NCBI GenBank assembly: GCA_007679095.1 | Contig: VEFU01000001.1 | Span: 1-64,000 of the forward strand | Direction: 5' to 3' | DNA from: Paenibacillus bovis | GTDB lineage: Bacteria > Bacillota > Bacilli > Bacillales > Bacillaceae_C | Length of the DNA: 64,000 nt | In this document: positions 1 to 64,000 of the stretch, in pieces | How the letters are laid out: each line of letters opens with the position of its first letter | Numbering within the stretch: position 1 is the first letter of the stretch | The notes under the pieces: model-generated | The model's input: only the letters and a program-made list of their open reading frames with translations | Told to the model about the DNA's origin: nothing | Database searches by the model: none | Translations under genes and position numbers: made by a program

Positions 1-207
1 AGCATTAAGAAGTTTTACGGTCAGAGCGAATGGGCGATTCAAAACCAAGTATTTATCGCACTTATTGTTTTTTGCCTTCATGTTCTTGTGCAAATTGAAA
101 CAAAAAGCAAGCGAAAAACGCTACAAATTAGCCGTTATTTAAGGGCTGCATTATGGAAACCAGCGCATATTTGGCTTCGAAAGATTGAAGGCAAATCCGT
201 CCCTTAA
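1..207 (+). CDS. IS4-family transposase, C-terminal end (cut by window edge)
   Basis: An open frame runs from the first base to a TAA and gives 68 residues. It begins IKKFYGQSEWAIQNQ, followed by a hydrophobic stretch (VFIALIVFCLHVLVQ) and a basic tail. IS4-type DDE transposases end this way, with a K-K-F-Y-G-x-S-E motif after the catalytic Glu/Lys region. The catalytic DDE residues lie outside the window, so I cannot tell whether the element is intact. No terminal inverted repeat is obvious in the 280 bases downstream. It marks the left edge of an accessory region. Confidence 0.7.
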   Translation, partial: SIKKFYGQSEWAIQNQVFIALIVFCLHVLVQIETKSKRKTLQISRYLRAALWKPAHIWLRKIEGKSVP

Positions 208-486
208 TAAGCAAATTGTCGTTGTCACACAGGTCTAATTGTAAATTATTTCCAAATGGATGGAGCCACCTTTAATTCGGTATTTACTTTTTTGGCTCTA
301 AACAGAAGATATAATAAAACTGAAAATTACGACATTATTTTTGCAACACTAGTGAATTAAAACAGATATTATTTTTTTCATAATGCCTCCTTGATTGAAT
401 GTTGTAAATTTATTCTCTCTCCCAATCCGATCGTAATCTTCACAATTGTATGATAACATAAAAAAAATAACAGGTGGTGTAAAAAA

Positions 487-978
487 ATGAAAAATTTTAC
501 AATTGTTATCCCAGACGAATTAAACTTTTTAGTATTTATAAATAACGTATATAATAAAAAAAAATTTCCGAAAGTTCCCATTCCCCATGAGGATTTTAAT
601 GAAAATTTCAAACAAATAATGATAGATTTATGGGAAGAAAAAATTAGAGGAATGTATGTTAACAAAAACTATGTACAAAGAGAAGATTTTTACAAAAAAA
701 ACTTACTTATTTTATTTAAAGAAAATGCCAGTAAAAATATAGAATCTTTACTACAATATTTTGATTCTTGGTGGTTTAATCAAGCTCCGAAAGGAAATAA
801 ATATCTATTAGAATTATTATTTCACGGAACTATTAACTATTATGAGATAAACAATAAGATGCAAACTAAAGAAAATAGTCAAATTCTAATATTATTTGAT
901 TATCCACCAGAAGAATGTAAAACAGAGATTCTTAAACAAAATATTTATGTCATTCCAGTTGAAACCTTTTTGACATAA
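487..978 (+). CDS. Hypothetical protein, 163 aa
   Basis: The gene starts at ATG behind AGGTGGTG about 7 bases upstream, which is a strong ribosome binding site. The product is soluble: there is no signal peptide or membrane segment. It is rich in Asn, Lys, Phe and Glu (opening MKNFTIVIPDEL), and the gene is AT-rich even compared with its surroundings. I recognise no domain. It is a single-gene unit followed by a strong terminator and lies between IS debris and a broken integrase, so it is probably accessory. It could be an immunity-type or antitoxin-type protein, but nothing in the sequence proves this. Confidence 0.65.
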   Translation: MKNFTIVIPDELNFLVFINNVYNKKKFPKVPIPHEDFNENFKQIMIDLWEEKIRGMYVNKNYVQREDFYKKNLLILFKENASKNIESLLQYFDSWWFNQAPKGNKYLLELLFHGTINYYEINNKMQTKENSQILILFDYPPEECKTEILKQNIYVIPVETFLT

Positions 979-1004
979 AGTCTTTGTCCAATTTATTTCC
1001 TTAA

Positions 1005-1056
1005 GGTAAGAAGCCTAATTCCTTGGTTTTTCAAAGGATTGGGCTTCTTACCTTTT
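1005..1056 (+). terminator. Rho-independent terminator
   Basis: An 11-bp perfect stem (GGTAAGAAGCC ... GGCTTCTTACC) with further pairing toward the loop is followed by TTTT. It lies 26 bases after the 163-aa hypothetical gene and fits as its terminator. Confidence 0.75.
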
Positions 1057-1159
1057 AAGCAATTTTGGAAATTATCCAATAACCTTTTGTATTTCAAAAA
1101 TCAAACTTTATAAACCCGATTATTTTTAAAACCAATAGTGATAAAGGACAACAAAACAT

Positions 1160-1191
1160 GAATGTATGAAATTGACTAATTTCATACATTC
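1160..1191. other. Perfect inverted repeat
   Basis: GAATGTATGAAAT and its reverse complement are separated by a short spacer. There is only a modest T-run on either side. It may be a weak terminator or a protein-binding dyad upstream of the recombinase remnant; the sequence does not decide. Confidence 0.4.
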
Positions 1192-1301
1192 ATTTTCGCT
1201 ATTTTATTAACTTTGTAGAATTCCCTTGCTATACGAGATTTACGTGAAAAAATCGTACATTCAAAACGCTGATTTTATTGAATGCAAAAGGATGATTGGA
1301 A

Positions 1302-1861
1302 ATGAATAATCAAAAACAGATAAAAGATGTGCAGCCACTTCGAAGTAAGCAGCAGATCGAGGATATGAAATGGAGTTTAAAGAAATGGTGTGGGGAACGA
1401 GATTACATTCTTTTTTTAATCGGAATCAATACAGGTTTACGAGTAGGGGATTTATTACAACTAAAAGTAGCCGATGTGAAGCGCAAAAAGAAAGTGTTGA
1501 TCCAAGAAGGAAAAACAAAAAAGCCACGTACTATTAATCTCACGAACATTTACGATGAAATACAGTCGTATATTGCTCAAATCGACTCACAATGGCTTTT
1601 TCCAAGTCGGAAAGGGGAGAATCCTATTACTCCAACACAGGCCTATAGACAGCTAAACAAGGCCTCTAGAATGGTAGATATTAACGATGGCATAGGAACG
1701 CATACCATGCGAAAAACATTTGGGTATTGGTTTTATAAGCAAACGAAGGACGTTGCGAAGCTCCAAACAATACTCAACCATAGCATCCAGAAATCACTTT
1801 AAGGTATATAGGTATCACGGACGAAGAAATCGAAAAGGATTTATCAAACTTTGTTTTGTAA
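1302..1861 (+). pseudogene. Tyrosine recombinase/integrase, frameshifted near the C-terminus
   Basis: The ATG at 1302 has AAAGGATG at good spacing; an in-frame TTG at 1296 is less likely. The protein has the phage-integrase catalytic pattern: Arg in TGLRVGDLL, a Lys-bearing beta-hairpin region, and the H-x-x-R box (HTMRKTFG). It then reads LNHS and shifts to IQKSL-stop at 1802. Reading on in the other frame from the same point gives S-P-E-I-T-L-R-Y-I-G, the normal sequence containing the catalytic Tyr, ending at 1861. One lost base just after the LNHS codons explains this. The truncated product lacks the nucleophile Tyr and should be inactive. The short form (about 185 aa when repaired, no SAM-like N-terminal arm domain) resembles small integrases of Bacillus plasmids. 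Confidence 0.8.
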
Positions 1862-2081
1862 GATTGTATTCAATCTAATAAATGAGAAAAGGGTGTCTAA
1901 AAATAGAATTGATTTCCAAAAAATCCAAGGGTAAAGTATTTTAACCCTCGGATCTACCTTGTATATATTTATATTCCAATCTTGATTGTGACTATTTTAT
2001 ATAGTTTTCAATTCCTGCCATTAAGGCAACAAAAATCGTCTGTTAGTTGAATAGAATCTCTTATATATATACATTTTGTTT

Positions 2082-2993
2082 CTATTCAATATCAACTTTA
2101 TTTAAAAGCTCAAACCCAAAAAAATCTATTAAATTTCCCTCATCATCTTCCATTCGTTGAAAAGGATTATTAAAAGTAGCAATAAATAAGTTTTGTCGCT
2201 GTTTCTTTGTTTTCTGAATTGAAATAGGAATATTTAAGTATCCTGTAAATTCGCCATTTTCAATGAAATTATGACTTATATCTATTTGTTGCCCATCTAG
2301 AATTCCAATCATTGCAAAATTCTCTTGGTCAGTAGGAATATTTAACCAAAAATTCGGTTTAGAAATATTCGATATATCACTAATATCTGAAGTTGGTTTT
2401 TGGGAAATGAATAATGTTTTAGGCTCGCTTTGAATTTTGTTTAAATTTTTCCATGTAGTAAATTTAATATTCGGGTCAGCATCTTTACCTTTAATTATCG
2501 TTGTACGCCTAATAAGATAATTAGAATATGTAGTTTCATCTACTTTCAAAGGGTTATTGTAATTTTTGGCGACAACTATAACAAAATCATGTCTTCCCTC
2601 TGTGATATTAGGTAAAGTGAACATCATAGATTCTTTTTCAAATGGATTTAAATCAACATCTAAATATAAAACCTTCTTCTTATTAATTTCAACTGATATT
2701 TGTTGATAGTCCATGAAAAAAAATATTCTGTATTTATTACTTTCTGGATAGTTATTTGTGATTTCTATATTGGGTTTATATTTTTCTTCACTTTGAATTA
2801 TATGCGTTAGTTGATAAGGGGTTAAGGAGTGAGTGTCGTCCCAAAACTTTAACGACATCCCGTAATTTTCTTCTTCTGTGCTAAGTCCTATTTTTTCTTT
2901 ATTATTATGTCCATTATAAAAAGAGTAATATAAACTCCAACATACAAGTAGACACAATGGCAAGATTATACTGAATCTAAGTCTACCCTTCAT
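2082..2993 (-). CDS. Membrane-anchored extracytoplasmic protein of unknown function
   Basis: I chose the ATG at 2993 because GGAGGAAAA precedes it; the longer frame reading to 3026 has no site. An N-terminal hydrophobic segment (about residues 6-25, after MKGRLRF) works as a signal anchor. It is followed by about 280 polar residues with beta-rich character and no cysteine pair or catalytic signature that I recognise. It lies 84 bases downstream of another secreted protein gene on the same strand, probably in one transcript. The function is unknown. Confidence 0.6.
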   Translation of the reverse strand: MKGRLRFSIILPLCLLVCWSLYYSFYNGHNNKEKIGLSTEEENYGMSLKFWDDTHSLTPYQLTHIIQSEEKYKPNIEITNNYPESNKYRIFFFMDYQQISVEINKKKVLYLDVDLNPFEKESMMFTLPNITEGRHDFVIVVAKNYNNPLKVDETTYSNYLIRRTTIIKGKDADPNIKFTTWKNLNKIQSEPKTLFISQKPTSDISDISNISKPNFWLNIPTDQENFAMIGILDGQQIDISHNFIENGEFTGYLNIPISIQKTKKQRQNLFIATFNNPFQRMEDDEGNLIDFFGFELLNKVDIE

Positions 2994-3077
2994 TTTTCCT
3001 CCTACAAACAAAAGAATAAGGATCATTCCGAAGAAAGATCCCCTTTTTTATGAAAAAAATAAAAAATATCATGAATT

Positions 3078-3503
3078 TTAGGGATAAGTATAGCTAGTAC
3101 TATGATCTGAAACTGTAGCTAATCCGCTAGCTTGATAATAATAGTGAGTTGACTCACCTTTATAAACTCTCCCTTTAACTCCGTCAGAATAAAGAACTCC
3201 TATATAAGTATCGTTTGGTTCTTTTTTGGTATCAGCACTTCTAATGGTTGTTGAACCTTCCTTTGCAATTATAAGTGTTCTGGTATGAGTTATTTTATCG
3301 TGATAATAAAGAGGTTGACTCGTAACAACACTATGTGCAGAAAATTGTAAAGTTACGCCATACAGTGTAATCTCATTGTACTTTCTACATTTTCCTCCTT
3401 CAAAGCAATTAAAGGTAATTGATCCTGCGGAAACATAATCAGATGCAATTGGCAACAACATCATTACTAGTAAAGCTGAAATTGCTAGAATCTTTTTCAT
3501 CAA
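3078..3503 (-). CDS. Small secreted protein, unknown function, 141 aa
   Basis: A classical signal peptide (basic MMKK, hydrophobic core to about residue 20, V-S-A-G cleavage site near residue 27) is followed by a mature part of about 115 residues. The mature part has two cysteines close together (C-F-E-G-G-K-C), is rich in Thr, Ser and Tyr, and ends HSTSYTYP. The RBS is AGGAGGG. No known bacteriocin or enzyme motif is evident. With the membrane-anchored protein that follows, it may form a secreted effector plus accessory pair; this is inference only. Confidence 0.6.
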   Translation of the reverse strand: MMKKILAISALLVMMLLPIASDYVSAGSITFNCFEGGKCRKYNEITLYGVTLQFSAHSVVTSQPLYYHDKITHTRTLIIAKEGSTTIRSADTKKEPNDTYIGVLYSDGVKGRVYKGESTHYYYQASGLATVSDHSTSYTYP

Positions 3504-3595
3504 TAAATCCCTCCTTATTTGTTAATAATAAATTTCGACGGTTATCACAAAAAACCTTCTTTATTTTCTAAAAATTTAGTAAGTAGGAGAGTGAA

Positions 3596-4009
3596 ATGAT
3601 GAAAGTTATATTTAATCTTTTTTGTATAGTTACTTTCTTGTTTTTAATACCACAAAATGCATATTATGCTGTTTCCTTAGAAGATGCGGAAAAAGTGGAA
3701 AATCAGGAACTTAAACTAGAAAAGGAAATATTGAATGAATTCAATACCTCCTTTAACTTAAGATTCGACGGATACGAAAAACTATCTATTATTAACCTAG
3801 GTCTATTACTAAAGCGAGATAGCTCGCTTTACGATTTATATGAAGTGAGTGCAAATTTGTATAAACAAGGAACTATTGGGGAACCCATTATCTTTTTAAA
3901 GCCAACAAAGGCATATATATTAATAAAAAATAAAGATGGTAAAAAGATTCTTCTAACCTTCAAAAAAGAAAATCAAAGATGGATGATTTTAAATGCACAA
4001 GAAAAATAA
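3596..4009 (+). CDS. Small secreted protein, unknown function, 137 aa
   Basis: AGGAGAGTGA precedes the ATG. Residues 1-26 form a signal peptide (hydrophobic VIFNLFCIVTFLFLIP, then Y-A-V-S). The mature part starts with a charged helical stretch (LEDAEKVENQELKLEKE) and continues with mixed alpha/beta sequence ending WMILNAQEK. It is divergent from the secreted-protein pair on the other strand, with 92 bases between starts, so the two units share a promoter region. I recognise no family with confidence. Confidence 0.55.
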   Translation: MMKVIFNLFCIVTFLFLIPQNAYYAVSLEDAEKVENQELKLEKEILNEFNTSFNLRFDGYEKLSIINLGLLLKRDSSLYDLYEVSANLYKQGTIGEPIIFLKPTKAYILIKNKDGKKILLTFKKENQRWMILNAQEK

Positions 4010-4566
4010 GAAGAAAGTTGCTTCACTACTTTAGTAGACATAAACATTGAATCCATTAAATCAAACATCTACGGATTCCGTTTTGTACTGGCTATATCCA
4101 AAAGATATACATCGTTACCATAGTAAGTTTTTCCTTCTACATCAACGAAAACCGTGGAACTTTTTCATGCAATAAACCCTGCCCAAATATTTGGACTTCC
4201 GATTTTCAGCCTCACAAATGATGGATGATAGCAACCGCTTTGATCATTTCTTGTATTACATTAGAGATTAGTTTGTATACGTTAAAATCAGTGTTAGAGG
4301 ATTATGATTGATGACAAAAAGCCGAATTCTGGCTTTTTTTATTTTTTTAGGGGGTTTTCTCTCGAAACAGGGGTAAAGTAGCTCTAAAAAAAGGGTGATA
4401 TTTAGGGACAAAATCGATTATAATAAAAGAGATGGTGAAAGAGGAATTATTCCTTTTTCAATTGGTAGTAGAACTTTTACTTTTTACGTCGTTGCGAGCG
4501 ATGTAAATAGAAAGAACCTATCTCTTACAAGAGATAGGTTCTTTCTCTATGTGGCAGCAATATGAA
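4010..4566. other. Intergenic stretch with hairpins and no convincing gene
   Basis: No frame longer than about 30 codons looks coding here. A hairpin at about 4317-4342 (AAAAGCC/GGCTTTT followed by a T-run) looks like a plus-strand terminator. No Fic-like H-P-F-x-x-G-N-G-R coding trace is visible on the minus strand, although a VbhA-like antitoxin gene ends at 4567. Confidence 0.5.
4510..4545. terminator. Strong bidirectional terminator
   Basis: A 17-bp perfect inverted repeat (GAAAGAACCTATCTCTT and its complement) with a 2-base loop lies just past the stop of the minus-strand toxin-antitoxin genes. The arm ends provide A and T runs on either side. Confidence 0.7.
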
Positions 4567-4755
4567 TCACTTTCCATTCTGTAGTATCTCCATTAACTTC
4601 TGTCTCGACATATCCCCCATTACAACCTTCCGTATGACCTCTTTATCTTCTTCAGTTAATATAAACCCTTCTAATTCAAGCTGATACTTTGCTCTATTAT
4701 ATATTTGTTCAAAAGTTTCTGGAGACACATGATACACTCCTTTGAATGGCTTCAT
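4567..4755 (-). CDS. VbhA-like antitoxin, apparently without its Fic toxin
   Basis: The 62-residue protein fits the antitoxin VbhA domain pattern. After a helical N-terminal half it reads ELEGFILTEEDKEVIRKV, then V-M-G-D-M-S-R-Q and a closing ILQNGK, like the family's L-E-G-x-x-V-S-E-E followed by x-G-E-I-S. VbhA-type proteins inhibit Fic-domain AMPylating toxins and are normally encoded just before a fic gene. Here nothing coding follows; the next 550 bases hold only hairpins. It lies 92 bases after a RelE-family toxin gene. It may be an orphan, or a remnant whose partner was deleted. Assignment rests on pattern recognition over a short protein. Confidence 0.5.
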   Translation of the reverse strand: MKPFKGVYHVSPETFEQIYNRAKYQLELEGFILTEEDKEVIRKVVMGDMSRQKLMEILQNGK

Positions 4756-4847
4756 GCAACCACTTCAAGGGTTTAATTTTTAAAACCCTTTGATTTAATA
4801 AGCTTTTTGTTCTATATATCCATGAATCTATTTCATTAAAAGGTTTG

Positions 4848-5117
4848 TTAAGGGCGATTCAACGTAGAATCATGATGACCACAATTTCTTAGAATGATTT
4901 GATCCGGTTTCTGGATTTCAAATGTAATCCGAAGATCCATGTTACCACTCGCTTCCCACACATTCGGATTCTGATACCCTTTCATTTTCTTCACTCGTAA
5001 GGATGGATGCGTGAAATCTTCTAACATTAAAGACAAAGCCTTCTGTATGACCTTTCGAGATGGAGGATCCAGTTTGGAAAGTGCCTTTGTAAATCGAGCA
5101 GTTGGAACTAATTTCAT
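4848..5117 (-). CDS. RelE/ParE-superfamily toxin (YafQ/YoeB-like mRNA interferase)
   Basis: The 89-residue protein starts MKLVPTARFTKALSKL and carries the RelE-fold pattern: a helical hairpin, then P-S-L-R-V-K-K-M-K-G, W-E-A-S-G-N-M-D-L-R-I-T-F and a C-terminal strand ending RNCGHHD. The basic residues and the two C-terminal histidines are candidate catalytic residues for ribosome-dependent mRNA cleavage. Its start overlaps the stop of the upstream antitoxin gene by 4 bases (ATGA), so translation is coupled. The length is usual for the family. The toxin class is well supported; whether it is active is not shown. Confidence 0.75.
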   Translation of the reverse strand: MKLVPTARFTKALSKLDPPSRKVIQKALSLMLEDFTHPSLRVKKMKGYQNPNVWEASGNMDLRITFEIQKPDQIILRNCGHHDSTLNRP

Positions 5118-5446
5118 GAGTCAAGGTTATCCAATTCTGCAAAATAGCGATCCAAATCTTCCTGGCTAGAAATGGGATCCCCTACACGACCTGCTTTAAT
5201 ATTTTCATTAGCTTCCTGTTCCCCTTTTTGCCATTCTTCCGTCCAAAACCATTTTTGGCTAGCCGGAATTTGCATCATGGGAACCAAAATAATTTCTCCA
5301 TGCTCATTTATTTCTAACTCAATCGTATCTCCTTCTTGTAAATCAAAGCTATCTAGAATAGACTTCGGCAATGTTACCTGTCCACGTTTACGAATCGTCA
5401 AGCGTTCCTTCATGCGATCCCTTCTTTCCGGAATGTTTACTGCCAT
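5114..5446 (-). CDS. AbrB/MazE/SpoVT-type antitoxin
   Basis: I chose the ATG at 5446 because GAGGAAGG lies 8 bases upstream; a longer frame reaches 5491. The first half is a swapped-hairpin AbrB domain (LTIRKRGQVTLPKSILDSF then L-Q-E-G-D-T-I-E-L-E-I), which binds DNA and probably autoregulates the operon. The acidic C-terminal part (about residues 65-110, with D-P-I-S-S-Q-E-D-L-D-R-Y-F) should wrap the toxin. Its gene overlaps the RelE toxin gene by 4 bases. Pairing of an AbrB-type antitoxin with a RelE-type toxin is a recognised mixed combination. Confidence 0.75.
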   Translation of the reverse strand: MAVNIPERRDRMKERLTIRKRGQVTLPKSILDSFDLQEGDTIELEINEHGEIILVPMMQIPASQKWFWTEEWQKGEQEANENIKAGRVGDPISSQEDLDRYFAELDNLDS

Positions 5447-5536
5447 TATATGTTCCTTCCTCTCTAGCGTTTCCGATTTTCTGATTTTCATACTATCAGT
5501 ATATCATAAAACAAAGGGGGCTTCGAAGAGTTTTCC

Positions 5537-7549
5537 CTATAACTCTAATTCATCCATTCCAAGTCTACGTCGTTTCCGTAAACCTCTAGGCTTTTTCTTT
5601 TCTTTTTGCTTTTCATGCTCCATTTGACGTTGTGCTTGTTCCACCCCTTGAATAATTCCTTCAAAAAAGCTAAAGCTCCCTTTCCATTGATCTAATTGAT
5701 GTTGAAGGTCCGGAAGATGATGCAACGCGGAATTGGCCTGTTTTCTCTGTCTAATCAGATCCTCCATATCTTTCACATTGTGTTGCTCGAAAAGCTGCTG
5801 ATATCTTTCCTTTTCCGATATAGCGTTGCTATACTCTTGATTAGCCGATGGAGAAACAAGCATTTTCCCTTTTAAAAACAGATTATTATCGTATTTTTCT
5901 ACAAGAGCATTCATTTCTTGATAGCCTGCGAAATAACCCTCTACCTGATGTAAGCGAATTGGCTCATTTTTGAGATGACCTATCTGTGCTGTGACACGTT
6001 GGAGATTCTCTTTAGACGAATCCACCATTTGCTTGAAATATTCCATCGATAAAATGGTGTTATTTTCTTTGTTTAAACGATCGATGCTTTTTGCTGTCTC
6101 ATAACGCATATAGACCATTTCAGGATGATCAGGATAGTTAGCAGCCACTTCCCGAACAAAACGGTTTTCTAAGGCTATATGTGCTTTTTGGAGTACATCA
6201 CGCTCACGGCTAATCGCCCCACGTCGCTTTCCATTTTGTTCACGTAATTCAGATCGTTTGTTTTGATATTCATCATAAATGCGATTAAATTCAGATTCAC
6301 TAGTAAACTTGTACTTTCTTTGGTAAAGGACTAAGTTTTGTTCATGCTCGTTAATAATGGATGTGTGCCTTATAATCTCATGTTCAGCTGATTGTTTAAT
6401 TTGTTTTCCTTCTTTGGTTACCCCTTTGACCAATCCAAGCGAATCCATTTCTTCTTGATAATAGGTAATCCGATTTTGAGATCCAGAGATACCATAATAT
6501 TGTTGCTTAATTTCCTGAAAATCCTTGTCTTTTTGTACAAGTGAGTGATATTCTTTGTCATTTTTATCTTCAAATCGAGCAATTTGCTCTAATCTTTTAG
6601 AAATGGATGCAAATGTTGGCTCCTTTTTCAAGAATTTCTCCGCACTTAGTAGGTGAGTACGTTCTTCCGGTGTGGAGAATTGTTCTGCTTTTTCTTCCTC
6701 TTGCTGCTTGCGTGCTAATTCTTGCTCCAAAGCTTTCTTTTCTTCTCGATACACTTGTAGTTCTACGACTACTTCTTGATTGTATTGCTGGCGCTCACGA
6801 TTAATATTTCCTCGATCAGATTCCTCTCCACGCCTCTCCATGGCATGTGCAACATGACCTAAATGGATCGTTGGCAATTGTTCTAATCCACGTTTCGCAT
6901 GAGATAGATGGGTGATTTTTTCACCGATCCCTGCTTGTTCTAAATAACGATTAGCATATTCTGCCCACATCTCTCGCCATTGTTCCAACGTTTTTCGCTC
7001 ATTCCAATCGGTTATGCTCTCCGTCGTATAGATTGGTTTTCCTTTTTCATCCCGTACTTTTTCGCCATTTTTATCGAATTGATATATTTTTTTCTTCTTA
7101 CTTTCCCATTCGCCGTTCTCGTTAAAAGAACGAACTGTTACCATGACATGTGCATGAGGATTTTCTTTGTCATCTCTATGTATCGCAATATCTGCAACCA
7201 TGCCTCTATCTACTAATTGATCTTGTACATAATGTTGGATTAATTTTCTTTGTACATCGTTGGAAAGTTCTCTCGGCAAAGCAATATTAAATTCCCTGGC
7301 CAACTGACTGTTTTTGTTCTTTTCGATTTTCTCTACTTCGTTCCAAAGTTGCTGCCGATTGTATACCCAACCCGGGGCATGGTTGGGAGCTAAAATCATG
7401 GTTTCTGGTTGCACTTCACGTTTATATTTTTTTATCTCACCAGTAGTTTCATCAAGCAAACGTTCACCAGAACGATATGCAGCTGCAGCTACAGCAGATT
7501 GTCCTTTTCCGCGAGAAATGATTCGTGCTGATAGATGATAGATTGCCAT
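5537..7549 (-). CDS. MobA/MobL-family relaxase (MobQ type)
   Basis: The start used is the ATG giving MAIYHLSARIISRGKG, the standard N-terminus of the family, with a GGGGG-type site upstream; a GTG 27 bases earlier is also open. The N-terminal 200 residues form the relaxase domain: R-G-K-G-Q-S-A-V-A-A-A-A-Y-R-S-G and the metal-binding H-R-D-D-K-E-N-P-H-A-H-V box, which nicks oriT and attaches through a Tyr. Residues about 260-670 are long charged coiled coils ending in a basic stretch (KKKPRGLRKRRRLG). It lies next to a matching oriT and transcribes away from it. No coupling protein or secretion genes are present, so a helper element would be needed for transfer. Confidence 0.9.
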   Translation of the reverse strand: MAIYHLSARIISRGKGQSAVAAAAYRSGERLLDETTGEIKKYKREVQPETMILAPNHAPGWVYNRQQLWNEVEKIEKNKNSQLAREFNIALPRELSNDVQRKLIQHYVQDQLVDRGMVADIAIHRDDKENPHAHVMVTVRSFNENGEWESKKKKIYQFDKNGEKVRDEKGKPIYTTESITDWNERKTLEQWREMWAEYANRYLEQAGIGEKITHLSHAKRGLEQLPTIHLGHVAHAMERRGEESDRGNINRERQQYNQEVVVELQVYREEKKALEQELARKQQEEEKAEQFSTPEERTHLLSAEKFLKKEPTFASISKRLEQIARFEDKNDKEYHSLVQKDKDFQEIKQQYYGISGSQNRITYYQEEMDSLGLVKGVTKEGKQIKQSAEHEIIRHTSIINEHEQNLVLYQRKYKFTSESEFNRIYDEYQNKRSELREQNGKRRGAISRERDVLQKAHIALENRFVREVAANYPDHPEMVYMRYETAKSIDRLNKENNTILSMEYFKQMVDSSKENLQRVTAQIGHLKNEPIRLHQVEGYFAGYQEMNALVEKYDNNLFLKGKMLVSPSANQEYSNAISEKERYQQLFEQHNVKDMEDLIRQRKQANSALHHLPDLQHQLDQWKGSFSFFEGIIQGVEQAQRQMEHEKQKEKKKPRGLRKRRRLGMDELEL

Positions 7550-7639
7550 GATTATTGCCCCCTTTCTTTTCGCCACCGCGTATCATTTAAACTCAAAAAA
7601 TAGAAGAATCGAAGATTGCTTCTGTTTGTTTGGTGATGC

Positions 7640-7790
7640 CGTAGGCGATCTGTTTTGTTGCGACAGCAACCCCGCCGGTCAGGCGAACGGTTTGATGTTA
7701 TTGTTGCGAAGCAACCGCACGCACCCGATAAGGGTGTATAAATGCGCCCTTCCTCATTCTTCGTCGGGGTAATTATAGCACATCTGCCAT
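7640..7790. other. oriT: Origin of transfer (oriT) of the MobQ type
   Basis: The sequence TAAATGCGCCCT at about 7739-7750 resembles the nic core of RSF1010/pIP501-type origins (TAAGTGCGCCCT). It is preceded by AAGGGTG, which pairs imperfectly with CGCCCTT across the core. Upstream are two small hairpins with the same stem (GTTGC ... GCAAC) at about 7655 and 7701. The site lies between the relaxase gene and the divergent accessory gene, exactly where MobQ oriTs are found. The boundaries are approximate. Confidence 0.7.
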
Positions 7791-7866
7791 AATTTAGACT
7801 ATAATCTAGTTAATAGATTTGTATATTAGCGGAGTGGTGATTTAATAAACGACACGAGAGGATGAA

Positions 7867-8235
7867 TTGTCTTTGGGACGAAAATCCAATGGAGAGAAAT
7901 TGCAAGAACTCAATACAAAAATCAGCCAACTAGAAGCAAGGAAAGAGCGAATGCTGAATCGATTTAAAGAGCAAGAAAGAAAAGAACGCACCAGAAGATT
8001 AATTCAAGTTGGGGCGATTTTCGAGAAATATTTTAATATTGTCGGAATAGAAGAAGCCGAAAAAATTGCAATTGGACTAAACAAAACAGTAAAAAAACAC
8101 AAAGATGAATTAATGAAGATTAATGTAAAAAAATCAAAGCAGCAAAACGCAATAATTTTCGAGTCACAAGAAGAAAGTTTAATCATTCCTTCTGAAAGAA
8201 AATCAGATTATGACGCGACTCCAAACGAAGAATAA
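7867..8235 (+). CDS. Relaxosome accessory protein (MobC/TraD-like), 122 aa
   Basis: The start is TTG with GAGAGG 6 bases upstream. The N-terminal half is a coiled coil (KLQELNTKISQLEARKERM) followed by the basic segment E-R-K-E-R-T-R-R-L-I-Q-V-G-A-I-F-E-K, which is the signature of the TraD/MobC family that helps the relaxase at oriT. The C-terminal 45 residues are polar and acidic. It is divergent from the relaxase, with oriT between them. Function is inferred from motif and position. Confidence 0.65.
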   Translation: MSLGRKSNGEKLQELNTKISQLEARKERMLNRFKEQERKERTRRLIQVGAIFEKYFNIVGIEEAEKIAIGLNKTVKKHKDELMKINVKKSKQQNAIIFESQEESLIIPSERKSDYDATPNEE

Positions 8236-8254
8236 AAAGCCATAATGTTTAAGT

Positions 8255-8683
8255 TCATACAATATTTCCACCATCGCTATCAATTTCACTACCCTCAGCA
8301 TCGAACCCTACTGATTTAAATAAATTTATACTTGCTGTATTCGTATGTTTAATCCCTGCAACGATTTGCTTGATTGATGAAATTTCGGATCTACTTATAA
8401 CTTTTTCAATTATCCTTTTCCCAAGACCTTTACGCCGATAATCAGGTCTTATAAGAATATCTATGTAAGCTTTTTGTTCGACTATTTCATATGTTACTTT
8501 ACCTACTGGCACGTTATTTTGATAGACTATCCAACAATAATGATTGGGATTTGATGCCACATACATTACAAAACTTTCCGTTAGTTCTTCCACATAAGAG
8601 CTATCAGTATTATCATGGTACCAACTATTCACTACTGGAATATGATTCATATTAATTTCGCAAAACACAAGAGTATGATCCAT
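8255..8683 (-). CDS. GNAT-family N-acetyltransferase
   Basis: The protein has about 142 residues. It shows the acetyl-CoA binding core: a strand ending A-Y-I-D-I-L-I followed by R-P-D-Y-R-R-K-G-L-G-K-R-I-I (the R-x-x-G-x-G/A loop), then the late motif N-T-A-S-I-N-L-F-K-S-V-G-F. The ATG at about 8683 has GGAGGT about 11 bases upstream; an in-frame TTG lies three codons earlier. The substrate is unknown. It faces the mob accessory gene and is probably cargo of the accessory region. Confidence 0.8.
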   Translation of the reverse strand: MDHTLVFCEINMNHIPVVNSWYHDNTDSSYVEELTESFVMYVASNPNHYCWIVYQNNVPVGKVTYEIVEQKAYIDILIRPDYRRKGLGKRIIEKVISRSEISSIKQIVAGIKHTNTASINLFKSVGFDAEGSEIDSDGGNIV

Positions 8684-8776
8684 AAGCGTCAAATACCTCC
8701 AAATTTATTGGTAAAGCCATAGAGTTAGCCTCATTATAAACTTTGCACATTGGAAAATAAACTAGAATTAGAGTAT

Positions 8777-9112
8777 TTATCTTTTAACATGAGTGCCTAG
8801 TGGATGCAAATAATCTTCTAAAAAACTCGCCATTTCAGTTGCTTGAAAGGTCCATGTTTGCCCTTTCGATTTAGGGTAATAAACAAAACCGCCATTATCT
8901 ACATCCAATATCTTTTTGAATCGTGTTGGATAAAGAATATTTTCTTTAATCCACTCATGTTTTTTCCCTGTACGCTGTTCTAAATCTTTCATGCTCCAAT
9001 AAACACCAGTTAATTCATTACGTTTTAATTCTTCTAGTTCAACTTTTGTTATCAGTACGTATTCTTCTGGAATTTCTATAGATAAGGTGACATTTAGCTT
9101 TTGATTTACCAT
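8777..9112 (-). CDS. DUF771-domain protein (excisionase-like)
   Basis: The 111 residues match the DUF771 pattern: a start rich in strands (NVTLSIEIPEEYVLITKVE), then E-L-T-G-V-Y-W-S-M-K-D-L, the W-I-K-E-N-I-L-Y-P segment, and G-G-F-V-Y-Y-P-K-S-K-G. DUF771 proteins occur in phages and integrated elements of Bacilli and are thought to bind DNA like small excisionases. It begins 2 bases after the stop of the upstream HEPN-HTH gene, so the two are cotranscribed and probably translationally coupled. Confidence 0.75.
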   Translation of the reverse strand: MVNQKLNVTLSIEIPEEYVLITKVELEELKRNELTGVYWSMKDLEQRTGKKHEWIKENILYPTRFKKILDVDNGGFVYYPKSKGQTWTFQATEMASFLEDYLHPLGTHVKR

Positions 9113-9114
9113 GC

Positions 9115-10335
9115 TTAATACACCCCTAATTCATCTAATTGTGTGTAATCTTCATTTTTAAGCATAGGAGAATAAACCTTCTTCATGCTAATTTTTTTTA
9201 GAAGGCTACCATACAAGTTATTAAAATCAATGATTTCCCCATTGTCTATACGTTGTTGCAACTGCTTATACGCAATAACATAAGCACATTTGTATTGTTG
9301 TTCCTCACTTAATGATTTCCCTTCTTTGGCATAACGTTTTAATGTTTCCATGGCTATAAATCCAATTTGTTGCATTGTTGCTTGATCTATCTTTAAACCT
9401 AATTTCTTAGCTGCTAACCAAACACGTGCATAAATATCTTTTATTCGCTTACCAAAAAAGGCTTGGAAGTGTTGTAAGGATTTTGGAACATATTTTATGT
9501 ATGGAGTACGTGTAGTATTTAAATGATTAATATATTTATTTAAGTCTAAAGAAATTTTAGTATCGTTTTTCGATTCTGGGCTGTCAACCTTTGGAGAACA
9601 AGGATTTGGAGTATCTTCGCGCCCCTTCATTTCCGCCCCTTCACCTAATTTTTGGAAAACGTAAATGTTTGCGCCATCGCCACCAGTTTTAGGTCTAATA
9701 GTTTCTTTTACTTCAATAACCCCTAACTTTTTAAATAACCGAATTGCACGCTCAACGGTGGATCTAGATACTCCTGCAGCTTCAGCAATTGTATTTATTT
9801 GGACCCAACATACTCCTGGCACTTCAATAGAACGTTGAGCAAGTTGATTCCACACTAATAACGCTCCCTTAGAGAGCTTGTCTTTTATTTTGTAAAATAA
9901 ATAACTACGGTAACTATCAAATTCTTTTAAACTTGTGAACTGTAGACTTTCCTTTTTCATTCTTTCCATCCAAATATCTAACAAGTTATAATATGCTTTC
10001 AAATTGGAATGAATTTGGATGGCTATTTCTTCATTGTAAGTATGGACAGTCAGATTTCGATCATTCACCATTTTCAGTCCTACAATGGCTTCTTCCGCAC
10101 TAAAAAGATTTATTTCCCGAAAACTACGAATGACACTTTTAGGAGAACCTACATCAATACCTTCTATATCATACAAATATTGCTTACCTGCTTTCCAACA
10201 GGCTTCAAAAGTGAATTCGAATCTCTGAATACAAGCATCACGCTCAATCGCATTCGGCAGGTCAATCACAACAAGCTCTCCAAAGGCCGTTAAAGCATTT
10301 TTCGCAGTATTTATCCGTTCTTGAAGTCTTTCCAT
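9115..10335 (-). CDS. HEPN toxin (HepT-like) fused to a helix-turn-helix plasmid-type protein
   Basis: Residues 1-122 are a nucleotidyltransferase substrate-binding (HEPN/HepT) domain with R-x4-H-x-Y at R93, H98 and Y100 (DRNLTVHTYNE). In MNT/HEPN modules this motif forms the RNase site, and its Tyr is AMPylated by the antitoxin. Residues about 126-406 are a second protein type: K-G-A-L-L-V-W-N-Q-L and a winged helix-turn-helix (INTIAEAAGVSRSTVERAIR), then a linker and a helical C-terminus, like replication or regulatory proteins of Bacillus plasmids. The join falls at the domain edge. An internal ATG (codon 126, position 9960) with weak GGAAAG could start the second part alone. The gene overlaps the upstream MNT gene by 25 bases. 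Confidence 0.8.
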   Translation of the reverse strand: MERLQERINTAKNALTAFGELVVIDLPNAIERDACIQRFEFTFEACWKAGKQYLYDIEGIDVGSPKSVIRSFREINLFSAEEAIVGLKMVNDRNLTVHTYNEEIAIQIHSNLKAYYNLLDIWMERMKKESLQFTSLKEFDSYRSYLFYKIKDKLSKGALLVWNQLAQRSIEVPGVCWVQINTIAEAAGVSRSTVERAIRLFKKLGVIEVKETIRPKTGGDGANIYVFQKLGEGAEMKGREDTPNPCSPKVDSPESKNDTKISLDLNKYINHLNTTRTPYIKYVPKSLQHFQAFFGKRIKDIYARVWLAAKKLGLKIDQATMQQIGFIAMETLKRYAKEGKSLSEEQQYKCAYVIAYKQLQQRIDNGEIIDFNNLYGSLLKKISMKKVYSPMLKNEDYTQLDELGVY

Positions 10336-10634
10336 AAGATCCCCTCCTTATGTACATTTTGGATAAGGCTAGAACTAGCTTCTTTCAAATTTACAACATC
10401 CACATTATATGGAATAGTCGATTCTTCTACTTTATCTATTAATTTTATCCAACTTTCTACAGGAATTTCCTCAAGAGATTCAATAGCAATATCAATATCA
10501 GAGCTCTGCTTTTCTTCATTACGTGCCCATGAGCCAAATAGGTAGATCCTTACATTATAATCAACTAATGCTTCCGTAAGGATGTGATTTAATTGCTGTA
10601 ATATACTTTTACGTAACTCTTTATCATCCATCAC
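10311..10634 (-). CDS. MNT-domain nucleotidyltransferase antitoxin (MntA-like)
   Basis: The 107-residue protein carries the minimal nucleotidyltransferase motif G-S-x10-D-x-D exactly (GSWARNEEKQSSDIDIAI). In characterised MNT/HEPN pairs this enzyme transfers AMP to a Tyr of the HEPN toxin and silences it. It lies directly before a HEPN-encoding gene and overlaps its start by 25 bases, the usual organisation. The unusual point is that its partner here is a fusion protein. Confidence 0.85.
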   Translation of the reverse strand: MMDDKELRKSILQQLNHILTEALVDYNVRIYLFGSWARNEEKQSSDIDIAIESLEEIPVESWIKLIDKVEESTIPYNVDVVNLKEASSSLIQNVHKEGILWKDFKNG

Positions 10635-10685
10635 TCTACCTCCTATTAGAAATTACTATATAAGTATTGTCAGTTCCTTGTTAAT

Positions 10686-11594
10686 TCAGTCTTTCAGTAT
10701 ATTTTCCAACGCCTTTTCTAATTGCTGATATCGATATTCGTATTTGTTCAGCATTGCTTTTTCTGGTATCGCACATTGCCCACGTAAGAGCATATCGCTC
10801 ATTTCACCAAGTAATGTCTTCATCGCAAAACTCAGGACTGGTAGCCAATGTGGGCGACGCAGTACTCTTCCAATTGTTTTACCGAATTCACGCATTTTTG
10901 CTGGTTCAGGAGCGGTGACATTTATCGCACCAATTATTTCTGGGTTTTCGACTGCGAAATGGAGTAAACCAGCTGCATCTGCAACATGAATCCATGATAA
11001 CCATTGTTTCCCTGATCCTATTGTTCCACCGACTCCCATTTTGTAAGGGAGAACCATTAATGGTAAAGCTCCTTCTTCCTTCCCAAGCACGACTCCAAAA
11101 CGAGCAAACACAGTACGAACTCCAAATTGTTCGGCATGCATTGCTTCTGCTTCCCACATCTTCACAACGGTCGCAAGAAAATCAGTTGCAACACTTGTCG
11201 ATTGCTCTGTAAATATTTCCGTATCAGACATTCCATAAAATCCAACAGCTGAGCCATTTACAAGTACTTGTGGTTTAACTTCTAATGCACTAATAATTCG
11301 AATGATTTCTCGTGTTGCTGTCATACGACTGTCTAATATTCTCTTCTTTTTTGATTTTGTCCATCTGACTCCATTAATAGACTCGCCTGCTAGATTTACA
11401 ATCGCATCCACTTGATGTAATTGTTCTTCAGGCTCACTATTCTCAACTAGCCACTGAACGGCTTTGAGCTGCTCTGTTTCTTTAACCTTTTCTGGATTTC
11501 TTGTTAAGATAGTTACTTGATTACCGTCATTTATTAACCGTTCCTGTAATGCTTTCCCAATAAAGCCGCTTCCACCTGCAATGACTACATGCAC
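10686..11594 (-). CDS. TIGR01777-family epimerase (SDR type, YfhF-like)
   Basis: The start is GTG at 11594 with AGGAGAGGGG upstream; the frame is open further but without a site. The protein has about 302 residues. The N-terminus carries the NAD(P)-binding Rossmann motif V-I-A-G-G-S-G-F-I-G. The middle contains A-I-V-N-L-A-G-E-S-I and the catalytic-type V-L-V-N-G-S-A-V-G-F-Y-G. The C-terminus is the DUF1731-type end (E-K-A-M-L-N-K-Y-E-Y-R-Y). Family members are predicted nucleoside-diphosphate sugar epimerases; the substrate is unknown. It marks the return from accessory DNA to chromosomal genes. Confidence 0.85.
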   Translation of the reverse strand: MHVVIAGGSGFIGKALQERLINDGNQVTILTRNPEKVKETEQLKAVQWLVENSEPEEQLHQVDAIVNLAGESINGVRWTKSKKKRILDSRMTATREIIRIISALEVKPQVLVNGSAVGFYGMSDTEIFTEQSTSVATDFLATVVKMWEAEAMHAEQFGVRTVFARFGVVLGKEEGALPLMVLPYKMGVGGTIGSGKQWLSWIHVADAAGLLHFAVENPEIIGAINVTAPEPAKMREFGKTIGRVLRRPHWLPVLSFAMKTLLGEMSDMLLRGQCAIPEKAMLNKYEYRYQQLEKALENILKD

Positions 11595-11725
11595 TAGAAT
11601 AGCCCCTCTCCTGTTTGGAAAATTTTTCTTATAACCCATTATACATCTTTTACAATCTAAAAAAGAAAGAATATTCTAAGCAAAAATGATAGAATACAAT
11701 TAAGATTCGAGTTCGGAGGTTACTT

Positions 11726-12199
11726 ATGTATAAATATACTATCTGCTTTATTAGACAAGGTGATAATATATTACTACTTAATCGCGAAAATCCTGAATGG
11801 ATGGGAATATGGAATGGCGTTGGCGGTAAGATAGATGCAGGGGAAACTCCATTACAATGTATTTTGCGCGAAGTGGAAGAAGAAACCGGTATAGTACTAG
11901 ATACTGCGGAATATAAAGGAATCGTAAGTTGGATTAGTGGAGGGATGTACGTCTTTGTCGCGGAGTTACCTGATGAGTTTCACTTTGCTACTCCAGTGAA
12001 GACAGATGAAGGAATTCTTGATTGGAAAAAAATTGACTGGATTCTCCATCCCCATAATCAAGGTATGGCAAACTTAAAATACTTCTTACCCGCTATTCTT
12101 AACGACCCGATTAACTATGAACATAGGTTTACATATGAAGGCCATGACGTCATCGATTTTGAGGCGGTTCCTTTAGGAGAATTAGAAACGATAAAGTAG
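11726..12199 (+). CDS. NUDIX hydrolase (MutT-like)
   Basis: The 157-residue protein has a complete Nudix box, G-x5-E-x7-R-E-x2-E-E-x-G, in GGKIDAGETPLQCILREVEE followed by ETGI. It starts MYKYTICFIRQGDNILLLNR, as in 8-oxo-dGTP diphosphatase-like enzymes. GGAGG is present before the ATG. It likely hydrolyses an oxidised or modified nucleoside triphosphate. It stands alone between a divergent epimerase gene and a terminator. Confidence 0.85.
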   Translation: MYKYTICFIRQGDNILLLNRENPEWMGIWNGVGGKIDAGETPLQCILREVEEETGIVLDTAEYKGIVSWISGGMYVFVAELPDEFHFATPVKTDEGILDWKKIDWILHPHNQGMANLKYFLPAILNDPINYEHRFTYEGHDVIDFEAVPLGELETIK

Positions 12200-12233
12200 T
12201 GAAGTTGAGCAAAGTAAAAGTGTGTGTACCTAC

Positions 12234-12260
12234 AGGCTGCCGAAACGGTTTCGACAGCCT
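12234..12260 (+). terminator. Terminator after the NUDIX gene
   Basis: AGGCTGCCGAAAC pairs with GTTTCGACAGCCT (one mismatch) in a tight hairpin. The T-run after it is weak, so termination may be partial. Confidence 0.6.
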
Positions 12261-12336
12261 TAGTCTTATCACTAAGAACTAATACTATTAATCCTGCTTA
12301 AGAAAACAAATAACTATTCTAATGGATAACAATTGC

Positions 12337-12513
12337 TTATTCTTTCGGAGTGGATGCCCCACCATTACTTCTATGTATCTTTTTTAAAGTTGAGTTTATA
12401 TTGTTAAGACTTAGCAATATAAATCCTAACATTATGAACGTTACAATTTCACCTGTAAAAAAAGCTACAATACCCAATACTAAAAAATAAAAGCCATACC
12501 ACCAATTGCTCAT
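12337..12513 (-). CDS. Small membrane protein, 58 aa
   Basis: ATG with GAGGT 7-8 bases upstream opens a 58-residue frame: MSNWWYGFYFLVLGIVAFF, then T-G-E-I-V-T-F-I-M-L-G-F-I-L-L-S-L, and a polar tail ending SNGGASTPKE. Two hydrophobic segments (about 6-19 and 23-38) predict a hairpin in the membrane. The Trp-rich start, good binding site and clean stop argue for a real gene. The function is unknown. Confidence 0.6.
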   Translation of the reverse strand: MSNWWYGFYFLVLGIVAFFTGEIVTFIMLGFILLSLNNINSTLKKIHRSNGGASTPKE

Positions 12514-12684
12514 GTTAATACCTCGCTTTTTTCCTTACACCCCAAAGGTTCCTAGTTCTATATTCAATATCCACCATGAAATATCCTTCCTGTTACATCA
12601 TTAACAATTGTAGCTGATAAAACGAAGAGTACTCTTGAAGAAAACATCTACTCTATAGGGGCGATTAATCTTCAGGAACAAATA

Positions 12685-12719
12685 AAACCTGCCAATCTAT
12701 ATGAAGGATTGGCAGGTTT
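12685..12719 (-). terminator. Terminator of the 149-aa lipoprotein gene
   Basis: A 13-bp perfect stem (AAACCTGCCAATC and complement) lies 26 bases past the stop on the minus strand and is followed by TTTTATTT on that strand. Confidence 0.75.
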
Positions 12720-12745
12720 CTAAAACTACTACTTTATCTATATTT

Positions 12746-13195
12746 TTACTTTGATTCCAATTCAATGAAGTCTGATTTTTCATTCCACCCAATTTGCAAC
12801 TTCACCTTCGTTTTTTTCATTGGCATTAACTCATTATTCCCTACAGTTCCTGAGTTAACAGATAAATATATTTCTTTCCTTAAATGACTTATACCACTAG
12901 CGACATCACTATCTGCATCGTATTCATAACTTATTTCACCTGTTGGGATAGGTTTGCTACCAATATATTTTGCAATCAAACTTGATTTAAAATTATCAGC
13001 ACCTTTCAACCTATATGCTATATAAACCACTGCCCAATTATCGCTATGTCCCTTGAAATCAATGTACTCCAAATCGGTATCATTAACTATGTCTGAAATG
13101 AAATCCTTCTCAATACTAGAATAATGATCATCTATATCCTCACAACCACTAAGTATCATAAAGCTTATAAAAATAATACTTAATAATCTCTTCAA
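12746..13195 (-). CDS. Putative lipoprotein, 149 aa
   Basis: The N-terminus MKRLLSIIFISFMILSGCED has a type II signal peptide with lipobox L-S-G-C at residues 15-18. The mature part is mixed alpha/beta with no recognised domain. It should be anchored to the outer face of the membrane. Another lipoprotein gene lies directly upstream on the same strand, 92 bases away, and the two may share a transcript. Confidence 0.65.
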   Translation of the reverse strand: MKRLLSIIFISFMILSGCEDIDDHYSSIEKDFISDIVNDTDLEYIDFKGHSDNWAVVYIAYRLKGADNFKSSLIAKYIGSKPIPTGEISYEYDADSDVASGISHLRKEIYLSVNSGTVGNNELMPMKKTKVKLQIGWNEKSDFIELESK

Positions 13196-13287
13196 TTTTG
13201 ATGGTTTCCTCCCTTCATCTTAGAAAATATTGAATCTATATGAAAATAACCTCGTTGAAATATGCAGTAGGTCTTAAAAATCTTCCT

Positions 13288-13716
13288 TCATTCATTAACA
13301 TTCGCGTTTGAAATCTTTTCTCCTGTTAAGATTTCAAATAAAATGGCAGAATTTTCTTTATTCAATTGGTAATATCTACTTCCTCCAAGGAGACCTACTT
13401 TATCCTTATTTGGACTTATCCAAAGTTGATATTGTATTGCTTTTACGTCGACTTCAGCATTTGTAGGTTGAAATGCAAATTTGTAATCAGGGGGACGTTC
13501 CATTTGAAACTTTACTATCTCCCAATTTATATTATCTATCATCTTTCTCACTATCTGAGCTTGCTCTTTATCCGTAATAACTTTCATAACTTCATACTTG
13601 TTTTCATCACCAATCCGCCGAAAAACTTTAATTTCTTGTTCTTGATATGAACAAGCTACTATAACTAATGTAATTATTATAATCCCGATTACATACTTTG
13701 TTTTTCCCAAAGGCAT
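13288..13716 (-). CDS. Putative lipoprotein, 142 aa
   Basis: The signal segment runs YVIGIIIITLVIVACS, with a lipobox-like V-A-C at about residues 20-22. The mature part contains E-Q-A-Q-I-V-R-K-M-I-D-N-I-N-W and a C-terminal L-L-G-G-S-R-Y-Y-Q-L-N-K-E-N-S-A. This pattern is seen in short Bacillus lipoproteins of the YhfM kind, but I am not certain of the family. An AGGAGAAG-type site precedes the ATG. The role is unknown. Confidence 0.6.
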   Translation of the reverse strand: MPLGKTKYVIGIIIITLVIVACSYQEQEIKVFRRIGDENKYEVMKVITDKEQAQIVRKMIDNINWEIVKFQMERPPDYKFAFQPTNAEVDVKAIQYQLWISPNKDKVGLLGGSRYYQLNKENSAILFEILTGEKISNANVNE

Positions 13717-13825
13717 CTTCTCCTTTTTACATTATATGAGTAGCTCCCATAATAATTGTCGTAAAATTATAAATATAAAGCGAATTGAATACGGTGTAAA
13801 AAAGAGATTGGCACAAAGGAATATG

Positions 13826-14346
13826 GTTGCAAATTAAAAAGCCGAACTATAACAAGATAGTTTGGCCACTTTATCAATTATAAAATTTTATAGTTACCAG
13901 CGGAGGAAATACACGAAGACTCCTACCATGGAAATAAAGCTTTAAAAAGTGGAATCTAACTTATACATGCATCGTATAGACAACTACCACTAGCATCATT
14001 TCCATTCTCTGTGGTGTATTTTTGGTATACATGATTGACTGCGGGAATAAAGGCCTCGATGAGACCCCGCAGAAAGAAAAGCGAAGGCGACTGTTTAGCG
14101 GCGTACGAACGGGAGACAATCCTGTACTGAGATAAAGGAAACACGGCGAGGAACGAGCCGATGTTGACTTATCGTAGGGAAAGGATTGGATCGTTCGCTA
14201 GCCGCTAGGAGCCTAAGCTAGACAGGCGTTTAGCGCCGAGGAGGCTCATTAGCCGCCCGCGGAAAGCGTAGTGTATTTCCGAAGCGGTATAGTTATACTT
14301 ACATCGTTCTAATTTAAATTGAGTTCAAATCGTTTGTCACAACCTC
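13826..14346. repeat. Intergenic repeat element, family B (long form)
   Basis: This gene-free block begins TTGCAAATTAAAAAGCC and ends near TTTGTCACAACCTCT. Its ends match 62617-62885 in reverse orientation. Shared parts include CAGCGGAGGAAATACACGAA, AGACTCCT, GCGCCGAGGAGGCT, GCCCGCGGAAAGCG and GTGTATTTCCGAAGCGGT. The core forms a large dyad (GGAAATACAC ... GTGTATTTCC). This copy has about 250 extra bases in the middle. GC-rich blocks inside AT-rich flanks set it apart from its surroundings. Confidence 0.65.
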
Positions 14347-14366
14347 TAGTAATAATGCCCTTACTC

Positions 14367-14789
14367 TTATTCACTTGGATACAGTTTTTTATACTTTTCT
14401 ACTGTATGTGTTATTAACTCCTTTAAAACATTAATATCGATATCAGCTAATTTATTTACATATATACAAGCCTTACTCTTTGTGTGTTTACCAAATTTTT
14501 CTAAAAATCTGTCTCTTTCTTCCCCTTCGTAATCTAAATAAAGACTAATTTTAGCTTTTCTTGGTGAAAAGGCAACTAAAGGCGCATCCCCTTCACGTCC
14601 TGATGCATACTTATAATGGTATCTACCAAAACCGATAATACTAGGTCCCCACATCTTTGCTTCGTAGCCAGTTACCTCCTCGAAAATTTGTAATAACTCA
14701 TAAGCATCTGCTTTCTTCTTTTCACTTTCCACTTTCTCAATAAATTAAATGACACTGTTGTTCGTTTCTTTCATCTTCGGTTCAAACAT
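14367..14789 (-). pseudogene. DUF1801-family protein with a premature stop
   Basis: The downstream part (from GTG 14732) reads MESEKKKADAYELLQIFEEV and matches DUF1801 (K-M-W-G-P-S-I-I-G-F-G, Y-K-Y-A-S-G-R-E-G-D, F-S-P-R-K). Family proteins are about 140 residues and start earlier. Reading upstream in the same frame from ATG 14789 (with AGGAG upstream) gives MFEPKMKETNNSVI, then TAA, then FIEKVESEKKK. One base change (for example GAA or GAT to TAA) would restore a 140-residue protein. It is therefore either a recent nonsense pseudogene or is made as a short form from an internal GTG without a good binding site. Confidence 0.7.
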
Positions 14790-14845
14790 TTAATTTGAGC
14801 TCCTTTTCTTTAATAAAACACTTGATAAATTATTTCTTCATAACC

Positions 14846-15712
14846 TTAATCCAAGACTTTGCTTTCCTTCATAAAGCTAGAACTTGCCCATTCACCCTCA
14901 CTTTTAAACAACTTATAAACATCTTCTTTGACTGAAGGCGGATCCGTTATCCAACGAATCAACGTACGAACAGTCCCTTCTTTTTCTGGGAAGTGCTCTA
15001 CAAATACTTCCGCTTGCTCATGAATTCGTGTTGTCCAGATTTGCGATCGCACCATCACCATTGAATAGTATGTTCGAATAAGTTTGCGAGCAAATCCTTG
15101 TGTATATGTTTTAAAGTCATTGGTAGCAGATGTTTCTATCCTTTTTAACGCTCGATGAAGTGATACCTCGATATCACCATTAAAACTGATGGCTATTTCA
15201 GGTGTAAGTTTATACGGTCCAAATTGTTCTCCTACATCTTCCCCATCTAAACAAACGCAGATTTCCTTCAAAAATGCACTTTCATAATAATTGGCAGGAG
15301 AAAATGTATCGTCATAATATGCCACAGCTATGCCGACTTCACGAACGAGAGACCGATACTTTTGAGACAGTTTTTCCGCAATCTCCTCTAATTCTCCCAA
15401 CTTATCTGAAGTCAGTTGGGAATAGAACAAAGCAATAAGATCTAAATCTGATTTACCTACAATTGCTTCTCCTCTAGCTACACTGCCGTACAAATATACA
15501 CTATGCAATTGATCATGAAACACTTTTTTTAGATATCCAATAGATTCTTGAATACACGGCATAAAGACACGTTCAATTTTATCTTTACTTACATCACTTA
15601 CAATATATCCATTAGCGTCTAAACCATAACCCGCTCTTAGCTTCGCAATATCAATCACCACCTTGACACATCTTAAGGCTTCTACTATCCCCTTGCAAAA
15701 AACGTACGGCAA
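14846..15712 (-). CDS. Nucleotidyltransferase-domain protein (aminoglycoside nucleotidyltransferase-like)
   Basis: The protein has up to 288 residues. A polymerase-beta type nucleotidyltransferase motif is present (L-Y-G-S-V-A-R-G-E-A, then K-S-D-L-D-L-I-A), with a third acidic region further on. The C-terminal half is helical, as in ANT-type or MNT-type enzymes with a substrate-binding helical bundle. The start is unsure: the frame overlaps the glycerate kinase gene by 28 bases, and an AAGGTGGTG site lies near codon 18. The substrate is unknown; antibiotic modification is possible but not shown. Confidence 0.65.
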   Translation of the reverse strand: MPYVFCKGIVEALRCVKVVIDIAKLRAGYGLDANGYIVSDVSKDKIERVFMPCIQESIGYLKKVFHDQLHSVYLYGSVARGEAIVGKSDLDLIALFYSQLTSDKLGELEEIAEKLSQKYRSLVREVGIAVAYYDDTFSPANYYESAFLKEICVCLDGEDVGEQFGPYKLTPEIAISFNGDIEVSLHRALKRIETSATNDFKTYTQGFARKLIRTYYSMVMVRSQIWTTRIHEQAEVFVEHFPEKEGTVRTLIRWITDPPSVKEDVYKLFKSEGEWASSSFMKESKVLD

Positions 15713-16833
15713 ATTTGTTCGGTTTTTTGTTCTAGCAGCTTACTAGCTTCTTTTATGGCAGTTTCTAATGTCATTGGTCGGTTAATGATACTATATACCC
15801 CTATTACTCCATATGGATAAAGGTTTTGGATATTATCACCAACAGAACCTGCAAGAATAATAGTTGGGATATTGTTTTTACGCGCTGCCTCTGCGACTCC
15901 CATCGGTGTTTTTCCAAAAGCAGTTTGCGAATCCACTTGTCCTTCTCCAGTAATCACGAGGTCCGCACCTTCCAGTATTTCATTAAAGCCGGAGTATTCG
16001 AGAACTACCTCCACTCCCCTTTTACTAACTGCCGGAAAGAATGCTTGAAAGGCGCCACCAATTCCGCCAGCTGCTCCAGCTCCTGCTACATCATGAATAT
16101 GTATTTCTGTTGTTTCTTCAATTAAATTAGCAAAATGTTGGAGATTCATATCTAATTCTACTACCATATCTGGAGTTGCTCCCTTTTGTGGTCCAAACAC
16201 ATACGAGGCCCCACTTTTTCCAATCAATGGATTTTCGACATCAGAAGCAATTAGAAAGGTACTCTCCTCAACTCGTTTATCAAAATGCGTCATATCAATA
16301 CTTCTAATATCCCTTAATTTCCCGCCACCAAAGCCGACTTCGTTTCCCTCTTTATCTTTTAGACTAATGCCAAGGGCTTGCAACATCCCTGCACCACCAT
16401 CATTTGTCGCCGATCCTCCAAGTGCTAAAATAAATTTTCTGTATCCATCATCTAGTGCATGTTTAATCAGTTCTCCGGTTCCGAATGTCGTTGTCTGCAT
16501 TGGATTAAGTTCATCTTTCGTTAATAAGTGAATTCCAGATGCACTCGCCACTTCAACAACACAAGTTACGCTATCACCAAGCACTCCATAAGTCGCTTCC
16601 ACTTTTCTTCCAAGTGGTCCTGTTACTACTTTACTCACTTGATGACCGCTTGTGGCAGAAACTAATGTTTCTACTGTTCCTTCCCCACCATCCGCCATTG
16701 GAACTATTACCGTTTCTGCGGATGGCAATGCAGCTTTAACACCTTTTTCAATAGCACATGCTGCCTCCATTGCCGTCACGCTACCTTTAAAGGAATCGGG
16801 TGCAATCACAACTTTAATATTCCCCACCTCCAT
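15685..16833 (-). CDS. glxK: Glycerate kinase (GlxK type)
   Basis: The 382-residue protein starts with the family's V-V-I-A-P-D-S-F-K-G-S-V-T-A and contains M-A-D-G-G-E-G-T, L-G-G-S-A-T-N-D-G-G-A-G and D-L-V-I-T-G-E-G-Q-V-D-S-Q-T, all typical of the TIGR00045 family. It phosphorylates D-glycerate. The ATG at 16833 has no binding site before it. GGAGGTGGGG lies inside codons 1-4, just ahead of an ATT codon (16816-16818) that aligns with the family's usual Met. ATT may therefore be the true start. The 3' end overlaps the following nucleotidyltransferase gene. Confidence 0.9.
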   Translation of the reverse strand: MEVGNIKVVIAPDSFKGSVTAMEAACAIEKGVKAALPSAETVIVPMADGGEGTVETLVSATSGHQVSKVVTGPLGRKVEATYGVLGDSVTCVVEVASASGIHLLTKDELNPMQTTTFGTGELIKHALDDGYRKFILALGGSATNDGGAGMLQALGISLKDKEGNEVGFGGGKLRDIRSIDMTHFDKRVEESTFLIASDVENPLIGKSGASYVFGPQKGATPDMVVELDMNLQHFANLIEETTEIHIHDVAGAGAAGGIGGAFQAFFPAVSKRGVEVVLEYSGFNEILEGADLVITGEGQVDSQTAFGKTPMGVAEAARKNNIPTIILAGSVGDNIQNLYPYGVIGVYSIINRPMTLETAIKEASKLLEQKTEQICRTFFARG

Positions 16834-16967
16834 ATGAGATTAGCTATTTTTTCCATTATAACGAAAAACCTCTCCTTGTCATACTGAGTAAATTGAAAAA
16901 TCTGTAACTTATGATATAATTAGTATGCTAAAGGATTAAAATATAAAAAATTTAGAGGTGAAGTGGT

Positions 16968-18608
16968 TTGTTGTCTGTTGATCGTTTAAAAGATTATCAG
17001 TTTACAAGCCTCCGCAAGGACTTCATTTCTGGGATTACCGTCGGTATTGTAGCCATTCCTCTAGGGATGGCTTTTGCCATGGCTTCGGGTGTGAAGCCAG
17101 AGTACGGAATTTACACGACGATTATCGCTGGATTGCTAGTCTCATTGCTAGGCGGTTCACGGTTTCAAATTGCAGGTCCAACGGGAGCATTTATTCCTAT
17201 CTTACTCGCTATCGTTCTGCAATATGGGTACCAAGATTTATTAATTGCAGGTTTAATGGCAGGAGTAATGCTTATTATGATGAGTTTCTTGCGTATAGGA
17301 AACTTAGTTCATTACATTCCTAGATCTGTAACGATTGGTTTTACCACTGGAATTGCCGTTATCATATTTTCTGGGCAAATCAGTAATTTCTTCGGACTTT
17401 CTAACGTAGAAAAGAAAGAATACTTCCACGAAAACATGCTTGAAATCTTTCGGCACTTCCCTACAATGAACTTTTACAGCATTATTACTGCTATTATTGG
17501 TATTATAACAATTCTTGTTATTCCAAGACTTTCTCGAAAAATACCGGTTTACTTAGCAGGGCTAATGATCCCAACGCTAGTAGCTGTTCTTTTTTATCCA
17601 AACCATGTGGAAACAATCGGTACAGCTTTTGGTGGCATCCCTCAAACTCTACCAGAATTTCAATTCCCTTCAGTTACACTAGGGAAAATTAGTCAGTTAT
17701 TTGTACCAGCACTCATTATTGCTTCGTTAGGGGCTATAGAATCCCTTCTTTCCGCAGTTGTCGCAGATGGAATGACAAAAGAAAGACATCATTCCAATAG
17801 AGAATTATTTGGTCAAGGTGTTGCAAATATAGTAGCTCCACTTTTCGGTGGAATCCCTGCAACTGGAGCGATTGCACGTACAGCAACTAACATTAAGTCT
17901 GGAGCTGTCAGCCGCTTATCAGGCGTTATTCATAGTGTTTTTGTATTGGTGACACTTTTGCTATTTGCACCTTATGCTTCACATATTCCACTTGCAGCGA
18001 TGGCTCCAATTTTAATGTTTGTAGCATGGAATATGGCGCAGGTAAAGTCCTTTAAACAAATTCTGAATATGAAATCAAGTGATTCTGTTGTACTAGTGAC
18101 TACGTTTGCTTTAACTGTCTTTGTTAATTTAACTGTTGCCGTTCAGGTCGGTTTACTGCTAGCGATTCTTTCCTTTATACAAAAGAAAAGTAAATTAATA
18201 CAAGTAAATCAAGGAAAACATGACACATTAGACTTAACTGCTCACTTTAACTATAAGACTTTTACAGTTAAGGGTCCGCTATTCTTTGGAACAGCACAGG
18301 CTTTTGAACGTGCCCTAACCTCCACAATTCAAAATGCTCCTAAAGTAATTATTTTGAATATGTCTGAAGTAACGACGATAGATGCAACTGGAGAGGAGAA
18401 ACTCTCATCATTTATTAAAGATTTTACTGCCTCAGGCGGAAGAGTATTAATTACAGGTCTGAATGAAGAAGAATTAACACTCTTTAAAAAGAGCGGTCTA
18501 TATGAACATCTTGGTTCCTCTTCTTTTTACCCGGATGAGGAAAGTGCGATTGCATCCGTATCACGCTTAGAAGATGAAAGTGAAAAGGTTGATAAAATTT
18601 TAGCCTAA
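16968..18608 (+). CDS. SulP-family anion transporter with STAS domain
   Basis: The start is TTG with GAGGTGAAG upstream; the product has 546 residues. It has about 10-12 membrane segments with the SulP signatures I-P-L-G-M-A-F-A-M-A-S-G-V-K-P-E-Y-G-I-Y and Q-I-A-G-P-T-G-A-F-I-P-I. A cytoplasmic STAS domain follows (about 430-530, with V-I-I-L-N-M-S-E-V-T-T-I-D-A-T-G). The substrate could be sulfate or bicarbonate; no neighbouring gene settles this. It is followed closely by a 54-residue membrane protein gene. Confidence 0.9.
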   Translation: MLSVDRLKDYQFTSLRKDFISGITVGIVAIPLGMAFAMASGVKPEYGIYTTIIAGLLVSLLGGSRFQIAGPTGAFIPILLAIVLQYGYQDLLIAGLMAGVMLIMMSFLRIGNLVHYIPRSVTIGFTTGIAVIIFSGQISNFFGLSNVEKKEYFHENMLEIFRHFPTMNFYSIITAIIGIITILVIPRLSRKIPVYLAGLMIPTLVAVLFYPNHVETIGTAFGGIPQTLPEFQFPSVTLGKISQLFVPALIIASLGAIESLLSAVVADGMTKERHHSNRELFGQGVANIVAPLFGGIPATGAIARTATNIKSGAVSRLSGVIHSVFVLVTLLLFAPYASHIPLAAMAPILMFVAWNMAQVKSFKQILNMKSSDSVVLVTTFALTVFVNLTVAVQVGLLLAILSFIQKKSKLIQVNQGKHDTLDLTAHFNYKTFTVKGPLFFGTAQAFERALTSTIQNAPKVIILNMSEVTTIDATGEEKLSSFIKDFTASGGRVLITGLNEEELTLFKKSGLYEHLGSSSFYPDEESAIASVSRLEDESEKVDKILA

Positions 18609-18620
18609 AGGAGGCTTCAT

Positions 18621-18785
18621 ATGAATGATTCAGGAAGACCATATCTATATCTTCTAATCTTTGTCATCGCCTACACGTTAATAACACCATTAATAGTTGA
18701 AGAAGTAATATTAAACCAACTAAACTTCGCCATTGTAATCGGTTTGTTATTTATGATATTTGTTAAGCTAAATAGAAAAAAATAA
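18621..18785 (+). CDS. Small membrane protein, 54 aa
   Basis: AAAGGAGG lies 7 bases before the ATG, and the gene begins 12 bases after the SulP stop, so it is almost certainly cotranscribed. The peptide is MNDSGRPYLYLLIFVIAYTL, then I-T-P-L-I-V-E-E-V-I-L, a second hydrophobic stretch (FAIVIGLLFMIFV) and the basic end KLNRKK. It has two membrane segments. It could be an accessory subunit of the transporter; no family is recognised. Confidence 0.6.
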   Translation: MNDSGRPYLYLLIFVIAYTLITPLIVEEVILNQLNFAIVIGLLFMIFVKLNRKK

Positions 18786-18818
18786 CCTTTCTCACTTAGA
18801 CATAGCGACTAAATAAAA

Positions 18819-18862
18819 TAACCTCTAGTGTAGGTTCTTCTTTCATCTACACTAGAGGTTAT
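18819..18862. terminator. Bidirectional terminator between sulP unit and ribH
   Basis: A 16-bp perfect stem (ATAACCTCTAGTGTAG and complement) is followed by a T-run on the plus strand and an A-rich arm on the other side. It serves the converging sulP and rib operons. Confidence 0.8.
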
Positions 18863-18872
18863 ACTTTTTTTC

Positions 18873-19340
18873 TTAAGAAATCATTTTCCCTAGATTCGCC
18901 ATCTCAATTGCGGAAACAGCAGACTCATACCCTTTATTACCTGCCTTAGTACCCGCTCTTTCAATTGCTTGCTCGATATTTTCTGTCGTTACTAATCCGA
19001 AGATAACTGGAACTCCCGATTCTAGTGAAACAGCTGCCATACCCTTCGCAGCTTCATTACACACATAATCATAATGTGTCGTCGCTCCTCTAATTACAGT
19101 TCCTAGACCAATGACAGCATCGTATTTACCTGTTTGGACTAGTTTTTTTGCAATAAGGGGAATTTCAAATGCGCCCGGCACCCATGCAATGTCTACATCT
19201 TGATCATGTACCCCATGACGCTTTAGTCCATCAACAGCCCCATCCAATAATTTGCTTGTAATGAATTCATTAAATCTCCCTACTACAATCCCCACTTTTA
19301 ATCCTGTACCTATTAATTGTGCTTCGATTATATTTCCCAT
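18873..19340 (-). CDS. ribH: 6,7-dimethyl-8-ribityllumazine synthase
   Basis: The 155-residue protein has the lumazine synthase hallmarks: V-G-R-F-N-E-F-I-T near the start, [23 protein letters not shown] with the catalytic His, and [11 protein letters not shown]. It condenses the ribityl pyrimidine with 3,4-dihydroxy-2-butanone 4-phosphate. It is the last gene of the rib operon (AGGAGG site, 18 bases after ribB). Confidence 0.95.
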
Positions 19341-19358
19341 TTATCTTCCTCCTAATTT

Positions 19359-19985
19359 TTAAAATGAATGTATACCTTTCGCTTGCAAATTTTTAAGATA
19401 CTCTCTTAAGTCAGCAATTGTAATGAACTTTACATCATGTTCAGCAGCTAACTTTGACAACTGTGGAACACGTGCCATTGTTCCATCTTCATTCATAATT
19501 TCACAAATTACCCCAGCTGGAGCAGCACCACAAAGCTTCGCGAGGTCTACTGCAGCTTCTGTATGTCCCGGACGTTCTAACACTCCCCCAGCTCTTGCAA
19601 TTAATGGAAATACATGACCAGGCCGTTTAAAGTCATCCGCTTCAGCATGTTCATTTAACATTGCTAAAATAGTTTCCGATCTTTCAAAAGCACTTATCCC
19701 TGTTGTAGACTTTTTATAATCGACACTTACCGTAAAGGCAGTCCCATGGAAATCTGTGTTCACTTCCACCATCGGACGTAGATTTAGCTTTTTAGCCATT
19801 TCCTCAGAAATAGGGGTGCATATTAAACCACGACCATGTGTAGCCATAAAATTAATGACATCAGGAGTAGCCTTCTCAGCTAATGCAATAAAATCCCCTT
19901 CATTTTCACGATCTTCATCATCAGCTACGATAATTACTTTTCCTGCTTTTAAATCCTTTATGGCATCCTCAATTAGATCAAACAT
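19359..19985 (-). CDS. ribB: 3,4-dihydroxy-2-butanone-4-phosphate synthase, stand-alone
   Basis: I chose the ATG at 19985 ([15 protein letters not shown]) because GAGAGGTG precedes it. The 208 residues cover only the RibB domain: [12 protein letters not shown] with the metal-binding acidic residues, A-T-H-G-R-G-L-I-C, and [16 protein letters not shown]. Bacilli usually carry a bifunctional RibBA of about 400 residues whose second half is GTP cyclohydrolase II. Here the protein stops after the RibB domain and no GCH II sequence follows; ribH begins 18 bases later. Confidence 0.9.
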
Positions 19986-20000
19986 ATAACACACCTCTCT

Positions 20001-20642
20001 TTAGTAAAATCCATGCTCAGCTAAAAAACTTGTTGATATTCCTTGTGTTCCCTTACTTGATGTCAAATGGTGAACAATATACTTTCCAATCATATCGGTT
20101 TCAATATTTACGAAATCACCAACATTTTTCTGCCCTAACACTGTATCTTGGTGTGTAAGGGGAATTAACGATACAGTAAGTAAATCGCCCACTAATTCGA
20201 AAATGGTCAAACTTGTACCATCAATGGCAACAGAACCTTTTGGAATGCAATACGCACTAAGACCTTCATCCAGCTTAATTACGTAATATACGGCATTTTC
20301 CTTTTTTTCCTTTTTAACAATTGTCCCTGTACCATCAATATGGCCAGAAACAAAATGACCACCAAATCGTCCATTGGCACTCATTGCCCTTTCAAGGTTC
20401 ACTGGCATACCAGGTTTTAGCAGACGAATTGTTGATGCTTTTACAGTTTCCGGCATCACGTCAACTGTGAAATATTCCCTGTTAAAAACAGTGACGGTTA
20501 AACACACACCATTAACTGAAATGCTATCGCCAATTTGGACGCCATCAACGATTTTTTCGGATAATATCGTTAGTTCCATACTCTGCCTACCCATTTTTAC
20601 AGATTGGACAGTTCCGATATCTTCAATAAGTCCTGTAAACAC
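20001..20642 (-). CDS. ribE: Riboflavin synthase, alpha chain
   Basis: The start is GTG with AAAGGAGGAAAG upstream. The 213-residue protein contains the two lumazine-binding repeats: M-F-T-G-L-I-E-D-I-G ... S-V-N-G-V-C-L-T-V and G-G-H-F-V-S-G-H-I-D-G-T-G ... A-I-D-G-T-S-L-T-I. It dismutates two lumazines to riboflavin and the ribityl pyrimidine. Here it is the first gene after the FMN riboswitch; in most Bacilli ribD takes that place. Confidence 0.95.
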   Translation of the reverse strand: MFTGLIEDIGTVQSVKMGRQSMELTILSEKIVDGVQIGDSISVNGVCLTVTVFNREYFTVDVMPETVKASTIRLLKPGMPVNLERAMSANGRFGGHFVSGHIDGTGTIVKKEKKENAVYYVIKLDEGLSAYCIPKGSVAIDGTSLTIFELVGDLLTVSLIPLTHQDTVLGQKNVGDFVNIETDMIGKYIVHHLTSSKGTQGISTSFLAEHGFY

Positions 20643-20680
20643 GAGATTTCTTTCCTCCTTTCTACGTAACGTAACGATAA

Positions 20681-20708
20681 AAAACCCCTTAGGAAACCTA
20701 AGGGGTTT
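20681..20708 (-). terminator. Riboswitch-controlled terminator in the rib leader
   Basis: AAACCCCTTAGG pairs with CCTAAGGGGTTT and on the minus strand runs into TTTTTTATCG. It lies between the RFN element and ribE, the place of the FMN-dependent attenuator. A second A/T-rich dyad at about 20740-20772 (CTTATG/CATAAG arms) may take part in the alternative fold. Confidence 0.8.
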
Positions 20709-20802
20709 GGGAGATTAGATAAAATATGTATAGCAGAACAAGCCTTATGCTTTTTTATAAAAAAACATAAGACTATCCATATACTATTTACAAATTCCAT
20801 CC

Positions 20803-20930
20803 TGTCCTTCTCCCATCCAGACTATACTGTCGGCTTTGGAATCTCACCAAATCCTGCCTTATTCAGGCTCGCGGGCTTAGAATTACTTCATCACCGCCGG
20901 CTGGGAATTTCACCCTACCCCGAAGGACAA
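20803..20930 (-). promoter_or_regulatory. FMN riboswitch (RFN element)
   Basis: Read on the minus strand, the element opens TGTCCTTCGGGGTAGGGTGA and includes AATTCCCAGCCGGCGGT, AGCCCGCGAGCC, CAGGATTTGGTGAGATTCC and CCGACAGTATAGTCTGGATG, then closes GGGAGAAGGACA. These are the conserved blocks of the RFN element. It controls the ribE-ribB-ribH transcript by FMN-dependent termination. Confidence 0.97.
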
Positions 20931-21153
20931 AAATATAATTATTTCTTATTACTTATGATACATCAGTATCAAATGAATTTTATCATACCGAATACGATTA
21001 TCCAAATACAATAAATTGGAAAATTACAGTTGATCATAGATTTATTACCAAACTTACACATGGTAATAAAGAGTGAATTCGCATGAATCTTACAAAAAAT
21101 AGCGCCCTATAGTCTGGGTTTATTTACTAGGAAAAATGAAAAACTATAATTGA

Positions 21154-21185
21154 TTGACATTGTGGTGCACCACATAGTTTATAAT
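21154..21185 (+). promoter_or_regulatory. MerR-type promoter with central palindromic operator
   Basis: TTGACA and TATAAT are separated by 20 bases, longer than the usual 17. The perfect 14-bp palindrome TGTGGTGCACCACA fills the spacer. MerR regulators typically bind a dyad in an over-long 19-20 bp spacer and untwist the promoter. The merR gene starts 23 bases downstream, so this is autoregulation. Confidence 0.85.
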
Positions 21186-21207
21186 CGGTTTTGAAAGGGG
21201 GACAATT

Positions 21208-21558
21208 ATGTATCGCATCGGAGAATTTGCCGCTATGACAGAGCTGTCAAAAGAGACTTTAAGATACTATGCTGAAATTGGACTATTAGAGCCAGTTTAC
21301 GTAGACCCCACTAACCGTTATAGCTACTATGACAATAATTCTTTTTTAACTGCAAGATTATTATATTACTTACGCCGGTTTGACTTCTCTATACAAGAGA
21401 TGAAAGAGGTTGTAAAAGAACGTTCCTTAGATGATTTGGAAAGTATTCTACAGACAAAGAAAAAGAAGCTGATGAAAAAAGTTAATGAAATACATGCACT
21501 AATAAATGATATTGATTCTTTTATCGATTATGGAAATGGAGTGGAAATAAATGATTAG
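21208..21558 (+). CDS. MerR-family transcriptional regulator, 116 aa
   Basis: The N-terminus has the MerR winged helix (YRIGEFAAMTELSKETLRYY followed by A-E-I-G-L-L-E-P). A dimerising coiled coil of about 40 residues follows, and the protein ends without an effector domain. There are no conserved cysteines, so it is not a metal sensor of the classic type. Its stop overlaps the start of the next gene by 8 bases. It probably sensed a small molecule and controlled the adjacent SRPBCC gene, which is now broken. Confidence 0.85.
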   Translation: MYRIGEFAAMTELSKETLRYYAEIGLLEPVYVDPTNRYSYYDNNSFLTARLLYYLRRFDFSIQEMKEVVKERSLDDLESILQTKKKKLMKKVNEIHALINDIDSFIDYGNGVEIND

Positions 21559-21990
21559 TTGGAGAAAAGAGATTACAATCCCTACAAATATCGAAACAGT
21601 TTGGAAGCTCTTTGATATTGATCAAATTCAAAGGATAATGCCAAATGTGGTTGAGCATAAACCAATCGACATAAAAGAAGGTGTCGTAGGTTCAACCTAT
21701 TTACAAACCTATCAAGAAGGGAAACGTAAAGAATCATATATCGTGACCGATATCGAACACGAGAATACGGATGAGAGGAAACATCATAAAATAGAGTTTA
21801 CATTAGCTAAGGTCCATATACATTAATTAAAGAAGATAATAATATGACAAGGTTTATCTATTCAGGGAATAATGAAGGAACTAATTTTCTTGGACGCTCT
21901 TTATTAAAACTCGGCGGCACAAAGAATAATGAAAAGGTAGTAAATGATTTTGTGGAATTGGTCCGAAACGAGGCATTGAAAAATAACTGA
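21551..21990 (+). pseudogene. SRPBCC-family protein, disrupted
   Basis: The first 86 or so codons read like a START/SRPBCC protein (W-R-K-E-I-T-I-P-T-N-I-E-T-V-W-K-L-F) but then end A-K-V-H-I-H-stop at 21826. In another frame from about 21825 the sequence continues L-I-K-E-D-N-N-M-T-R-F-I-Y-S-G-N-N-E-G-T, then L-L-K-L-G-G-T-K-N-N-E-K-V-V, ending at 21990, which is the expected C-terminal half. A small deletion of about 20-30 bases that is not a multiple of three explains this. It overlaps merR, so the pair formed one operon. Confidence 0.7.
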
Positions 21991-22078
21991 TTTATATACA
22001 AACTGTGTCCTCTGCCCATCTAAGTAAATGAATGGGGAAGACACCTATCAAACGAAGAGTCCCTTTAGAAACACTAGT

Positions 22079-22110
22079 AAAAAGCTGAGAGACTGATCTC
22101 CCAGCTTTTT
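22079..22110 (+). terminator. Terminator after the merR unit
   Basis: AAAAAGCTG-GAGA pairs with TCTC-CAGCTTTTT around a CTGA loop. It lies directly before the MITE insertion. Confidence 0.7.
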
Positions 22111-22117
22111 ATTTTAA

Positions 22118-22663
22118 AGCTCTGTTAAACTCTGTTGTTGATTTTCGCTTCTGTACACTCGCTTTCCGCGGGCACGGCCTCAGCTAACTTGGCAAAGAAA
22201 ACCGCTTTGCCAAGTGGATCTTCGGCTCGTTCTGTTGAGGTCACTGAAAAACCCTGATATTAAAGGAAAGTGTCCTAAAGAGGGATTAAAAAGGACGACT
22301 TAACATAGTACCCACCCTAATAAAATGGATACAGTGAGATGAGATAAATCCCTACAAATATGAAGTTGCAACTATCTATAAACATCCTTCATTAAGAATT
22401 CTGTTGATTGAAGTGGAAGGCGGCGCAGACTCCTGCGGGACTAGCGGGACAGGTGAGACCCCGCAGGAGCATTTGCGACGAGGAGGCTCACCGCACGCCC
22501 CGCGGAAAGCAAAGCCACCTGGAACGGAAATCAACAGCTCTGTTTTACCATTTCGCTAAATTCAAGGGACTTTTTCAGTGGCCTCGTGCTGTTCCCGCAG
22601 GAGTCTTGTGTACATCCGCTACAATCAACTAAGTTGTTAACAACAATGAACTTTAACAGAGCC
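22118..22663. mobile_element. 546-bp MITE-like element, copy 1
   Basis: The ends are inverted repeats (AGCTCTGTTAAA at the left, TTTAACAGAGCC at the right; imperfect pairing continues inward). An 8-bp direct repeat TATTTTAA stands on both sides (22110-22117 and 22664-22671), as expected of a target duplication. There is no transposase; the short open frames inside look non-coding. It contains GC-rich inverted segments (CTTGGCAAAG ... CTTTGCCAAG, and CCGCGGGCACGGCCTCAGC). The right duplication overlaps the stop codon of the neighbouring DUF59 gene. A near-identical copy of the same length lies inverted at 53920-54465. Confidence 0.85.
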
Positions 22664-22667
22664 TATT

Positions 22668-22967
22668 TTAAAAGAATCCAAGTATTTGCTTTCCTTGTTC
22701 TGATATCATTGCCGGTGACCACTGTGGTTCCCAGACTACATCAATATCCACATCCTCTAGATTAAGGCGATCCTTCAAGATAAATCGAACTCCACCAACA
22801 ATAGTGTCATGCATTGGACACCCTGGTGTTGTTAATGTCATCTTGATATACGTTTTACCATCATGATATTGAACATCATATACAAGTCCAAGTTCCACTA
22901 TGCTAATGCCTAGTTCCGGATCATATACGAGGTTTAACATTTCTTTAATTTGTTCTACCATATCCAT
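22668..22967 (-). CDS. Metal-sulfur cluster assembly factor (DUF59/MIP18 type)
   Basis: The ATG at 22967 has AGGAGTGAAG upstream; a longer frame to 23009 overlaps the previous gene. The 99-residue protein shows the DUF59 pattern: N-L-V-Y-D-P-E-L-G-I-S-I-V-E-L-G-L-V-Y, T-L-T-T-P-G-C-P-M-H with the cluster-linked Cys, and a C-terminal V-V-W-E-P-Q-W-S-P. Relatives (SufT, PaaD) help to mature Fe-S proteins. It is the last gene of an FNR-boxed unit with NnrS-like and DUF2249 genes, so repair of NO-damaged or anaerobic Fe-S enzymes is a reasonable inference. Confidence 0.85.
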   Translation of the reverse strand: MDMVEQIKEMLNLVYDPELGISIVELGLVYDVQYHDGKTYIKMTLTTPGCPMHDTIVGGVRFILKDRLNLEDVDIDVVWEPQWSPAMISEQGKQILGFF

Positions 22968-22992
22968 GCTTTCTTCACTCCTTACATACAAT

Positions 22993-24225
22993 TTAGCGGG
23001 CAAATACAAAGCCGATTAACCCTATATAAAGTATGGATACAAGCGATAATATCGTACCTCCAATGGCAATGATTATAGATGCCTCCATGAATAACCCTGT
23101 CAGTAATAGGAGAAAGAAGCCCGCTACAATCGCTAGTCCTATTTGTACCTTTTTCTCATCCAATAAGTCAGCCATTAACGGAATACCCGGTTTGCCAGCA
23201 TGCTTTCCATACTTATGTGTCCACCACAGAAATGGCACGATTTTTGAAGCATAACAAAGAATCGTAAAGGATACCCAGCCGCCAAGGTAAATCCACCCTG
23301 CAATGGTAATTGTTTTTGCATGAAAGAGCTGTTCTGGAAAGAGTATAGAATATATTAATAATCCGATAACAAGCACTAGAAAAGCTTGACTAGCAAAAAC
23401 CGACCACTTGATTCCTAATCCAGGATTTCGTTTATTACGATACTTCTTAATCTGTAGGAGATGGATATTATATACGACAATGGCAGCCGTAAGAATGAAA
23501 AGAGCTAACCAGCTAATCCAAAATCCTCCATCAATTAAGAAATTAATTGCCCCTAACACGACTGCACTATTCCAAAGAATCAAGGTAACAGTTTGTAAAT
23601 TAGTTGGATATTGATGGGATAAATAGAACATCGGTAGCATTTTATAACTAAAGCCAGTGATGAGAAGCCCAAACCAGCCAACAGTACCTAACCATATATG
23701 AGAGCGAAATAGATTTTCGTGGAACTCGCCCCAAATTCCCATATAGAAATTGACCCCCATTGCCATTCCTATGAAACCAGTTAATACTAAATAAGCAACT
23801 GCACATGCTGCACTTATCGTGATGGCATCCCATTTAGATGCACGAATTAATGTTACGCCCATATTCCATGCGAACAATAAAATTCCGATAAAAGTTAAAC
23901 TAGCAAAACTAGCAATTATCATTACTTTTCCGAAGTAAAATCCATATAAAAGACCAATTAACCCTACCGTAAAGAAGATGTAATGAATATATCCTAGTCG
24001 TTCACTATAAATCTTTGATTGCAGTATTACATTAATTAGTTGGTAAACAGCGCCCATCGCAAGCATCGTTGCCCACCCAAGCACAAACAAATGCGTTTGG
24101 AACCATCCTGTAGGACCACGTAAATTATTCATCATCCAATCTGACAAACTAATAATGGTGGTTGCTTGGAAAAAAACGAAACCAATTATGCCTGTTATGA
24201 TGAAAAGAAATGGGAGACGAAACAT
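22993..24225 (-). CDS. Polytopic membrane protein, NnrS/heme-copper-oxidase-like (paralogue 1)
   Basis: The 410-residue protein has about 12 membrane helices. Conserved His and Trp lie in helices: FQTHLFVLGWATMLAMGAV (helix 2), FRSHIWLGTVGWFGLLITGF followed by Y-K-M-L-P-M-F, and P-F-L-W-W-T-H-K-Y-G. This spacing is seen in NnrS-like and oxidase-subunit-I-like proteins in denitrification clusters, which bind heme or copper. It shares these motifs with the 419-residue protein at 25514-26773. It ends 26 bases before the start of the DUF59 gene. The biochemical role is unknown; involvement in NO tolerance is inferred from context. Confidence 0.65.
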   Translation of the reverse strand: MFRLPFLFIITGIIGFVFFQATTIISLSDWMMNNLRGPTGWFQTHLFVLGWATMLAMGAVYQLINVILQSKIYSERLGYIHYIFFTVGLIGLLYGFYFGKVMIIASFASLTFIGILLFAWNMGVTLIRASKWDAITISAACAVAYLVLTGFIGMAMGVNFYMGIWGEFHENLFRSHIWLGTVGWFGLLITGFSYKMLPMFYLSHQYPTNLQTVTLILWNSAVVLGAINFLIDGGFWISWLALFILTAAIVVYNIHLLQIKKYRNKRNPGLGIKWSVFASQAFLVLVIGLLIYSILFPEQLFHAKTITIAGWIYLGGWVSFTILCYASKIVPFLWWTHKYGKHAGKPGIPLMADLLDEKKVQIGLAIVAGFFLLLLTGLFMEASIIIAIGGTILSLVSILYIGLIGFVFAR

Positions 24226-24238
24226 ATCCCACGCCTCC

Positions 24239-24763
24239 TTACACTTTTTGAATCTTTACTTTTGCTGAACCATCCGACTGTTCGTCAATGTCAAACAGAC
24301 AACCTAACCGCTTTAATTCCTCAATAAGAAAAACCGGTACACGGTCATTATGAATATGAACTTCATCTCCTGGTAACGAACGGTCTAATGCAGCTAATGT
24401 CCGCATCATTGGTTGTGGTGGCTCTAACCCGCGATTATTCAGTTCAATTATTTTTGGTTCTCTATCTATTGCTTCCATTTTCTTCTTTTTCGTGACTTCC
24501 ATATTCTCATCTATTTCAAGGAAGTGTTTATACTTTTTATTTACAAAAGATACAACCCAATGGTTTTTATCTATTTTTTCTACTTTATGAACGTAACCTT
24601 TCATTTTCAAAAGCCCTAATAATGGTGTTGGTTTAAAAGTAGCATGAAGAACAAAGATATCTTCTTCTTTTAAGTTCTTCACCGTATCCATTATTAATTG
24701 AAATGGTTCTAGTTTTTCCTTCAACTGCTCGCGTACATCAAGTTCTACAATGTTTCTCTCCAC
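24239..24763 (-). CDS. Tandem DUF2249-domain protein, 174 aa
   Basis: The start is GTG with GGAG about 10 bases upstream. Two DUF2249 units occur. The first (about 5-72) has V-E-L-D-V-R-E and F-K-P-T-P-L-L-G-L-L. The second (about 104-172) has I-I-E-L-N-N-R-G-L-E-P-P-Q-P-M and H-I-H-N-D-R-V-P. DUF2249 has a TusA/SirA-like fold and is often found with hemerythrin, nitrite or NO-related genes. It lies 13 bases upstream of the NnrS-like gene. The molecular role is unknown. Confidence 0.75.
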   Translation of the reverse strand: MERNIVELDVREQLKEKLEPFQLIMDTVKNLKEEDIFVLHATFKPTPLLGLLKMKGYVHKVEKIDKNHWVVSFVNKKYKHFLEIDENMEVTKKKKMEAIDREPKIIELNNRGLEPPQPMMRTLAALDRSLPGDEVHIHNDRVPVFLIEELKRLGCLFDIDEQSDGSAKVKIQKV

Positions 24764-24812
24764 ATTACATCAACTCCCAACATGGGGGATGGCAGCTCCA
24801 CCACCCATGTAA

Positions 24813-25136
24813 CTATGCTACAAATTTCCTCGCTTCTTCGTATATACCTGCCATCCCACCATACAAGGAATAGAAAAAGCTGTCCGGTGCATCCAAGGAG
24901 AAGGAATTATATTGCTTCGGATCCACCTCTAACATTTTTTCAAAAAGTTGAGCACTATCATATGCATAAAAACAAAAGTACGTATATTCAAACTCTGGCA
25001 TTTTTTCATAGATTGTCACAATATCATGGGCATATTGTTGTATATGTTGAGCTGCCTCATGAACCATGGAAATCGCATCCCGGAGTTCTACTTTTATTTT
25101 CAACGTATTTTCATCGATAATCTCTACCTTTGCCAT
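24813..25136 (-). CDS. Hypothetical protein, 107 aa, in the DUF2249 operon
   Basis: The ATG at 25136 is chosen because GGAG lies 9-10 bases upstream; the TTG five codons earlier overlaps that site. The protein starts MAKVEIIDENTLKIKVELRD, has a helical middle (HEAAQHIQQYAHDIVTIYEK) and aromatic stretches (FEYTYFCFYAYD and F-F-Y-S-L-Y-G-G-M). There is no membrane helix. I do not recognise a family. It sits between two DUF2249 genes in an FNR-boxed operon. Confidence 0.65.
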   Translation of the reverse strand: MAKVEIIDENTLKIKVELRDAISMVHEAAQHIQQYAHDIVTIYEKMPEFEYTYFCFYAYDSAQLFEKMLEVDPKQYNSFSLDAPDSFFYSLYGGMAGIYEEARKFVA

Positions 25137-25157
25137 AAAAATCAGCTCCAACTAGCT

Positions 25158-25391
25158 TTATAGTTTATCAATCTTCACTTGGAATACTTCTGGTCCCTGC
25201 TCTACATATTCCCAGTGATAATCACCTGCGTACATCGACTCGAATTGAAAATGTAATGGCTTTGGATCATGATCATTAATTAATAACATCGACTCCGATG
25301 GATTTAATTTCTTAAAGGTTTCAAAAATCACCTTATGTTTTAAATGTGGTGGATACTCTGTCACTTTAATCGTTGCTGCATATGTATTCAT
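25158..25391 (-). CDS. Single-domain DUF2249 protein, 77 aa
   Basis: The sequence fits DUF2249: H-K-V-I-F-E-T-F-K-K-L, then M-L-L-I-N-D-H-D-P-K-P-L-H-F-Q-F-E and G-D-Y-H-W-E-Y-V-E-Q-G-P. The D-H-D-P-x-P-L motif is characteristic. It is the first gene of the unit 25391 to 22668, starting 65 bases after a perfect FNR-type box, and has an AGGAGG site. Confidence 0.85.
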   Translation of the reverse strand: MNTYAATIKVTEYPPHLKHKVIFETFKKLNPSESMLLINDHDPKPLHFQFESMYAGDYHWEYVEQGPEVFQVKIDKL

Positions 25392-25455
25392 GTTTTATTC
25401 CTCCTATAAAATTAGATTTCTCAATTATCATTATAAGTTTCCAAGAAAATGAGAA

Positions 25456-25471
25456 TGTGATTGCGGTCACA
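25456..25471. promoter_or_regulatory. FNR-type box (TGTGA-N6-TCACA)
   Basis: TGTGATTGCGGTCACA is a perfect match to the CRP/FNR palindrome. It lies 65 bases before the DUF2249 operon start, in the gap after the second NnrS-like gene. Confidence 0.85.
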
Positions 25472-25513
25472 TAATTGAAAATAATGTTCAATTAGATGAT
25501 GCAATCACATTTT

Positions 25514-26773
25514 TTAATAACGAAATACCTTTTGTAATTCCATTAAATAAATAACGACGAAGCAAACAGCGATCAATTGACCAACTAAAGCAAGTGTAGA
25601 GTTCTCTACGATAAACCCGCTCACAACGAGGACAATTCCTACCAAATAGCCGATGAGCTCCATGGTCATGCGATTCCCTGGTAGCATTTCATATAATAGA
25701 ACCGCCGACTTCCTTTGTTCCTTCGTTTGGAAGCGATGTGGCCACCAAAGAAAAGGAATAATCTTAAACAAATAACTCAAGATGGATGCAGAAAACCAGC
25801 CTAAAATAATAATCACAATCAAGCCTTCTGTAAGATTGGGAATTCCTTCAGGAAGTAGTTTAGCGATACTCCATGCAATAAATAAAACAAACATCATAGG
25901 TAGTAGATAAAATGCCACCTTTACTGTTCCAATCGGTAGTCTTCCTCTTCGATACTTCCTTACAGCAAAGATATAGCTAATAAATAAACAGAGTCCAACA
26001 ACCATACATCCCGTTGCGATGTAAGCTAGCCACTGCATCTCACTCCATATAGAAATAACATGGAGTAATACACCTATATGATAAAGCTCAATTATCATAT
26101 AGCCAGAAGTGGTCACTTTCTTCGTAGACACATAGAACATCGGCAATAGTTTCAAGCTATACACGATAATTAATCCAGATAACCAGCCCGCAATTCCGAA
26201 CCATAAATGACTGTGAAAAGTGGATTCATACATATGTGCATTTGTACCGAGAGCTGCTTGCATCCCCATCGCAATACCGAGGAAAATGGTAAGGAGATAG
26301 GATCCTAGACTTAAACTCACGCCTAATACAAACACATTCCACTCTTTTCTCTTCCTACATGTCATGAGCAAATTATACACGTACAGAATACCTGCAATAG
26401 CAACACTAACCCCTCCAACGATGATGAGTGCAATATGTGTGTAAAACCCTAGCATGAGGCTGATTACCCCTGCTACATGTAATACAAACTGGATATACCC
26501 CAACATCTTACTAAACAGTGTTGTCCTCATAATAACTTGGGTTAATTGAAAGCTAGCACCCATTGCCACCATTGTTGCCCAACCAAGTAATAATAGATGA
26601 GCTAGAAACCAACCTTTTGGAGTCCTTACTGTTGATAACTCTACAAGATCAGGAATTAGCCAAGCTCCTACAATCATCGCACCTAAAAACATACTTAGCC
26701 CGGTACCAAAGAATAAAAAAGTTAGCTTTAATATTTGCAAATTTGGTGGTATTTTCGGTATAGACTTACTCAT
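25514..26773 (-). CDS. Polytopic membrane protein, NnrS/heme-copper-oxidase-like (paralogue 2)
   Basis: The 419-residue protein has about 12 helices and the same motif layout as the protein at 22993-24225: F-L-A-H-L-L-L-L-G-W-A-T-M-V-A-M-G-A, F-H-S-H-L-W-F-G-I-A-G-W, Y-S-L-K-L-L-P-M-F-Y and P-F-L-W-W-P-H-R. The two therefore come from an old duplication. It is the last gene of the minus-strand unit that starts with the radical SAM gene behind two FNR boxes. The conserved His residues suggest a heme or metal site in the membrane. The function is not known. Confidence 0.65.
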   Translation of the reverse strand: MSKSIPKIPPNLQILKLTFLFFGTGLSMFLGAMIVGAWLIPDLVELSTVRTPKGWFLAHLLLLGWATMVAMGASFQLTQVIMRTTLFSKMLGYIQFVLHVAGVISLMLGFYTHIALIIVGGVSVAIAGILYVYNLLMTCRKRKEWNVFVLGVSLSLGSYLLTIFLGIAMGMQAALGTNAHMYESTFHSHLWFGIAGWLSGLIIVYSLKLLPMFYVSTKKVTTSGYMIIELYHIGVLLHVISIWSEMQWLAYIATGCMVVGLCLFISYIFAVRKYRRGRLPIGTVKVAFYLLPMMFVLFIAWSIAKLLPEGIPNLTEGLIVIIILGWFSASILSYLFKIIPFLWWPHRFQTKEQRKSAVLLYEMLPGNRMTMELIGYLVGIVLVVSGFIVENSTLALVGQLIAVCFVVIYLMELQKVFRY

Positions 26774-26800
26774 CTTCTACTCCCCGTTCTAACTCTTTAT

Positions 26801-28216
26801 CTATCGTAAGAGTTGTAATACATGCTCTGCTGCCTCTCTCCCTTGCTGTATACAATTGGGAATACCTACTCCTCCATATCCAGCTCCACACAAATAAATA
26901 CCAGGATGTTCTTGTAATTCTTCTCTGCCAACTCGTAACTGCTCTAAATGCCCAACAGGATATTGAGGCATGGACTTATAACATCTCGAAATCTCAATGA
27001 ATTCAGGTTCTGCTGAAATCCCCATTGTTTCCATAATATCTTTCCGAACCTTCTTCACTAACTCTGCATCTGATAAAGCTGTCCACTCTTCTGCATTAGC
27101 ACGTCCTACATACGTTCTGAGTAAAACTTTTTCGTTTGGAGCTGTGTGATTCCACTTCGATGAGGTCCAAGTACATGCCGTAATGAACCTCCCTTCTTTC
27201 CGTGGAACGAGAAACCCTGACCCATTCAACGGATGATTTATATCCTTTTGGTCATAAGCCAACGCAATATTTGCAACGGACACGTACGGAACTTGCTTTA
27301 AGTAATTCGCAAATGATATTTCAGGCAATAGAGTAGCAGCCACCGTAGTTGGTACTGCTAAAACGACTGCATCTGCATCTATTTCTGCTCCGTTTTCAAG
27401 CTTTACCTTGTATCCCTTATCCGCCTTATTTAATTCCACAATGCCTTCACCAGTTATGATATTAGTAGAATGCAATTCCTCCACTAGACGGTTTACTAGC
27501 GTAGCTAAGCCATTTTTGAAACTTAAAAACATACTTCTTTTTGCTACTTCTGGTAGGTTACTAGCTGGTCGCGCTCCTTTCGTACCATTTAACATTCCTA
27601 AAATAAGACTACGATGCTTCAGTTCTAGCTGTTTGAACTGTGGAAAAGTAGCATTCAAACTTAAGAACTGTGTATCCCCAGAATAAATTCCAGAAAGCAA
27701 TGGTTCCGTTATATTTTCTAGAACCTCTTTCCCTAATCTCCGTTCAATAAAAGACCCTAATGATTCATCTTCTTGATCATCTTTTTTGGGTAACAGAAAA
27801 TCCATCGCAGCTCTCGCTTTTCCGAGTGGAGAAATCAACCCCGTTTTTACAAATGATGAAAACTTTGTCGGAATTCCAAGGACAAGTCCCATTGGCATAG
27901 GATGCAGTCTACCTTTATGAAGAATGTAATTTGTTTTTGCATTTGCATTTGTTGCCACTAACTCATCTTCTAATCCCAGTTCTTGTACCAATTTTATAAC
28001 GGGAAGTTTCCTTGCTAGAAAAGAGTCAGGACCTTTTTCAATGACAAAGCCATCACGTTGTACTGTCTTAATTTTTCCACCTACATGATTACTTTTTTCG
28101 ATTAGCGTAATCTCCACAGGTATTTGTTGTTCTTCCAATAATCTTTTTGTATAAAATGCCGCACTTAACCCCGATATTCCGCCACCAACGACAACAACTT
28201 TTTTATGATTATTCAT
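26801..28216 (-). CDS. hemY: Coproporphyrinogen/protoporphyrinogen III oxidase (HemG/HemY, CgoX-like)
   Basis: The ATG at 28216 (MNNHKKVVVVGGGISGLSAA) has AAAGGA upstream; the longer frame to 28303 overlaps the preceding gene. About 471 residues. The N-terminal FAD motif G-G-G-I-S-G-L-S-A-A, then E-K-G-P-D-S-F-L-A-R-K, and the C-terminal F-A-D-binding G-I-Y-L-C-G-A-G-Y-G-G-V-G-I-P identify the HemY family. In Gram-positives this enzyme oxidises coproporphyrinogen III using oxygen. It is not next to hemE or hemH here but in an FNR-boxed unit with a radical SAM protein, so it may be a second, condition-specific copy. Confidence 0.9.
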   Translation of the reverse strand: MNNHKKVVVVGGGISGLSAAFYTKRLLEEQQIPVEITLIEKSNHVGGKIKTVQRDGFVIEKGPDSFLARKLPVIKLVQELGLEDELVATNANAKTNYILHKGRLHPMPMGLVLGIPTKFSSFVKTGLISPLGKARAAMDFLLPKKDDQEDESLGSFIERRLGKEVLENITEPLLSGIYSGDTQFLSLNATFPQFKQLELKHRSLILGMLNGTKGARPASNLPEVAKRSMFLSFKNGLATLVNRLVEELHSTNIITGEGIVELNKADKGYKVKLENGAEIDADAVVLAVPTTVAATLLPEISFANYLKQVPYVSVANIALAYDQKDINHPLNGSGFLVPRKEGRFITACTWTSSKWNHTAPNEKVLLRTYVGRANAEEWTALSDAELVKKVRKDIMETMGISAEPEFIEISRCYKSMPQYPVGHLEQLRVGREELQEHPGIYLCGAGYGGVGIPNCIQQGREAAEHVLQLLR

Positions 28217-28245
28217 TTTGGTGTATCCTTTCATGAAGCTACTAG

Positions 28246-29358
28246 TTATTTTGCAACTGCATTTTCCTCGTTTTTCTCCCATGCTTTTGGGATATAAGGA
28301 CAATATGGTTCACTTTCTAAATAATCACCTGTTACTGCATATGCACGAGCTCTTGACCCACCACATATCTCCTTAAATTCGCAAACTCTGCACTTTCCTT
28401 TTAATAGGGATTTATCACGTAATTGCTTCATAATAGGTGAATTTCGATAAATATCAATTAGTGATTGTTCGCGCACATTGCCACATACGACTGGAAGAAA
28501 TCCACTTGGGTACACTTCACCAATATGACTAATGAAGACAAATCCATCTCCATCATTCACACTTCTAGGTGCACGACCTAATAAATCTTCTCGTTTTGTT
28601 TCGATTCCTGAGGTAGATGTGCCAATTCTAGCTTTTTCTTGTAAAAATACTCTTCGATAATGTGGAGCCTCTGTCGTCTTAACACCATATGGCATTGTTT
28701 GTTGAATTTGATATAGCCATTTCATAACTTCCTCATGCTGTTCTGGTGTAATGATATCCTTCGCCATTCCTCTACCTGTCGGAACGAGGAAGAATAAGCT
28801 CCACAAAACTGCTCCCATTTCTTTAACCTTTTCAGCAATCTTTGGTAAGTCAGTGAGATTATAATTCGAAACAGTAGTATTCACTTGGATGGGAATATGA
28901 AGCTCCTTCAGATATTCGATTCCTCTCATCGTCATATCGTATGACCCTCTTGTTCCACGAAAATGATCATGTATCTCGGCACATGATCCATCTAAGCTAA
29001 ATGCCCAACGAGATAATCCAACATCCTTCGCTTTTTCAATTGCCTTCTTCGTCACTCTTGGCGTTGCACTTGGTGTCATCGAAACCGATAACTTTTTCTC
29101 TTCAATCGCATACTTTGCTAAATCATATAAATCCGGTCTCATTAACGGGTCGCCACCGGTAAATACGAAAAGTGGATTATCCATTTTTGCAATATCATCA
29201 ATTAACTTTTTTCCTTCTTCAAAAGAAAGCTGCCTCGGATCTGCCTTATACTGTGCCTCTGCCCGACAATGCAAGCATTTCAGTGCACATGCCCGAGTTA
29301 CTTCCCATATCACAATAAATGGATTTACGTTATAATCTCTTTCTCTCCTGAATGACAT
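28246..29358 (-). CDS. Radical SAM/SPASM protein (TIGR04053/NirJ-AhbD-like)
   Basis: The 370-residue protein has the radical SAM motif C-x3-C-x2-C in T-R-A-C-A-L-K-C-L-H-C, then F-T-G-G-D-P-L-M-R-P-D. The C-terminal SPASM-type cysteines occur in C-G-N-V and K-C-R-V-C-E-F-K-E-I-C-G-G. The opening NPFIVIWEVTRAC resembles NirJ/AhbC/AhbD proteins that modify heme precursors, and the TIGR04053 group. It is the first gene of the unit leading into hemY and an NnrS-like gene, behind two FNR boxes. Heme or heme-peptide modification is inferred; the substrate is unknown. Confidence 0.8.
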   Translation of the reverse strand: MSFRRERDYNVNPFIVIWEVTRACALKCLHCRAEAQYKADPRQLSFEEGKKLIDDIAKMDNPLFVFTGGDPLMRPDLYDLAKYAIEEKKLSVSMTPSATPRVTKKAIEKAKDVGLSRWAFSLDGSCAEIHDHFRGTRGSYDMTMRGIEYLKELHIPIQVNTTVSNYNLTDLPKIAEKVKEMGAVLWSLFFLVPTGRGMAKDIITPEQHEEVMKWLYQIQQTMPYGVKTTEAPHYRRVFLQEKARIGTSTSGIETKREDLLGRAPRSVNDGDGFVFISHIGEVYPSGFLPVVCGNVREQSLIDIYRNSPIMKQLRDKSLLKGKCRVCEFKEICGGSRARAYAVTGDYLESEPYCPYIPKAWEKNEENAVAK

Positions 29359-29423
29359 TCATAATCCTCCCAACATATCGCATAAGCGTTAAACTCATTC
29401 TAATAAAAATAACTCTTTGGGTT

Positions 29424-29439
29424 TGTGATGATTGTCACA
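29424..29439. promoter_or_regulatory. FNR-type box between radical SAM and ylbF-like genes
   Basis: TGTGATGATTGTCACA is a perfect palindrome match. It is closer to the minus-strand radical SAM gene (65 bases from its start). Confidence 0.85.
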
Positions 29440-29474
29440 TGTAATTGTTCAAGAGATAAAAATACCTTCCAATA

Positions 29475-29490
29475 TGTGAGTGTTGTCACA
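29475..29490. promoter_or_regulatory. Second FNR-type box in the same divergent region
   Basis: TGTGAGTGTTGTCACA matches perfectly and lies about 80 bases before the plus-strand ylbF-like gene. The two boxes are 51 bases apart, so each may serve one direction. Confidence 0.85.
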
Positions 29491-29569
29491 GATATGTTGA
29501 CAAGAACATTGTAGATTAATGATGAAGGTTATTTTTCCATCTACATAAAAAATTTGAGGAGGTGCATGT

Positions 29570-29983
29570 ATGATTGTTAAAATGGATACAGATTTTGTTT
29601 CCGAAAAAATGGAAGAGCTTTGTTCCGCCATTTTAAATCAAGATGCCTATATTGAATTACGAAGTAAAATAGAACAATTTACTGAAAATGAGGAAGCTGT
29701 TAAGCAATATGAAGAATTTGCAGACATGCAACGATCATTACAAGAAAAGGAACAACGTGAGGGCTTATCACCATCCGAAATCGCTGCTTACGAACAGATA
29801 GAACTGGAACTGTATGATAACCCTGTAATAAGAGAATTCTTAAATGCCCAACGTGAATTCAGCGATGTTCACAGCATCATTAACCAATACTTCACTAAGA
29901 CCATTGAGCTGAATCGTCTTCCAAGCAGAAAAGAAATAAAAAAAGGCGGCTGTGGCTGCGGCGGAGCTTGTGGTAATCATTAA
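29570..29983 (+). CDS. YlbF/YmcA-family protein with Cys-rich C-terminus
   Basis: GAGGAGGTG precedes the ATG. The 137 residues form a helical Com_YlbF domain (about 8-120, with N-Q-D-A-Y-I-E-L-R and Y-D-N-P-V-I-R-E-F-L-N-A-Q). The end is G-G-C-G-C-G-G-A-C-G-N-H. YlbF and YmcA of Bacillus subtilis, with YaaT, bind Fe-S clusters and affect RNA decay and development. The tail with three cysteines and a final His could hold a metal or cluster. Its FNR boxes suggest a role at low oxygen or under NO. Confidence 0.8.
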   Translation: MIVKMDTDFVSEKMEELCSAILNQDAYIELRSKIEQFTENEEAVKQYEEFADMQRSLQEKEQREGLSPSEIAAYEQIELELYDNPVIREFLNAQREFSDVHSIINQYFTKTIELNRLPSRKEIKKGGCGCGGACGNH

Positions 29984-29990
29984 AGTGCAT

Positions 29991-30025
29991 GAAAAAACGG
30001 TAGCTCTATGGCGGCTATCGTTTTT
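29991..30025 (+). terminator. Terminator after the ylbF-like gene
   Basis: AACGGTAGC pairs with GCTATCGTT, preceded by an A-run and followed by TTTTTTATTTTT. Confidence 0.8.
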
Positions 30026-30059
30026 TATTTTTAGAAGAAGGACTTTGAAAGCATTTTGG

Positions 30060-30840
30060 AGGTTTACTAGTGGTAGATAGTAGGTTACTAGGTGGTTACT
30101 GCACGTTAAAGTTAATTTACTGCCCATTTGAGCCTATTTACTAGCCATCTTTCTTCTTTTACTGGCCGTTCTCGGTGATTCACTAGCCATTCGGGTTTGT
30201 TTACTAGCCGTTAACTTTGATTCACTGGCCATTGGTGCCTGGTTACTGGCCATCTTTCTTCTTTTACTGGCCGTCCCTGCATGTTTACTGGCCATCGCAC
30301 TTCTTTTACTAGCCGTTCTCTTCAGATTACAAGCCGTCGCATCTTGGTTACTAGCCATCATCGGTGATTTTCTGGCCATCCGCACCTGTTTACTGGCCAT
30401 TGCACTTCTTTTACTAGCCGTCCTTCTTTTACTGGCCGTTCTCTTCAGATTACAAGCCGTCGCATCTTGGTTACTAGCCATCATCGGTGATTTTCTGGCC
30501 ATCCCTGCATGATTACTGGCCATCGCACTTCTTTTACTAGCCGTCCTTCTTTTACTGGCCGTTCTCTTCAGATTACAAGCCGTCGCATTATGTTTACTAG
30601 CCGTCATCGCTGATTTACTGGCCGTCCCTGCATGTTTACTGGCCATTGCACATCTTTTACTAGCCGTCCTTCTTTTACTGGCCGTTCTCTTCAGATTACA
30701 AGCCGTTGCATCATGTTTACTAGCCATCATCGTTGATTTACTGGCCATCCCTGCCTATTTACTGGCCATCGCACTTCTTTTACTAGCCATTACTCTCCAT
30801 TTACAAGCCATCTTTAATTTAATGTCCATTCACTTCTGTT
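30060..30840. repeat. Array of 21-bp tandem repeats (minisatellite-like)
   Basis: About 30-35 units share a core close to TTTACTRGCCRTY and carry 8-9 variable bases; most units are 21 bp and some 18 bp. Blocks of several units recur as a higher-order unit (for example CTTCAGATTACAAGCCGTCG recurs four times or so). Units at both edges decay. On the minus strand the array is readable as MASK/TASK heptads over 204 codons, and on the plus strand as LLAI/LLAV heptads. Stops interrupt both readings within the array and no good ribosome binding site is present, so I treat it as non-coding. It fills the gap between the ylbF-like terminator and the FNR box of the acetolactate synthase gene. Confidence 0.8.
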
Positions 30841-30894
30841 CACCAGCAGTTCCACTGGGTCCAACCTTAAAATTAGCTCTCTTCCTTTTTAAAA

Positions 30895-30910
30895 TGTGAT
30901 GCAAGTCACA
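30895..30910. promoter_or_regulatory. FNR-type box before the acetolactate synthase gene
   Basis: TGTGATGCAAGTCACA is a perfect match, 88 bases before the ATG. Confidence 0.85.
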
Positions 30911-30997
30911 AATACTAGCAGAATTTTCTGTTAAGGTGAATGACATATTAGCAAAAAAAACTGAATTTTCTTTCCATAGACAGAGGAGATGTTCGTA

Positions 30998-32656
30998 ATG
31001 TATGGAGCGCAATTACTTATTAATTTACTAGAGGAACATGGGGTCGACACTATATTTGGATATCCAGGAGGAGCAGTGTTACCAGTATATGATGCATTAT
31101 TTGATTGCCAAAGCATAAAGCATATTCTCGTTCGCCATGAACAAGCTGCTGTTCATGCTGCAGATGGGTATGCACGTGCAACCGGAAAACCTGGAATAGC
31201 TTTAGTTACAAGTGGACCAGGTGCCACGAATGCAGTGACAGGAATTGCTACTGCCCATGTTGATTCTGTTCCACTGATTGTGCTCACTGGACAAGTGCCT
31301 ACTAATTTACTTGGTCTAGACAGTTTTCAGGAAGTAGATATTTTTGCCATGACCATGACAGTTACGAAGCATAATTTCATGGTAACGGATATCCGAGATC
31401 TTCCCCGCGTGGTCCATCAGGCTTTTCAAATCGCTACAGCTGGTAGACCTGGGCCTGTATTAATCGACTTGCCCAAGGATGTGATGACAGACCATGTTAC
31501 GGAACACGATAAAAAAGACAAAGAAATTCGTTCTTTTATCGTCCCAAAAATAAAAGAAAAAGAGATACATATCATAGCTGAAAAAATAAATAATGCAGAG
31601 CGACCTGTACTAATTATCGGTGGAGGATGTATCACAGGAGATGGTCCAACTTTAGTGCATGAACTTGCCGCTCGTTGTGATATCCCTGTCACTTCAACTC
31701 TGATGGGACTTGATGCTTTTCCAACTGAACATCCACTACATTTGGGGATGCTTGGAATGCATGGTACCGTTGCAGCAAATCGTGCGGTCCATGGAGCTGA
31801 TGTCCTAATCTCCTTAGGAATGCGCTTTAGTGATAGAGTAACAGGAAATAAAAAGTCTTTTTCTCCTAATTCGCTTAAAATTCATATTGATATCGATAAT
31901 GCTGAGCTAAATAAAAATATTCGTGTGGATATACCAGTATGTAGTTCTGTGGAAGATGCTCTAACGCAAATACTAAAATATATAAAACCGAAGACACATA
32001 CTTCTTGGCATGGAAAAATAAACAATTGGGCGAAGCATGCACCTGCATTCAAGCCAGTACAAGATGAACGTTTAACTCCCCAAGAAGTTATTAGAGCAAT
32101 AGATAAAGCAACTGACGAGCAAACAATCATTTCAACCGATGTTGGACAGCACCAAATTTGGACAGCTCATCATTATCAGCTTCATACACCGCGAACATTT
32201 TTAACCTCAGGTGGGCTAGGAACGATGGGGTACGGTTTTCCAGCTGCAATTGGAGCAGCTGTTGCTTTTCCCGAACGACAAATTGTTTGTATTAGTGGTG
32301 ACGGTAGTTTCCAAATGAATATGCAAGAAATCATGACTGCTGTTGATTATGGTCTAAATGTAAAAGTAGTAATTTTGAAAAATGGTTATCTCGGTATGGT
32401 GCGCCAATGGCAACAATTATTTTTAAATCAAAGATATTCTGCAGTTCATATCTCCTCACCTGACTTTGCAGCAATGGCTACAACCTTTGGAGCAACAGGC
32501 TTTTCAGCACGAACATTAGATGAAGCGTATGCGATAATCCATGAAGGAATACAGACAAAAGGTCCTGTCATTATGGAATTTGAGGTAGTGGAAGAGGCAA
32601 ATGTATATCCAATTGTTCCTCCTGGCGCAAGCAACCAAGATATGATTGAGGAATGA
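30998..32656 (+). CDS. ilvB: Acetolactate synthase, large (catalytic) subunit
   Basis: The ATG at 30998 is preferred because GAGGAG lies 8 bases upstream; an ATG 9 bases earlier overlaps it. The 552-residue ThDP enzyme has F-G-Y-P-G-G-A-V-L-P-V, R-H-E-Q-A-A-V-H-A-A-D-G-Y-A-R, the FAD-region T-S-T-L-M-G-L, and the ThDP motif G-D-G-S-F-Q-M-N-M-Q-E. The end V-P-P-G-A-S-N-Q-D-M-I is IlvB-like rather than AlsS-like. There is no small regulatory subunit gene and no alsD beside it. The FNR box suggests use at low oxygen, perhaps in fermentative acetolactate or acetoin formation. Confidence 0.9.
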   Translation: MYGAQLLINLLEEHGVDTIFGYPGGAVLPVYDALFDCQSIKHILVRHEQAAVHAADGYARATGKPGIALVTSGPGATNAVTGIATAHVDSVPLIVLTGQVPTNLLGLDSFQEVDIFAMTMTVTKHNFMVTDIRDLPRVVHQAFQIATAGRPGPVLIDLPKDVMTDHVTEHDKKDKEIRSFIVPKIKEKEIHIIAEKINNAERPVLIIGGGCITGDGPTLVHELAARCDIPVTSTLMGLDAFPTEHPLHLGMLGMHGTVAANRAVHGADVLISLGMRFSDRVTGNKKSFSPNSLKIHIDIDNAELNKNIRVDIPVCSSVEDALTQILKYIKPKTHTSWHGKINNWAKHAPAFKPVQDERLTPQEVIRAIDKATDEQTIISTDVGQHQIWTAHHYQLHTPRTFLTSGGLGTMGYGFPAAIGAAVAFPERQIVCISGDGSFQMNMQEIMTAVDYGLNVKVVILKNGYLGMVRQWQQLFLNQRYSAVHISSPDFAAMATTFGATGFSARTLDEAYAIIHEGIQTKGPVIMEFEVVEEANVYPIVPPGASNQDMIEE

Positions 32657-32712
32657 AACAAGTGGAAAGTTACGATATAATGAAATTGCAAAGACGAAGG
32701 AGGGAAATCCAC

Positions 32713-33408
32713 TTGTCTAAAAAAACCGTAGCATCTTTACTACAACAAGTTCCTTTATTTAAGGATTTAAATACACAAGAAATAAAGCGTTTAGAGGAAA
32801 TTACAATTCCTCGTTTTCTCGTAAAAAAATCAACTGTCTTTTCAGAGGGTAGTGAAAAAGAGTCCGTCTATTTTATCCAAGATGGATTGATAAAAACATA
32901 TAAAACCGACGAGAATGGTCACGAACAAATTGTCTCTTTTTTAAAAACTGGTGATATGTTTCCACATACAGGTTTTTTCAATGAAAACCCTTATCCAGCT
33001 ACCGCTGAAACGCTAGTGGATACACAGCTTTTAGCAATTCCAATTCATTTATTTGATCAATTAATGGTGAATAATCCAACGATTGCAATCAAAGTAATGC
33101 GTGTGATGGGTAGAATTATTGGCGATCTTCAAGAGAGACTCCAAGTTTTATCAGGGAAAGATGTCAAACATCGCGCACTCTCCTTTTTACTAAAACTTGC
33201 GGAAAAGCATGGTCAGCATGGAGAGAACAAAGTTACCATCCATTTACCAATGACAAATCAAGAGTTTGCTAATTCTGTTGGTACAACACGAGAAACAATA
33301 AATCGCTTATTTAACCAATTGATTAAGAGCGGTATTTTAGAAATGGATCGAAATCAAATGGTAATAACCGACTTAGAAGCATTCCACGAAGTATTGGAAC
33401 AAAAATAA
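32713..33408 (+). CDS. Crp/Fnr-family regulator without Fe-S cysteines
   Basis: The start is TTG with GGAGGG upstream (LSKKTVASLLQQVPLFKDL); the frame extends to 32653 and overlaps the previous gene. The 231-residue protein has an N-terminal cyclic-nucleotide-type beta barrel (F-S-E-G-S-E-K-E-S-V-Y-F-I-Q-D-G) and a C-terminal HTH (TNQEFANSVGTTRETINRLF). It has no cysteine cluster, so it cannot be an Fe-S sensor like FNR; it is closer to ArcR/Flp-type proteins. It lies about 55 bases after ilvB, likely in the same FNR-driven transcript. It may recognise the same TGTGA boxes. Confidence 0.85.
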   Translation: MSKKTVASLLQQVPLFKDLNTQEIKRLEEITIPRFLVKKSTVFSEGSEKESVYFIQDGLIKTYKTDENGHEQIVSFLKTGDMFPHTGFFNENPYPATAETLVDTQLLAIPIHLFDQLMVNNPTIAIKVMRVMGRIIGDLQERLQVLSGKDVKHRALSFLLKLAEKHGQHGENKVTIHLPMTNQEFANSVGTTRETINRLFNQLIKSGILEMDRNQMVITDLEAFHEVLEQK

Positions 33409-33441
33409 ACAACATCCCATCAATAGTATGGGATGTTGTTT
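33407..33441. terminator. Terminator between the Crp-family gene and the cupredoxin gene
   Basis: ACAACATCCCAT pairs perfectly with ATGGGATGTTGT and is followed by TTTTTTATT. It can also serve the converging gene. Confidence 0.85.
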
Positions 33442-33449
33442 TTTATTGA

Positions 33450-33815
33450 TTATTCTACGATTAGTGTACCAACCATGTCATCATGTCCTATGCCACAGAA
33501 AATAGAACAAACATATTCAAATTCACCTGTTTTATTTGCAACGAAGGAGATTGTTTTGTCGCCTCTTACTTCTTTGTTGTATCCTTCAAACTTAACTGCA
33601 TGGTTACCTTCAGAGTTCTTTAATGTTACCTTAACTGTGTCACCTTTGTTAACTTTAATTTCTTTTAAATCAAACTCAAAGTTTGTTGCATCTATTGTAA
33701 ATTCTTTTACTTCACCGTTTCCAACAGCTTCTTCCTCATCATCGCCACCACACGCTGCCAATAGGAACATTGAAGCTACCACAAGCATTAGTGCTAACAT
33801 CCATTTTTTCATCAT
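33450..33815 (-). CDS. CuA-type cupredoxin lipoprotein
   Basis: The 121-residue protein has a lipoprotein signal (F-L-L-A-A-C-G-G, Cys about residue 22), an acidic linker and a cupredoxin domain. A complete CuA-like ligand set is visible: a His in G-N-H-A-V-K-F and C-x3-C-x3-H-x2-M in C-S-I-F-C-G-I-G-H-D-D-M. This is the subunit II CuA loop, but with no transmembrane hairpin and no oxidase domain. It could pass electrons, or carry copper to the Sco-assembled CuA sites nearby. It has its own FNR box. Confidence 0.85.
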   Translation of the reverse strand: MMKKWMLALMLVVASMFLLAACGGDDEEEAVGNGEVKEFTIDATNFEFDLKEIKVNKGDTVKVTLKNSEGNHAVKFEGYNKEVRGDKTISFVANKTGEFEYVCSIFCGIGHDDMVGTLIVE

Positions 33816-33871
33816 TGTTTCCTCCTCATAAATGATATATTTAAATCGTAAAGCGATTAAATAATTTTCAC

Positions 33872-33887
33872 TGTGATATACATCACA
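33872..33887. promoter_or_regulatory. FNR-type box before the cupredoxin gene
   Basis: TGTGATATACATCACA is a perfect match, about 57 bases before the ATG on the minus strand. Confidence 0.85.
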
Positions 33888-33929
33888 ATTTTTATTATAA
33901 GTCTTTGTTGCACTTAAAGCTGTGACAAA

Positions 33930-34487
33930 TTATTCAATCTTTGATCCATCTTGAAACGCTAGAAAGATTAAATATAGCAGTAAACAAATTGCCATCGTCA
34001 GAAAACCCCAACCTAACGTTATTTGTTCAATTAATAAATAGTTATTACATAACTGCACAGGAGAATAAATGTACAACCATCCCATCCCTATGAACAAAAT
34101 TGTAAAGATAATAAAGATGACATTTTTCCCTTTTGTCGTTAGCTTTTTCCAACTATCTCGCAGCGGTACCCCTGCCAAAAATGGCAAACTTAAAAATTTA
34201 AAAACTTCAACACTTGTAGTTGTTAATGCCTCGTCCATCGTACGTGGAATCATCCAATACAACATAATAATCATGAATAGAAGAATACCTGGAATGCCGT
34301 TATGATTCCATTTTTCAAAAAAGCGTGGAAATCGATGTTGAACGTAACGGGCCATTAAGAAACCAGCAATGACGAGTAATGGCATTTGCATATGCATATG
34401 AATAATCATGATTGATTCCAACAAATTAGCTACAGGAGGAATGATTAAAAAAATATATAACAGCAAACCATACATAAACTGTCTCAT
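33930..34487 (-). CDS. His/Met-rich membrane protein, possible oxidase assembly factor
   Basis: The 185-residue protein has five or six membrane helices. It starts MRQFMYGLLLYIFLIIP and carries H-M-H-M-Q-M-P early and R-H/W-N-H residues between helices. The H-M-H-M-Q-M cluster is a likely copper ligand set. The arrangement recalls CtaG-like or caa3 assembly proteins but is shorter than the usual CtaG. It starts 4 bases after the stop of the Sco gene, so the two are coupled. A role in copper delivery to the adjacent heme-copper enzyme is inferred. Confidence 0.6.
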   Translation of the reverse strand: MRQFMYGLLLYIFLIIPPVANLLESIMIIHMHMQMPLLVIAGFLMARYVQHRFPRFFEKWNHNGIPGILLFMIIMLYWMIPRTMDEALTTTSVEVFKFLSLPFLAGVPLRDSWKKLTTKGKNVIFIIFTILFIGMGWLYIYSPVQLCNNYLLIEQITLGWGFLTMAICLLLYLIFLAFQDGSKIE

Positions 34488-34490
34488 TCA

Positions 34491-35120
34491 TCACCTCTGC
34501 CCTTCTTCTAGGATGCGAAGAATCTCTTTTGCAGCATCATCTGTTTTTGTATAATCTAGAACATCGACTAATCTCCCGCTCCTATCTACTAAATAAAACG
34601 CCGCATTATGTGCAAAATTCCCATAATCATCTGGAATGACAATGACACCAAATGTAGAGAGTAGTTGGTCTAATTGAGCTTGATCTGGTATTCTAGCCAT
34701 TCTCCATTTATCGCCATCACTACCAAAATAGTCTTTATACTTATCCAGAACTGTGGGGATATCTCTTTCCGGATCAAAACTAATACTTAAAAAATGGATG
34801 TCCTTCCCTAAATACGTATCTGGAATCTGTCGATAAACTTCCGCCATATTCATCTCCATATCAATACAAACGGTAGCACAGGAAGTGTAAATAAACGTTA
34901 TGAGCACATACTTATCGTTGAATTCCGAAAAACTATATGTTGCACCCTTACTATCCTCCAGTGTTACATCTGGAAATATCGGCTTCTTTTCCTTTAGTTG
35001 ATTTAATCTTGCCGTTTCAGCTGTAAAAGCCTGAAACCCATCCGTCCCAATAAAAAACAGACAAAACCCAAATAAAGAAACAACAATCACCGCAACAGCA
35101 TTCGCCCTAACCCTCAACAT
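34491..35120 (-). CDS. Sco1/SenC-family copper chaperone
   Basis: The ATG at 35120 (MLRVRANAVAVIVVSLF) has AAAGGAAG upstream; a longer frame runs back into a hairpin repeat and is unlikely. After an N-terminal membrane anchor comes a thioredoxin-like domain with the metal-binding C-x3-C in T-S-C-A-T-V-C-I-D and the conserved His in N-F-A-H-N-A-A-F-Y. Sco proteins build the CuA centre of subunit II. It lies downstream of a CuA enzyme operon and is coupled to a membrane assembly protein gene. Confidence 0.9.
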   Translation of the reverse strand: MLRVRANAVAVIVVSLFGFCLFFIGTDGFQAFTAETARLNQLKEKKPIFPDVTLEDSKGATYSFSEFNDKYVLITFIYTSCATVCIDMEMNMAEVYRQIPDTYLGKDIHFLSISFDPERDIPTVLDKYKDYFGSDGDKWRMARIPDQAQLDQLLSTFGVIVIPDDYGNFAHNAAFYLVDRSGRLVDVLDYTKTDDAAKEILRILEEGQR

Positions 35121-35141
35121 ATCCACACTTCCTTTGTGTCG

Positions 35142-35208
35142 GTGCCTGGCACCCAAACAACTCCGGTACAATTCAGAATTGTGTCCAAATTGTTTGGGTG
35201 CCAGGCAC
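35142..35208. repeat. Hairpin repeat with perfect 19-bp arms
   Basis: GTGCCTGGCACCCAAACAA and its exact complement are separated by 29 bases, and the loop contains a smaller dyad. The GGTGCCTGGCAC core is a dispersed palindrome seen in many Bacillaceae intergenic regions. It sits directly before the Sco ribosome binding site, so it lies in that leader if transcription comes from upstream. Confidence 0.75.
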
Positions 35209-35219
35209 TCTTTTGTCAC

Positions 35220-35570
35220 CGGACGCCTTCCGCTTTCTTTGTCTAGCTACAGCTCCTAGCGACTAGCAAATTTACGATTTCTTCCTACGATAAGTCAACA
35301 TCGTTCAAAGGTTTTCAAAGGTACGTCGACTAAGATCGGCACGTCCTGTGCCAACGTCGACGTGACCTCCATCCTGTAGGCCTCCTTTATCTCGTCAGAA
35401 ATCTTTAAATTTGTACGTCGCTGAGCAGTCGCTTCCGCTTTACCCTGTCCAGCTCCAGGCGCCATCGGCTCGAGGTCAAATAACCTGAGGCAATGAAAGG
35501 AAAAGAGCGCCTTTCTTTGCCTCAGAACATTTGCTTGTCGCCGATAAGCGGGCGCCTTCCGCTTTTCCCA
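35220..35570. repeat. Intergenic GC-rich repeat block (family C)
   Basis: This 350-base gene-free stretch begins ACGCCTTCCGCTTTCTTTGT and ends with a similar GCGCCTTCCGCTTTT. Between are TAGCTCCAG-like blocks, GATAAGTCAACATCG (also near 14170 and 56240), and GTCGACGT dyads. It separates the heme-copper oxidoreductase operon from sco. It is a mosaic dispersed repeat; no gene is seen. Confidence 0.6.
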
Positions 35571-37250
35571 TCACCACGTTTTGAACGGTGGGGAGCCTGG
35601 TGGTGCGTTGACGATGAAGTCGACCATTGGGATGACGTAGCCCATTGCGACGACGAGAAGCATGAGTATGATAGTACGGCTCCAGCGTTCTGTCCAGTAT
35701 GGTGTTTTTGGTGCGTTTTCTTCTTCTTCGGCAATTGGAAATTCTGCTTCTCCTTTTGGAGCAAAGAACATCAGATGTACAACCGCGTACACTTGAAGAA
35801 GGACACCGATGATTAATAACGTTCCACCAACTGCTAATAACAGTAAGTATGGATCCCAGCCTAATGCGGTAGCATGGTCACCATAAGTAGTATATGAAGT
35901 TCTTCGCGGAGCACCGAATAACCCGACATAGTGCATAGCACCAGCCATTAGAAACATCCCTGCCGTCCAAACAAACGTTTGAATAACACCTAGTTTATTT
36001 ATTTTCGGAGTCAACACTCGCTTAGAAACATATGGAACTAACCAATAACTAATCCCGAAGAATGTAAGCATAACCGACGTTCCAACAGTTAAATGGAAAT
36101 GCCCTACAACCCACAAAGTATTATGAACAACTTGGTTTAATTGGTTTGTACTTTGCACAATCCCACCAGCACCTGCAGGAATAAACGCGATCATTGCTAC
36201 CATTGGAGCCAAGAAACGGACATCTCCCCAAGGCAATTTCTTGATCCAACCAAGCAACCCTTTTCCACCTTTTTTTCTACCCGTACGTTCAAACACGGCA
36301 AACATTGCCCAAGCTGTCATTAACGATGGGAATCCGATTGCTAAACTCATAAACACGTGCACAAATTTTACAGATTCTGAAATACCCGGATCAATAATCT
36401 GATGATGGAATCCACCAGGTATATTCATAATTACTAATGCGATGACAACAAAACGTGTTAACGTATCGTTCCAACGTCTACCACCGATAATCTTCGGTAC
36501 AATGACATACCAAGCTGATACTGCGGTTAAGTACCAAATATTTACGAGCGTATGGCCAAATGCCCAGAACAGAGTACGTGCTACCATTACATTGATTGTT
36601 TCGACCCAACCGGCAGCCCAAGGAATAATCGTTAACACTTCAATGGCAACTGGTACACTTCCAAAGAATAATAGGATGAATACACCTGTTGCAAAGAATG
36701 CAAGAATTGGTAGGTGTTGACCACGGTGATTTTTACGCCAATTTGCTACGTTAATAAATGCACCAAATGCACACATCCACACCCCTAAAACAATAAACAC
36801 AAGACCAACATAATAAATCGGGGATGCAGCCATTGGTGGATAAAATGTGTATAACACACTTGCTTCATTCGTAATAATTGGAATGACTGCCAATACAAAT
36901 CCTACGAGTTTCATACTAAAGCCAATCCAAGCCATCTTTCTTACTTTCGGAAGCAAACCACCTAACGTATGAGAAAGACCCGCATAGAAATACCCGATCG
37001 TAAAGAATGCTGTTAAGACTAACACTAATAATAATCCGTGCGCCGTAAGTACTTGATAATAATTAAGCCATGTTGGTAATTCCAGAAGTCCTGCGCGGTT
37101 CAAACCTTGAAGAAGTCCTAAAATTCCCCCAACTAGCAGGGCTGCAAATGCTACAAATAAGTATGATTTCGATAATCTTGCGTCCTCTGAATTAATCCCC
37201 AATGCTTTATTCGCCTTCTGTGTAAAAGTTTGTTTCATTGCTGTTTCCAA
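35571..37250 (-). CDS. Heme-copper oxidoreductase subunit I, ba3-like but lacking the active-site Tyr (candidate NO reductase)
   Basis: The 559-residue B-family-like subunit I has about 13 helices. Heme ligands H71 and H386 and the heme a3-site ligand H384 (V-G-H-F-H) are present, with CuB-type His H233, H282 and H283 (F-H-H-Q). The position 4 residues after H233 is Asn237 (G-H-T-L-V-N-I-W-Y), where oxygen reductases have the His-linked Tyr (H-P-x-V-Y). The usual G-G-x-x-N-A-S-F helix is also changed (G-G-I-V-Q-S-T-N). Loss of this Tyr with an intact CuA subunit is expected of CuA nitric oxide reductases. The DNA codon is AAT. It is the last gene of a three-gene FNR-boxed operon. Confidence 0.85.
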   Translation of the reverse strand: METAMKQTFTQKANKALGINSEDARLSKSYLFVAFAALLVGGILGLLQGLNRAGLLELPTWLNYYQVLTAHGLLLVLVLTAFFTIGYFYAGLSHTLGGLLPKVRKMAWIGFSMKLVGFVLAVIPIITNEASVLYTFYPPMAASPIYYVGLVFIVLGVWMCAFGAFINVANWRKNHRGQHLPILAFFATGVFILLFFGSVPVAIEVLTIIPWAAGWVETINVMVARTLFWAFGHTLVNIWYLTAVSAWYVIVPKIIGGRRWNDTLTRFVVIALVIMNIPGGFHHQIIDPGISESVKFVHVFMSLAIGFPSLMTAWAMFAVFERTGRKKGGKGLLGWIKKLPWGDVRFLAPMVAMIAFIPAGAGGIVQSTNQLNQVVHNTLWVVGHFHLTVGTSVMLTFFGISYWLVPYVSKRVLTPKINKLGVIQTFVWTAGMFLMAGAMHYVGLFGAPRRTSYTTYGDHATALGWDPYLLLLAVGGTLLIIGVLLQVYAVVHLMFFAPKGEAEFPIAEEEENAPKTPYWTERWSRTIILMLLVVAMGYVIPMVDFIVNAPPGSPPFKTW

Positions 37251-37265
37251 CTTTACTCCCCTCCT

Positions 37266-37733
37266 TTATTTGACTGTTATCGTTGTACTCATCATTTGGT
37301 GACCAGCACCACAGTACTCATTACATAACACTAAATATTCACCTGGCTTATCAAACTTTTGCGTGATTTTCTGAATATACCCTGGCATCACCATTGCATT
37401 TACATTTGTTTCGGCTATTTGAAAGCCATGAACAACATCCTTTGACGTCAATGTAAAATGAACAGTAGAACCTGCAGGAACCTCGATATTCCCTGGATTA
37501 AAATTAAATACCTCTAATGTCATCACAACTTCGTATTCATTTTCACCAATTTGTGTAATGCCAGGATTATCAAATGGTGCCGTCTCATCCACTTTTTGTG
37601 GATCAATCGTTTCTTTATGACTCGGTGGTCCCATTCCTTCCACAAACGTTTGATAACCTGTTAATAACATGAACCCGATAATCATACCGAAGCTCAGGAT
37701 TAACCATATCTCTTCTGCACGATGCATCTTCAC
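37266..37733 (-). CDS. Heme-copper oxidoreductase subunit II with CuA site
   Basis: The 155-residue protein has a single N-terminal membrane helix (about 10-28, LILSFGMIIGFMLLTGYQTF region) and a cupredoxin domain. CuA ligands are complete: V-V-H-G-F and C-x3-C-x3-H-x2-M in L-C-N-E-Y-C-G-A-G-H-Q-M-M. The D-P-x-K-V-x-E-T-A-P-F-D-N-P-G segment is shared with the subunit II at 56609-57082, so the two operons are paralogous. It accepts electrons from a cytochrome c-type donor. Confidence 0.95.
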   Translation of the reverse strand: MKMHRAEEIWLILSFGMIIGFMLLTGYQTFVEGMGPPSHKETIDPQKVDETAPFDNPGITQIGENEYEVVMTLEVFNFNPGNIEVPAGSTVHFTLTSKDVVHGFQIAETNVNAMVMPGYIQKITQKFDKPGEYLVLCNEYCGAGHQMMSTTITVK

Positions 37734-37744
37734 TTAGATCCCCC

Positions 37745-37897
37745 CTATACTCTCGCCATATATAGGCCATAAATAATAAGATAAGTAATGAATATAACTG
37801 CCCCAACAACTCCTACGGAAAAAATCGTTCCCTTCACTGTAGTGGAGCTCTCATCTGCTTTAACATCCTTAACACGGTCAACTTTTGAATCTGCCAT
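37745..37897 (-). CDS. Small oxidase subunit IIa-like protein, 50 aa
   Basis: The ATG at 37897 (MADSKVDRVKDVKADE) has GGGAGG at workable distance; the longer frame starts at 37933. One transmembrane helix follows a charged head (G-T-I-F-S-V-G-V-V-G-A-V-I-F-I-T-Y-L-I-I-Y-G-L-Y). This matches cytochrome c oxidase subunit 2A, which completes the missing helix of subunit II in ba3-type enzymes. It is the first gene of the operon, 11 bases before subunit II. Confidence 0.8.
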   Translation of the reverse strand: MADSKVDRVKDVKADESSTTVKGTIFSVGVVGAVIFITYLIIYGLYMARV

Positions 37898-37958
37898 TAA
37901 AAAATCAACCTCCCTATTCGTAATCATCCTCATCTTAATTGATAAAGATTCTCACGAA

Positions 37959-37974
37959 TGTGAGCCACGTCACA
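37959..37974. promoter_or_regulatory. FNR-type box before the first heme-copper operon
   Basis: TGTGAGCCACGTCACA is a perfect match, 62 bases before the subunit IIa start on the minus strand. Confidence 0.85.
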
Positions 37975-37989
37975 AAACGATATGTAAAA

Positions 37990-38026
37990 ACAAAAAAAGC
38001 TATCCTCCTAAAAGAGAATAGCTTTT
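37990..38026 (-). terminator. Terminator of the heme O synthase gene
   Basis: AAAAAGCTATTCTC pairs, with a mismatch, with GAGGATAGCTTTTTTT on the minus strand. It lies just after the ctaB stop and before the FNR box of the oxidoreductase operon. Confidence 0.75.
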
Positions 38027-38034
38027 CCAAGCAA

Positions 38035-38943
38035 CTAGAATATTGGCAATGTCACAATAATCATCATTAAAAAGAGAACAAATAAATAGTTTACAGAGTA
38101 AATGAAATTCCAATCAGCCCATCTTCGTTCATCTTTCATAAAAAATCCATAAACGCCGAGAATTATCCACATAACTGTTAACAATGTCGCAATGACAACA
38201 AATACAACTCCTAATTCATTTAGAAGCAAGAACGGAATTGGCAGTAAGCAAAGTATATAAGCGAAAGTATGACGCTTAGCGACATCGATGCCACGGACCA
38301 CTGGTAGCATTGCTACTTTCGCCGCTTTGTATTCTTCAAATTTTCGTATCGCAATCACATACGTATGAGGCATTTGCCAAATAAATAATAGAATAAACAA
38401 CACAATTGGTACTAGCTGAAATGAAGATTCAATAGCTGCCCAACCAATCATTGGTGTTACTGCGCCGGAAACACTACCAATAATTGTATTGAACGTATAT
38501 CTCCGTTTCGACCAGATGGTATATGGTACAACATATGTGAACCAACCTATAAAGGCATAAATCGTTGCTTCCATTGTCGTGAATAATAACATAATAAATC
38601 CAATAATAGTTAACACGATAGATAACGTTAAAACGGTTTTTAATGAAATATTCCCAGTAACGGTTGGCCGACTTTTTGTCCTATCCATTACTGTATCAAT
38701 ATCGACGTCATACCAGTTATTAAAAACAAGTGCTCCTGCGATTACTAATAAACTTCCCACAGTTGTTAATAAAAATAAATTTATATTTTCTACGAGAGAT
38801 ACTTCATTAAAATATAGCGCTAACCAAAACCCCGTAATAACAGGGAAAACATTAAATATTAATACAGGACCTTTAAAAAGTAATTTCACATCTGAAAAAA
38901 TAGTAGATTTTTGTTGAGTCACGGATAAAGTAGTTTTCATCAC
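38035..38943 (-). CDS. ctaB: Protoheme IX farnesyltransferase (heme O synthase)
   Basis: The 302-residue UbiA-family protein has about nine helices. The prenyl-diphosphate binding motif N-N-W-Y-D-V-D-I-D followed by D-R-T-K-S-R-P is present, with a second acidic loop D-V-A-K-R-H. It makes heme O, the precursor of heme A used by a3-type enzymes. Its gene is upstream of a heme-copper operon on the same strand, with an FNR-like box in the divergent region before it. Confidence 0.9.
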   Translation of the reverse strand: MMKTTLSVTQQKSTIFSDVKLLFKGPVLIFNVFPVITGFWLALYFNEVSLVENINLFLLTTVGSLLVIAGALVFNNWYDVDIDTVMDRTKSRPTVTGNISLKTVLTLSIVLTIIGFIMLLFTTMEATIYAFIGWFTYVVPYTIWSKRRYTFNTIIGSVSGAVTPMIGWAAIESSFQLVPIVLFILLFIWQMPHTYVIAIRKFEEYKAAKVAMLPVVRGIDVAKRHTFAYILCLLPIPFLLLNELGVVFVVIATLLTVMWIILGVYGFFMKDERRWADWNFIYSVNYLFVLFLMMIIVTLPIF

Positions 38944-39062
38944 CCTATCCTCCTTTATAACATGCTATATAAATATCATAGTATATGAATCTATAAAAGT
39001 CATTGGTATCCAACGTTTCCCAGTCACTTCCTCTCCGTACTATTCAAACATTTTTCACAAAT

Positions 39063-39078
39063 AGTGACGTTTATCACA
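39063..39078. promoter_or_regulatory. FNR-like box between ctaB and the radical SAM maturase gene
   Basis: AGTGACGTTTATCACA differs from the palindrome by one base in the left arm. It lies 59 bases before the plus-strand gene and 120 bases before ctaB. Confidence 0.65.
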
Positions 39079-39136
39079 AACTTCATTCTTATAACCCCTT
39101 ACAATGATATTAATATTGTGATAAGGAAGCGATACG

Positions 39137-40393
39137 ATGGAAGCCGGTTGTATGATCAACCCAAATAGTAATATTAGTGTGATGTGGAAAACAGTTTCTG
39201 AGGATTGTAATTTAGCTTGTGATTATTGTTATTACAGCACATGTGGTGGAAAACCAGGGAAACAGATTAAAAAAATAGATGTTAACGTATTAGAGAAATT
39301 TATAAAAGAATATATGGCTATTACTAGAGGAGTAGTTTCATTTGCTTGGCAAGGTGGCGAACCATTGCTTGCAGGCCTAGACTTTTTTGAAAACGTAGTT
39401 GCTCTCCAAGCAAAAAATGCACCCGCAAATACGATAATTAGTAATGGTTTGCAAACAAATGGAACATTGATTAATGATCGTTTTGCTGCGTTCTTTAAAA
39501 AATACAACTTTTTAATTGGCGTAAGTTTGGACGGCCCTAGAGAAATACATAATCTTCGTCGAGTATATTCTCACGGAAAAGGTAGTTTTGACCAAGTAAT
39601 GAAAGGTATACAGCACTTACGAAACAATCGAGTGGAGTTTAACATCCTTACGGTCATTCATAAAGATAATGTTCATCGAGTCAAAGATTTATTCGAGTTT
39701 TATGAACAAGAAAACTTTGATTTTGTCCAGTTCATCCCTTGCATGAACTTTCATTCGCAGCGAATTGATCAGCCTGGTGTATACGAAATAACACCTAAGC
39801 AATATGGAGATTTCCTCTGTGAGGCTTTTGATTACTGGTATAATGACGGAAATCCCAAAATGTCGATCCGTTTTTTTGATAATATGCTTAGTGTATATGT
39901 GAATCGTGAAGCAGAGCTTTGCACGCATAAAAAGTCGTGTGCAAAAACCATTGTTTTAGAACAAAATGGAGATGCATTCCCTTGCGACTTCTATATTCAT
40001 CCAGATTGGAAAATTGGTAATGTTGGCGAAGATGCACTTACCGATATTTTAAAACATCCACTCTATGATACTTTCATGCAAATGAAGCCAAATCTACCAG
40101 AAAAATGTCAAACATGTAAATGGATAAAGCTATGTCACGGTGGTTGTCCGCGTAATAGGCGCTGGAGTGATGATTTACAGCAATCAGATCCAGATTATTT
40201 CTGTGATAGCTTCCAGCAAGTTTATGAATATGCACATGAGCGCATGCTTCCTCTTGCCGAAAAGATTCGTAAAAACTTATTTACCCAAGGCTTGAGCTAT
40301 ATGTATAAAGGGCAACATCCTGCTAGAAATGACCAATGTGCATGTGGTAGTGGGAAGAAATACAAAAACTGCTGTATGAAAATTGGATTGTAA
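39137..40393 (+). CDS. Radical SAM/SPASM anaerobic sulfatase maturase-like protein with SEC-C tail
   Basis: The 418-residue protein starts near ATG 39137 with AAGGAAG upstream. The radical SAM motif C-N-L-A-C-D-Y-C-Y-Y is followed by W-Q-G-G-E-P-L-L. SPASM cysteines occur in C-T-H-K-K-S-C, C-D-F, and C-Q-T-C-K-W-I-K-L-C-H-G-G-C-P-R. The C-terminus is a SEC-C zinc motif (C-A-C-G-S-G-K-K-Y-K-N-C-C). Relatives install formylglycine in sulfatases, but no sulfatase gene is near. The FNR-like box fits an oxygen-sensitive enzyme. The target protein is unknown. Confidence 0.85.
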   Translation: MEAGCMINPNSNISVMWKTVSEDCNLACDYCYYSTCGGKPGKQIKKIDVNVLEKFIKEYMAITRGVVSFAWQGGEPLLAGLDFFENVVALQAKNAPANTIISNGLQTNGTLINDRFAAFFKKYNFLIGVSLDGPREIHNLRRVYSHGKGSFDQVMKGIQHLRNNRVEFNILTVIHKDNVHRVKDLFEFYEQENFDFVQFIPCMNFHSQRIDQPGVYEITPKQYGDFLCEAFDYWYNDGNPKMSIRFFDNMLSVYVNREAELCTHKKSCAKTIVLEQNGDAFPCDFYIHPDWKIGNVGEDALTDILKHPLYDTFMQMKPNLPEKCQTCKWIKLCHGGCPRNRRWSDDLQQSDPDYFCDSFQQVYEYAHERMLPLAEKIRKNLFTQGLSYMYKGQHPARNDQCACGSGKKYKNCCMKIGL

Positions 40394-40405
40394 CATGCAT
40401 AAATA

Positions 40406-40437
40406 AAGGGGCGAACCTGATGAGATCGCCCCTTCAC
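40406..40437 (+). terminator. Terminator after the maturase-like gene
   Basis: AAGGGGCGA pairs with TCGCCCCTT around an 11-base loop. The T-run is imperfect (CACTTTT). Confidence 0.7.
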
Positions 40438-40439
40438 TT

Positions 40440-43400
40440 TTATCTTTTTCCTAAGAACGGCCACCAATTAGCCTTTCCTAGCACTTTAATTAATACGGGA
40501 ACAAACAATGGGAGAATGATTAATGCATAAAATAACAAACCACTAAGCACTAATGTAGCAATTTGCAACATCGATAATACTCCGGATGGTAACATCGCTG
40601 CAAATGTACCTGCTAAAATGACGGCAGCACTCATGATTACCGTACCCATATTTTTCATTGCTAGCATGATACCTGTTTTAACATCTAACTCTTTATATTC
40701 TGAGAAACGATCCATTAAGAAGATTGAATAATCTACACCGAGCGCAATCAAAATAACAAAGCCAAAGAATGGTGTTGCCCAGTTAATACCAGGATAACCT
40801 AATATATTTACAAAGATTACTTCTGTTAAAGCAATCGAAGAATAATAGGTTAATAGTAAAGAAGCAATAATATACACTGGCATTACGAGTGAGCGTAATA
40901 AAATAATCAATATTAACACGATACCAATCATCATAAATGTTACTGTTTTCGTATAGTCAGAGTTAGACATCGCTTCTAAATCCCTGTTCATACTAGTAAC
41001 TCCGCCAATACCAATATTCGCTTGTTCTAACTTCGTATCAATTGTAGCATCTTGAATGGTTTCTTCTATTTTATTAATCGTGTCCATTGCGGTGCGTGAG
41101 TATGGATTCTCATCCAATACGATATCTATCGTAGTCATTTTTCCATCCTCTGATAGATACACATCAAAAGCTTGCTGGAAATCTTCATTTGTCATAAGCT
41201 CATCTGGTATATAAACGGCAGACTGTTGTAAATTCGTATTATTAGCTAAATCTGTTAAATACGTCTCTGCTTCTCCAAATCCTTCTTCAATTTGTCCAAG
41301 CCCTTCGCTGCTTTGTTCAAGTCCAGTACTTAGTAGCTCTAGCTGATTTCCCATATCTCCAAAGCCGGTTTGCAATTGTTCTTGACCTTTTGCAATTTCA
41401 CCTAGACCTGTTTTAATTGCAGGAATTTGTTCTACAACCTGTCCTTGACCTGAAGCAGCCTGGTTTAACCCAGATTCTAATTCAGAAAGACCTGAAACAA
41501 TATTATCCAAGCCTTTCGAAAATTCTTCTAAACCACTAACGATTTTAGCCAAATTTTCATTTGCTGTTTCTAATCCTGCATTTACTTTTTCCAATTCTTT
41601 ATTTAAAGCATCCACTGTGCCGTATGCAATTCCAACTTTTTCAGACGCGCTCTTTATTATTTCTTGGATTTCAACAAAATTTGGATCAGTAGCTATTTCT
41701 GGATGGTTTTGAACTAACTTTGTCATTGGTTCTTCCAATGACTGCAACTGTCCTAATGCTCCTTCAAGTGTCGTTGGAACCTTTTTATATTCCTCGATCA
41801 ATTGTGTTAACCCCAGTTGAGCTGCCTTATAACCTTCTAAGAGTTGCTCAGTCCCAGTTTTTAATTCTTCTGCAGATTTACTCGCAGTAGCGGCACCTTT
41901 TTTCAACTCAGCAGTTCCTGTTGCACTACTTTCAATTCCAGTTTTAATCGTACTTAATGCTGTTTGTAACTCTCCGATTCCAGATTGGATTTCGATTGTC
42001 CCTGAATATAGCTCCTCGATACCAGATGTCGCTTCTTCCATTTCTGGTTTAGATTCCTGCAATGATGTCGCTGCTTCTTGGAGACCTTCTTTAATTTGTG
42101 AAATACCGTCCGTTCCTTCACTTATTCCTTTACCAAGCTCGTTCGCCAAGTTATTCACATATATTTCATCTAACTTTTCTCCAGTAGGTCTTGTTAAACT
42201 ACGAATTTTATCGACATGTTCGATTTTATCTAATTCGTTACCAATTGATTCAATTAATGCTAAGTACTCTTTTGTCTTCATGGAGTCATCATTTTCCAAG
42301 ACTACTTGGATTGGCATAATTTCACCTGGACCAAAACTATCTGCAACAATATTAAATCCTTTTACAGAATCATATTCTTCACCAATCTCATCTAATGAGT
42401 TGAAGGAAAGCTCGCCATCATAACTTACAAGTAAAGGCACTGTAAAAATAGCTACAATTCCAAGTGCAATTAGTGGTCTTGTGATAGCTAAATTTCCCAT
42501 CCAACCCCATAGCCTACTTTCTGAATGAGAAATATTCTTTTTCACTGGCCAGAATAAGCCTCTTTTCAACGTAGCCATGAATAAAGGTACAATCGTAAAT
42601 AATGCAAGAATAAGAACAAATACTCCTACGGCAACGCCAACTGCAGATTGATACAGTTTAAAAGATGCAAATCCGATAGAAGCAAATCCTATCATAACTG
42701 CAATCGCACTAAATATTACGGTCTTTCCTGCACTTCTATATGTTGCAATAATAGCCGATGGAATATCTTTCCCATCTGTTAATTCCTCTTTATAGCGGCT
42801 TAATAATAAAATACAATAATCCGTCCCAATTCCAAATAAAACGGCGACTAGGAATGTTTGCGTGAAAGTAGATACTGGGAAATTCACACCATCTACTAAG
42901 AACGCAACAATGGCTTGACTGACTAAGTATGTTACTCCAACTGTCAATAATGGAATAAATGGAGCAACAAAAGAACGAAATACAAGAACTAATACAACCA
43001 TGATAAATATAACGGTAATTATTTCTGTTTTCTTTAATCCTTTTTCAGAACTTACAATTACATCTTCAGAGATTAAGCCATCTCCCGTCATATACGTATC
43101 AACTTGTTGTGTCTCAATTGCCTTATCCAATGTTTCCCGTACTTCTCCAATTGTTTTATCGGTCATATTCACATTGAGTAATGCAATAATTGTGTTTCCT
43201 TCTTTTGAAACGAGCTGTTCCCGTAATGCTTCATCCTGGAAATGTGTCGTAATTCCACTAATCCCTAATTGATCCTTATTATCTTCTAAATGCTCCACTG
43301 TCGCTTTAATATTAAGCTCTTGGCCTTCCGAAAATTTCTCTTTATCATGAAAAACAACAATAAAGGATTGTGTTCCTTTTTCTTGAGTAGAATGCTCCTC

Positions 43401-43562
43401 GATAATATCGGATGCAATAACAGATGGATATCCGTCTGCGACTGAAAGCTGCCCCTTTTCCCGGATTAAATCCGCCATATTAGGTGAATTTATTAATAAG
43501 AGCACTGCTGCTATGATCCATACAGCTAAAAACGCCCATCTGTATTTTAAAATAAACTTCAT
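40440..43562 (-). CDS. MMPL/RND-family exporter with YhgE-like coiled-coil domain
   Basis: The 1040-residue protein has two six-helix RND halves (about 170-340 and 850-1030). Each carries the MMPL pattern, with G-I-G-T-D-Y-C-I-L-L-L-S-R-Y in the first and A-L-G-V-D-Y-S-I-F-L-M-D-R-F in the second. Between them is a long extracytoplasmic segment of repeated L-x-x-G-L/I-x-E-L-x-x-G units (about 470-770), as in YhgE/Pip proteins. It probably exports a lipid or hydrophobic toxic compound. The marR gene upstream overlaps its start by 4 bases. Confidence 0.9.
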   Translation of the reverse strand: MKFILKYRWAFLAVWIIAAVLLLINSPNMADLIREKGQLSVADGYPSVIASDIIEEHSTQEKGTQSFIVVFHDKEKFSEGQELNIKATVEHLEDNKDQLGISGITTHFQDEALREQLVSKEGNTIIALLNVNMTDKTIGEVRETLDKAIETQQVDTYMTGDGLISEDVIVSSEKGLKKTEIITVIFIMVVLVLVFRSFVAPFIPLLTVGVTYLVSQAIVAFLVDGVNFPVSTFTQTFLVAVLFGIGTDYCILLLSRYKEELTDGKDIPSAIIATYRSAGKTVIFSAIAVMIGFASIGFASFKLYQSAVGVAVGVFVLILALFTIVPLFMATLKRGLFWPVKKNISHSESRLWGWMGNLAITRPLIALGIVAIFTVPLLVSYDGELSFNSLDEIGEEYDSVKGFNIVADSFGPGEIMPIQVVLENDDSMKTKEYLALIESIGNELDKIEHVDKIRSLTRPTGEKLDEIYVNNLANELGKGISEGTDGISQIKEGLQEAATSLQESKPEMEEATSGIEELYSGTIEIQSGIGELQTALSTIKTGIESSATGTAELKKGAATASKSAEELKTGTEQLLEGYKAAQLGLTQLIEEYKKVPTTLEGALGQLQSLEEPMTKLVQNHPEIATDPNFVEIQEIIKSASEKVGIAYGTVDALNKELEKVNAGLETANENLAKIVSGLEEFSKGLDNIVSGLSELESGLNQAASGQGQVVEQIPAIKTGLGEIAKGQEQLQTGFGDMGNQLELLSTGLEQSSEGLGQIEEGFGEAETYLTDLANNTNLQQSAVYIPDELMTNEDFQQAFDVYLSEDGKMTTIDIVLDENPYSRTAMDTINKIEETIQDATIDTKLEQANIGIGGVTSMNRDLEAMSNSDYTKTVTFMMIGIVLILIILLRSLVMPVYIIASLLLTYYSSIALTEVIFVNILGYPGINWATPFFGFVILIALGVDYSIFLMDRFSEYKELDVKTGIMLAMKNMGTVIMSAAVILAGTFAAMLPSGVLSMLQIATLVLSGLLFYALIILPLFVPVLIKVLGKANWWPFLGKR

Positions 43563-44014
43563 TTTCTATCCTCCTCATAGTTTTCAATGTAATCTGCTAT
43601 TTTCTCATATACATTTAGAAAACTTTCCATTTCATCTTTTGGTATCTCTTTTAAAATATCTTCCATAAATTCATCAATTTTCATTGCAAGAGATTCGTAT
43701 AGTTCCTTCCCAGTAGGTGATAGATGTAGATACACGTTTCTACGATCATCTTCATCCCTCACCCGCTCAACGAGTCCCTTTTTCACCAGTTTCTCGACTT
43801 TAGCTGTTATCGCACTTTTGTGGACCAAAAGTTGTTCCGCAAGCTCTGAAGCTCTCATCGAACGATTTTGGTACAGGATACGAACGAGAGAAAACTGCTC
43901 CAGTGATAACTCCTCCATTAATTGATCTGACATTAAGGCAGAAATGTTTCTCGAACCATAAAGAAATATACTTATATATCGATCAAATATGTACTGTATT
44001 TGTTGTTTGTCCAT
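43559..44014 (-). CDS. MarR-family transcriptional regulator
   Basis: The 151-residue protein has a winged helix (about 50-95: M-R-A-S-E-L-A-E-Q-L-L-V-H-K-S-A-I-T-A-K-V) and the wing R-D-E-D-D-R-R-N-V-Y-L-H-L-S-P-T-G-K-E. The ends are helical for dimerisation. It overlaps the MMPL gene by 4 bases and likely represses the pair by binding the dyad upstream of its own start. Confidence 0.9.
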   Translation of the reverse strand: MDKQQIQYIFDRYISIFLYGSRNISALMSDQLMEELSLEQFSLVRILYQNRSMRASELAEQLLVHKSAITAKVEKLVKKGLVERVRDEDDRRNVYLHLSPTGKELYESLAMKIDEFMEDILKEIPKDEMESFLNVYEKIADYIENYEEDRK

Positions 44015-44032
44015 ATTAGTTCACCCCATCAA

Positions 44033-44051
44033 TAGTTTACCCTATAAACTA
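44033..44051 (-). promoter_or_regulatory. Probable MarR operator
   Basis: TAGTTTA-N5-TAAACTA is a perfect 7-bp dyad, 19 bases before the marR start, overlapping a likely -10 region on the minus strand. Confidence 0.6.
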
Positions 44052-44112
44052 TAATACAAATGATGATAACTCGTCAACGAAAAAAACAACTCCCAGTAAT
44101 GGAAGTTGTTTT

Positions 44113-44265
44113 TTATCCGTTAATCATCGGCATTATATAGCTAATGATGAACCACATGATGGCGAAAAAGATAATTAAATATGCGGCATATTTAATAAAT
44201 GTAGATGCCACTTTACTTGAATCGGATTTCTTTTCTACTTTTTCAATTTCTTCACGGTTGTCCAC
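44113..44265 (-). CDS. Small membrane protein, 50 aa
   Basis: A GTG start with a GGGATG-type site opens a 50-residue frame: VDNREEIEKVEKKSDSSKVA (charged head), then S-T-F-I-K-Y-A-A-Y-L-I-I-F-F-A-I-M-W-F-I-I-S-Y-I-M-P-M. One membrane helix is present. A terminator-like dyad (AACAACTCCC/GGAAGTTGTT, about 44083-44115) follows. It resembles short Bacillus membrane peptides; the function is unknown. Confidence 0.6.
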   Translation of the reverse strand: MDNREEIEKVEKKSDSSKVASTFIKYAAYLIIFFAIMWFIISYIMPMING

Positions 44266-44333
44266 TTATTTCACATCCCTTAATAAGAGTGTTATAAGTG
44301 AACTACCCTATTTATCCTAAAATAAAACATGTT

Positions 44334-44888
44334 CTAAAATGCAATTAATTTTTCTTCTGGGTCTGTCCGTTTTCGAACTTTCTTTTCTACGATTTCCTTA
44401 TCAAAATAGCCGATATTTAAAACCCCGACAATTTTCTCCCCAGGGACTACACCTAAAGCGTTGCGGAATTTCGGATCATATATATGATTAGGTGTTTTCC
44501 ATGCCATTCCTAGCCCTATTTCCCACGCGAGTAATTGCAGGTTTTGTAACATACAGCTCGTAGCAGCTAAATCCTCTTCCCATACTTTTTGGCGCGGATC
44601 TTCATTCATAATGACAACCAGAAATGCTGGTACATCGACGAATTTAGATCTAACAATGTCATGCCTACTTTTCTCATGGCATTGTAAAATAGCTTCTATA
44701 AAGGGTTCTTTACGATCATTTGCAATAAAGATAAAACGCCATGGTTCCCGTATTCCATGTGTTGGAGCCCACACAGCATCCTTTAACAAAGAAAGGACCA
44801 GTTCTTGACTCACTTCCTTATCGATATAACCTGACTTTACTGTTGTTCTTTCACGTATTAATTCTGCCACTCTATTTGTTGTAATCAT
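44334..44888 (-). CDS. Nitroreductase-family protein (YdjA-like)
   Basis: The 184-residue protein has the FMN-binding nitroreductase layout: I-R-E-R-T-T-V-K near the start, W-A-P-T-H-G-I-R-E-P-W-R-F, A-A-T-S-C-M-L-Q-N-L-Q-L-L-A-W-E-I-G-L-G and V-V-G-V-L-N-I-G-Y-F. It reduces nitro or quinone compounds with NAD(P)H; the natural substrate is unknown. GGAGGT precedes the ATG. A Fur-type box lies just upstream, so iron limitation should induce it. Confidence 0.9.
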   Translation of the reverse strand: MITTNRVAELIRERTTVKSGYIDKEVSQELVLSLLKDAVWAPTHGIREPWRFIFIANDRKEPFIEAILQCHEKSRHDIVRSKFVDVPAFLVVIMNEDPRQKVWEEDLAATSCMLQNLQLLAWEIGLGMAWKTPNHIYDPKFRNALGVVPGEKIVGVLNIGYFDKEIVEKKVRKRTDPEEKLIAF

Positions 44889-44898
44889 GGTTACCTCC

Positions 44899-44917
44899 GA
44901 AAATGATAATCATTTTC
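44899..44917. promoter_or_regulatory. Fur box
   Basis: GAAAATGATAATCATTTTC is a 19-bp palindrome that differs from the consensus GATAATGATAATCATTATC at two symmetric positions. It lies about 10 bases before the nitroreductase start. Confidence 0.8.
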
Positions 44918-44958
44918 ATTTATAATACCATGAAACCGTTTTTATGCAAAATTTCAAT

Positions 44959-46251
44959 TTACTGATAGATGATCGGTTTTTTCTCAGGCTGTTGATCTGT
45001 AAAAGTATAAGCATCGATAATGCGCTTTGTAACTTCTTCTACATTTTCTGCATTGCTATGGATGGTTGCGATTGGTTCATCTTTATTTACAGCATCTCCC
45101 ACCTTTTTATGTAATACAACGCCTACACTTAAATCAATGGTGGATTCCTTTGTTGCACGACCTGCACCTAGGAGCATTGCCGCTGTACCTACTTCATCCG
45201 CAATTATCTCTGATACATATCCGTGGCTTGGTGCCGGAACTGGTATTTGATATTTTGCTGTTGGTAACTTCGTCATATCATCTATCACAGACGCATCTCC
45301 ACCTTGAGCAGCTAAGAATTCCTTAAATTTACTTAAGGCGGTCCCATCCTTCATTGCCTGTAGTAGCATCGTCCGTGCTTCTTCCTCTGTTTTTGCTTTT
45401 TCAGCAAGTAATACCATTTTACTTCCTAAAACAAGGCAAAGTTCTTGTAAATCATCTGGCCCATTTCCTTGTAATGTTGCAATTGCCTCTTTCACTTCTA
45501 ATGCATTCCCAATCGCAAAGCCAAGTGGTTGGTTCATATCTGATATAACAGCTAATGTATTTCGGCCTACTTGATTACCAATTTCCACCATTGCATCTGC
45601 CAACTTACGAGCATCATCTATATTCTTCATAAATGCTCCTGCACCAACTTTTACATCAAGTACGATTGCATCCGCACCGGAAGCCATTTTTTTGCTCATA
45701 ATGGAGCTAGCAATAAGTGGTATCGAATTTACAGTTGCGGTTACATCTCTTAAACTGTACATCTTTTTATCAGCAGGTGTTAAATTTCCCGATTGGCCAA
45801 TTACCGCAACTTGGTTACGATTAACGAGTTCTATAAATTGCTCTTCTGTAATTTCCACATGAAATCCAGGTACAGATTCTAATTTATCTAACGTTCCACC
45901 TGTATGACCTAGTCCACGGCCTGACATTTTAGCTACTGGTACTCCTACAGCCGCAACTAGAGGAGCTAATACAAGTGTTGTCGTATCACCTACACCACCA
46001 GTTGAATGTTTATCTACTTTAATACCATGGATATTCGCTAAATCGATTTGATCTCCTGAATCCAGCATTGCCAGAGTCAATTCTGCCGTTTCTTCTGCTG
46101 TCATTCCCTGAAAGTAAACCGCCATTAAAAAAGCCGACATTTGATAATCTGGTAACGTATCATTCGTATATCCTTCTACTACAAAACGAATTTCCTCCTT
46201 TGTCAGCTGCCGGCCATCTCTTTTCTTCTCAATAATATCAACCATTCGCAT
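44959..46251 (-). CDS. pdp: Pyrimidine-nucleoside phosphorylase
   Basis: The 430-residue protein has the full thymidine/pyrimidine phosphorylase signature: [58 protein letters not shown] and the C-terminal biotin-like domain ending in a variable tail. It cleaves uridine and thymidine for salvage. AGGAGAG precedes the ATG. The deo partners are not adjacent. Confidence 0.95.
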
Positions 46252-46472
46252 ACAAAAATCTCTCCTTTTACTACAACTATCTTCTTAGCATCATTATTCA
46301 TTTTTCAGATTAGAATGTCAAAATCTTTAGAAAAACTTTACGTCTTAACATTCTATTTAATTATTGTGGCATTTCACATCCAAAATAATACTTTACATTC
46401 GAGATATCCTAAACTATAATAAACACAGCAACTTACTTTTTGTAAGACAATAATTAATTGGAGGTAATAAGA

Positions 46473-47012
46473 ATGGGATTATCTAAATGGAAAGTTGATG
46501 GCGCTCATAGTGAAGTAGGTTTCTCTGTAAAGCATATGATGGTTTCAAAAGTAAAAGGTACATTTGATCAATTTACTGCAGAAATAGAAGCAAATCCAAC
46601 TGATTTAACAACTGCAAGTATTCAATTTACAATTGATGTAGCAAGTATCAATACACGTAACAATGATCGAGACAACCACTTGCGTTCAGCAGATTTCTTT
46701 GATGTAGAGCAATACCCAAACCTCACATTTACGTCTTCTAAAATCGAAAAAACGGATGAAGATGAATATAAAGTAACTGGAGATGTTTCCCTACATGGAG
46801 TTACAAAGCAAGAAACATTCAATGTTACATTTGAAGGTTTAGCAAAAGACCCTATGAGTGGTGCAGAAAAAGCCGGATTCAGTGCAGAAGGTAAAATTAA
46901 ACGCAGCGATTACGGATTAACATGGAATGCAGCCCTAGAAACGGGCGGCGTATTAGTCGGAGATGACATTAAAATAACCATCGAAATTCAAGCAGAAAGA
47001 ATAGAAGGATAA
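46473..47012 (+). CDS. YceI-family protein
   Basis: The ATG at 46473 has GGAGG 9 bases upstream; a TTG earlier overlaps this site. The 179-residue protein has the lipocalin-like YceI pattern: W-K-V-D-G-A-H-S-E-V-G-F-S-V-K-H-M, F-D-Q-F-T-A, R-D-N-H-L-R-S-A-D-F-F-D and L-H-G-V-T-K. There is no signal peptide, so it acts in the cytoplasm. The family binds polyisoprenoids or quinone-like molecules. A terminator follows. Confidence 0.9.
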   Translation: MGLSKWKVDGAHSEVGFSVKHMMVSKVKGTFDQFTAEIEANPTDLTTASIQFTIDVASINTRNNDRDNHLRSADFFDVEQYPNLTFTSSKIEKTDEDEYKVTGDVSLHGVTKQETFNVTFEGLAKDPMSGAEKAGFSAEGKIKRSDYGLTWNAALETGGVLVGDDIKITIEIQAERIEG

Positions 47013-47026
47013 TACATTAGCAAATT

Positions 47027-47062
47027 AAAAAATCCAGAGCTATTTTCTGCTCTGGATTTTTT
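47027..47062. terminator. Terminator shared by yceI and mscL
   Basis: AAAAATCCAGAGC pairs perfectly with GCTCTGGATTTTT, with a T-run on each side between the converging genes. Confidence 0.85.
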
Positions 47063-47066
47063 AGTT

Positions 47067-47447
47067 TCATGATTGTTTTTTCAATAAATCTCTTATTTCT
47101 GTTAGTAACTCCACTTCAGGGGCGACAACCACTTTTTCCTCCACTACCTCTTCAACTTTCTTACGCTTCATCCTATCAAGAACACGAATAAACAAAAAGA
47201 TAGAAAAGGCAATAATAAAGAAATCAACAATACTCTGAATAAATACCCCATACTGAATAACTGCATCATTAATACTATATGATAACTTCTCAAAACTTCT
47301 ACCACCAAGAAGAACCCCAACGAGTGGCATAATAATATTATCTACAAGTGATGATACTATTTTACCAAAAGCTGTTCCAATCACCACTGCTACAGCCAAA
47401 TCTAACACATTACCTTTAATAGCAAACTTCTTAAACTCTTGCCACAC
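47067..47447 (-). CDS. mscL: Large-conductance mechanosensitive channel
   Basis: The start is GTG with AAGGAG upstream. The 126-residue protein has the N-terminal F-K-K-F-A-I-K-G-N-V-L-D-L-A-V-A-V-V-I-G-T-A-F-G-K-I-V and two membrane helices, then a basic and charged C-terminal helix (L-L-T-E-I-R-D-L-L). It opens under membrane tension during osmotic down-shock. Confidence 0.95.
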   Translation of the reverse strand: MWQEFKKFAIKGNVLDLAVAVVIGTAFGKIVSSLVDNIIMPLVGVLLGGRSFEKLSYSINDAVIQYGVFIQSIVDFFIIAFSIFLFIRVLDRMKRKKVEEVVEEKVVVAPEVELLTEIRDLLKKQS

Positions 47448-47646
47448 TTACCCTCAGCTCCTTTCATCATGAATAAATTCTACAATATTCGTAAATATAA
47501 AATCAACATCCGTGCAGGCATTCTCAAAAAAACATAGAATATATATAATAAACATTAAGATGTTCGCATATATATTACTCGAATTTTATCAAAAAGAAAC
47601 GAATTGCGATAGTCTATCAAGACAAATCATAAGTGGGGGTTAAATA

Positions 47647-48213
47647 ATGAAAGTTAGTTTTTTGGGAGAAAAAGAGATTAATTGGTTAAAATCATTAATT
47701 CTCGCTTTTCTTTTAGCACTAATTATCCGCACTTTTCTCTTTTCACCAGTGACAGTAGATGGTGCATCCATGGAGCCTACACTTCATGATCGTGAACGAA
47801 TCATCGTAACGCGAACAATCACGTGGATTGGTGAAGTAAACCGGGGAGATATCGTGATAATTAATGATACAGTTAATGATAAAAACTATGTAAAACGAGT
47901 TATCGGTATGCCTGGAGAATTAATTGAGATGAAAGATGACAAATTATTTATTAATGGGGAATTTATAGACGAGCCCTATTTAAGTGAAAACAAAAAAAGA
48001 GCTCATGATAATGGACGTAAATTAACTTCTGATTTTGGACCACTTAAAGTACCTGACAATCATTTCTTTGTCATGGGAGATAATCGCCTCCGAAGTGTTG
48101 ATAGTCGCTCGGACTTATTTGGTAATTCACTCGGATATATTTCGGAAGACAGGATCATTGGAATTAGTAAATTCGTCATTTATCCATTAAGCAACCTTCG
48201 ATTAACTAAATAA
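47647..48213 (+). CDS. sipS: Type I signal peptidase
   Basis: The 188-residue protein has one N-terminal helix (about 15-35) and an external catalytic domain. Box B has the nucleophile Ser in D-G-A-S-M-E-P-T-L, box D has the general-base Lys in Y-V-K-R-V-I-G-M-P-G-E, and box E is G-D-N-R-L-R-S-V-D-S-R. It removes signal peptides from secreted proteins. GTGGGGG lies before the ATG. Bacilli carry several paralogues, so the exact member is not known. Confidence 0.9.
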   Translation: MKVSFLGEKEINWLKSLILAFLLALIIRTFLFSPVTVDGASMEPTLHDRERIIVTRTITWIGEVNRGDIVIINDTVNDKNYVKRVIGMPGELIEMKDDKLFINGEFIDEPYLSENKKRAHDNGRKLTSDFGPLKVPDNHFFVMGDNRLRSVDSRSDLFGNSLGYISEDRIIGISKFVIYPLSNLRLTK

Positions 48214-48224
48214 TCACTAAACGC

Positions 48225-48257
48225 ATGCCCATCGGAACTTTGTTCATGGGCATTTTG
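48225..48257 (+). terminator. Terminator after the signal peptidase gene
   Basis: ATGCCCAT pairs with ATGGGCAT, followed by TTTGTCT. Confidence 0.6.
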
Positions 48258-48326
48258 TCTGATCATTTTTAATGAATACCTTTGATATACTAATGTTATT
48301 AGATAATTAAGGGGTTGAAATGTTCA

Positions 48327-50261
48327 TTGCACTTTAGATATATCACTTTATTTTTCAGTGCCATTATTCTTACTTTATTCTTAAGTCCTTCTTCCGCAGA
48401 TGCTCGCTCCTTTTCGATTGACTCCGTTGACATCCAAGCGTTTATTTTGCCTGATGGTGATTTATACGTAGAGGAGCTTTATACATATACTTTTAATGGT
48501 TCATACAACGGAACAACAAGAATAATCGGTGATGACGATTTTAATGGTTTTGAGTTTTTTGAAGCTTACAAAGTACCGGATGATGCGGTCATGGGGAACA
48601 TCCCTAAAGACATCGATCCGCTTAAAGTCGAAAAAGATAATTATACGTTCAAAATATATCAATCTTCTAAAGATGAAACAAAAAAAGTCTTTTATCGCTA
48701 CAGATTAAAAGATGCTATAAGGAAATATGAGGACATCGGTGAATTTTATTGGCGCTTCTTTGATGAAATGGGAGAAGACGATTTAAACGACTTAGAGATA
48801 TTCGTTTCTTTATATGGAGAGTCACAGCTCCCCGATAATTCTTATGGATTCATGCATGACTTAACAGGAGGAACCTTTGAATTAAGAGGAGGAGGGCTTT
48901 ATTATCATAATAAAAAACTACCAGGTGGAGAACCCTTTGAATTAAGGCTATTATTCCCAAATGACTTCTTGAATGAAATGGATTATACAAAGAAGGAAGA
49001 AATGCTACCAACTTTTTTACAAGAAGAGGCAGACTATGATAAAAAATTAAAGCGTCGTACACAATGGTTACCAAAATTGGAATCTACGAATAGTGTCATC
49101 CTAATTTTCTTACTTATCCTTTGTCTATATTCTATTTTTTACCCTCGTCGAATTGCACGCTTAATGACTAGACCACTACGCTTTTCGCAAGTAGAACAAA
49201 TGGACTCTTTTACATTAACTGCTTTATTAAGACATTTGAAATTTCAGCCTCAAGATATTAACGCTGCCCTCTTCCGACTATATCAAAACGGTATTGTCTC
49301 GGTTGAACGTGTTGAAACAAATGATACAGATAATCAGAACAGTCCGGATTATACGTTTAAATTTGTTTTAGAAAAGTCAACAGCTGAACTTGCAGAGCAC
49401 GAAAAGTTTCTTATCAACTGGTTGTTTACAAAAAGCGAAAATGGCAAGAAGTATTTTTCTCTCGATCAGATTCCAGTGAGATCCATGAGAGATCATAAAG
49501 AAAACTGGCGCAAATTAGGGGAGTTAAAAAAAGCCGAGCAAACATTTAAAATGCAATATAAAGATTGGAAGAAACTCGCAGCAGCAGACAAAGAACTACA
49601 TGAATTAGTGAAACCTGTATTTTTTAGAAAAGTTCTACATTATGTGCTGACCCCTTTATGGATTGTATGGATTGCAGTAAGTGGGATATTACTCTCCATG
49701 AGTAGCATGTTTGCGATCTTTATCGGCACTATCTCATTAATTTTGATTTATTTATTTGTTTTGTATAAAAAACGAGGACGGATATACTTTACTATTTTCT
49801 ACTTTATAAGTTTAATTGTCATGAACATGATGGGAATGGATTATGGAATAGAAAACTTACAAGTATTGCCGTTTGCATTCATGCTCATATCTGTCTTTCT
49901 ACCTGAAGCATATACAACATATCGTGGTGCCTCCTTATATAAAGGCATGAAGAAATGGCGAAAAGCAGTAAAGAAAAATGAGTTAGAAATATCATCTAAT
50001 AGCCTAAATACAGAACGTTGTTACCAACATGCGATTGCCTTAGGTAGAGTAGAATACTTCCATGCGTTTTATGGAGAATCAATTACAGCATCTGCTACGG
50101 AAGCGATATATCCATTCTTAATATCGCCATTAGATACAGCTACTATATACTCATATAATTATAGAACAATCAGAAGCACTTACTATAGAGGCAACTCTAG
50201 TGGAAGCTCAACCGGAAGCAGTGGTGGATCTGGCGGCGGCGGTGGAGCTGGTGCATTCTGA
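48327..50261 (+). CDS. DUF2207-family membrane protein
   Basis: I prefer the TTG at 48327 (AAGGGG about 12 bases upstream); a TTG at 48315 is directly next to that site. After a signal peptide (S-P-S-S-A-D-A-R) comes the DUF2207 extracytoplasmic domain (about 30-240, V-D-I-Q-A-F-I-L-P-D-G-D-L-Y-V-E-E). Membrane helices follow near 255-275, then a cytoplasmic winged-helix-like part, a pair of helices near 430-500, and the Gly-rich end G-S-G-G-G-G-G-A-G-A-F. Such C-termini are typical of the family. The function is unknown. Confidence 0.85.
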   Translation: MHFRYITLFFSAIILTLFLSPSSADARSFSIDSVDIQAFILPDGDLYVEELYTYTFNGSYNGTTRIIGDDDFNGFEFFEAYKVPDDAVMGNIPKDIDPLKVEKDNYTFKIYQSSKDETKKVFYRYRLKDAIRKYEDIGEFYWRFFDEMGEDDLNDLEIFVSLYGESQLPDNSYGFMHDLTGGTFELRGGGLYYHNKKLPGGEPFELRLLFPNDFLNEMDYTKKEEMLPTFLQEEADYDKKLKRRTQWLPKLESTNSVILIFLLILCLYSIFYPRRIARLMTRPLRFSQVEQMDSFTLTALLRHLKFQPQDINAALFRLYQNGIVSVERVETNDTDNQNSPDYTFKFVLEKSTAELAEHEKFLINWLFTKSENGKKYFSLDQIPVRSMRDHKENWRKLGELKKAEQTFKMQYKDWKKLAAADKELHELVKPVFFRKVLHYVLTPLWIVWIAVSGILLSMSSMFAIFIGTISLILIYLFVLYKKRGRIYFTIFYFISLIVMNMMGMDYGIENLQVLPFAFMLISVFLPEAYTTYRGASLYKGMKKWRKAVKKNELEISSNSLNTERCYQHAIALGRVEYFHAFYGESITASATEAIYPFLISPLDTATIYSYNYRTIRSTYYRGNSSGSSTGSSGGSGGGGGAGAF

Positions 50262-50342
50262 GCAAAAAAGCGGAAGGTGCTCCTAATGAATATAGAAAAT
50301 CAAAAAAGGGGCAGGGACAAAGTAATATTAATAGATAATGCC

Positions 50343-50446
50343 ATAGAATGAACTATAACTTGAATATAAATCAAGATAGTTCGGTCATTTTCTACCATCT
50401 ATACGAATTTAAAGTTATCAGCGGAGGAAATACACGAAGACTCCTA
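50343..50446. repeat. Family B repeat, partial copy
   Basis: It contains GAACTATAAC ... GATAGTTCGG (a dyad) and TATCAGCGGAGGAAATACAC followed by GAAGACTCCT, matching the left part of the 13826 element and the 62.8-kb element. The copy ends at the stop codon of the response regulator gene, so that stop may have been supplied by the repeat. Confidence 0.6.
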
Positions 50447-51046
50447 TATCCATCCCATTTCCTCTGCCTTTGCAATGGCTTCTATTTTATTTTTCGCTTC
50501 GAGTTTTTGTAGTATTTCAGACATGTAGTTTCGGACTGTTCCTGATGATAAAAACAACTCTTTTGAAATTTCCTTAGAAGTTTTTCCAGAAGCAGCTAGT
50601 CGTAAAATCTCTTGCTCCCTCTCGGTCATTGGATTATCCTCTTGATACGAATTCAAGATTAGTTCTTGAGAAAATTCCCTCTTCCCTTGCATCACTCTGC
50701 GAATGGATTCTGCTAGTTCCTCTACAGATCCATCTTTAAGTAAATAACCATGAACTCCTGCTTTTATCGCTCTTTCAAAATATCCTGGACGTGCAAATGT
50801 CGTCAATATAATTACTCGGCACTCGGAATCTATTTCTTTTAATTTTTCCGCTACCATCAGCCCACTCATTACAGGCATCTCAATATCAAGCAAACAAACA
50901 TCTGGTTGTAAATCTTGGACAAGCTTTAATGCCTCTTCTCCGTTCTCCGACTGTCCAACCACTTCCATATCATCCTCAAAATCGAGTAATGCCCCTAGCG
51001 CTCCACGCAATATTCTCTGATCTTCCGCTATTACGATTTGAATCAT
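50444..51046 (-). CDS. yvfU: NarL/LuxR-type response regulator (YvfU-like)
   Basis: The 200-residue protein has a receiver domain with acidic pocket D9/E8, phospho-acceptor Asp in V-C-L-L-D-I-E-M-P, and Lys in Y-L-L-K-D-G-S. A LuxR-type HTH ends it (TEREQEILRLAASGKTSKEI, T-V-R-N-Y-M-S-E-I-L). It overlaps the upstream kinase gene by 4 bases. The four-gene order transporter-permease-kinase-regulator and the lengths match Bacillus subtilis yvfRSTU. Confidence 0.9.
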   Translation of the reverse strand: MIQIVIAEDQRILRGALGALLDFEDDMEVVGQSENGEEALKLVQDLQPDVCLLDIEMPVMSGLMVAEKLKEIDSECRVIILTTFARPGYFERAIKAGVHGYLLKDGSVEELAESIRRVMQGKREFSQELILNSYQEDNPMTEREQEILRLAASGKTSKEISKELFLSSGTVRNYMSEILQKLEAKNKIEAIAKAEEMGWI

Positions 51047-52161
51047 ATGGCAATCTCTTCTTTCTCTTGCCTCAGCACAATTGGAATTCTCATAATGATT
51101 GTTGTCCCTTGTTCCGATCTAATAAACAGCTCTCCATTAATTAGCTCTAACCTTTCCTTCATACCTTTCAAGCCATTCCCCTTTACTTCATGTTCGTTGA
51201 ATCCAATACCGTCATCATCTACCCGAATAATAAAATGGCCCTTCCCCTTTTTAATAGAGAGTTGGCATTGTGACGCATTACTATGTCTGACAATATTTGT
51301 ACCTGCTTCACGGAGACAGAGTCCAATGATATTTTGCTGTAATAAAGATAATTCCAATGCACTATCATCTATATCCGAATGGAAGGCTATCCCTGCTGCT
51401 TCAATAATGTGCTGCATCTGTGCTAGCTCTTCTTTAATAGATATAGCTCGCATATCAGATACAAGTTCACGAACTTGCTGTAGAGCGGATCGTGAAGTCA
51501 TTTCAATCTCTTTTGCCTCTTGCTTTACACGGTCTGGATTTTTATCTGCCAATCTTTGTACAAGCTGGCTTTGCAGTGTTATAAGTGAAAGTGTATGCCC
51601 AAGTGTATCATGGAGATCACGAGCAATTCGCACTCTTTCTTCTCTTTTTACTAGCATTTTTAACTGTTCATTCGCCTGATCCAACTGCATTTCCAGTTCA
51701 ATACGCCTGTTCATCGATCTCACTCCATATGGAGAAATGATCATGACAAATAAAAATGGTAGGAAGAATAAAAAATTAAAACCTTGAAAACTAACAATTA
51801 TATTCGTAATCAGCATTACAATACCGAATATGACTAAAGCAATATGAAAATGTTTTTTCTTTTCAAACCAACCAATAAAATGAGAAGGGAAAAACCCCAT
51901 AAATAGGTTATACGGTTCATAAAAAACACTTAACACCACGACAATGGCTATCTGGACTACAATCCAACATACATATAATTTCACATTTTGTATCCAATAT
52001 AATTGCCGATAGGAAACTAAGAATATTGTTAATAATGCATAACCGATTACTGCTTTGATCCCAGCTTCCATCACAACATAATACAGTGGCATGATTAAAT
52101 AAATAAGAAAAACATATGGTAACAGACCGAATCTTTTTGGAAAGAGTTGAAAGTCTTTCAA
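51043..52161 (-). CDS. yvfT: Sensor histidine kinase (DesK/YvfT-like)
   Basis: The 372-residue protein has four to six N-terminal membrane helices (to about residue 150), a coiled coil and a HisKA_3 dimerisation motif with the phospho-His in R-I-A-R-D-L-H-D-T-L-G-H. The ATPase domain carries N-I-V-R-H-S-N-A (N box) and D-D-D-G-I-G-F (G1), K-G-N-G-L-K-G-M-K-E-R. There is little outside the membrane, so the signal is probably in the membrane or given by the transporter. Confidence 0.9.
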   Translation of the reverse strand: MKDFQLFPKRFGLLPYVFLIYLIMPLYYVVMEAGIKAVIGYALLTIFLVSYRQLYWIQNVKLYVCWIVVQIAIVVVLSVFYEPYNLFMGFFPSHFIGWFEKKKHFHIALVIFGIVMLITNIIVSFQGFNFLFFLPFLFVMIISPYGVRSMNRRIELEMQLDQANEQLKMLVKREERVRIARDLHDTLGHTLSLITLQSQLVQRLADKNPDRVKQEAKEIEMTSRSALQQVRELVSDMRAISIKEELAQMQHIIEAAGIAFHSDIDDSALELSLLQQNIIGLCLREAGTNIVRHSNASQCQLSIKKGKGHFIIRVDDDGIGFNEHEVKGNGLKGMKERLELINGELFIRSEQGTTIIMRIPIVLRQEKEEIAI

Positions 52162-52164
52162 TTC

Positions 52165-52902
52165 TTACACCGCTTCCTGTTTCCTTCTTATATATGTTGA
52201 TAATAACATGAAAACAATCAGATATGCGGCTAAAATGGCAATATTCAAAATTTCAGGTCCATTTCCTCGGATAATTTCCCATGCTCCATTTCCAAAATGA
52301 AAAGCAGGTAACCAAGAACCTATCGCTTGCACTGTTTTTGGTAAAATATCAAACGGCATATACATACCACCCGTTATCGCTAAAATCATGTATATAATAT
52401 TGCTTACTCCTGCAGCGGTATCTACACGCTTCATCATCCCGACCAATACTCCGAGAGCTAAAAATGGCATAGATGCAAGCAAAATCCAAAAGGCACTAGA
52501 AATCCACTCAAAGATTGTGAGCTCTATTCCATTTACTAAACCACCAGCAAGGAAAATAATTAATATCGAAAAAACATGGACCATGCTCTGACCAATCATT
52601 TTGGAAAAAAAATAGATTGTGTCCGTTAAGGGAGTTACTCTCATAAATGTTGTCCAGCCTTTTGAACGCTCTTCTACCATTCTAATGCCAAGCGTCATAA
52701 TCGCACTCCCCATTACACTAAAACTCGCCATCGACATTAAAAAGTGTGCATCCCACAACGCTTTGTCAGGTACATCCAAATTTACAACTCTTGTAAAAAT
52801 AAAATAGAAAACGATTGGCATAAATAACGACCAAAAAATGTAATATGGGTTCCGGAAAACACGCAATATCTCTACCTTACATTGTGTTAGGAGCATTTTC
52901 AT
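52165..52902 (-). CDS. yvfS: ABC-2 type transporter permease (YvfS-like)
   Basis: The 245-residue protein has six membrane helices in the ABC-2 layout. It starts MKMLLTQCKVEILRVFRNPY and has P-L-T-D-T-I-Y-F-F and a final amphipathic Y-I-R-R-K-Q. It ends 4 bases before the kinase gene and starts at the end of the ATPase gene. It forms the membrane part of the exporter with the adjacent ATPase. Confidence 0.9.
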   Translation of the reverse strand: MKMLLTQCKVEILRVFRNPYYIFWSLFMPIVFYFIFTRVVNLDVPDKALWDAHFLMSMASFSVMGSAIMTLGIRMVEERSKGWTTFMRVTPLTDTIYFFSKMIGQSMVHVFSILIIFLAGGLVNGIELTIFEWISSAFWILLASMPFLALGVLVGMMKRVDTAAGVSNIIYMILAITGGMYMPFDILPKTVQAIGSWLPAFHFGNGAWEIIRGNGPEILNIAILAAYLIVFMLLSTYIRRKQEAV

Positions 52903-53805
52903 TTACACCGCCTCCCTATCTACCGTTAATTGCTCAAAGGCCTCTTCTAGTCGCCCTTTTTCAATTTGAATATCTTGTACTTGCAAATTCCCCTTAAAAA
53001 TAGTCGCCAATACTGAATCTGTATCATCGGTAACAATATACATTCTGTCATTCTTTTGGAATACATCTGACACAAATGGAAGCTGAACAAAAAGCTCCTT
53101 ATTGATATCATTTTTTGCAATAAAAGATACCGACTGCTTTGACAGTTTTTTCTTAATATCAGCTGGATTTCCATCGGCTACAATGGAACCCTTATTAAAT
53201 AAAATTATCCTACTTGCAATATCATCTGCTTCTTGTAAATAATGCGTGGTGAAAATAATGGTCTTTCCTTGTTCTGAAAGTTCCCTTACTGTTTCCCAAA
53301 ACACCTTTCGAGCCGAAATATCCATTCCAACTGTTGGTTCATCAAAGAATAACAATTCTGGATTTCCTGCAAGTGCCAAAGCAAATCCAACTCGCCTTTT
53401 CTGACCACCAGATAACTTTTCTGTGCGTTTATTTAAATCTTGTTCACTTAACCCTGACAAGCGAACTAGCTTCTCCATCTCAAGGGGATTTGGATAATAA
53501 CTTTGAAATAACTTAATCAATTCCTTCACTTTCATCGCATCCATCACACTTACCTCTTGTAACATCACACCAATTCTTTCACGGACACTAATTGCTTTTG
53601 CATCATCGTTAAATAACCTTGCTACACCAGCCGTCGGATTTAATAGCCCTAACATCATTAACATAGTTGTCGTTTTTCCTGCACCATTTGGGCCAAGAAT
53701 CGCAACAACTTCCCCTTGCTTAATCGAAAATGATACACCGTTAACTGCTTTCGTATTCTTAAACACCTTCGTCAATTGTTTAATCTCAACAACACTATCC
53801 ATCAC
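52903..53805 (-). CDS. yvfR: ABC transporter ATP-binding protein (YvfR-like)
   Basis: The 300-residue protein has Walker A G-P-N-G-A-G-K-T-T, the signature L-S-G-G-Q-K-R-R-V, Walker B L-L-F-F-D-E-P-T-V-G-M-D and the H-loop T-T-H-Y-L. The C-terminal 80 residues are a DrrA-like extension. It is the first gene of the operon. Such ABC/two-component sets often respond to membrane-active compounds. Confidence 0.93.
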   Translation of the reverse strand: MMDSVVEIKQLTKVFKNTKAVNGVSFSIKQGEVVAILGPNGAGKTTTMLMMLGLLNPTAGVARLFNDDAKAISVRERIGVMLQEVSVMDAMKVKELIKLFQSYYPNPLEMEKLVRLSGLSEQDLNKRTEKLSGGQKRRVGFALALAGNPELLFFDEPTVGMDISARKVFWETVRELSEQGKTIIFTTHYLQEADDIASRIILFNKGSIVADGNPADIKKKLSKQSVSFIAKNDINKELFVQLPFVSDVFQKNDRMYIVTDDTDSVLATIFKGNLQVQDIQIEKGRLEEAFEQLTVDREAV

Positions 53806-53919
53806 GAAAACACCCCCATTAATCTCTTACTTCGAATATTACTATTATTAAATTGGGTGATGAAGTAACCAATGTAATCAAATCTGAATGACAAATGTCA
53901 TATGTTTTTTTTACATATA

Positions 53920-54465
53920 GGCTATGTTAAGTTTCATTGTTGTTAACAACTTAGTTGATTGTAGCGGATGTACACGAGACTCCTGCGGGAACAGCACGAG
54001 GCCACTGAAAAAGTCCCTTGAATTTAGCAATATGGTAAAACAGAGCTGTTGATTTCCGTTCCAGGCGGCTTTGCTTTCCGCGGGGCGTGCGGTGAGCCTC
54101 CTCGTCGCAAATGCTCCTGCGGGGTCTCACCTATCCCGCTAGTCCCGCAGGAGTCTGCGCCGCCTTCCACTTCAATCAACAGAATTCTTAATTAAGGATG
54201 TTTATAGATAGTTGCAACTTCATATTTGTAGGGATTTATCCCATCTCACTGTATCCATTTTATTAGGGTGGGTACTATGTTAAGTCGTCCTTTTTAATCC
54301 CTCTTTAGGATACTTCCCTTTAATATCAGGGTTTTTCAGTGCCCTCAACAGCACGAACCGAAGATCCACTTGGCAAAGCGGTTTTCTTTGCCAAGTTAGC
54401 TGAGGCCGTGCCCGCGGAAAGCGAGTGTACAGGAGCGAAAATCAACAACAGAGTTTAACAGAGCC
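53920..54465. mobile_element. 546-bp MITE-like element, copy 2 (inverted relative to copy 1)
   Basis: Ends are GGCTATGTTAAG (left) and TTTAACAGAGCC (right). Flanks are TACATATA (53912-53919) and TATATATA (54466-54473), a near-perfect 8-bp duplication. The interior matches 22118-22663 in reverse complement almost base for base, and the total length is the same. It fills the gap between the yvfR-like operon and the LysM/CAP gene terminator. No transposase frame is present. Confidence 0.85.
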
Positions 54466-54476
54466 TATATATAAAA

Positions 54477-54513
54477 AAGGAAACCAATTCATTGACGAAT
54501 TAGTTTCCTTAGA
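54477..54513 (-). terminator. Terminator of the LysM/CAP gene
   Basis: AAGGAAACTAATTCGTC pairs, with one mismatch, with GACGAATTGGTTTCCTT-type sequence around a short loop and is followed by TTTT on the minus strand. Confidence 0.7.
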
Positions 54514-54544
54514 TTGACTAATTAATAATACTCTTTACTTCCTC

Positions 54545-55162
54545 CTATTTTTTGATAAACATTTGAGTCCAATAATGACCGTAAGATCCACCACGTGCAT
54601 ATCCAGCTCCTAAATGTGTATATGCAGGATTTAGCATATTTTGCTTATGTCCTGGACTATTCATCCATGAATTAACTACTGCCTGCGCAGAAGTTTGACC
54701 AGCTGCAATATTCTCCGCGGCAGAACGATAGGATATTCTAAATGCCTTCATCATATCAAAAGGACTTCCATATGTTGGACTTTGATGGCTGAAGTACTTA
54801 CGATCACGCATATCTTCTGATTTGATTCGAGCAACTCGTTGTAATTCCCAATCCATCTTTAGTGCTGGTGCACCAACCTTTGCCCTTTCGATATTTGTTA
54901 AGCGAAGAACTTCACTTTCTACACCTTTTTGTGCTGAAAGATCTGGAATGTATACCTTTTGATTCGGATAGATTAAGTTTGGATTTTTAAATTGCGGATT
55001 CGCAGCTATTATCTCACTTAATCCCACTTGGTATCTTACGGAAATTTTCCACAGACTATCCCCAGGTTTTACTGTATAGGTAGTGGCAGCTTCCGTATTT
55101 GAACTAAAACCAAAGACTAGAGCAACGAGCAACACCGTATAAAGCATTATTCTTTTCATCAT
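54545..55162 (-). CDS. Secreted LysM plus CAP-domain protein (YkwD-like)
   Basis: The 205-residue protein has a signal peptide (to about residue 25, N-T-E-A-A-T). A LysM domain (27-74, YTVKPGDSLWKISVRYQV) binds peptidoglycan. A CAP/SCP domain (about 82-205) follows with L-T-N-I-E-R-A-K-V-G, Y-F-S-H-Q-S-P, A-A-E-N-I-A-A-G-Q and S-P-G-H-K-Q-N-M-L-N-P. Bacillus relatives are wall or spore proteins of unclear enzymatic role. Confidence 0.9.
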   Translation of the reverse strand: MMKRIMLYTVLLVALVFGFSSNTEAATTYTVKPGDSLWKISVRYQVGLSEIIAANPQFKNPNLIYPNQKVYIPDLSAQKGVESEVLRLTNIERAKVGAPALKMDWELQRVARIKSEDMRDRKYFSHQSPTYGSPFDMMKAFRISYRSAAENIAAGQTSAQAVVNSWMNSPGHKQNMLNPAYTHLGAGYARGGSYGHYWTQMFIKK

Positions 55163-55310
55163 AACGACTATATTTTTAGCACATTATATCTTTTTTATTT
55201 TTGGTTTTTACATCTAATCCTCGGAACATTTTCCCATGTATAAAAAGCCATACTAGTAAATTATCATGATATACTACATATATAACAATTTAATTTTGGT
55301 GGGATAAAAT

Positions 55311-56006
55311 GTGAATAAACAAAACGATAACTCTTCCATGGTGTTTGCGAATCTCTCTACGATTGAAAAAATGGAGAAGGAAATGAACAAAGGTACATTC
55401 CTATTCCGCGAAGGGGATACTGCAGACGGAATTTATTTAATCCACTCCGGAAAAGTACGGATTGGAAAAATTACACCCGACGGACGAGAACTAACTTTCC
55501 GCATTTGCGGTGCTGGTGATTTCATTAGTGAAGTTATGCTTTTCTGTAATTTTTCTATTTATAATGTTCATGCAAAAGTGCTAGAAGATGGAGCTTATTC
55601 TAAAATAAAAAAAGAAGATTTAGAAGAAAAGTTGTTATTAAATCCTACCTTAAATATAGAAGTAATGAAGCAAATGAGCATTGACCAGCAAAAATCACAA
55701 TCTAAATTCCGTGACCTTATATTACACGGAAAAAAAGGTGCCCTTTACTCCACATTAATTCGAATGACAAACAGTTATGGTATCCAACAATCCGATGGAA
55801 TCCTAATTGATATTGCTTTCACAAATCAGGAATTAGCAAATTTTTGCGGGATGAGCCGTGAAGTAGTAAACCGGTTACTTAGTTCATTAAAGAAAGATGG
55901 AAAAATATCTATCATAGATGGGAAGATACTCATCCATGATCTCCAAGCATTAAAGGACGAAATCCACTGTGAAAACTGTCCAATTGAAATCTGTAATATA
56001 GAATAA
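55311..56006 (+). CDS. fnr: FNR, anaerobic transcriptional regulator with Fe-S cluster
   Basis: The start is GTG with GGTGGGAT upstream. The 231-residue protein has a Crp-type barrel (F-R-E-G-D-T-A-D-G-I-Y-L-I-H-S-G) and a HTH (TNQELANFCGMSREVVNRLL). The C-terminus has C220-x2-C223-x4-C228 (H-C-E-N-C-P-I-E-I-C), the cluster ligands of Bacillus FNR, which differ from the N-terminal cysteines of E. coli FNR. With oxygen the [4Fe-4S] cluster is lost and DNA binding stops. It likely acts on the TGTGA-N6-TCACA boxes found across this window. Confidence 0.93.
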   Translation: MNKQNDNSSMVFANLSTIEKMEKEMNKGTFLFREGDTADGIYLIHSGKVRIGKITPDGRELTFRICGAGDFISEVMLFCNFSIYNVHAKVLEDGAYSKIKKEDLEEKLLLNPTLNIEVMKQMSIDQQKSQSKFRDLILHGKKGALYSTLIRMTNSYGIQQSDGILIDIAFTNQELANFCGMSREVVNRLLSSLKKDGKISIIDGKILIHDLQALKDEIHCENCPIEICNIE

Positions 56007-56052
56007 TGTTGTAAATGGCTTGCTTTTAGGCAAGTCATTTTTAATTATCACC

Positions 56053-56087
56053 AAAGACACCTAGCGCTCCTCATCTAGGTGTCTTTG
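56053..56087 (+). terminator. Terminator of fnr
   Basis: AAAGACACCTAG pairs perfectly with CTAGGTGTCTTT, followed by GTCTATTTT. Confidence 0.8.
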
Positions 56088-56103
56088 TCTATTTTAAAAT
56101 AAA

Positions 56104-56333
56104 TTGCGGGGAAATCAGTTGATTTCCACTATAGGCGGACTCTTTTTGCGGGGCATTCGGCAAGCCTCCTCGTCGCTTCACCCTCCTGTCTAGCTTAAGC
56201 TCCTTGCGACTAGCGAACAATCCATTCCTTTCACCCACGATAAGTAATTACAATTTATAATTCGAATCTAAATTCCAGCGAAGTGTATTTCCGAAGCGGT
56301 ATTGTCGTCCTAACATTATTCGGATTTACAGCT
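56104..56333. repeat. Mosaic intergenic repeat related to families A and B
   Basis: The block has GGAAATCAGTTGATTTCC-like and AAGCCTCCTCGTCGC parts shared with the MITE, then CTAGCTTAAGCTCCTTGCGA and ACGATAAGTAA. It ends GAAGTGTATTTCCGAAGCGG and ATTCGGATTTACA, as in family B. There is no gene. Confidence 0.55.
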
Positions 56334-56394
56334 AATGTAAAAAAGCTTTATTCAGCACATTTTCTTTTTGTCTAATTTTCGAATTCGCCAAAAG

Positions 56395-56410
56395 TGTGAT
56401 TTTTGTCACA
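56395..56410. promoter_or_regulatory. FNR-type box before the second oxidase operon
   Basis: TGTGATTTTTGTCACA is a perfect match, 58 bases before the subunit IIa start. Confidence 0.85.
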
Positions 56411-56467
56411 GAGTTAGACGAGATATAGAAAGTACGATAAAAATATAATCGCTTTGGAGGTGTTGGC

Positions 56468-56590
56468 ATGGGGAAGAAACAGCATGATTCAGGACCAAAC
56501 TTGAAAGGAACCTTATTTAGCGTATTTATAGTGGGATTTGTAATTGTAGCAATGTGGTTTGCTGTGTATGGGCTATATATTTCGAGATAA
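56468..56590 (+). CDS. Cytochrome c oxidase subunit IIa-like, 40 aa
   Basis: GGAGG lies 7 bases before the ATG. The peptide has a polar head (MGKKQHDSGPNLKG) and one membrane helix (T-L-F-S-V-F-I-V-G-F-V-I-V-A-M-W-F-A-V-Y-G-L-Y). It corresponds to the small subunit 2A of ba3-type oxidases and to the 50-residue protein in the first operon. It lies 18 bases before subunit II. Confidence 0.8.
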   Translation: MGKKQHDSGPNLKGTLFSVFIVGFVIVAMWFAVYGLYISR

Positions 56591-56608
56591 CTGAAAGGAG
56601 TGACATTC

Positions 56609-57082
56609 ATGCACTTACACAAATTTGAAAAAATATGGCTAATTTTTGGCATCGTTGCTCTCGCATTATTTTTAGTAATTGTTGGGATAAATGCTTTTGC
56701 ACATGGTCATATGCCTGCAGGTGGAATGGACACAATTGATCCAGAAAAAGTACGAGAAACTGCACCTTTTGATAATCCAGGCGTTACACAAATTGATGAA
56801 GATACGTACGAAGTTGCTATTATAGCAATGGCGTTCGGATACAATCCAGCTCAAATTAAAGTCCCTGTGGGGAAAGAAATTATTTTTACATTAACAAGTG
56901 AGGATGTTGTTCACAGCTTTACCATTGATGACACAAAAGTGAACATGATGGCAGTTCCTGGAAGGATTACACATAAGAGCTATACGTTTACAGAACCAGG
57001 GAAATACTTAGTCCTCTGTAACGAGTATTGTGGAACAGGACACCATTACATGCAAACAGAAATTGAGGTGTATGAACCATGA
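56609..57082 (+). CDS. cbaB: ba3-type cytochrome c oxidase subunit II
   Basis: The ATG at 56609 has AGGAG 8 bases upstream; a GTG 9 bases earlier overlaps this site. One membrane helix is followed by a cupredoxin domain. CuA ligands are complete: V-V-H-S-F and L-C-N-E-Y-C-G-T-G-H-H-Y-M. It shares E-T-A-P-F-D-N-P-G with the paralogue at 37266-37733. The gene overlaps subunit I by 4 bases. Confidence 0.93.
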   Translation: MHLHKFEKIWLIFGIVALALFLVIVGINAFAHGHMPAGGMDTIDPEKVRETAPFDNPGVTQIDEDTYEVAIIAMAFGYNPAQIKVPVGKEIIFTLTSEDVVHSFTIDDTKVNMMAVPGRITHKSYTFTEPGKYLVLCNEYCGTGHHYMQTEIEVYEP

Positions 57083-58731
57083 TGGCAGTACAAGATCGCA
57101 GAATCGCTTTATCTAATATTGGAGTCGCATACATCGCTTTTATTATTGGAACGTTTTGCGGATTACTTCAAGTATTCATTCGAAATGATGCGCTCGAATT
57201 ACCAACTTGGCTCGATTATTATCAAATATTAACCGCTCACGGTGTTTTACTAGCACTTATATATACAACATTTTTTATCTTTGCATTCTTAATTAGCGGT
57301 ATGAGTAAAACATTAGGTAGCTTCGGTCCTAAAGTACGTACCTTTTTATGGCTAGGATTTATTGTAACTGCATTAGGTACAACGCTAGCAACCGCCATGA
57401 TTGTATCCGGTGAAGCTTCCGTTCTTTACACTTTTTATGCTCCACTTAAAGGAAGCGGATGGTTTTATGTTGGGCTTGCATTAGTGATTATCGGAACTTG
57501 GTTAAGTAGCTTTGGACTTATTGGACATTATATTGCTTGGCGCAAAAAGAATAAAGGGAAATTAAGTCCTTTGTTCGCCTTTATGACCATGTCTACCCTA
57601 ATTCTTTGGATTATAGCTTGTCTTGGTGTAGTTGCTGCCGTTGTTTTCCAATATATCCCTTGGGCATTTGGTTGGGTAGATACCATTAACGTTGAATTAA
57701 GTAGATCATTATTTTGGTTTTTTGGTCACCCTCTTGTGTATTTTTGGCTTTTACCAGCTTACATCGCATGGTATGTAGTAGTGCCTAAATTAGTTGGAAC
57801 AAAGGTATTTAGTGACTCATTGGCACGTTTTTCATTTATTCTATTCATCCTATTTTCCATCCCAGTAGGATTTCACCATCAATTAACGGAACCAGGAATT
57901 CCAGGATTTTGGAAATTCCTACAAGTAGTTCTAACATTTATGGTTATTATCCCATCATTAATGACTGCATTTTCAATGTTTGCTACTTTTGAAATCTCCG
58001 GGCGAAAAAAAGGTGGACGTGGATTATTCGGTTGGTTCACAAAACTACCTTGGAAAGATATTAGATTCACTTCTATTTTCATTGCGATGGCCTTCTTTAT
58101 CCCTGGTGGAGCTGGAGGAATTATTAATGCAAGTTTCCAATTAAATGAACTAGTCCACAATACTCTCTGGGTTGTAGGTCACTTCCATATTACTGTAGGT
58201 GCACCGGTTGCGATGACCTTTATGGGAGTTACGTATTGGCTCATCCCTCATTTAACTGATCGCGTATTTTCTAAGGCGATGAAAAAACTTGCCTTTGTTC
58301 AAACAATTTCATGGGCTGTCGGTATGATACTCATGTCTACCGCCCAACACGTATTAGGATTACTTGGAGCACCTAGAAGAACCGCATATACAGGATATAA
58401 CGATCATCCATCTGCACTGGAATGGTTTGACGGATTTTTCTCCAATCACGTAACAATGGCAGTTGGAGGTATCATTCTATTCCTATCTGCGATGCTGCTT
58501 GTCTATATCGTGATGAACTTGTTATTTTTTGCACCAAAAGCAAAACAGGAAAATGAATTTGAAGAATTCCCAATTGCAGAAAATGATGATTCTAGAACAC
58601 CAAAATTTTTGGAAAATTGGTGGATTTGGATTGGCATCACCATTGCACTTATCGTCATGGCTTACGCTATTCCAATCAGTGATTTGATTCAACATGCACC
58701 ACCGGGATCCCGTGGATATATTACTTGGTAG
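57079..58731 (+). CDS. cbaA: ba3-type cytochrome c oxidase subunit I (oxygen reductase)
   Basis: The 550-residue B-family subunit I keeps every oxygen-reductase active-site residue I can place: H54 (low-spin heme), H217 with the linked Tyr221 in G-H-P-L-V-Y-F-W-L-L-P-A-Y, CuB ligands H266-H267 (F-H-H-Q), and the G-H-F-H pair. The K-channel helix reads G-G-I-I-N-A-S-F-Q-L, like Thermus ba3. It should be a high-affinity terminal oxidase. It contrasts with the Tyr-lacking paralogue at 35571-37250. Confidence 0.95.
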   Translation: MMAVQDRRIALSNIGVAYIAFIIGTFCGLLQVFIRNDALELPTWLDYYQILTAHGVLLALIYTTFFIFAFLISGMSKTLGSFGPKVRTFLWLGFIVTALGTTLATAMIVSGEASVLYTFYAPLKGSGWFYVGLALVIIGTWLSSFGLIGHYIAWRKKNKGKLSPLFAFMTMSTLILWIIACLGVVAAVVFQYIPWAFGWVDTINVELSRSLFWFFGHPLVYFWLLPAYIAWYVVVPKLVGTKVFSDSLARFSFILFILFSIPVGFHHQLTEPGIPGFWKFLQVVLTFMVIIPSLMTAFSMFATFEISGRKKGGRGLFGWFTKLPWKDIRFTSIFIAMAFFIPGGAGGIINASFQLNELVHNTLWVVGHFHITVGAPVAMTFMGVTYWLIPHLTDRVFSKAMKKLAFVQTISWAVGMILMSTAQHVLGLLGAPRRTAYTGYNDHPSALEWFDGFFSNHVTMAVGGIILFLSAMLLVYIVMNLLFFAPKAKQENEFEEFPIAENDDSRTPKFLENWWIWIGITIALIVMAYAIPISDLIQHAPPGSRGYITW

Positions 58732-58743
58732 GAGTTGATGAAT

Positions 58744-58830
58744 ATGTTCCTAAGCGTCTTTGCTTTAATGATTGTGCTAGTTATCACAACTGTTATCGTC
58801 ATTGAGATCAACACACCTGAAGAAGAATAA
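58744..58830 (+). CDS. 28-aa single-helix protein at the end of the oxidase operon
   Basis: GGAG lies 9 bases before this ATG, and the gene begins 12 bases after the subunit I stop. The peptide is MFLSVFALMIVLVITTVIVI followed by EINTPEEE, so it is one helix with an acidic tail. The position in the operon and the good site argue for a real small oxidase subunit. No equivalent is seen in the first operon. I know of no named family for it. Confidence 0.55.
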   Translation: MFLSVFALMIVLVITTVIVIEINTPEEE

Positions 58831-58900
58831 AAACAAAGCGATTCATATTTTTTCTTTTCTAGATAAAACTAATTACGTAACGATGAAAGGAGCGAAAAAT

Positions 58901-59071
58901 ATGAGTCGTGGTAAAGGTTTTAATCATAAGAAAAAAGGACATCCTGGTGATCTTCCTGAAAGCAGCGTGCAAGTTGAACGAAAAGAACATAGTCGACAAA
59001 CAGAGCAAATGGAAGATATTGTTACACACGAAGCTTTTAAAAACCGTGTAAAAGAAGATGAAATGGAATAA
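58901..59071 (+). CDS. Small hydrophilic protein, 56 aa
   Basis: The ATG at 58901 has AAAGGAG 9 bases upstream; the longer frame runs into the oxidase operon. The peptide starts MSRGKGFNHKKKGHPGDLPE and is rich in charged residues, ending RVKEDEME. It recalls short YfhD-like proteins of Bacillus but is not a clear match. It may be read from the oxidase transcript. Confidence 0.6.
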   Translation: MSRGKGFNHKKKGHPGDLPESSVQVERKEHSRQTEQMEDIVTHEAFKNRVKEDEME

Positions 59072-59076
59072 TTCAT

Positions 59077-59115
59077 TAAAAAAATCGGGTAGTGACTTCT
59101 CACTGCCCGATTTTT
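59077..59115. terminator. Bidirectional terminator
   Basis: AAAAATCGGGTAGTGA pairs (one mismatch) with TCACTGCCCGATTTTT around CTTC. It separates the plus-strand oxidase unit from the minus-strand ABC operon. Confidence 0.85.
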
Positions 59116-59119
59116 ATTT

Positions 59120-60223
59120 TCAAGTTCTTTTTTCCATCAGATTGATCCCAAATCCCATCATGACAACAGCCATTAACATGAGGACGCTAATAGGTGTAAA
59201 TAATTCCATGTATCCATAATCAAGGATTGTTGCACCTTTTAATGCCTCCATCCCATATAAAAGCGGAGAGATATTCGAGAGCATGAGCATGAAATCAGAA
59301 GAAACGATTTCAATTGGCCAATATGCTCCACCTAACATCGCAAGACTTACAGAGAATAACGGAACAAGTGCATTAAATTGTCTAGTAGTTTTTGATATAC
59401 CTGCTAATAACATGCAAAGTGATACAATTGCTAATACATAAGGAATTAGAATAATTAATGTTTTTACAAATCCTCCGTAAAAATCAACACCAGCTCCAAA
59501 ATGGAAGGTTATAAACACTAATACAACTTGCACATACCCCATTAAAAAGCTATAAATTAAATTCCCAGCATATATCTCCCACTTTTTCACAGACGAAACG
59601 ATCATTCGATTCCAAATGCGATCTTCTTTTTCTTCTAATATGTGGATAACATTAAATGCGATCGTGTATATAACAAAGAACAATGAAAATCCAAAAATAC
59701 CTTGTAGTTGGGTATCAATTACTTTTGATTCCTTATTACGAAAATTTTCCTGTTCTACTTTAAAAATTGGATTGGTTAGTGCTGTATCCCATACACTTTC
59801 TAACTTATCCTTTTCATCCTGCGCTTCAACCGTATTTAATAGTTCCTTTTTTTGAATATATTCTGTATATACCGTTTGCACATATTGATTTAAAAGAGGG
59901 ACATTACCAGTCTCTGCATTCGCAATTAAAGTAACTTCTTCCCCTTCAATGTGAAGACCCGCCTCTGCATTTCCATTCTTCACATCATTCCTCACTTCTT
60001 TACTACTTCGTTGTTCAAAAATAAATAAATCAGATTCATTTAATTTTTTTAATAAGACATCATATTCTTCTTGTGGCAAATTAGTATGGATAGGGACTGT
60101 AATCTTACTATACGTATTTTTCCCAATAAAAAAAGCAAACATGATACAAACAACTGTCATGATAATAAATAACCACGGTTTTCTAAGAAATATGCGAAAT
60201 TTAGATTGAATAATTGCCCTCAT
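59120..60223 (-). CDS. lnrN: ABC-2 permease, LnrN/YfiN-like
   Basis: The 367-residue protein has one N-terminal helix, a large external domain (about 40-180), then five helices with the ABC-2 C-terminal layout (G-G-A-Y-W-P-I-E-I-V). It overlaps the second permease gene by 4 bases. The set kinase-regulator-ATPase-permease-permease matches Bacillus subtilis lnrJKLMN (yfiJKLMN), which gives resistance to linearmycins and other membrane-active polyenes. Confidence 0.8.
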   Translation of the reverse strand: MRAIIQSKFRIFLRKPWLFIIMTVVCIMFAFFIGKNTYSKITVPIHTNLPQEEYDVLLKKLNESDLFIFEQRSSKEVRNDVKNGNAEAGLHIEGEEVTLIANAETGNVPLLNQYVQTVYTEYIQKKELLNTVEAQDEKDKLESVWDTALTNPIFKVEQENFRNKESKVIDTQLQGIFGFSLFFVIYTIAFNVIHILEEKEDRIWNRMIVSSVKKWEIYAGNLIYSFLMGYVQVVLVFITFHFGAGVDFYGGFVKTLIILIPYVLAIVSLCMLLAGISKTTRQFNALVPLFSVSLAMLGGAYWPIEIVSSDFMLMLSNISPLLYGMEALKGATILDYGYMELFTPISVLMLMAVVMMGFGINLMEKRT

Positions 60224-61482
60224 ACTGTCCCCACCCTTCTAGGGAAAATTAACCAAGCGATAACAAAGAAAATGATAGCTAGAATAGACAAAGCTCCAAT
60301 GTGATTTATAACTCCCAATAATCCTTCACCTTGCAGCACATCTAAATATGCCGCCATTGCCGCGCCATTTGGCGTTAATTTCCCTATACGCTCCATCACT
60401 TCTGACATATTTCCAACTGGTATAAAACTTCCTCCAACAAACGAAAGTATTGTTACAAATACGTTCATAAATATTTTAGAGGCAGCGTTTGTACGATAAC
60501 GGTGATTCAATGCTGAAAGAAAAACAGCTATGCCACCAACCGCCATACTAAGCGCAAGCGTTACACTAACAAAGGCAATAAAATCCGGCCAATGAACTTG
60601 ATAAAATATTGCAGCTCCAGAATAAAGAATTCCAACCTGTATGAATGCAAGCATCACAGTTGTGCAAAATACACTTACGATATACATCAAACTCGGAACA
60701 TTCGCTAGAATAATTCGGTTAAATACATGATTCTTATTTTCCATGAAACTATGTGAACTCATAGTTGATGCGATATATAATACAAACATGACACTCATAC
60801 CTACTGAATAATAACTAAATGCACCAATTGGTTCAGCTTTATTTACTGTTTCCACCTTTGGTTCAACCATTATATCCGGGACTTGAACCTCCCCTTGCAT
60901 TTCCATTCCTACGGCAGACATAACAGAATATTGGTCACGGAAAATCTTCATGATGTCTTCTACTATATTGGCTGAGAGCTCTTTCCCTTCATTTACGTAC
61001 ACCTTTAATTCAGGTACAGATTGTTTTTGAATAAAAAGTGTCTGTAAGATGGAACTCGTAAAACCTTCAGGCACCTCAATAATCGCTGCATATTCTCCCT
61101 CTTTTTTCACTTTCTCCATTTGAGAGAATGATATTTCATCTAGAGTTAGAATTTGACTCATTCTCTCATCTAAAAAAATATTATTCTTTAACATGGAAAC
61201 TGGTAGTAACTGTTGAGATTGAGTATACAACATGGACTTTATTTCATCCGGCATTGGAGAAGCATCCAGCTTTTTCTTAAATTCTTGTAATTCTTCTCGC
61301 TCATTTGAATGGACTACTAATGCTACTTTTGCATTTATTGGTTGCACATCACCATCTAGCACCGCACCAAGTGCAAACCCCAGAATGGTAATGAGTAGAA
61401 ACGGCATTCCGATTAGAATTATTAACTCTTGGCGATTACGGAGAAATAACAATATCTCTTTCTTTAAAAATGATCGTAACAT
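60220..61482 (-). CDS. lnrM: ABC-2 permease, LnrM/YfiM-like
   Basis: The 420-residue protein has the same layout as its neighbour: a helix near residue 20-38, an external domain to about 225, and five helices, with F-V-G-G-S-F-I-P-V-G-N-M near 350. It begins directly after the ATPase gene and overlaps the next permease gene by 4 bases, so the two permeases form a heterodimer. Confidence 0.8.
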   Translation of the reverse strand: MLRSFLKKEILLFLRNRQELIILIGMPFLLITILGFALGAVLDGDVQPINAKVALVVHSNEREELQEFKKKLDASPMPDEIKSMLYTQSQQLLPVSMLKNNIFLDERMSQILTLDEISFSQMEKVKKEGEYAAIIEVPEGFTSSILQTLFIQKQSVPELKVYVNEGKELSANIVEDIMKIFRDQYSVMSAVGMEMQGEVQVPDIMVEPKVETVNKAEPIGAFSYYSVGMSVMFVLYIASTMSSHSFMENKNHVFNRIILANVPSLMYIVSVFCTTVMLAFIQVGILYSGAAIFYQVHWPDFIAFVSVTLALSMAVGGIAVFLSALNHRYRTNAASKIFMNVFVTILSFVGGSFIPVGNMSEVMERIGKLTPNGAAMAAYLDVLQGEGLLGVINHIGALSILAIIFFVIAWLIFPRRVGTV

Positions 61483-62415
61483 TTAATTTCTCAACGCCCT
61501 TCCCGTTAGATGTAAGAAAACATCCTCAAGAGTAGGCGTCTGAATTTCGATTCCATGTATTACTGCCCCTGTCTCTTCTGCAAACTGAAACAACTGTGAA
61601 AATACAGGAACTTCTTTCGGTGCAACAATCGTTACCCATTGCTCACGGACATCCACTCTGGAAATGACAGACTCTTGTTTAATTCTATCTATAAATCCTT
61701 GATGCTGAATCTCTAACTTAACTTTTACAGTCTGTTCAGCTGAAAGAATATTCTTGATCTCTTCTTTTGTACCAGAAGCTATAATATTGCCGCGGTCCAT
61801 TATATAAATACGGTCACAAAGAAACTCAACTTCCTCCATGTAATGACTCGTATACAAAATAGACATTTGTTTTTCCTGATTTAATCGCTTGACTGTTTCT
61901 AAGATATAATTTCTCGACTGTGGGTCAATCCCAACAGTTGGTTCATCCATAATTAATATTTCCGGCTCATGTAAAAGCGCAGCACCAATATTTAAACGCC
62001 TTTTCATCCCACCCGAAAAGTGTTTCACTAGTTTTTTTCCTTGATCGTCGAGACCAATTTGAATGAGTACTTCATCTATTTTCTTTTTTAAATCTTGCTT
62101 CTTAATCTTTTGTATTTGTCCAAAGAACTCCAAATTCTCACGTGCGGTTAGATCATCGTACAAAGCTAACTCTTGTGGTACTACTCCAAGTTTTTCACGT
62201 AGCACTTGGGGGGTTTTTAATACATCCATTTGATTAAAACGGACTTCCCCCTTAGTCGGTATAATGAGCGAAGAAATCATTCCAATCGCTGTTGATTTGC
62301 CAGCACCATTCGGCCCTAATAAACCAACAATCTCCCCCTGGTTTAGATAGAAGTTAATCCCTTGAACTGCCTTTTGTTGCTTATAATGCTTCGTCAATTC
62401 AACTGCTTCAAGCAT
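61483..62415 (-). CDS. lnrL: ABC transporter ATP-binding protein, LnrL/YfiL-like
   Basis: The ATG at 62415 (MLEAVELTKHYKQQKAVQGI) has AAAGGGAGTGGGG upstream. The 310-residue protein has Walker A G-P-N-G-A-G-K-S-T, signature F-S-G-G-M-K-R-R-L, Walker B I-L-I-M-D-E-P-T-V-G-I-D and H-loop T-S-H-Y-M. The length matches YfiL (about 311). Confidence 0.9.
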   Translation of the reverse strand: MLEAVELTKHYKQQKAVQGINFYLNQGEIVGLLGPNGAGKSTAIGMISSLIIPTKGEVRFNQMDVLKTPQVLREKLGVVPQELALYDDLTARENLEFFGQIQKIKKQDLKKKIDEVLIQIGLDDQGKKLVKHFSGGMKRRLNIGAALLHEPEILIMDEPTVGIDPQSRNYILETVKRLNQEKQMSILYTSHYMEEVEFLCDRIYIMDRGNIIASGTKEEIKNILSAEQTVKVKLEIQHQGFIDRIKQESVISRVDVREQWVTIVAPKEVPVFSQLFQFAEETGAVIHGIEIQTPTLEDVFLHLTGRALRN

Positions 62416-62616
62416 TCGCCCCACTCCCTTTCTCTTATCTCTATTGTACAGTGCCACCTATCTACAGCCCACTATCCATAGTCATTAAAACAAAGTGACC
62501 TCCGTCATAAAATTTTAGGGGAAGTGTTCTTATAGCCTTTTGAATGCATATCCCCAAAGGAAAATGTCTGTTAGAAGTGTTTCTAATCGACAGTTCACTT
62601 TCGTAGTCTGATCGAA

Positions 62617-62885
62617 AGAGGTTAAGACGAACGATTTGACTAACCTAGATGTAAATCCGAACAATGTAAGTGTGCTAGACCGCTTCGGAAATACACTTCG
62701 CTTTCCGCGGGCGGTTCGGAAGCCTCCTCGGCGCTGAACACGCCTGTGGGGTCTTCCGGCTACCGTACATCCCGTAGGAGTCTTCGTGTATTTCCTCCGC
62801 TGGTAATTATAAAATTACTATAATTAACATAGATACCGGACTATACTGATTTGAAATGAAGTTCGATTTTATTTGCAACCCTACC
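62617..62885. repeat. Family B repeat, compact copy
   Basis: In reverse complement it matches both ends of the 13826-14346 element: CAGCGGAGGAAATACACGAA, CGCCGAGGAGGCT, CCCGCGGAAAGCGAAGTGTA and TTTCCGAAGCGGT. It lies between the lnrK-like regulator gene and the ABC genes and would interrupt a continuous lnrJKLMN operon. Confidence 0.65.
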
Positions 62886-62924
62886 TATTTATCCTAATCT
62901 CTTTGTTATTCAAACCCTAATCAT

Positions 62925-63095
62925 AATGTCTGATAGAGGCGTTCTTACGGCCAGTTCACACTCAAATCCCGGACAAAATGTACGTTAGAACATCTCTAAT
63001 AGACAGTTTGCATTCAAATTCCAATAAAAAATTTCCAATAGAACCGACCTAATAGACATTTCAACTTCATTGCCCAGTCATAATGTCCGTTAGAC
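62925..63095. repeat. Degenerate short repeats in the lnr intergenic gap
   Basis: The motif AATGTCYGTTAGA, followed about 15 bases later by CTAATAGACAGTT and CATTCAAAT, recurs three or four times here and once more at about 62562-62605. The two half-motifs are roughly inverted (TGTCYRTTAGA and TCTAATAGACA). A terminator-like dyad (GTCTATCCAAC/GTTGGATAGAC) lies at about 63140-63176 after the regulator gene. No gene is seen between 62416 and 63179. Confidence 0.5.
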
Positions 63096-63179
63096 CAGGA
63101 AATCCCTATTCCTATTGCGCTAATACGTAAACAAAAAAGTCTATCCAACAAGTCATCTCACTGACCGTTGGATAGACCA

Positions 63180-63821
63180 CTACACTAAATCATTTTTCAC
63201 TGCATATATCGCTAATTGAGTTCTGTCACGAAGATCCAGTTGTTGGAGGATTTGAGTAATATGATTCTTGACTGTACCAATAGATAAAAACAACTCAGCA
63301 GCAATTTCTTTGTTCGTTTTTCCTTCTCCAACAAGGCGAGCAATTTCCAGTTCTCGTTCTGTCAACGGAATATGTACCGGTTGATGCTTATCCGGCTTCT
63401 TGTCGTCAAGTAATTTTGGCATCATTTTCGCCGCCACTTCTTCATTCAGAACAAGCCCACCTTCTAAACAACTATGTACAGCTTGAATTAACTTCTCCGG
63501 ATCTGCAGTTTTTAATAAAAAGCCATTTGCTCCATCCTTCAACGTTTGAAGAGCTGCTTCATCATCATTAAAGGTCGTAAGGACAAGTATTTTTACATGT
63601 GGCCAGCGCTTTTTTATCAATTTCGTAGTTTCGACACCATTTCTTTTTGGCATGCGGATGTCCAATAATACAATGTCAATCTCATGCTTCTCCATTAATG
63701 CTACTGCTTCCATCCCATCCCCTGCTTCAGCAACAACGGAGAAATTATCCACTGTTTCTAATATCATTCTTAATCCTTTTCTTACAATTACCTGATCTTC
63801 AACAAGTAAAATGTTTACCAT
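63180..63821 (-). CDS. lnrK: NarL/LuxR-type response regulator (LnrK/YfiK-like)
   Basis: The 213-residue protein has a receiver domain (E-D-Q pocket, phospho-Asp in I-V-L-L-D-I-R-M-P, Lys in F-L-L-K-T-A-D) and a LuxR HTH (LTERELEIARLVGEGKTNKE, T-V-K-N-H-I-T-Q-I-L). Its ATG overlaps the kinase stop (TAATG). It likely switches on the ABC genes downstream. Confidence 0.88.
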   Translation of the reverse strand: MVNILLVEDQVIVRKGLRMILETVDNFSVVAEAGDGMEAVALMEKHEIDIVLLDIRMPKRNGVETTKLIKKRWPHVKILVLTTFNDDEAALQTLKDGANGFLLKTADPEKLIQAVHSCLEGGLVLNEEVAAKMMPKLLDDKKPDKHQPVHIPLTERELEIARLVGEGKTNKEIAAELFLSIGTVKNHITQILQQLDLRDRTQLAIYAVKNDLV

Positions 63822-64000
63822 TAAGCGGTCATCCCCTTCACCGGCATGGAGCCTTCTACTACAAACGCTTTTTCTGTTTGATATACGCGGAAGCTCCCAC
63901 CTTGCTCCTCCACTCGCTCCTTCATTGCTGTTAATCCAAAGCCAAGCTCAAATGGAATTGGGCTTGTGATTGGGTTTGAGATTACCCATTCTAAATTCCC
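63821..64000 (-). CDS. lnrJ: Sensor histidine kinase, C-terminal end (cut by window edge)
   Basis: The last 59 codons read on the minus strand contain P-I-P-F-E-L-G-F-G-L-T-A-M-K-E-R-V-E-E-Q-G-G, the G2 region of NarX/DesK-type kinases, and end VKGMTA. The stop overlaps the response regulator start by one base. The catalytic His lies outside the window. Confidence 0.85.
   Translation of the reverse strand, partial: GNLEWVISNPITSPIPFELGFGLTAMKERVEEQGGSFRVYQTEKAFVVEGSMPVKGMTA

What the first reader, a model, noticed from the sequence alone, without database searches (positions are those of the whole stretch)
35571..37897. CuA-containing ba3-like enzyme with Asn in place of the active-site Tyr: candidate nitric oxide reductase
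Subunit I has H233-T-L-V-N237 where oxygen reductases of this family have H-P-x-V-Y; the codon is AAT. All heme and CuB histidines are kept (H71, H233, H282-H283, H384, H386), and subunit II has a full CuA site. Established: the His-linked Tyr is needed for O-O cleavage, and NO reductases of the heme-copper superfamily, including CuA-type enzymes of Bacillus, lack it. The paralogue at 57079-58731 keeps H217-P-L-V-Y221. The neighbours (NnrS-like, DUF2249, Sco, heme O synthase, FNR boxes) fit NO handling. Inference: this operon encodes an NO reductase that automatic annotation would call a cytochrome oxidase.
Basis: partly seen in the sequence, partly recalled or inferred. Interest (0 to 1): 0.85.

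Follow-up and report, generated by a model that had tools for sequence, protein, structure and literature searches.

The report
Bacillus-type CuA nitric oxide reductase (bNOR)
These genes look like a ba3 oxygen-respiration enzyme but very probably encode a further member of a published family of Bacillus enzymes that turn nitric oxide into nitrous oxide, so the find is sound but not new.

Summary
Subunit I (35571-37250, minus strand) has all six heme/CuB histidines and Asn237 at the site of the His-linked Tyr237 of Thermus ba3. Heylen and Keltjens 2012 (PMC3475470, passages read) assigned an operon with the same Tyr-to-Asn change to the purified B. azotoformans CuA NO reductase, now called bNOR. 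Our locus has the same genes: small peptide, CuA subunit, subunit I, SenC, a membrane protein, plus ctaB as in B. bataviensis. A fetched relative, L135, carries both published N-terminal peptides letter for letter (20 of 20, 30 of 30) and lies with our protein, B. bataviensis and the other Asn rows of the tree in one clade (100/100); the window's Tyr paralogue is outside. Asn is in 129 of 129 distinct rows at 60% identity or more; below that, 10 of 11 have Tyr and one Asn. The genome has two narG and no hit over cut-off for NirK, NirS, NrfA, NirB, NosZ or the qNOR N-domain. NO reduction by this protein is inferred, not measured.

The parts
35571..37250 (-). cbaA / bNOR subunit I, catalytic, 559 aa, TTG start (an ATG four codons further in); Asn237 in place of Tyr237
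36537..36554 (-). codons of H233-T-L-V-N237-I238 (helix VI motif)
   Evidence: position by arithmetic, checked against the sequence; motif
37266..37733 (-). cbaB / subunit II with full CuA site; 15 of 20 residues equal the published N-terminus of the purified B. azotoformans small subunit (the ba3 paralogue's subunit II: 8 of 20)
37745..37897 (-). cbaC, 50-aa peptide, by place and size the counterpart of the small peptide of the B. azotoformans enzyme (8 of 30 residues equal, weak on its own)
34491..35219 (-). senC / Sco copper-insertion protein; the listed GTG start lies in a palindromic repeat, a likelier start is the ATG at 35120
33930..34487 (-). cbaD, protein of the bNOR operon, counterpart of BABA_00215 (no Pfam or NCBIfam match)
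38035..38943 (-). ctaB, heme o synthase, upstream as in B. bataviensis
37959..37974 (.). perfect TGTGA-N6-TCACA box upstream of cbaC-cbaB-cbaA
39063..39078 (.). FNR/CRP-type box with one mismatch upstream of ctaB
33450..33815 (-). stand-alone CuA-type cupredoxin lipoprotein (C-x3-C-x3-H-x2-M); possible accessory or donor, function inferred
33872..33887 (.). perfect FNR/CRP-type box upstream of the cupredoxin gene
32653..33408 (+). Crp/Fnr-family regulator without cysteine; a 64-67% identical regulator lies in the same stretch in L045 and L062

Best explanation
The operon encodes a bNOR (formerly CuANOR or qCuANOR), the Bacillus-type nitric oxide reductase derived from the B family (ba3) of heme-copper oxidases. 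Electrons probably enter from a membrane cytochrome c551-like lipoprotein at CuA, pass through the low-spin heme to the heme/CuB site, and reduce two NO to N2O. Asn replaces the cross-linked Tyr that oxygen reductases use to split O2. Shown here: active-site residues, CuA site, operon, clade membership. Inferred: the reaction, the electron donor, and proton uptake from the cytoplasm through a remodelled K channel. The genome has two narG and no detected NirK, NirS, NrfA, NirB or NosZ over cut-off, so its likely role is to clear NO that arises during nitrate respiration or comes from neighbours, ending at N2O.
For: Asn237 in 129 of 129 distinct rows with at least 60% identity; of 11 rows below it, 10 have Tyr and one Asn. 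Six His invariant in the 129 Asn and 10 Tyr rows. L135 holds both published N-terminal peptides of the purified B. azotoformans enzyme, and its subunit I is 69.7% identical to ours. L037 is B. bataviensis contig02, where the match falls on the published coordinate of cbaA1. Tree of 64 of 142 rows: the 52 Asn rows are one clade, 100/100, with L135 and L037 inside and the Tyr paralogue P0002 outside. Operon partners in 111 loci: cbaB 111, senC 105, cbaD 105, cbaC 90, ctaB 48. The B. azotoformans enzyme is described as an electrogenic, B-type-like NOR in PMC5826923 (passages).
Against: No activity measured on this protein. In the paper the purified enzyme was tied to its genes by N-terminal sequence, and the peptide reported for the large subunit turned out to match the small peptide, not subunit I. 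Key family papers were not read: Murali 2024 is not held; Al-Attar and de Vries 2015 and Suharti 2001/2004 were not asked for. K-channel Tyr244 is lost (V 100, I 13, T 11 of 129 among others), so proton uptake must differ in detail. The boxes upstream also precede ba3 oxidases (8 of 9). No other NOR family was in the tree, and only 10 Tyr-type rows plus Thermus served as outgroup.
Confidence: 0.93

Rival explanations
1. It is an oxygen reductase that works without the usual Tyr, or with a displaced Tyr such as Y240 one helix turn below N237.
For: Y240 is in 128 of 129 Asn rows and in 0 of 10 Tyr-type rows; NORs can have some O2 activity (recalled).
Against: The clade contains the gene assigned to the purified B. 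azotoformans NO reductase. The genome keeps a ba3-type subunit I with the Tyr (P0002) and another 623-aa COX1 protein for O2. The divergent Asn row L145 has Met at 240, so Y240 is not universal among Asn rows.
Confidence: 0.04
2. It is a degenerate, inactive ba3 paralogue.
For: A catalytic residue of the oxidase is lost.
Against: All six His are invariant over 129 rows, the operon is kept widely and the frame is intact.
Confidence: 0.01
3. It belongs to another NOR family of the B group (sNOR, nNOR, eNOR, gNOR) rather than bNOR.
For: Heylen and Keltjens use sNOR as a second label for the same operon type and mention relatives in nitrifiers; the naming is unsettled.
Against: It nests within the clade of the B. 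azotoformans enzyme that Bell et al. call bNOR. No eNOR, gNOR, nNOR or nitrifier sNOR sequence was put in the tree, so this rests on nearness to that enzyme (about 70% identity).
Confidence: 0.02

Closest known systems
CuANOR / qCuANOR type I = bNOR of Bacillus azotoformans (BAZO_06394-06409)
   Same: Tyr to Asn, CuA subunit, small peptide, SenC, cbaD, gene order; subunit I 69.7% identical by L135
   Different: ctaB next to the operon here; a stand-alone CuA-type lipoprotein and a cysteine-free Crp/Fnr regulator lie beside it here and were not matched in the 13.7-kb stretch of L135
bNOR operon of Neobacillus (Bacillus) bataviensis LMG 21833, BABA_00215-00235
   Same: Same genes including ctaB, subunit I 81% identical
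   Different: No stand-alone cupredoxin or Crp/Fnr regulator matched in the fetched 17.7-kb locus
Thermus thermophilus ba3 oxidase
   Same: Family, six His, K-channel positions Y133, Y248, S309, T312
   Different: Y237 is N, Y244 is V, L240 is Y, T315 is A
Window paralogue 56600-58731 (ba3-type oxidase)
   Same: Subunit I 48% identical; CuA subunit II next to subunit I
   Different: keeps H-P-L-V-Y; outside the Asn clade

Membership tests
bNOR (CuANOR) | Six heme/CuB histidines of the heme-copper superfamily | tested here: met
bNOR (CuANOR) | Asn in place of the His-cross-linked Tyr | tested here: met
bNOR (CuANOR) | CuA-bearing subunit II encoded next to subunit I | tested here: met
   in relatives 108 of 111 by my pattern, and the 3 misses, printed, show H-G-M with the CuA ligands present
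bNOR (CuANOR) | Operon with small peptide, SenC and cbaD | tested here: met
   the peptide by place and size more than by sequence (8 of 30)
bNOR (CuANOR) | Same clade as the characterised B. azotoformans enzyme | tested here: met
bNOR (CuANOR) | NO to N2O activity, cytochrome c551 as donor, electrogenic | not testable with these tools
   a cytochrome c551-like gene is in the genome, 101.4 bits against a cut-off of 118
ba3-type oxygen reductase | Cross-linked Tyr on helix VI | tested here: not met
qNOR / cNOR (C-family related) | No CuA subunit; cytochrome c-like part fused to or beside NorB | tested here: not met
   CuA subunit present; no PF22085 hit in the genome
sNOR, eNOR, gNOR, nNOR | Own clades near the B family | not tested
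   no reference sequences of these were in the tree

The most novel reading that the evidence does not exclude
In bNOR the proton-delivering tyrosine has moved three residues down helix VI: Y237 and K-channel Y244 are lost while Y240 is gained and nearly fixed. In this lineage and some others the enzyme also draws electrons from a dedicated stand-alone CuA lipoprotein encoded beside the operon, here under its own FNR-type box, in place of or beside cytochrome c551.
Probability: 0.15. Interest if true: 0.5.

Novelty: new member of a known kind. Interest (0 to 1): 0.2.

Why it matters
Genomes like this one look like non-denitrifiers with several cytochrome oxidases, yet one of these is very probably an N2O-producing NO reductase. 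That affects predictions of N2O release from soil bacilli. The point has been made in print (PMC11388526); this locus is one more case, and it is the only heme-copper NOR that the two searches for them detected in the genome. The gained Y240 and the adjacent stand-alone CuA lipoprotein give two small testable questions.

Tried and rejected
Rejected: an oxygen reductase with a Tyr from another helix. In the 129 Asn rows against 10 Tyr rows, the Tyr gains (at least 90% of Asn rows, at most 20% of Tyr rows) are at 30, 87 and 240 only; by the topology I recall for ba3 none of these is on helix VII, and Y240 is on helix VI. Rejected: FNR boxes as evidence for NO handling, since 8 of 9 ba3 loci have them too. 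Not supported: NnrS label of two membrane proteins. Led nowhere: a search for papers on stand-alone CuA lipoproteins gave 0 papers for five phrasings, which says little; brought no further paper on the Asn. Mended on the way: the numbering of Thermus ba3 was off by six (the chain used carries an extra stretch at its start) and was corrected; one search counted the paralogue twice on the oxidase side (11 rows), once (10 rows). In one search most cupredoxin matches at 24-32% are cross-matches to cbaB; one search removed matches lying on cbaB and left 11 of 111. The regulator's lack of cysteine is not kept in the matched regulators: L045 and L110 show none, most others 1 to 5 (counted stop to stop, so upstream residues may be included).

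Full report
What is there. On the minus strand the window holds, in order, ctaB (38035-38943), a 50-aa peptide cbaC (37745-37897), subunit II cbaB (37266-37733), subunit I cbaA (35571-37250), senC (34491-35219) and cbaD (33930-34487). Subunit I carries H71, H233, H282, H283, H384 and H386 and the motif H233-T-L-V-N237; the paralogue at 57079-58731 carries H217-P-L-V-Y221. Alignment with Thermus ba3 places N237 on the cross-linked Y237.

The organism. The genome G382 is of the same genus, and its contig with the match is 61854 bases long, as is the contig of L036, Lederbergia panacisoli. I infer that the window comes from a Lederbergia species.

How general the Asn is. Homologues came by two routes: 80 named loci from genome contigs (the tool kept the best 80 of 140) and places from 397 genomes of the order (281 of 397 had a match at E 0.001; I had 30 loci returned with the call and took 40 more by place, of which 9 are from the roughly 50% group). 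Of 154 loci then held, 152 gave an open frame aligned over more than 400 residues (L001, a 623-aa COX1 protein, and L004 did not), and 140 were distinct. At column 237 the 129 distinct rows with at least 60% identity have Asn (one is the window's own, 80 are from named loci); of the 11 below 60%, 10 have Tyr and one (L145, 56%) has Asn. The Tyr side is a small sample of that group. Nearby, bNOR rows replace P234 by T (127 of 129), F238 by I (128), L240 by Y (128) and Y244 by V, I or T (124); Y248, S309 and T312 of the K channel are kept in all 129, and Y133 in 106 with Phe in 23.

Placement. A tree of 64 of 142 rows puts its 52 Asn rows, L145 included, on one side of a branch with support 100/100; P0001 is sister to B. 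niameyensis (L045), next to Lederbergia panacisoli (L036) and strain FJAT-49711 (L035). P0002 falls among the Tyr rows. The Thermus row is very long, and treekit warned that the long rows P0002 and L153 join; neither place is used here. I take L135 to be B. azotoformans or a near copy. L037 is B. bataviensis LMG 21833 contig02, and its match starts at contig position 46749, the coordinate that the paper's table gives for cbaA1.

The published account. Heylen and Keltjens 2012 (PMC3475470; passages read) identified this operon type as the CuA NO reductase of B. azotoformans, noted Tyr to Asn, and described the small peptide, SenC, a protein with six predicted helices, and ctaB beside the B. bataviensis copy. 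Bell et al. 2024 (PMC11388526; abstract and passages read) call it bNOR, report it in 123 of 433 Bacillota genomes with NOR or Nos, and note that KEGG labels it coxA. PMC5826923 (passages) says the B. azotoformans enzyme is B-type-like and was reported electrogenic. Murali et al. 2024 was asked for and is not held. One detail has moved since 2012: the paper says that ctaB adjoins the B. bataviensis copy unlike all its other relatives, whereas a ctaB match lies in 48 of 111 fetched bNOR loci, upstream of cbaA in 38 and downstream in 10.

Operon and regulation. Of 111 loci (L035-L145), cbaB is matched in 111, senC in 105, cbaD in 105, cbaC in 90 (short and easily missed), ctaB in 48 (several loci are cut by contig ends or by a 6-kb flank, so these are lower bounds). 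TGTGA-N6-TCACA boxes with at most one mismatch occur within 600 bases upstream of the cbaB match in 79 of 111 loci: 83 boxes in 66 kb against 60 in 1459 kb elsewhere in the same loci, 68 of the 83 lying 221-260 bases upstream; perfect boxes are in 21 of 111. B. bataviensis (L037) has none. Of 9 ba3 loci, 8 have a box. In the window 9 boxes stand against 2.4 expected. So the operon is most likely under a Crp/Fnr-family regulator, but that is shared with the oxidases.

The genome. Two narG over cut-off. Not over cut-off: NirK (one match, 24.6 bits against 296.3), NosZ (three matches, all to CuA domains of this window), NirB (seven matches, best 153 bits against 578). No match: NirS, NrfA, the NorB cytochrome-c-like part. 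The COX1 search found the 623-aa COX1 protein, the two ba3-type genes and one short frame of 147 aa. The assembly is in 522 contigs, so absence is not proof. A cytochrome c551-like lipoprotein scores 101.4 bits under a cut-off of 118. The likely role is thus clearing NO during nitrate respiration, with N2O as end product; this is inference.

What is left that is not in the passages I read. First, Y240: in 128 of 129 Asn rows and 0 of 10 Tyr rows, three residues after N237, while K-channel Y244 is lost. Second, a stand-alone lipoprotein with a CuA-type loop (33450-33815) lies directly after cbaD; 11 of 111 other bNOR loci have a separate cupredoxin with C-x3-C-x3-H-x2-M somewhere in the fetched stretch, three of them not downstream of cbaA (L091, L141, L142). 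Third, the regulator at 32653-33408 has no cysteine; a regulator 64-67% identical lies near the operon in L045 and L062, and 16 more of the 111 loci have weaker matches, 25-40%, not all cysteine-free. None of these was tested functionally; five phrasings in a paper search found nothing on stand-alone CuA lipoproteins, a weak negative.

Verdict. A sound observation and a sound reading of a known enzyme family. Interest is low because the family, the residue change and the operon are published.

Noticed in passing
33450-33815 (-): Stand-alone CuA-type cupredoxin lipoprotein right after the bNOR operon, with a perfect FNR-type box at 33872-33887; 11 of 111 other bNOR loci have a separate cupredoxin with the same loop.
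   Followed up: partly
32653-33408 (+) and 55311-56006 (+): Two Crp/Fnr-family regulators, one near each ba3-type operon: the one by bNOR has no cysteine, the one by the oxidase has six, three of them at its C-terminus (220, 223, 228).
   Followed up: partly
   Followed up: partly
30096-30812: Tandem array (units of 42, 105 and 123 bases) with an open frame of MASK/TASK-like repeats on the minus strand, between a YlbF-like gene and a TPP-enzyme (acetolactate-synthase-like) gene.
   Followed up: no
35140-35570: Palindromic repeat (GTGCCTGGCAC and its reverse complement at 35142 and 35198) and two AAAGCGGAAGGCG copies (minus strand, 35224 and 35553) in the gap between cbaA and senC; the listed GTG start of senC lies in the repeat.
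   Followed up: no
   Followed up: partly
L004 (own genome C232:1-1943): 147-aa open frame that matches only part of COX1 (profile positions 319-399, 26.4 bits, under cut-off); a short membrane protein of unknown role.
   Followed up: no
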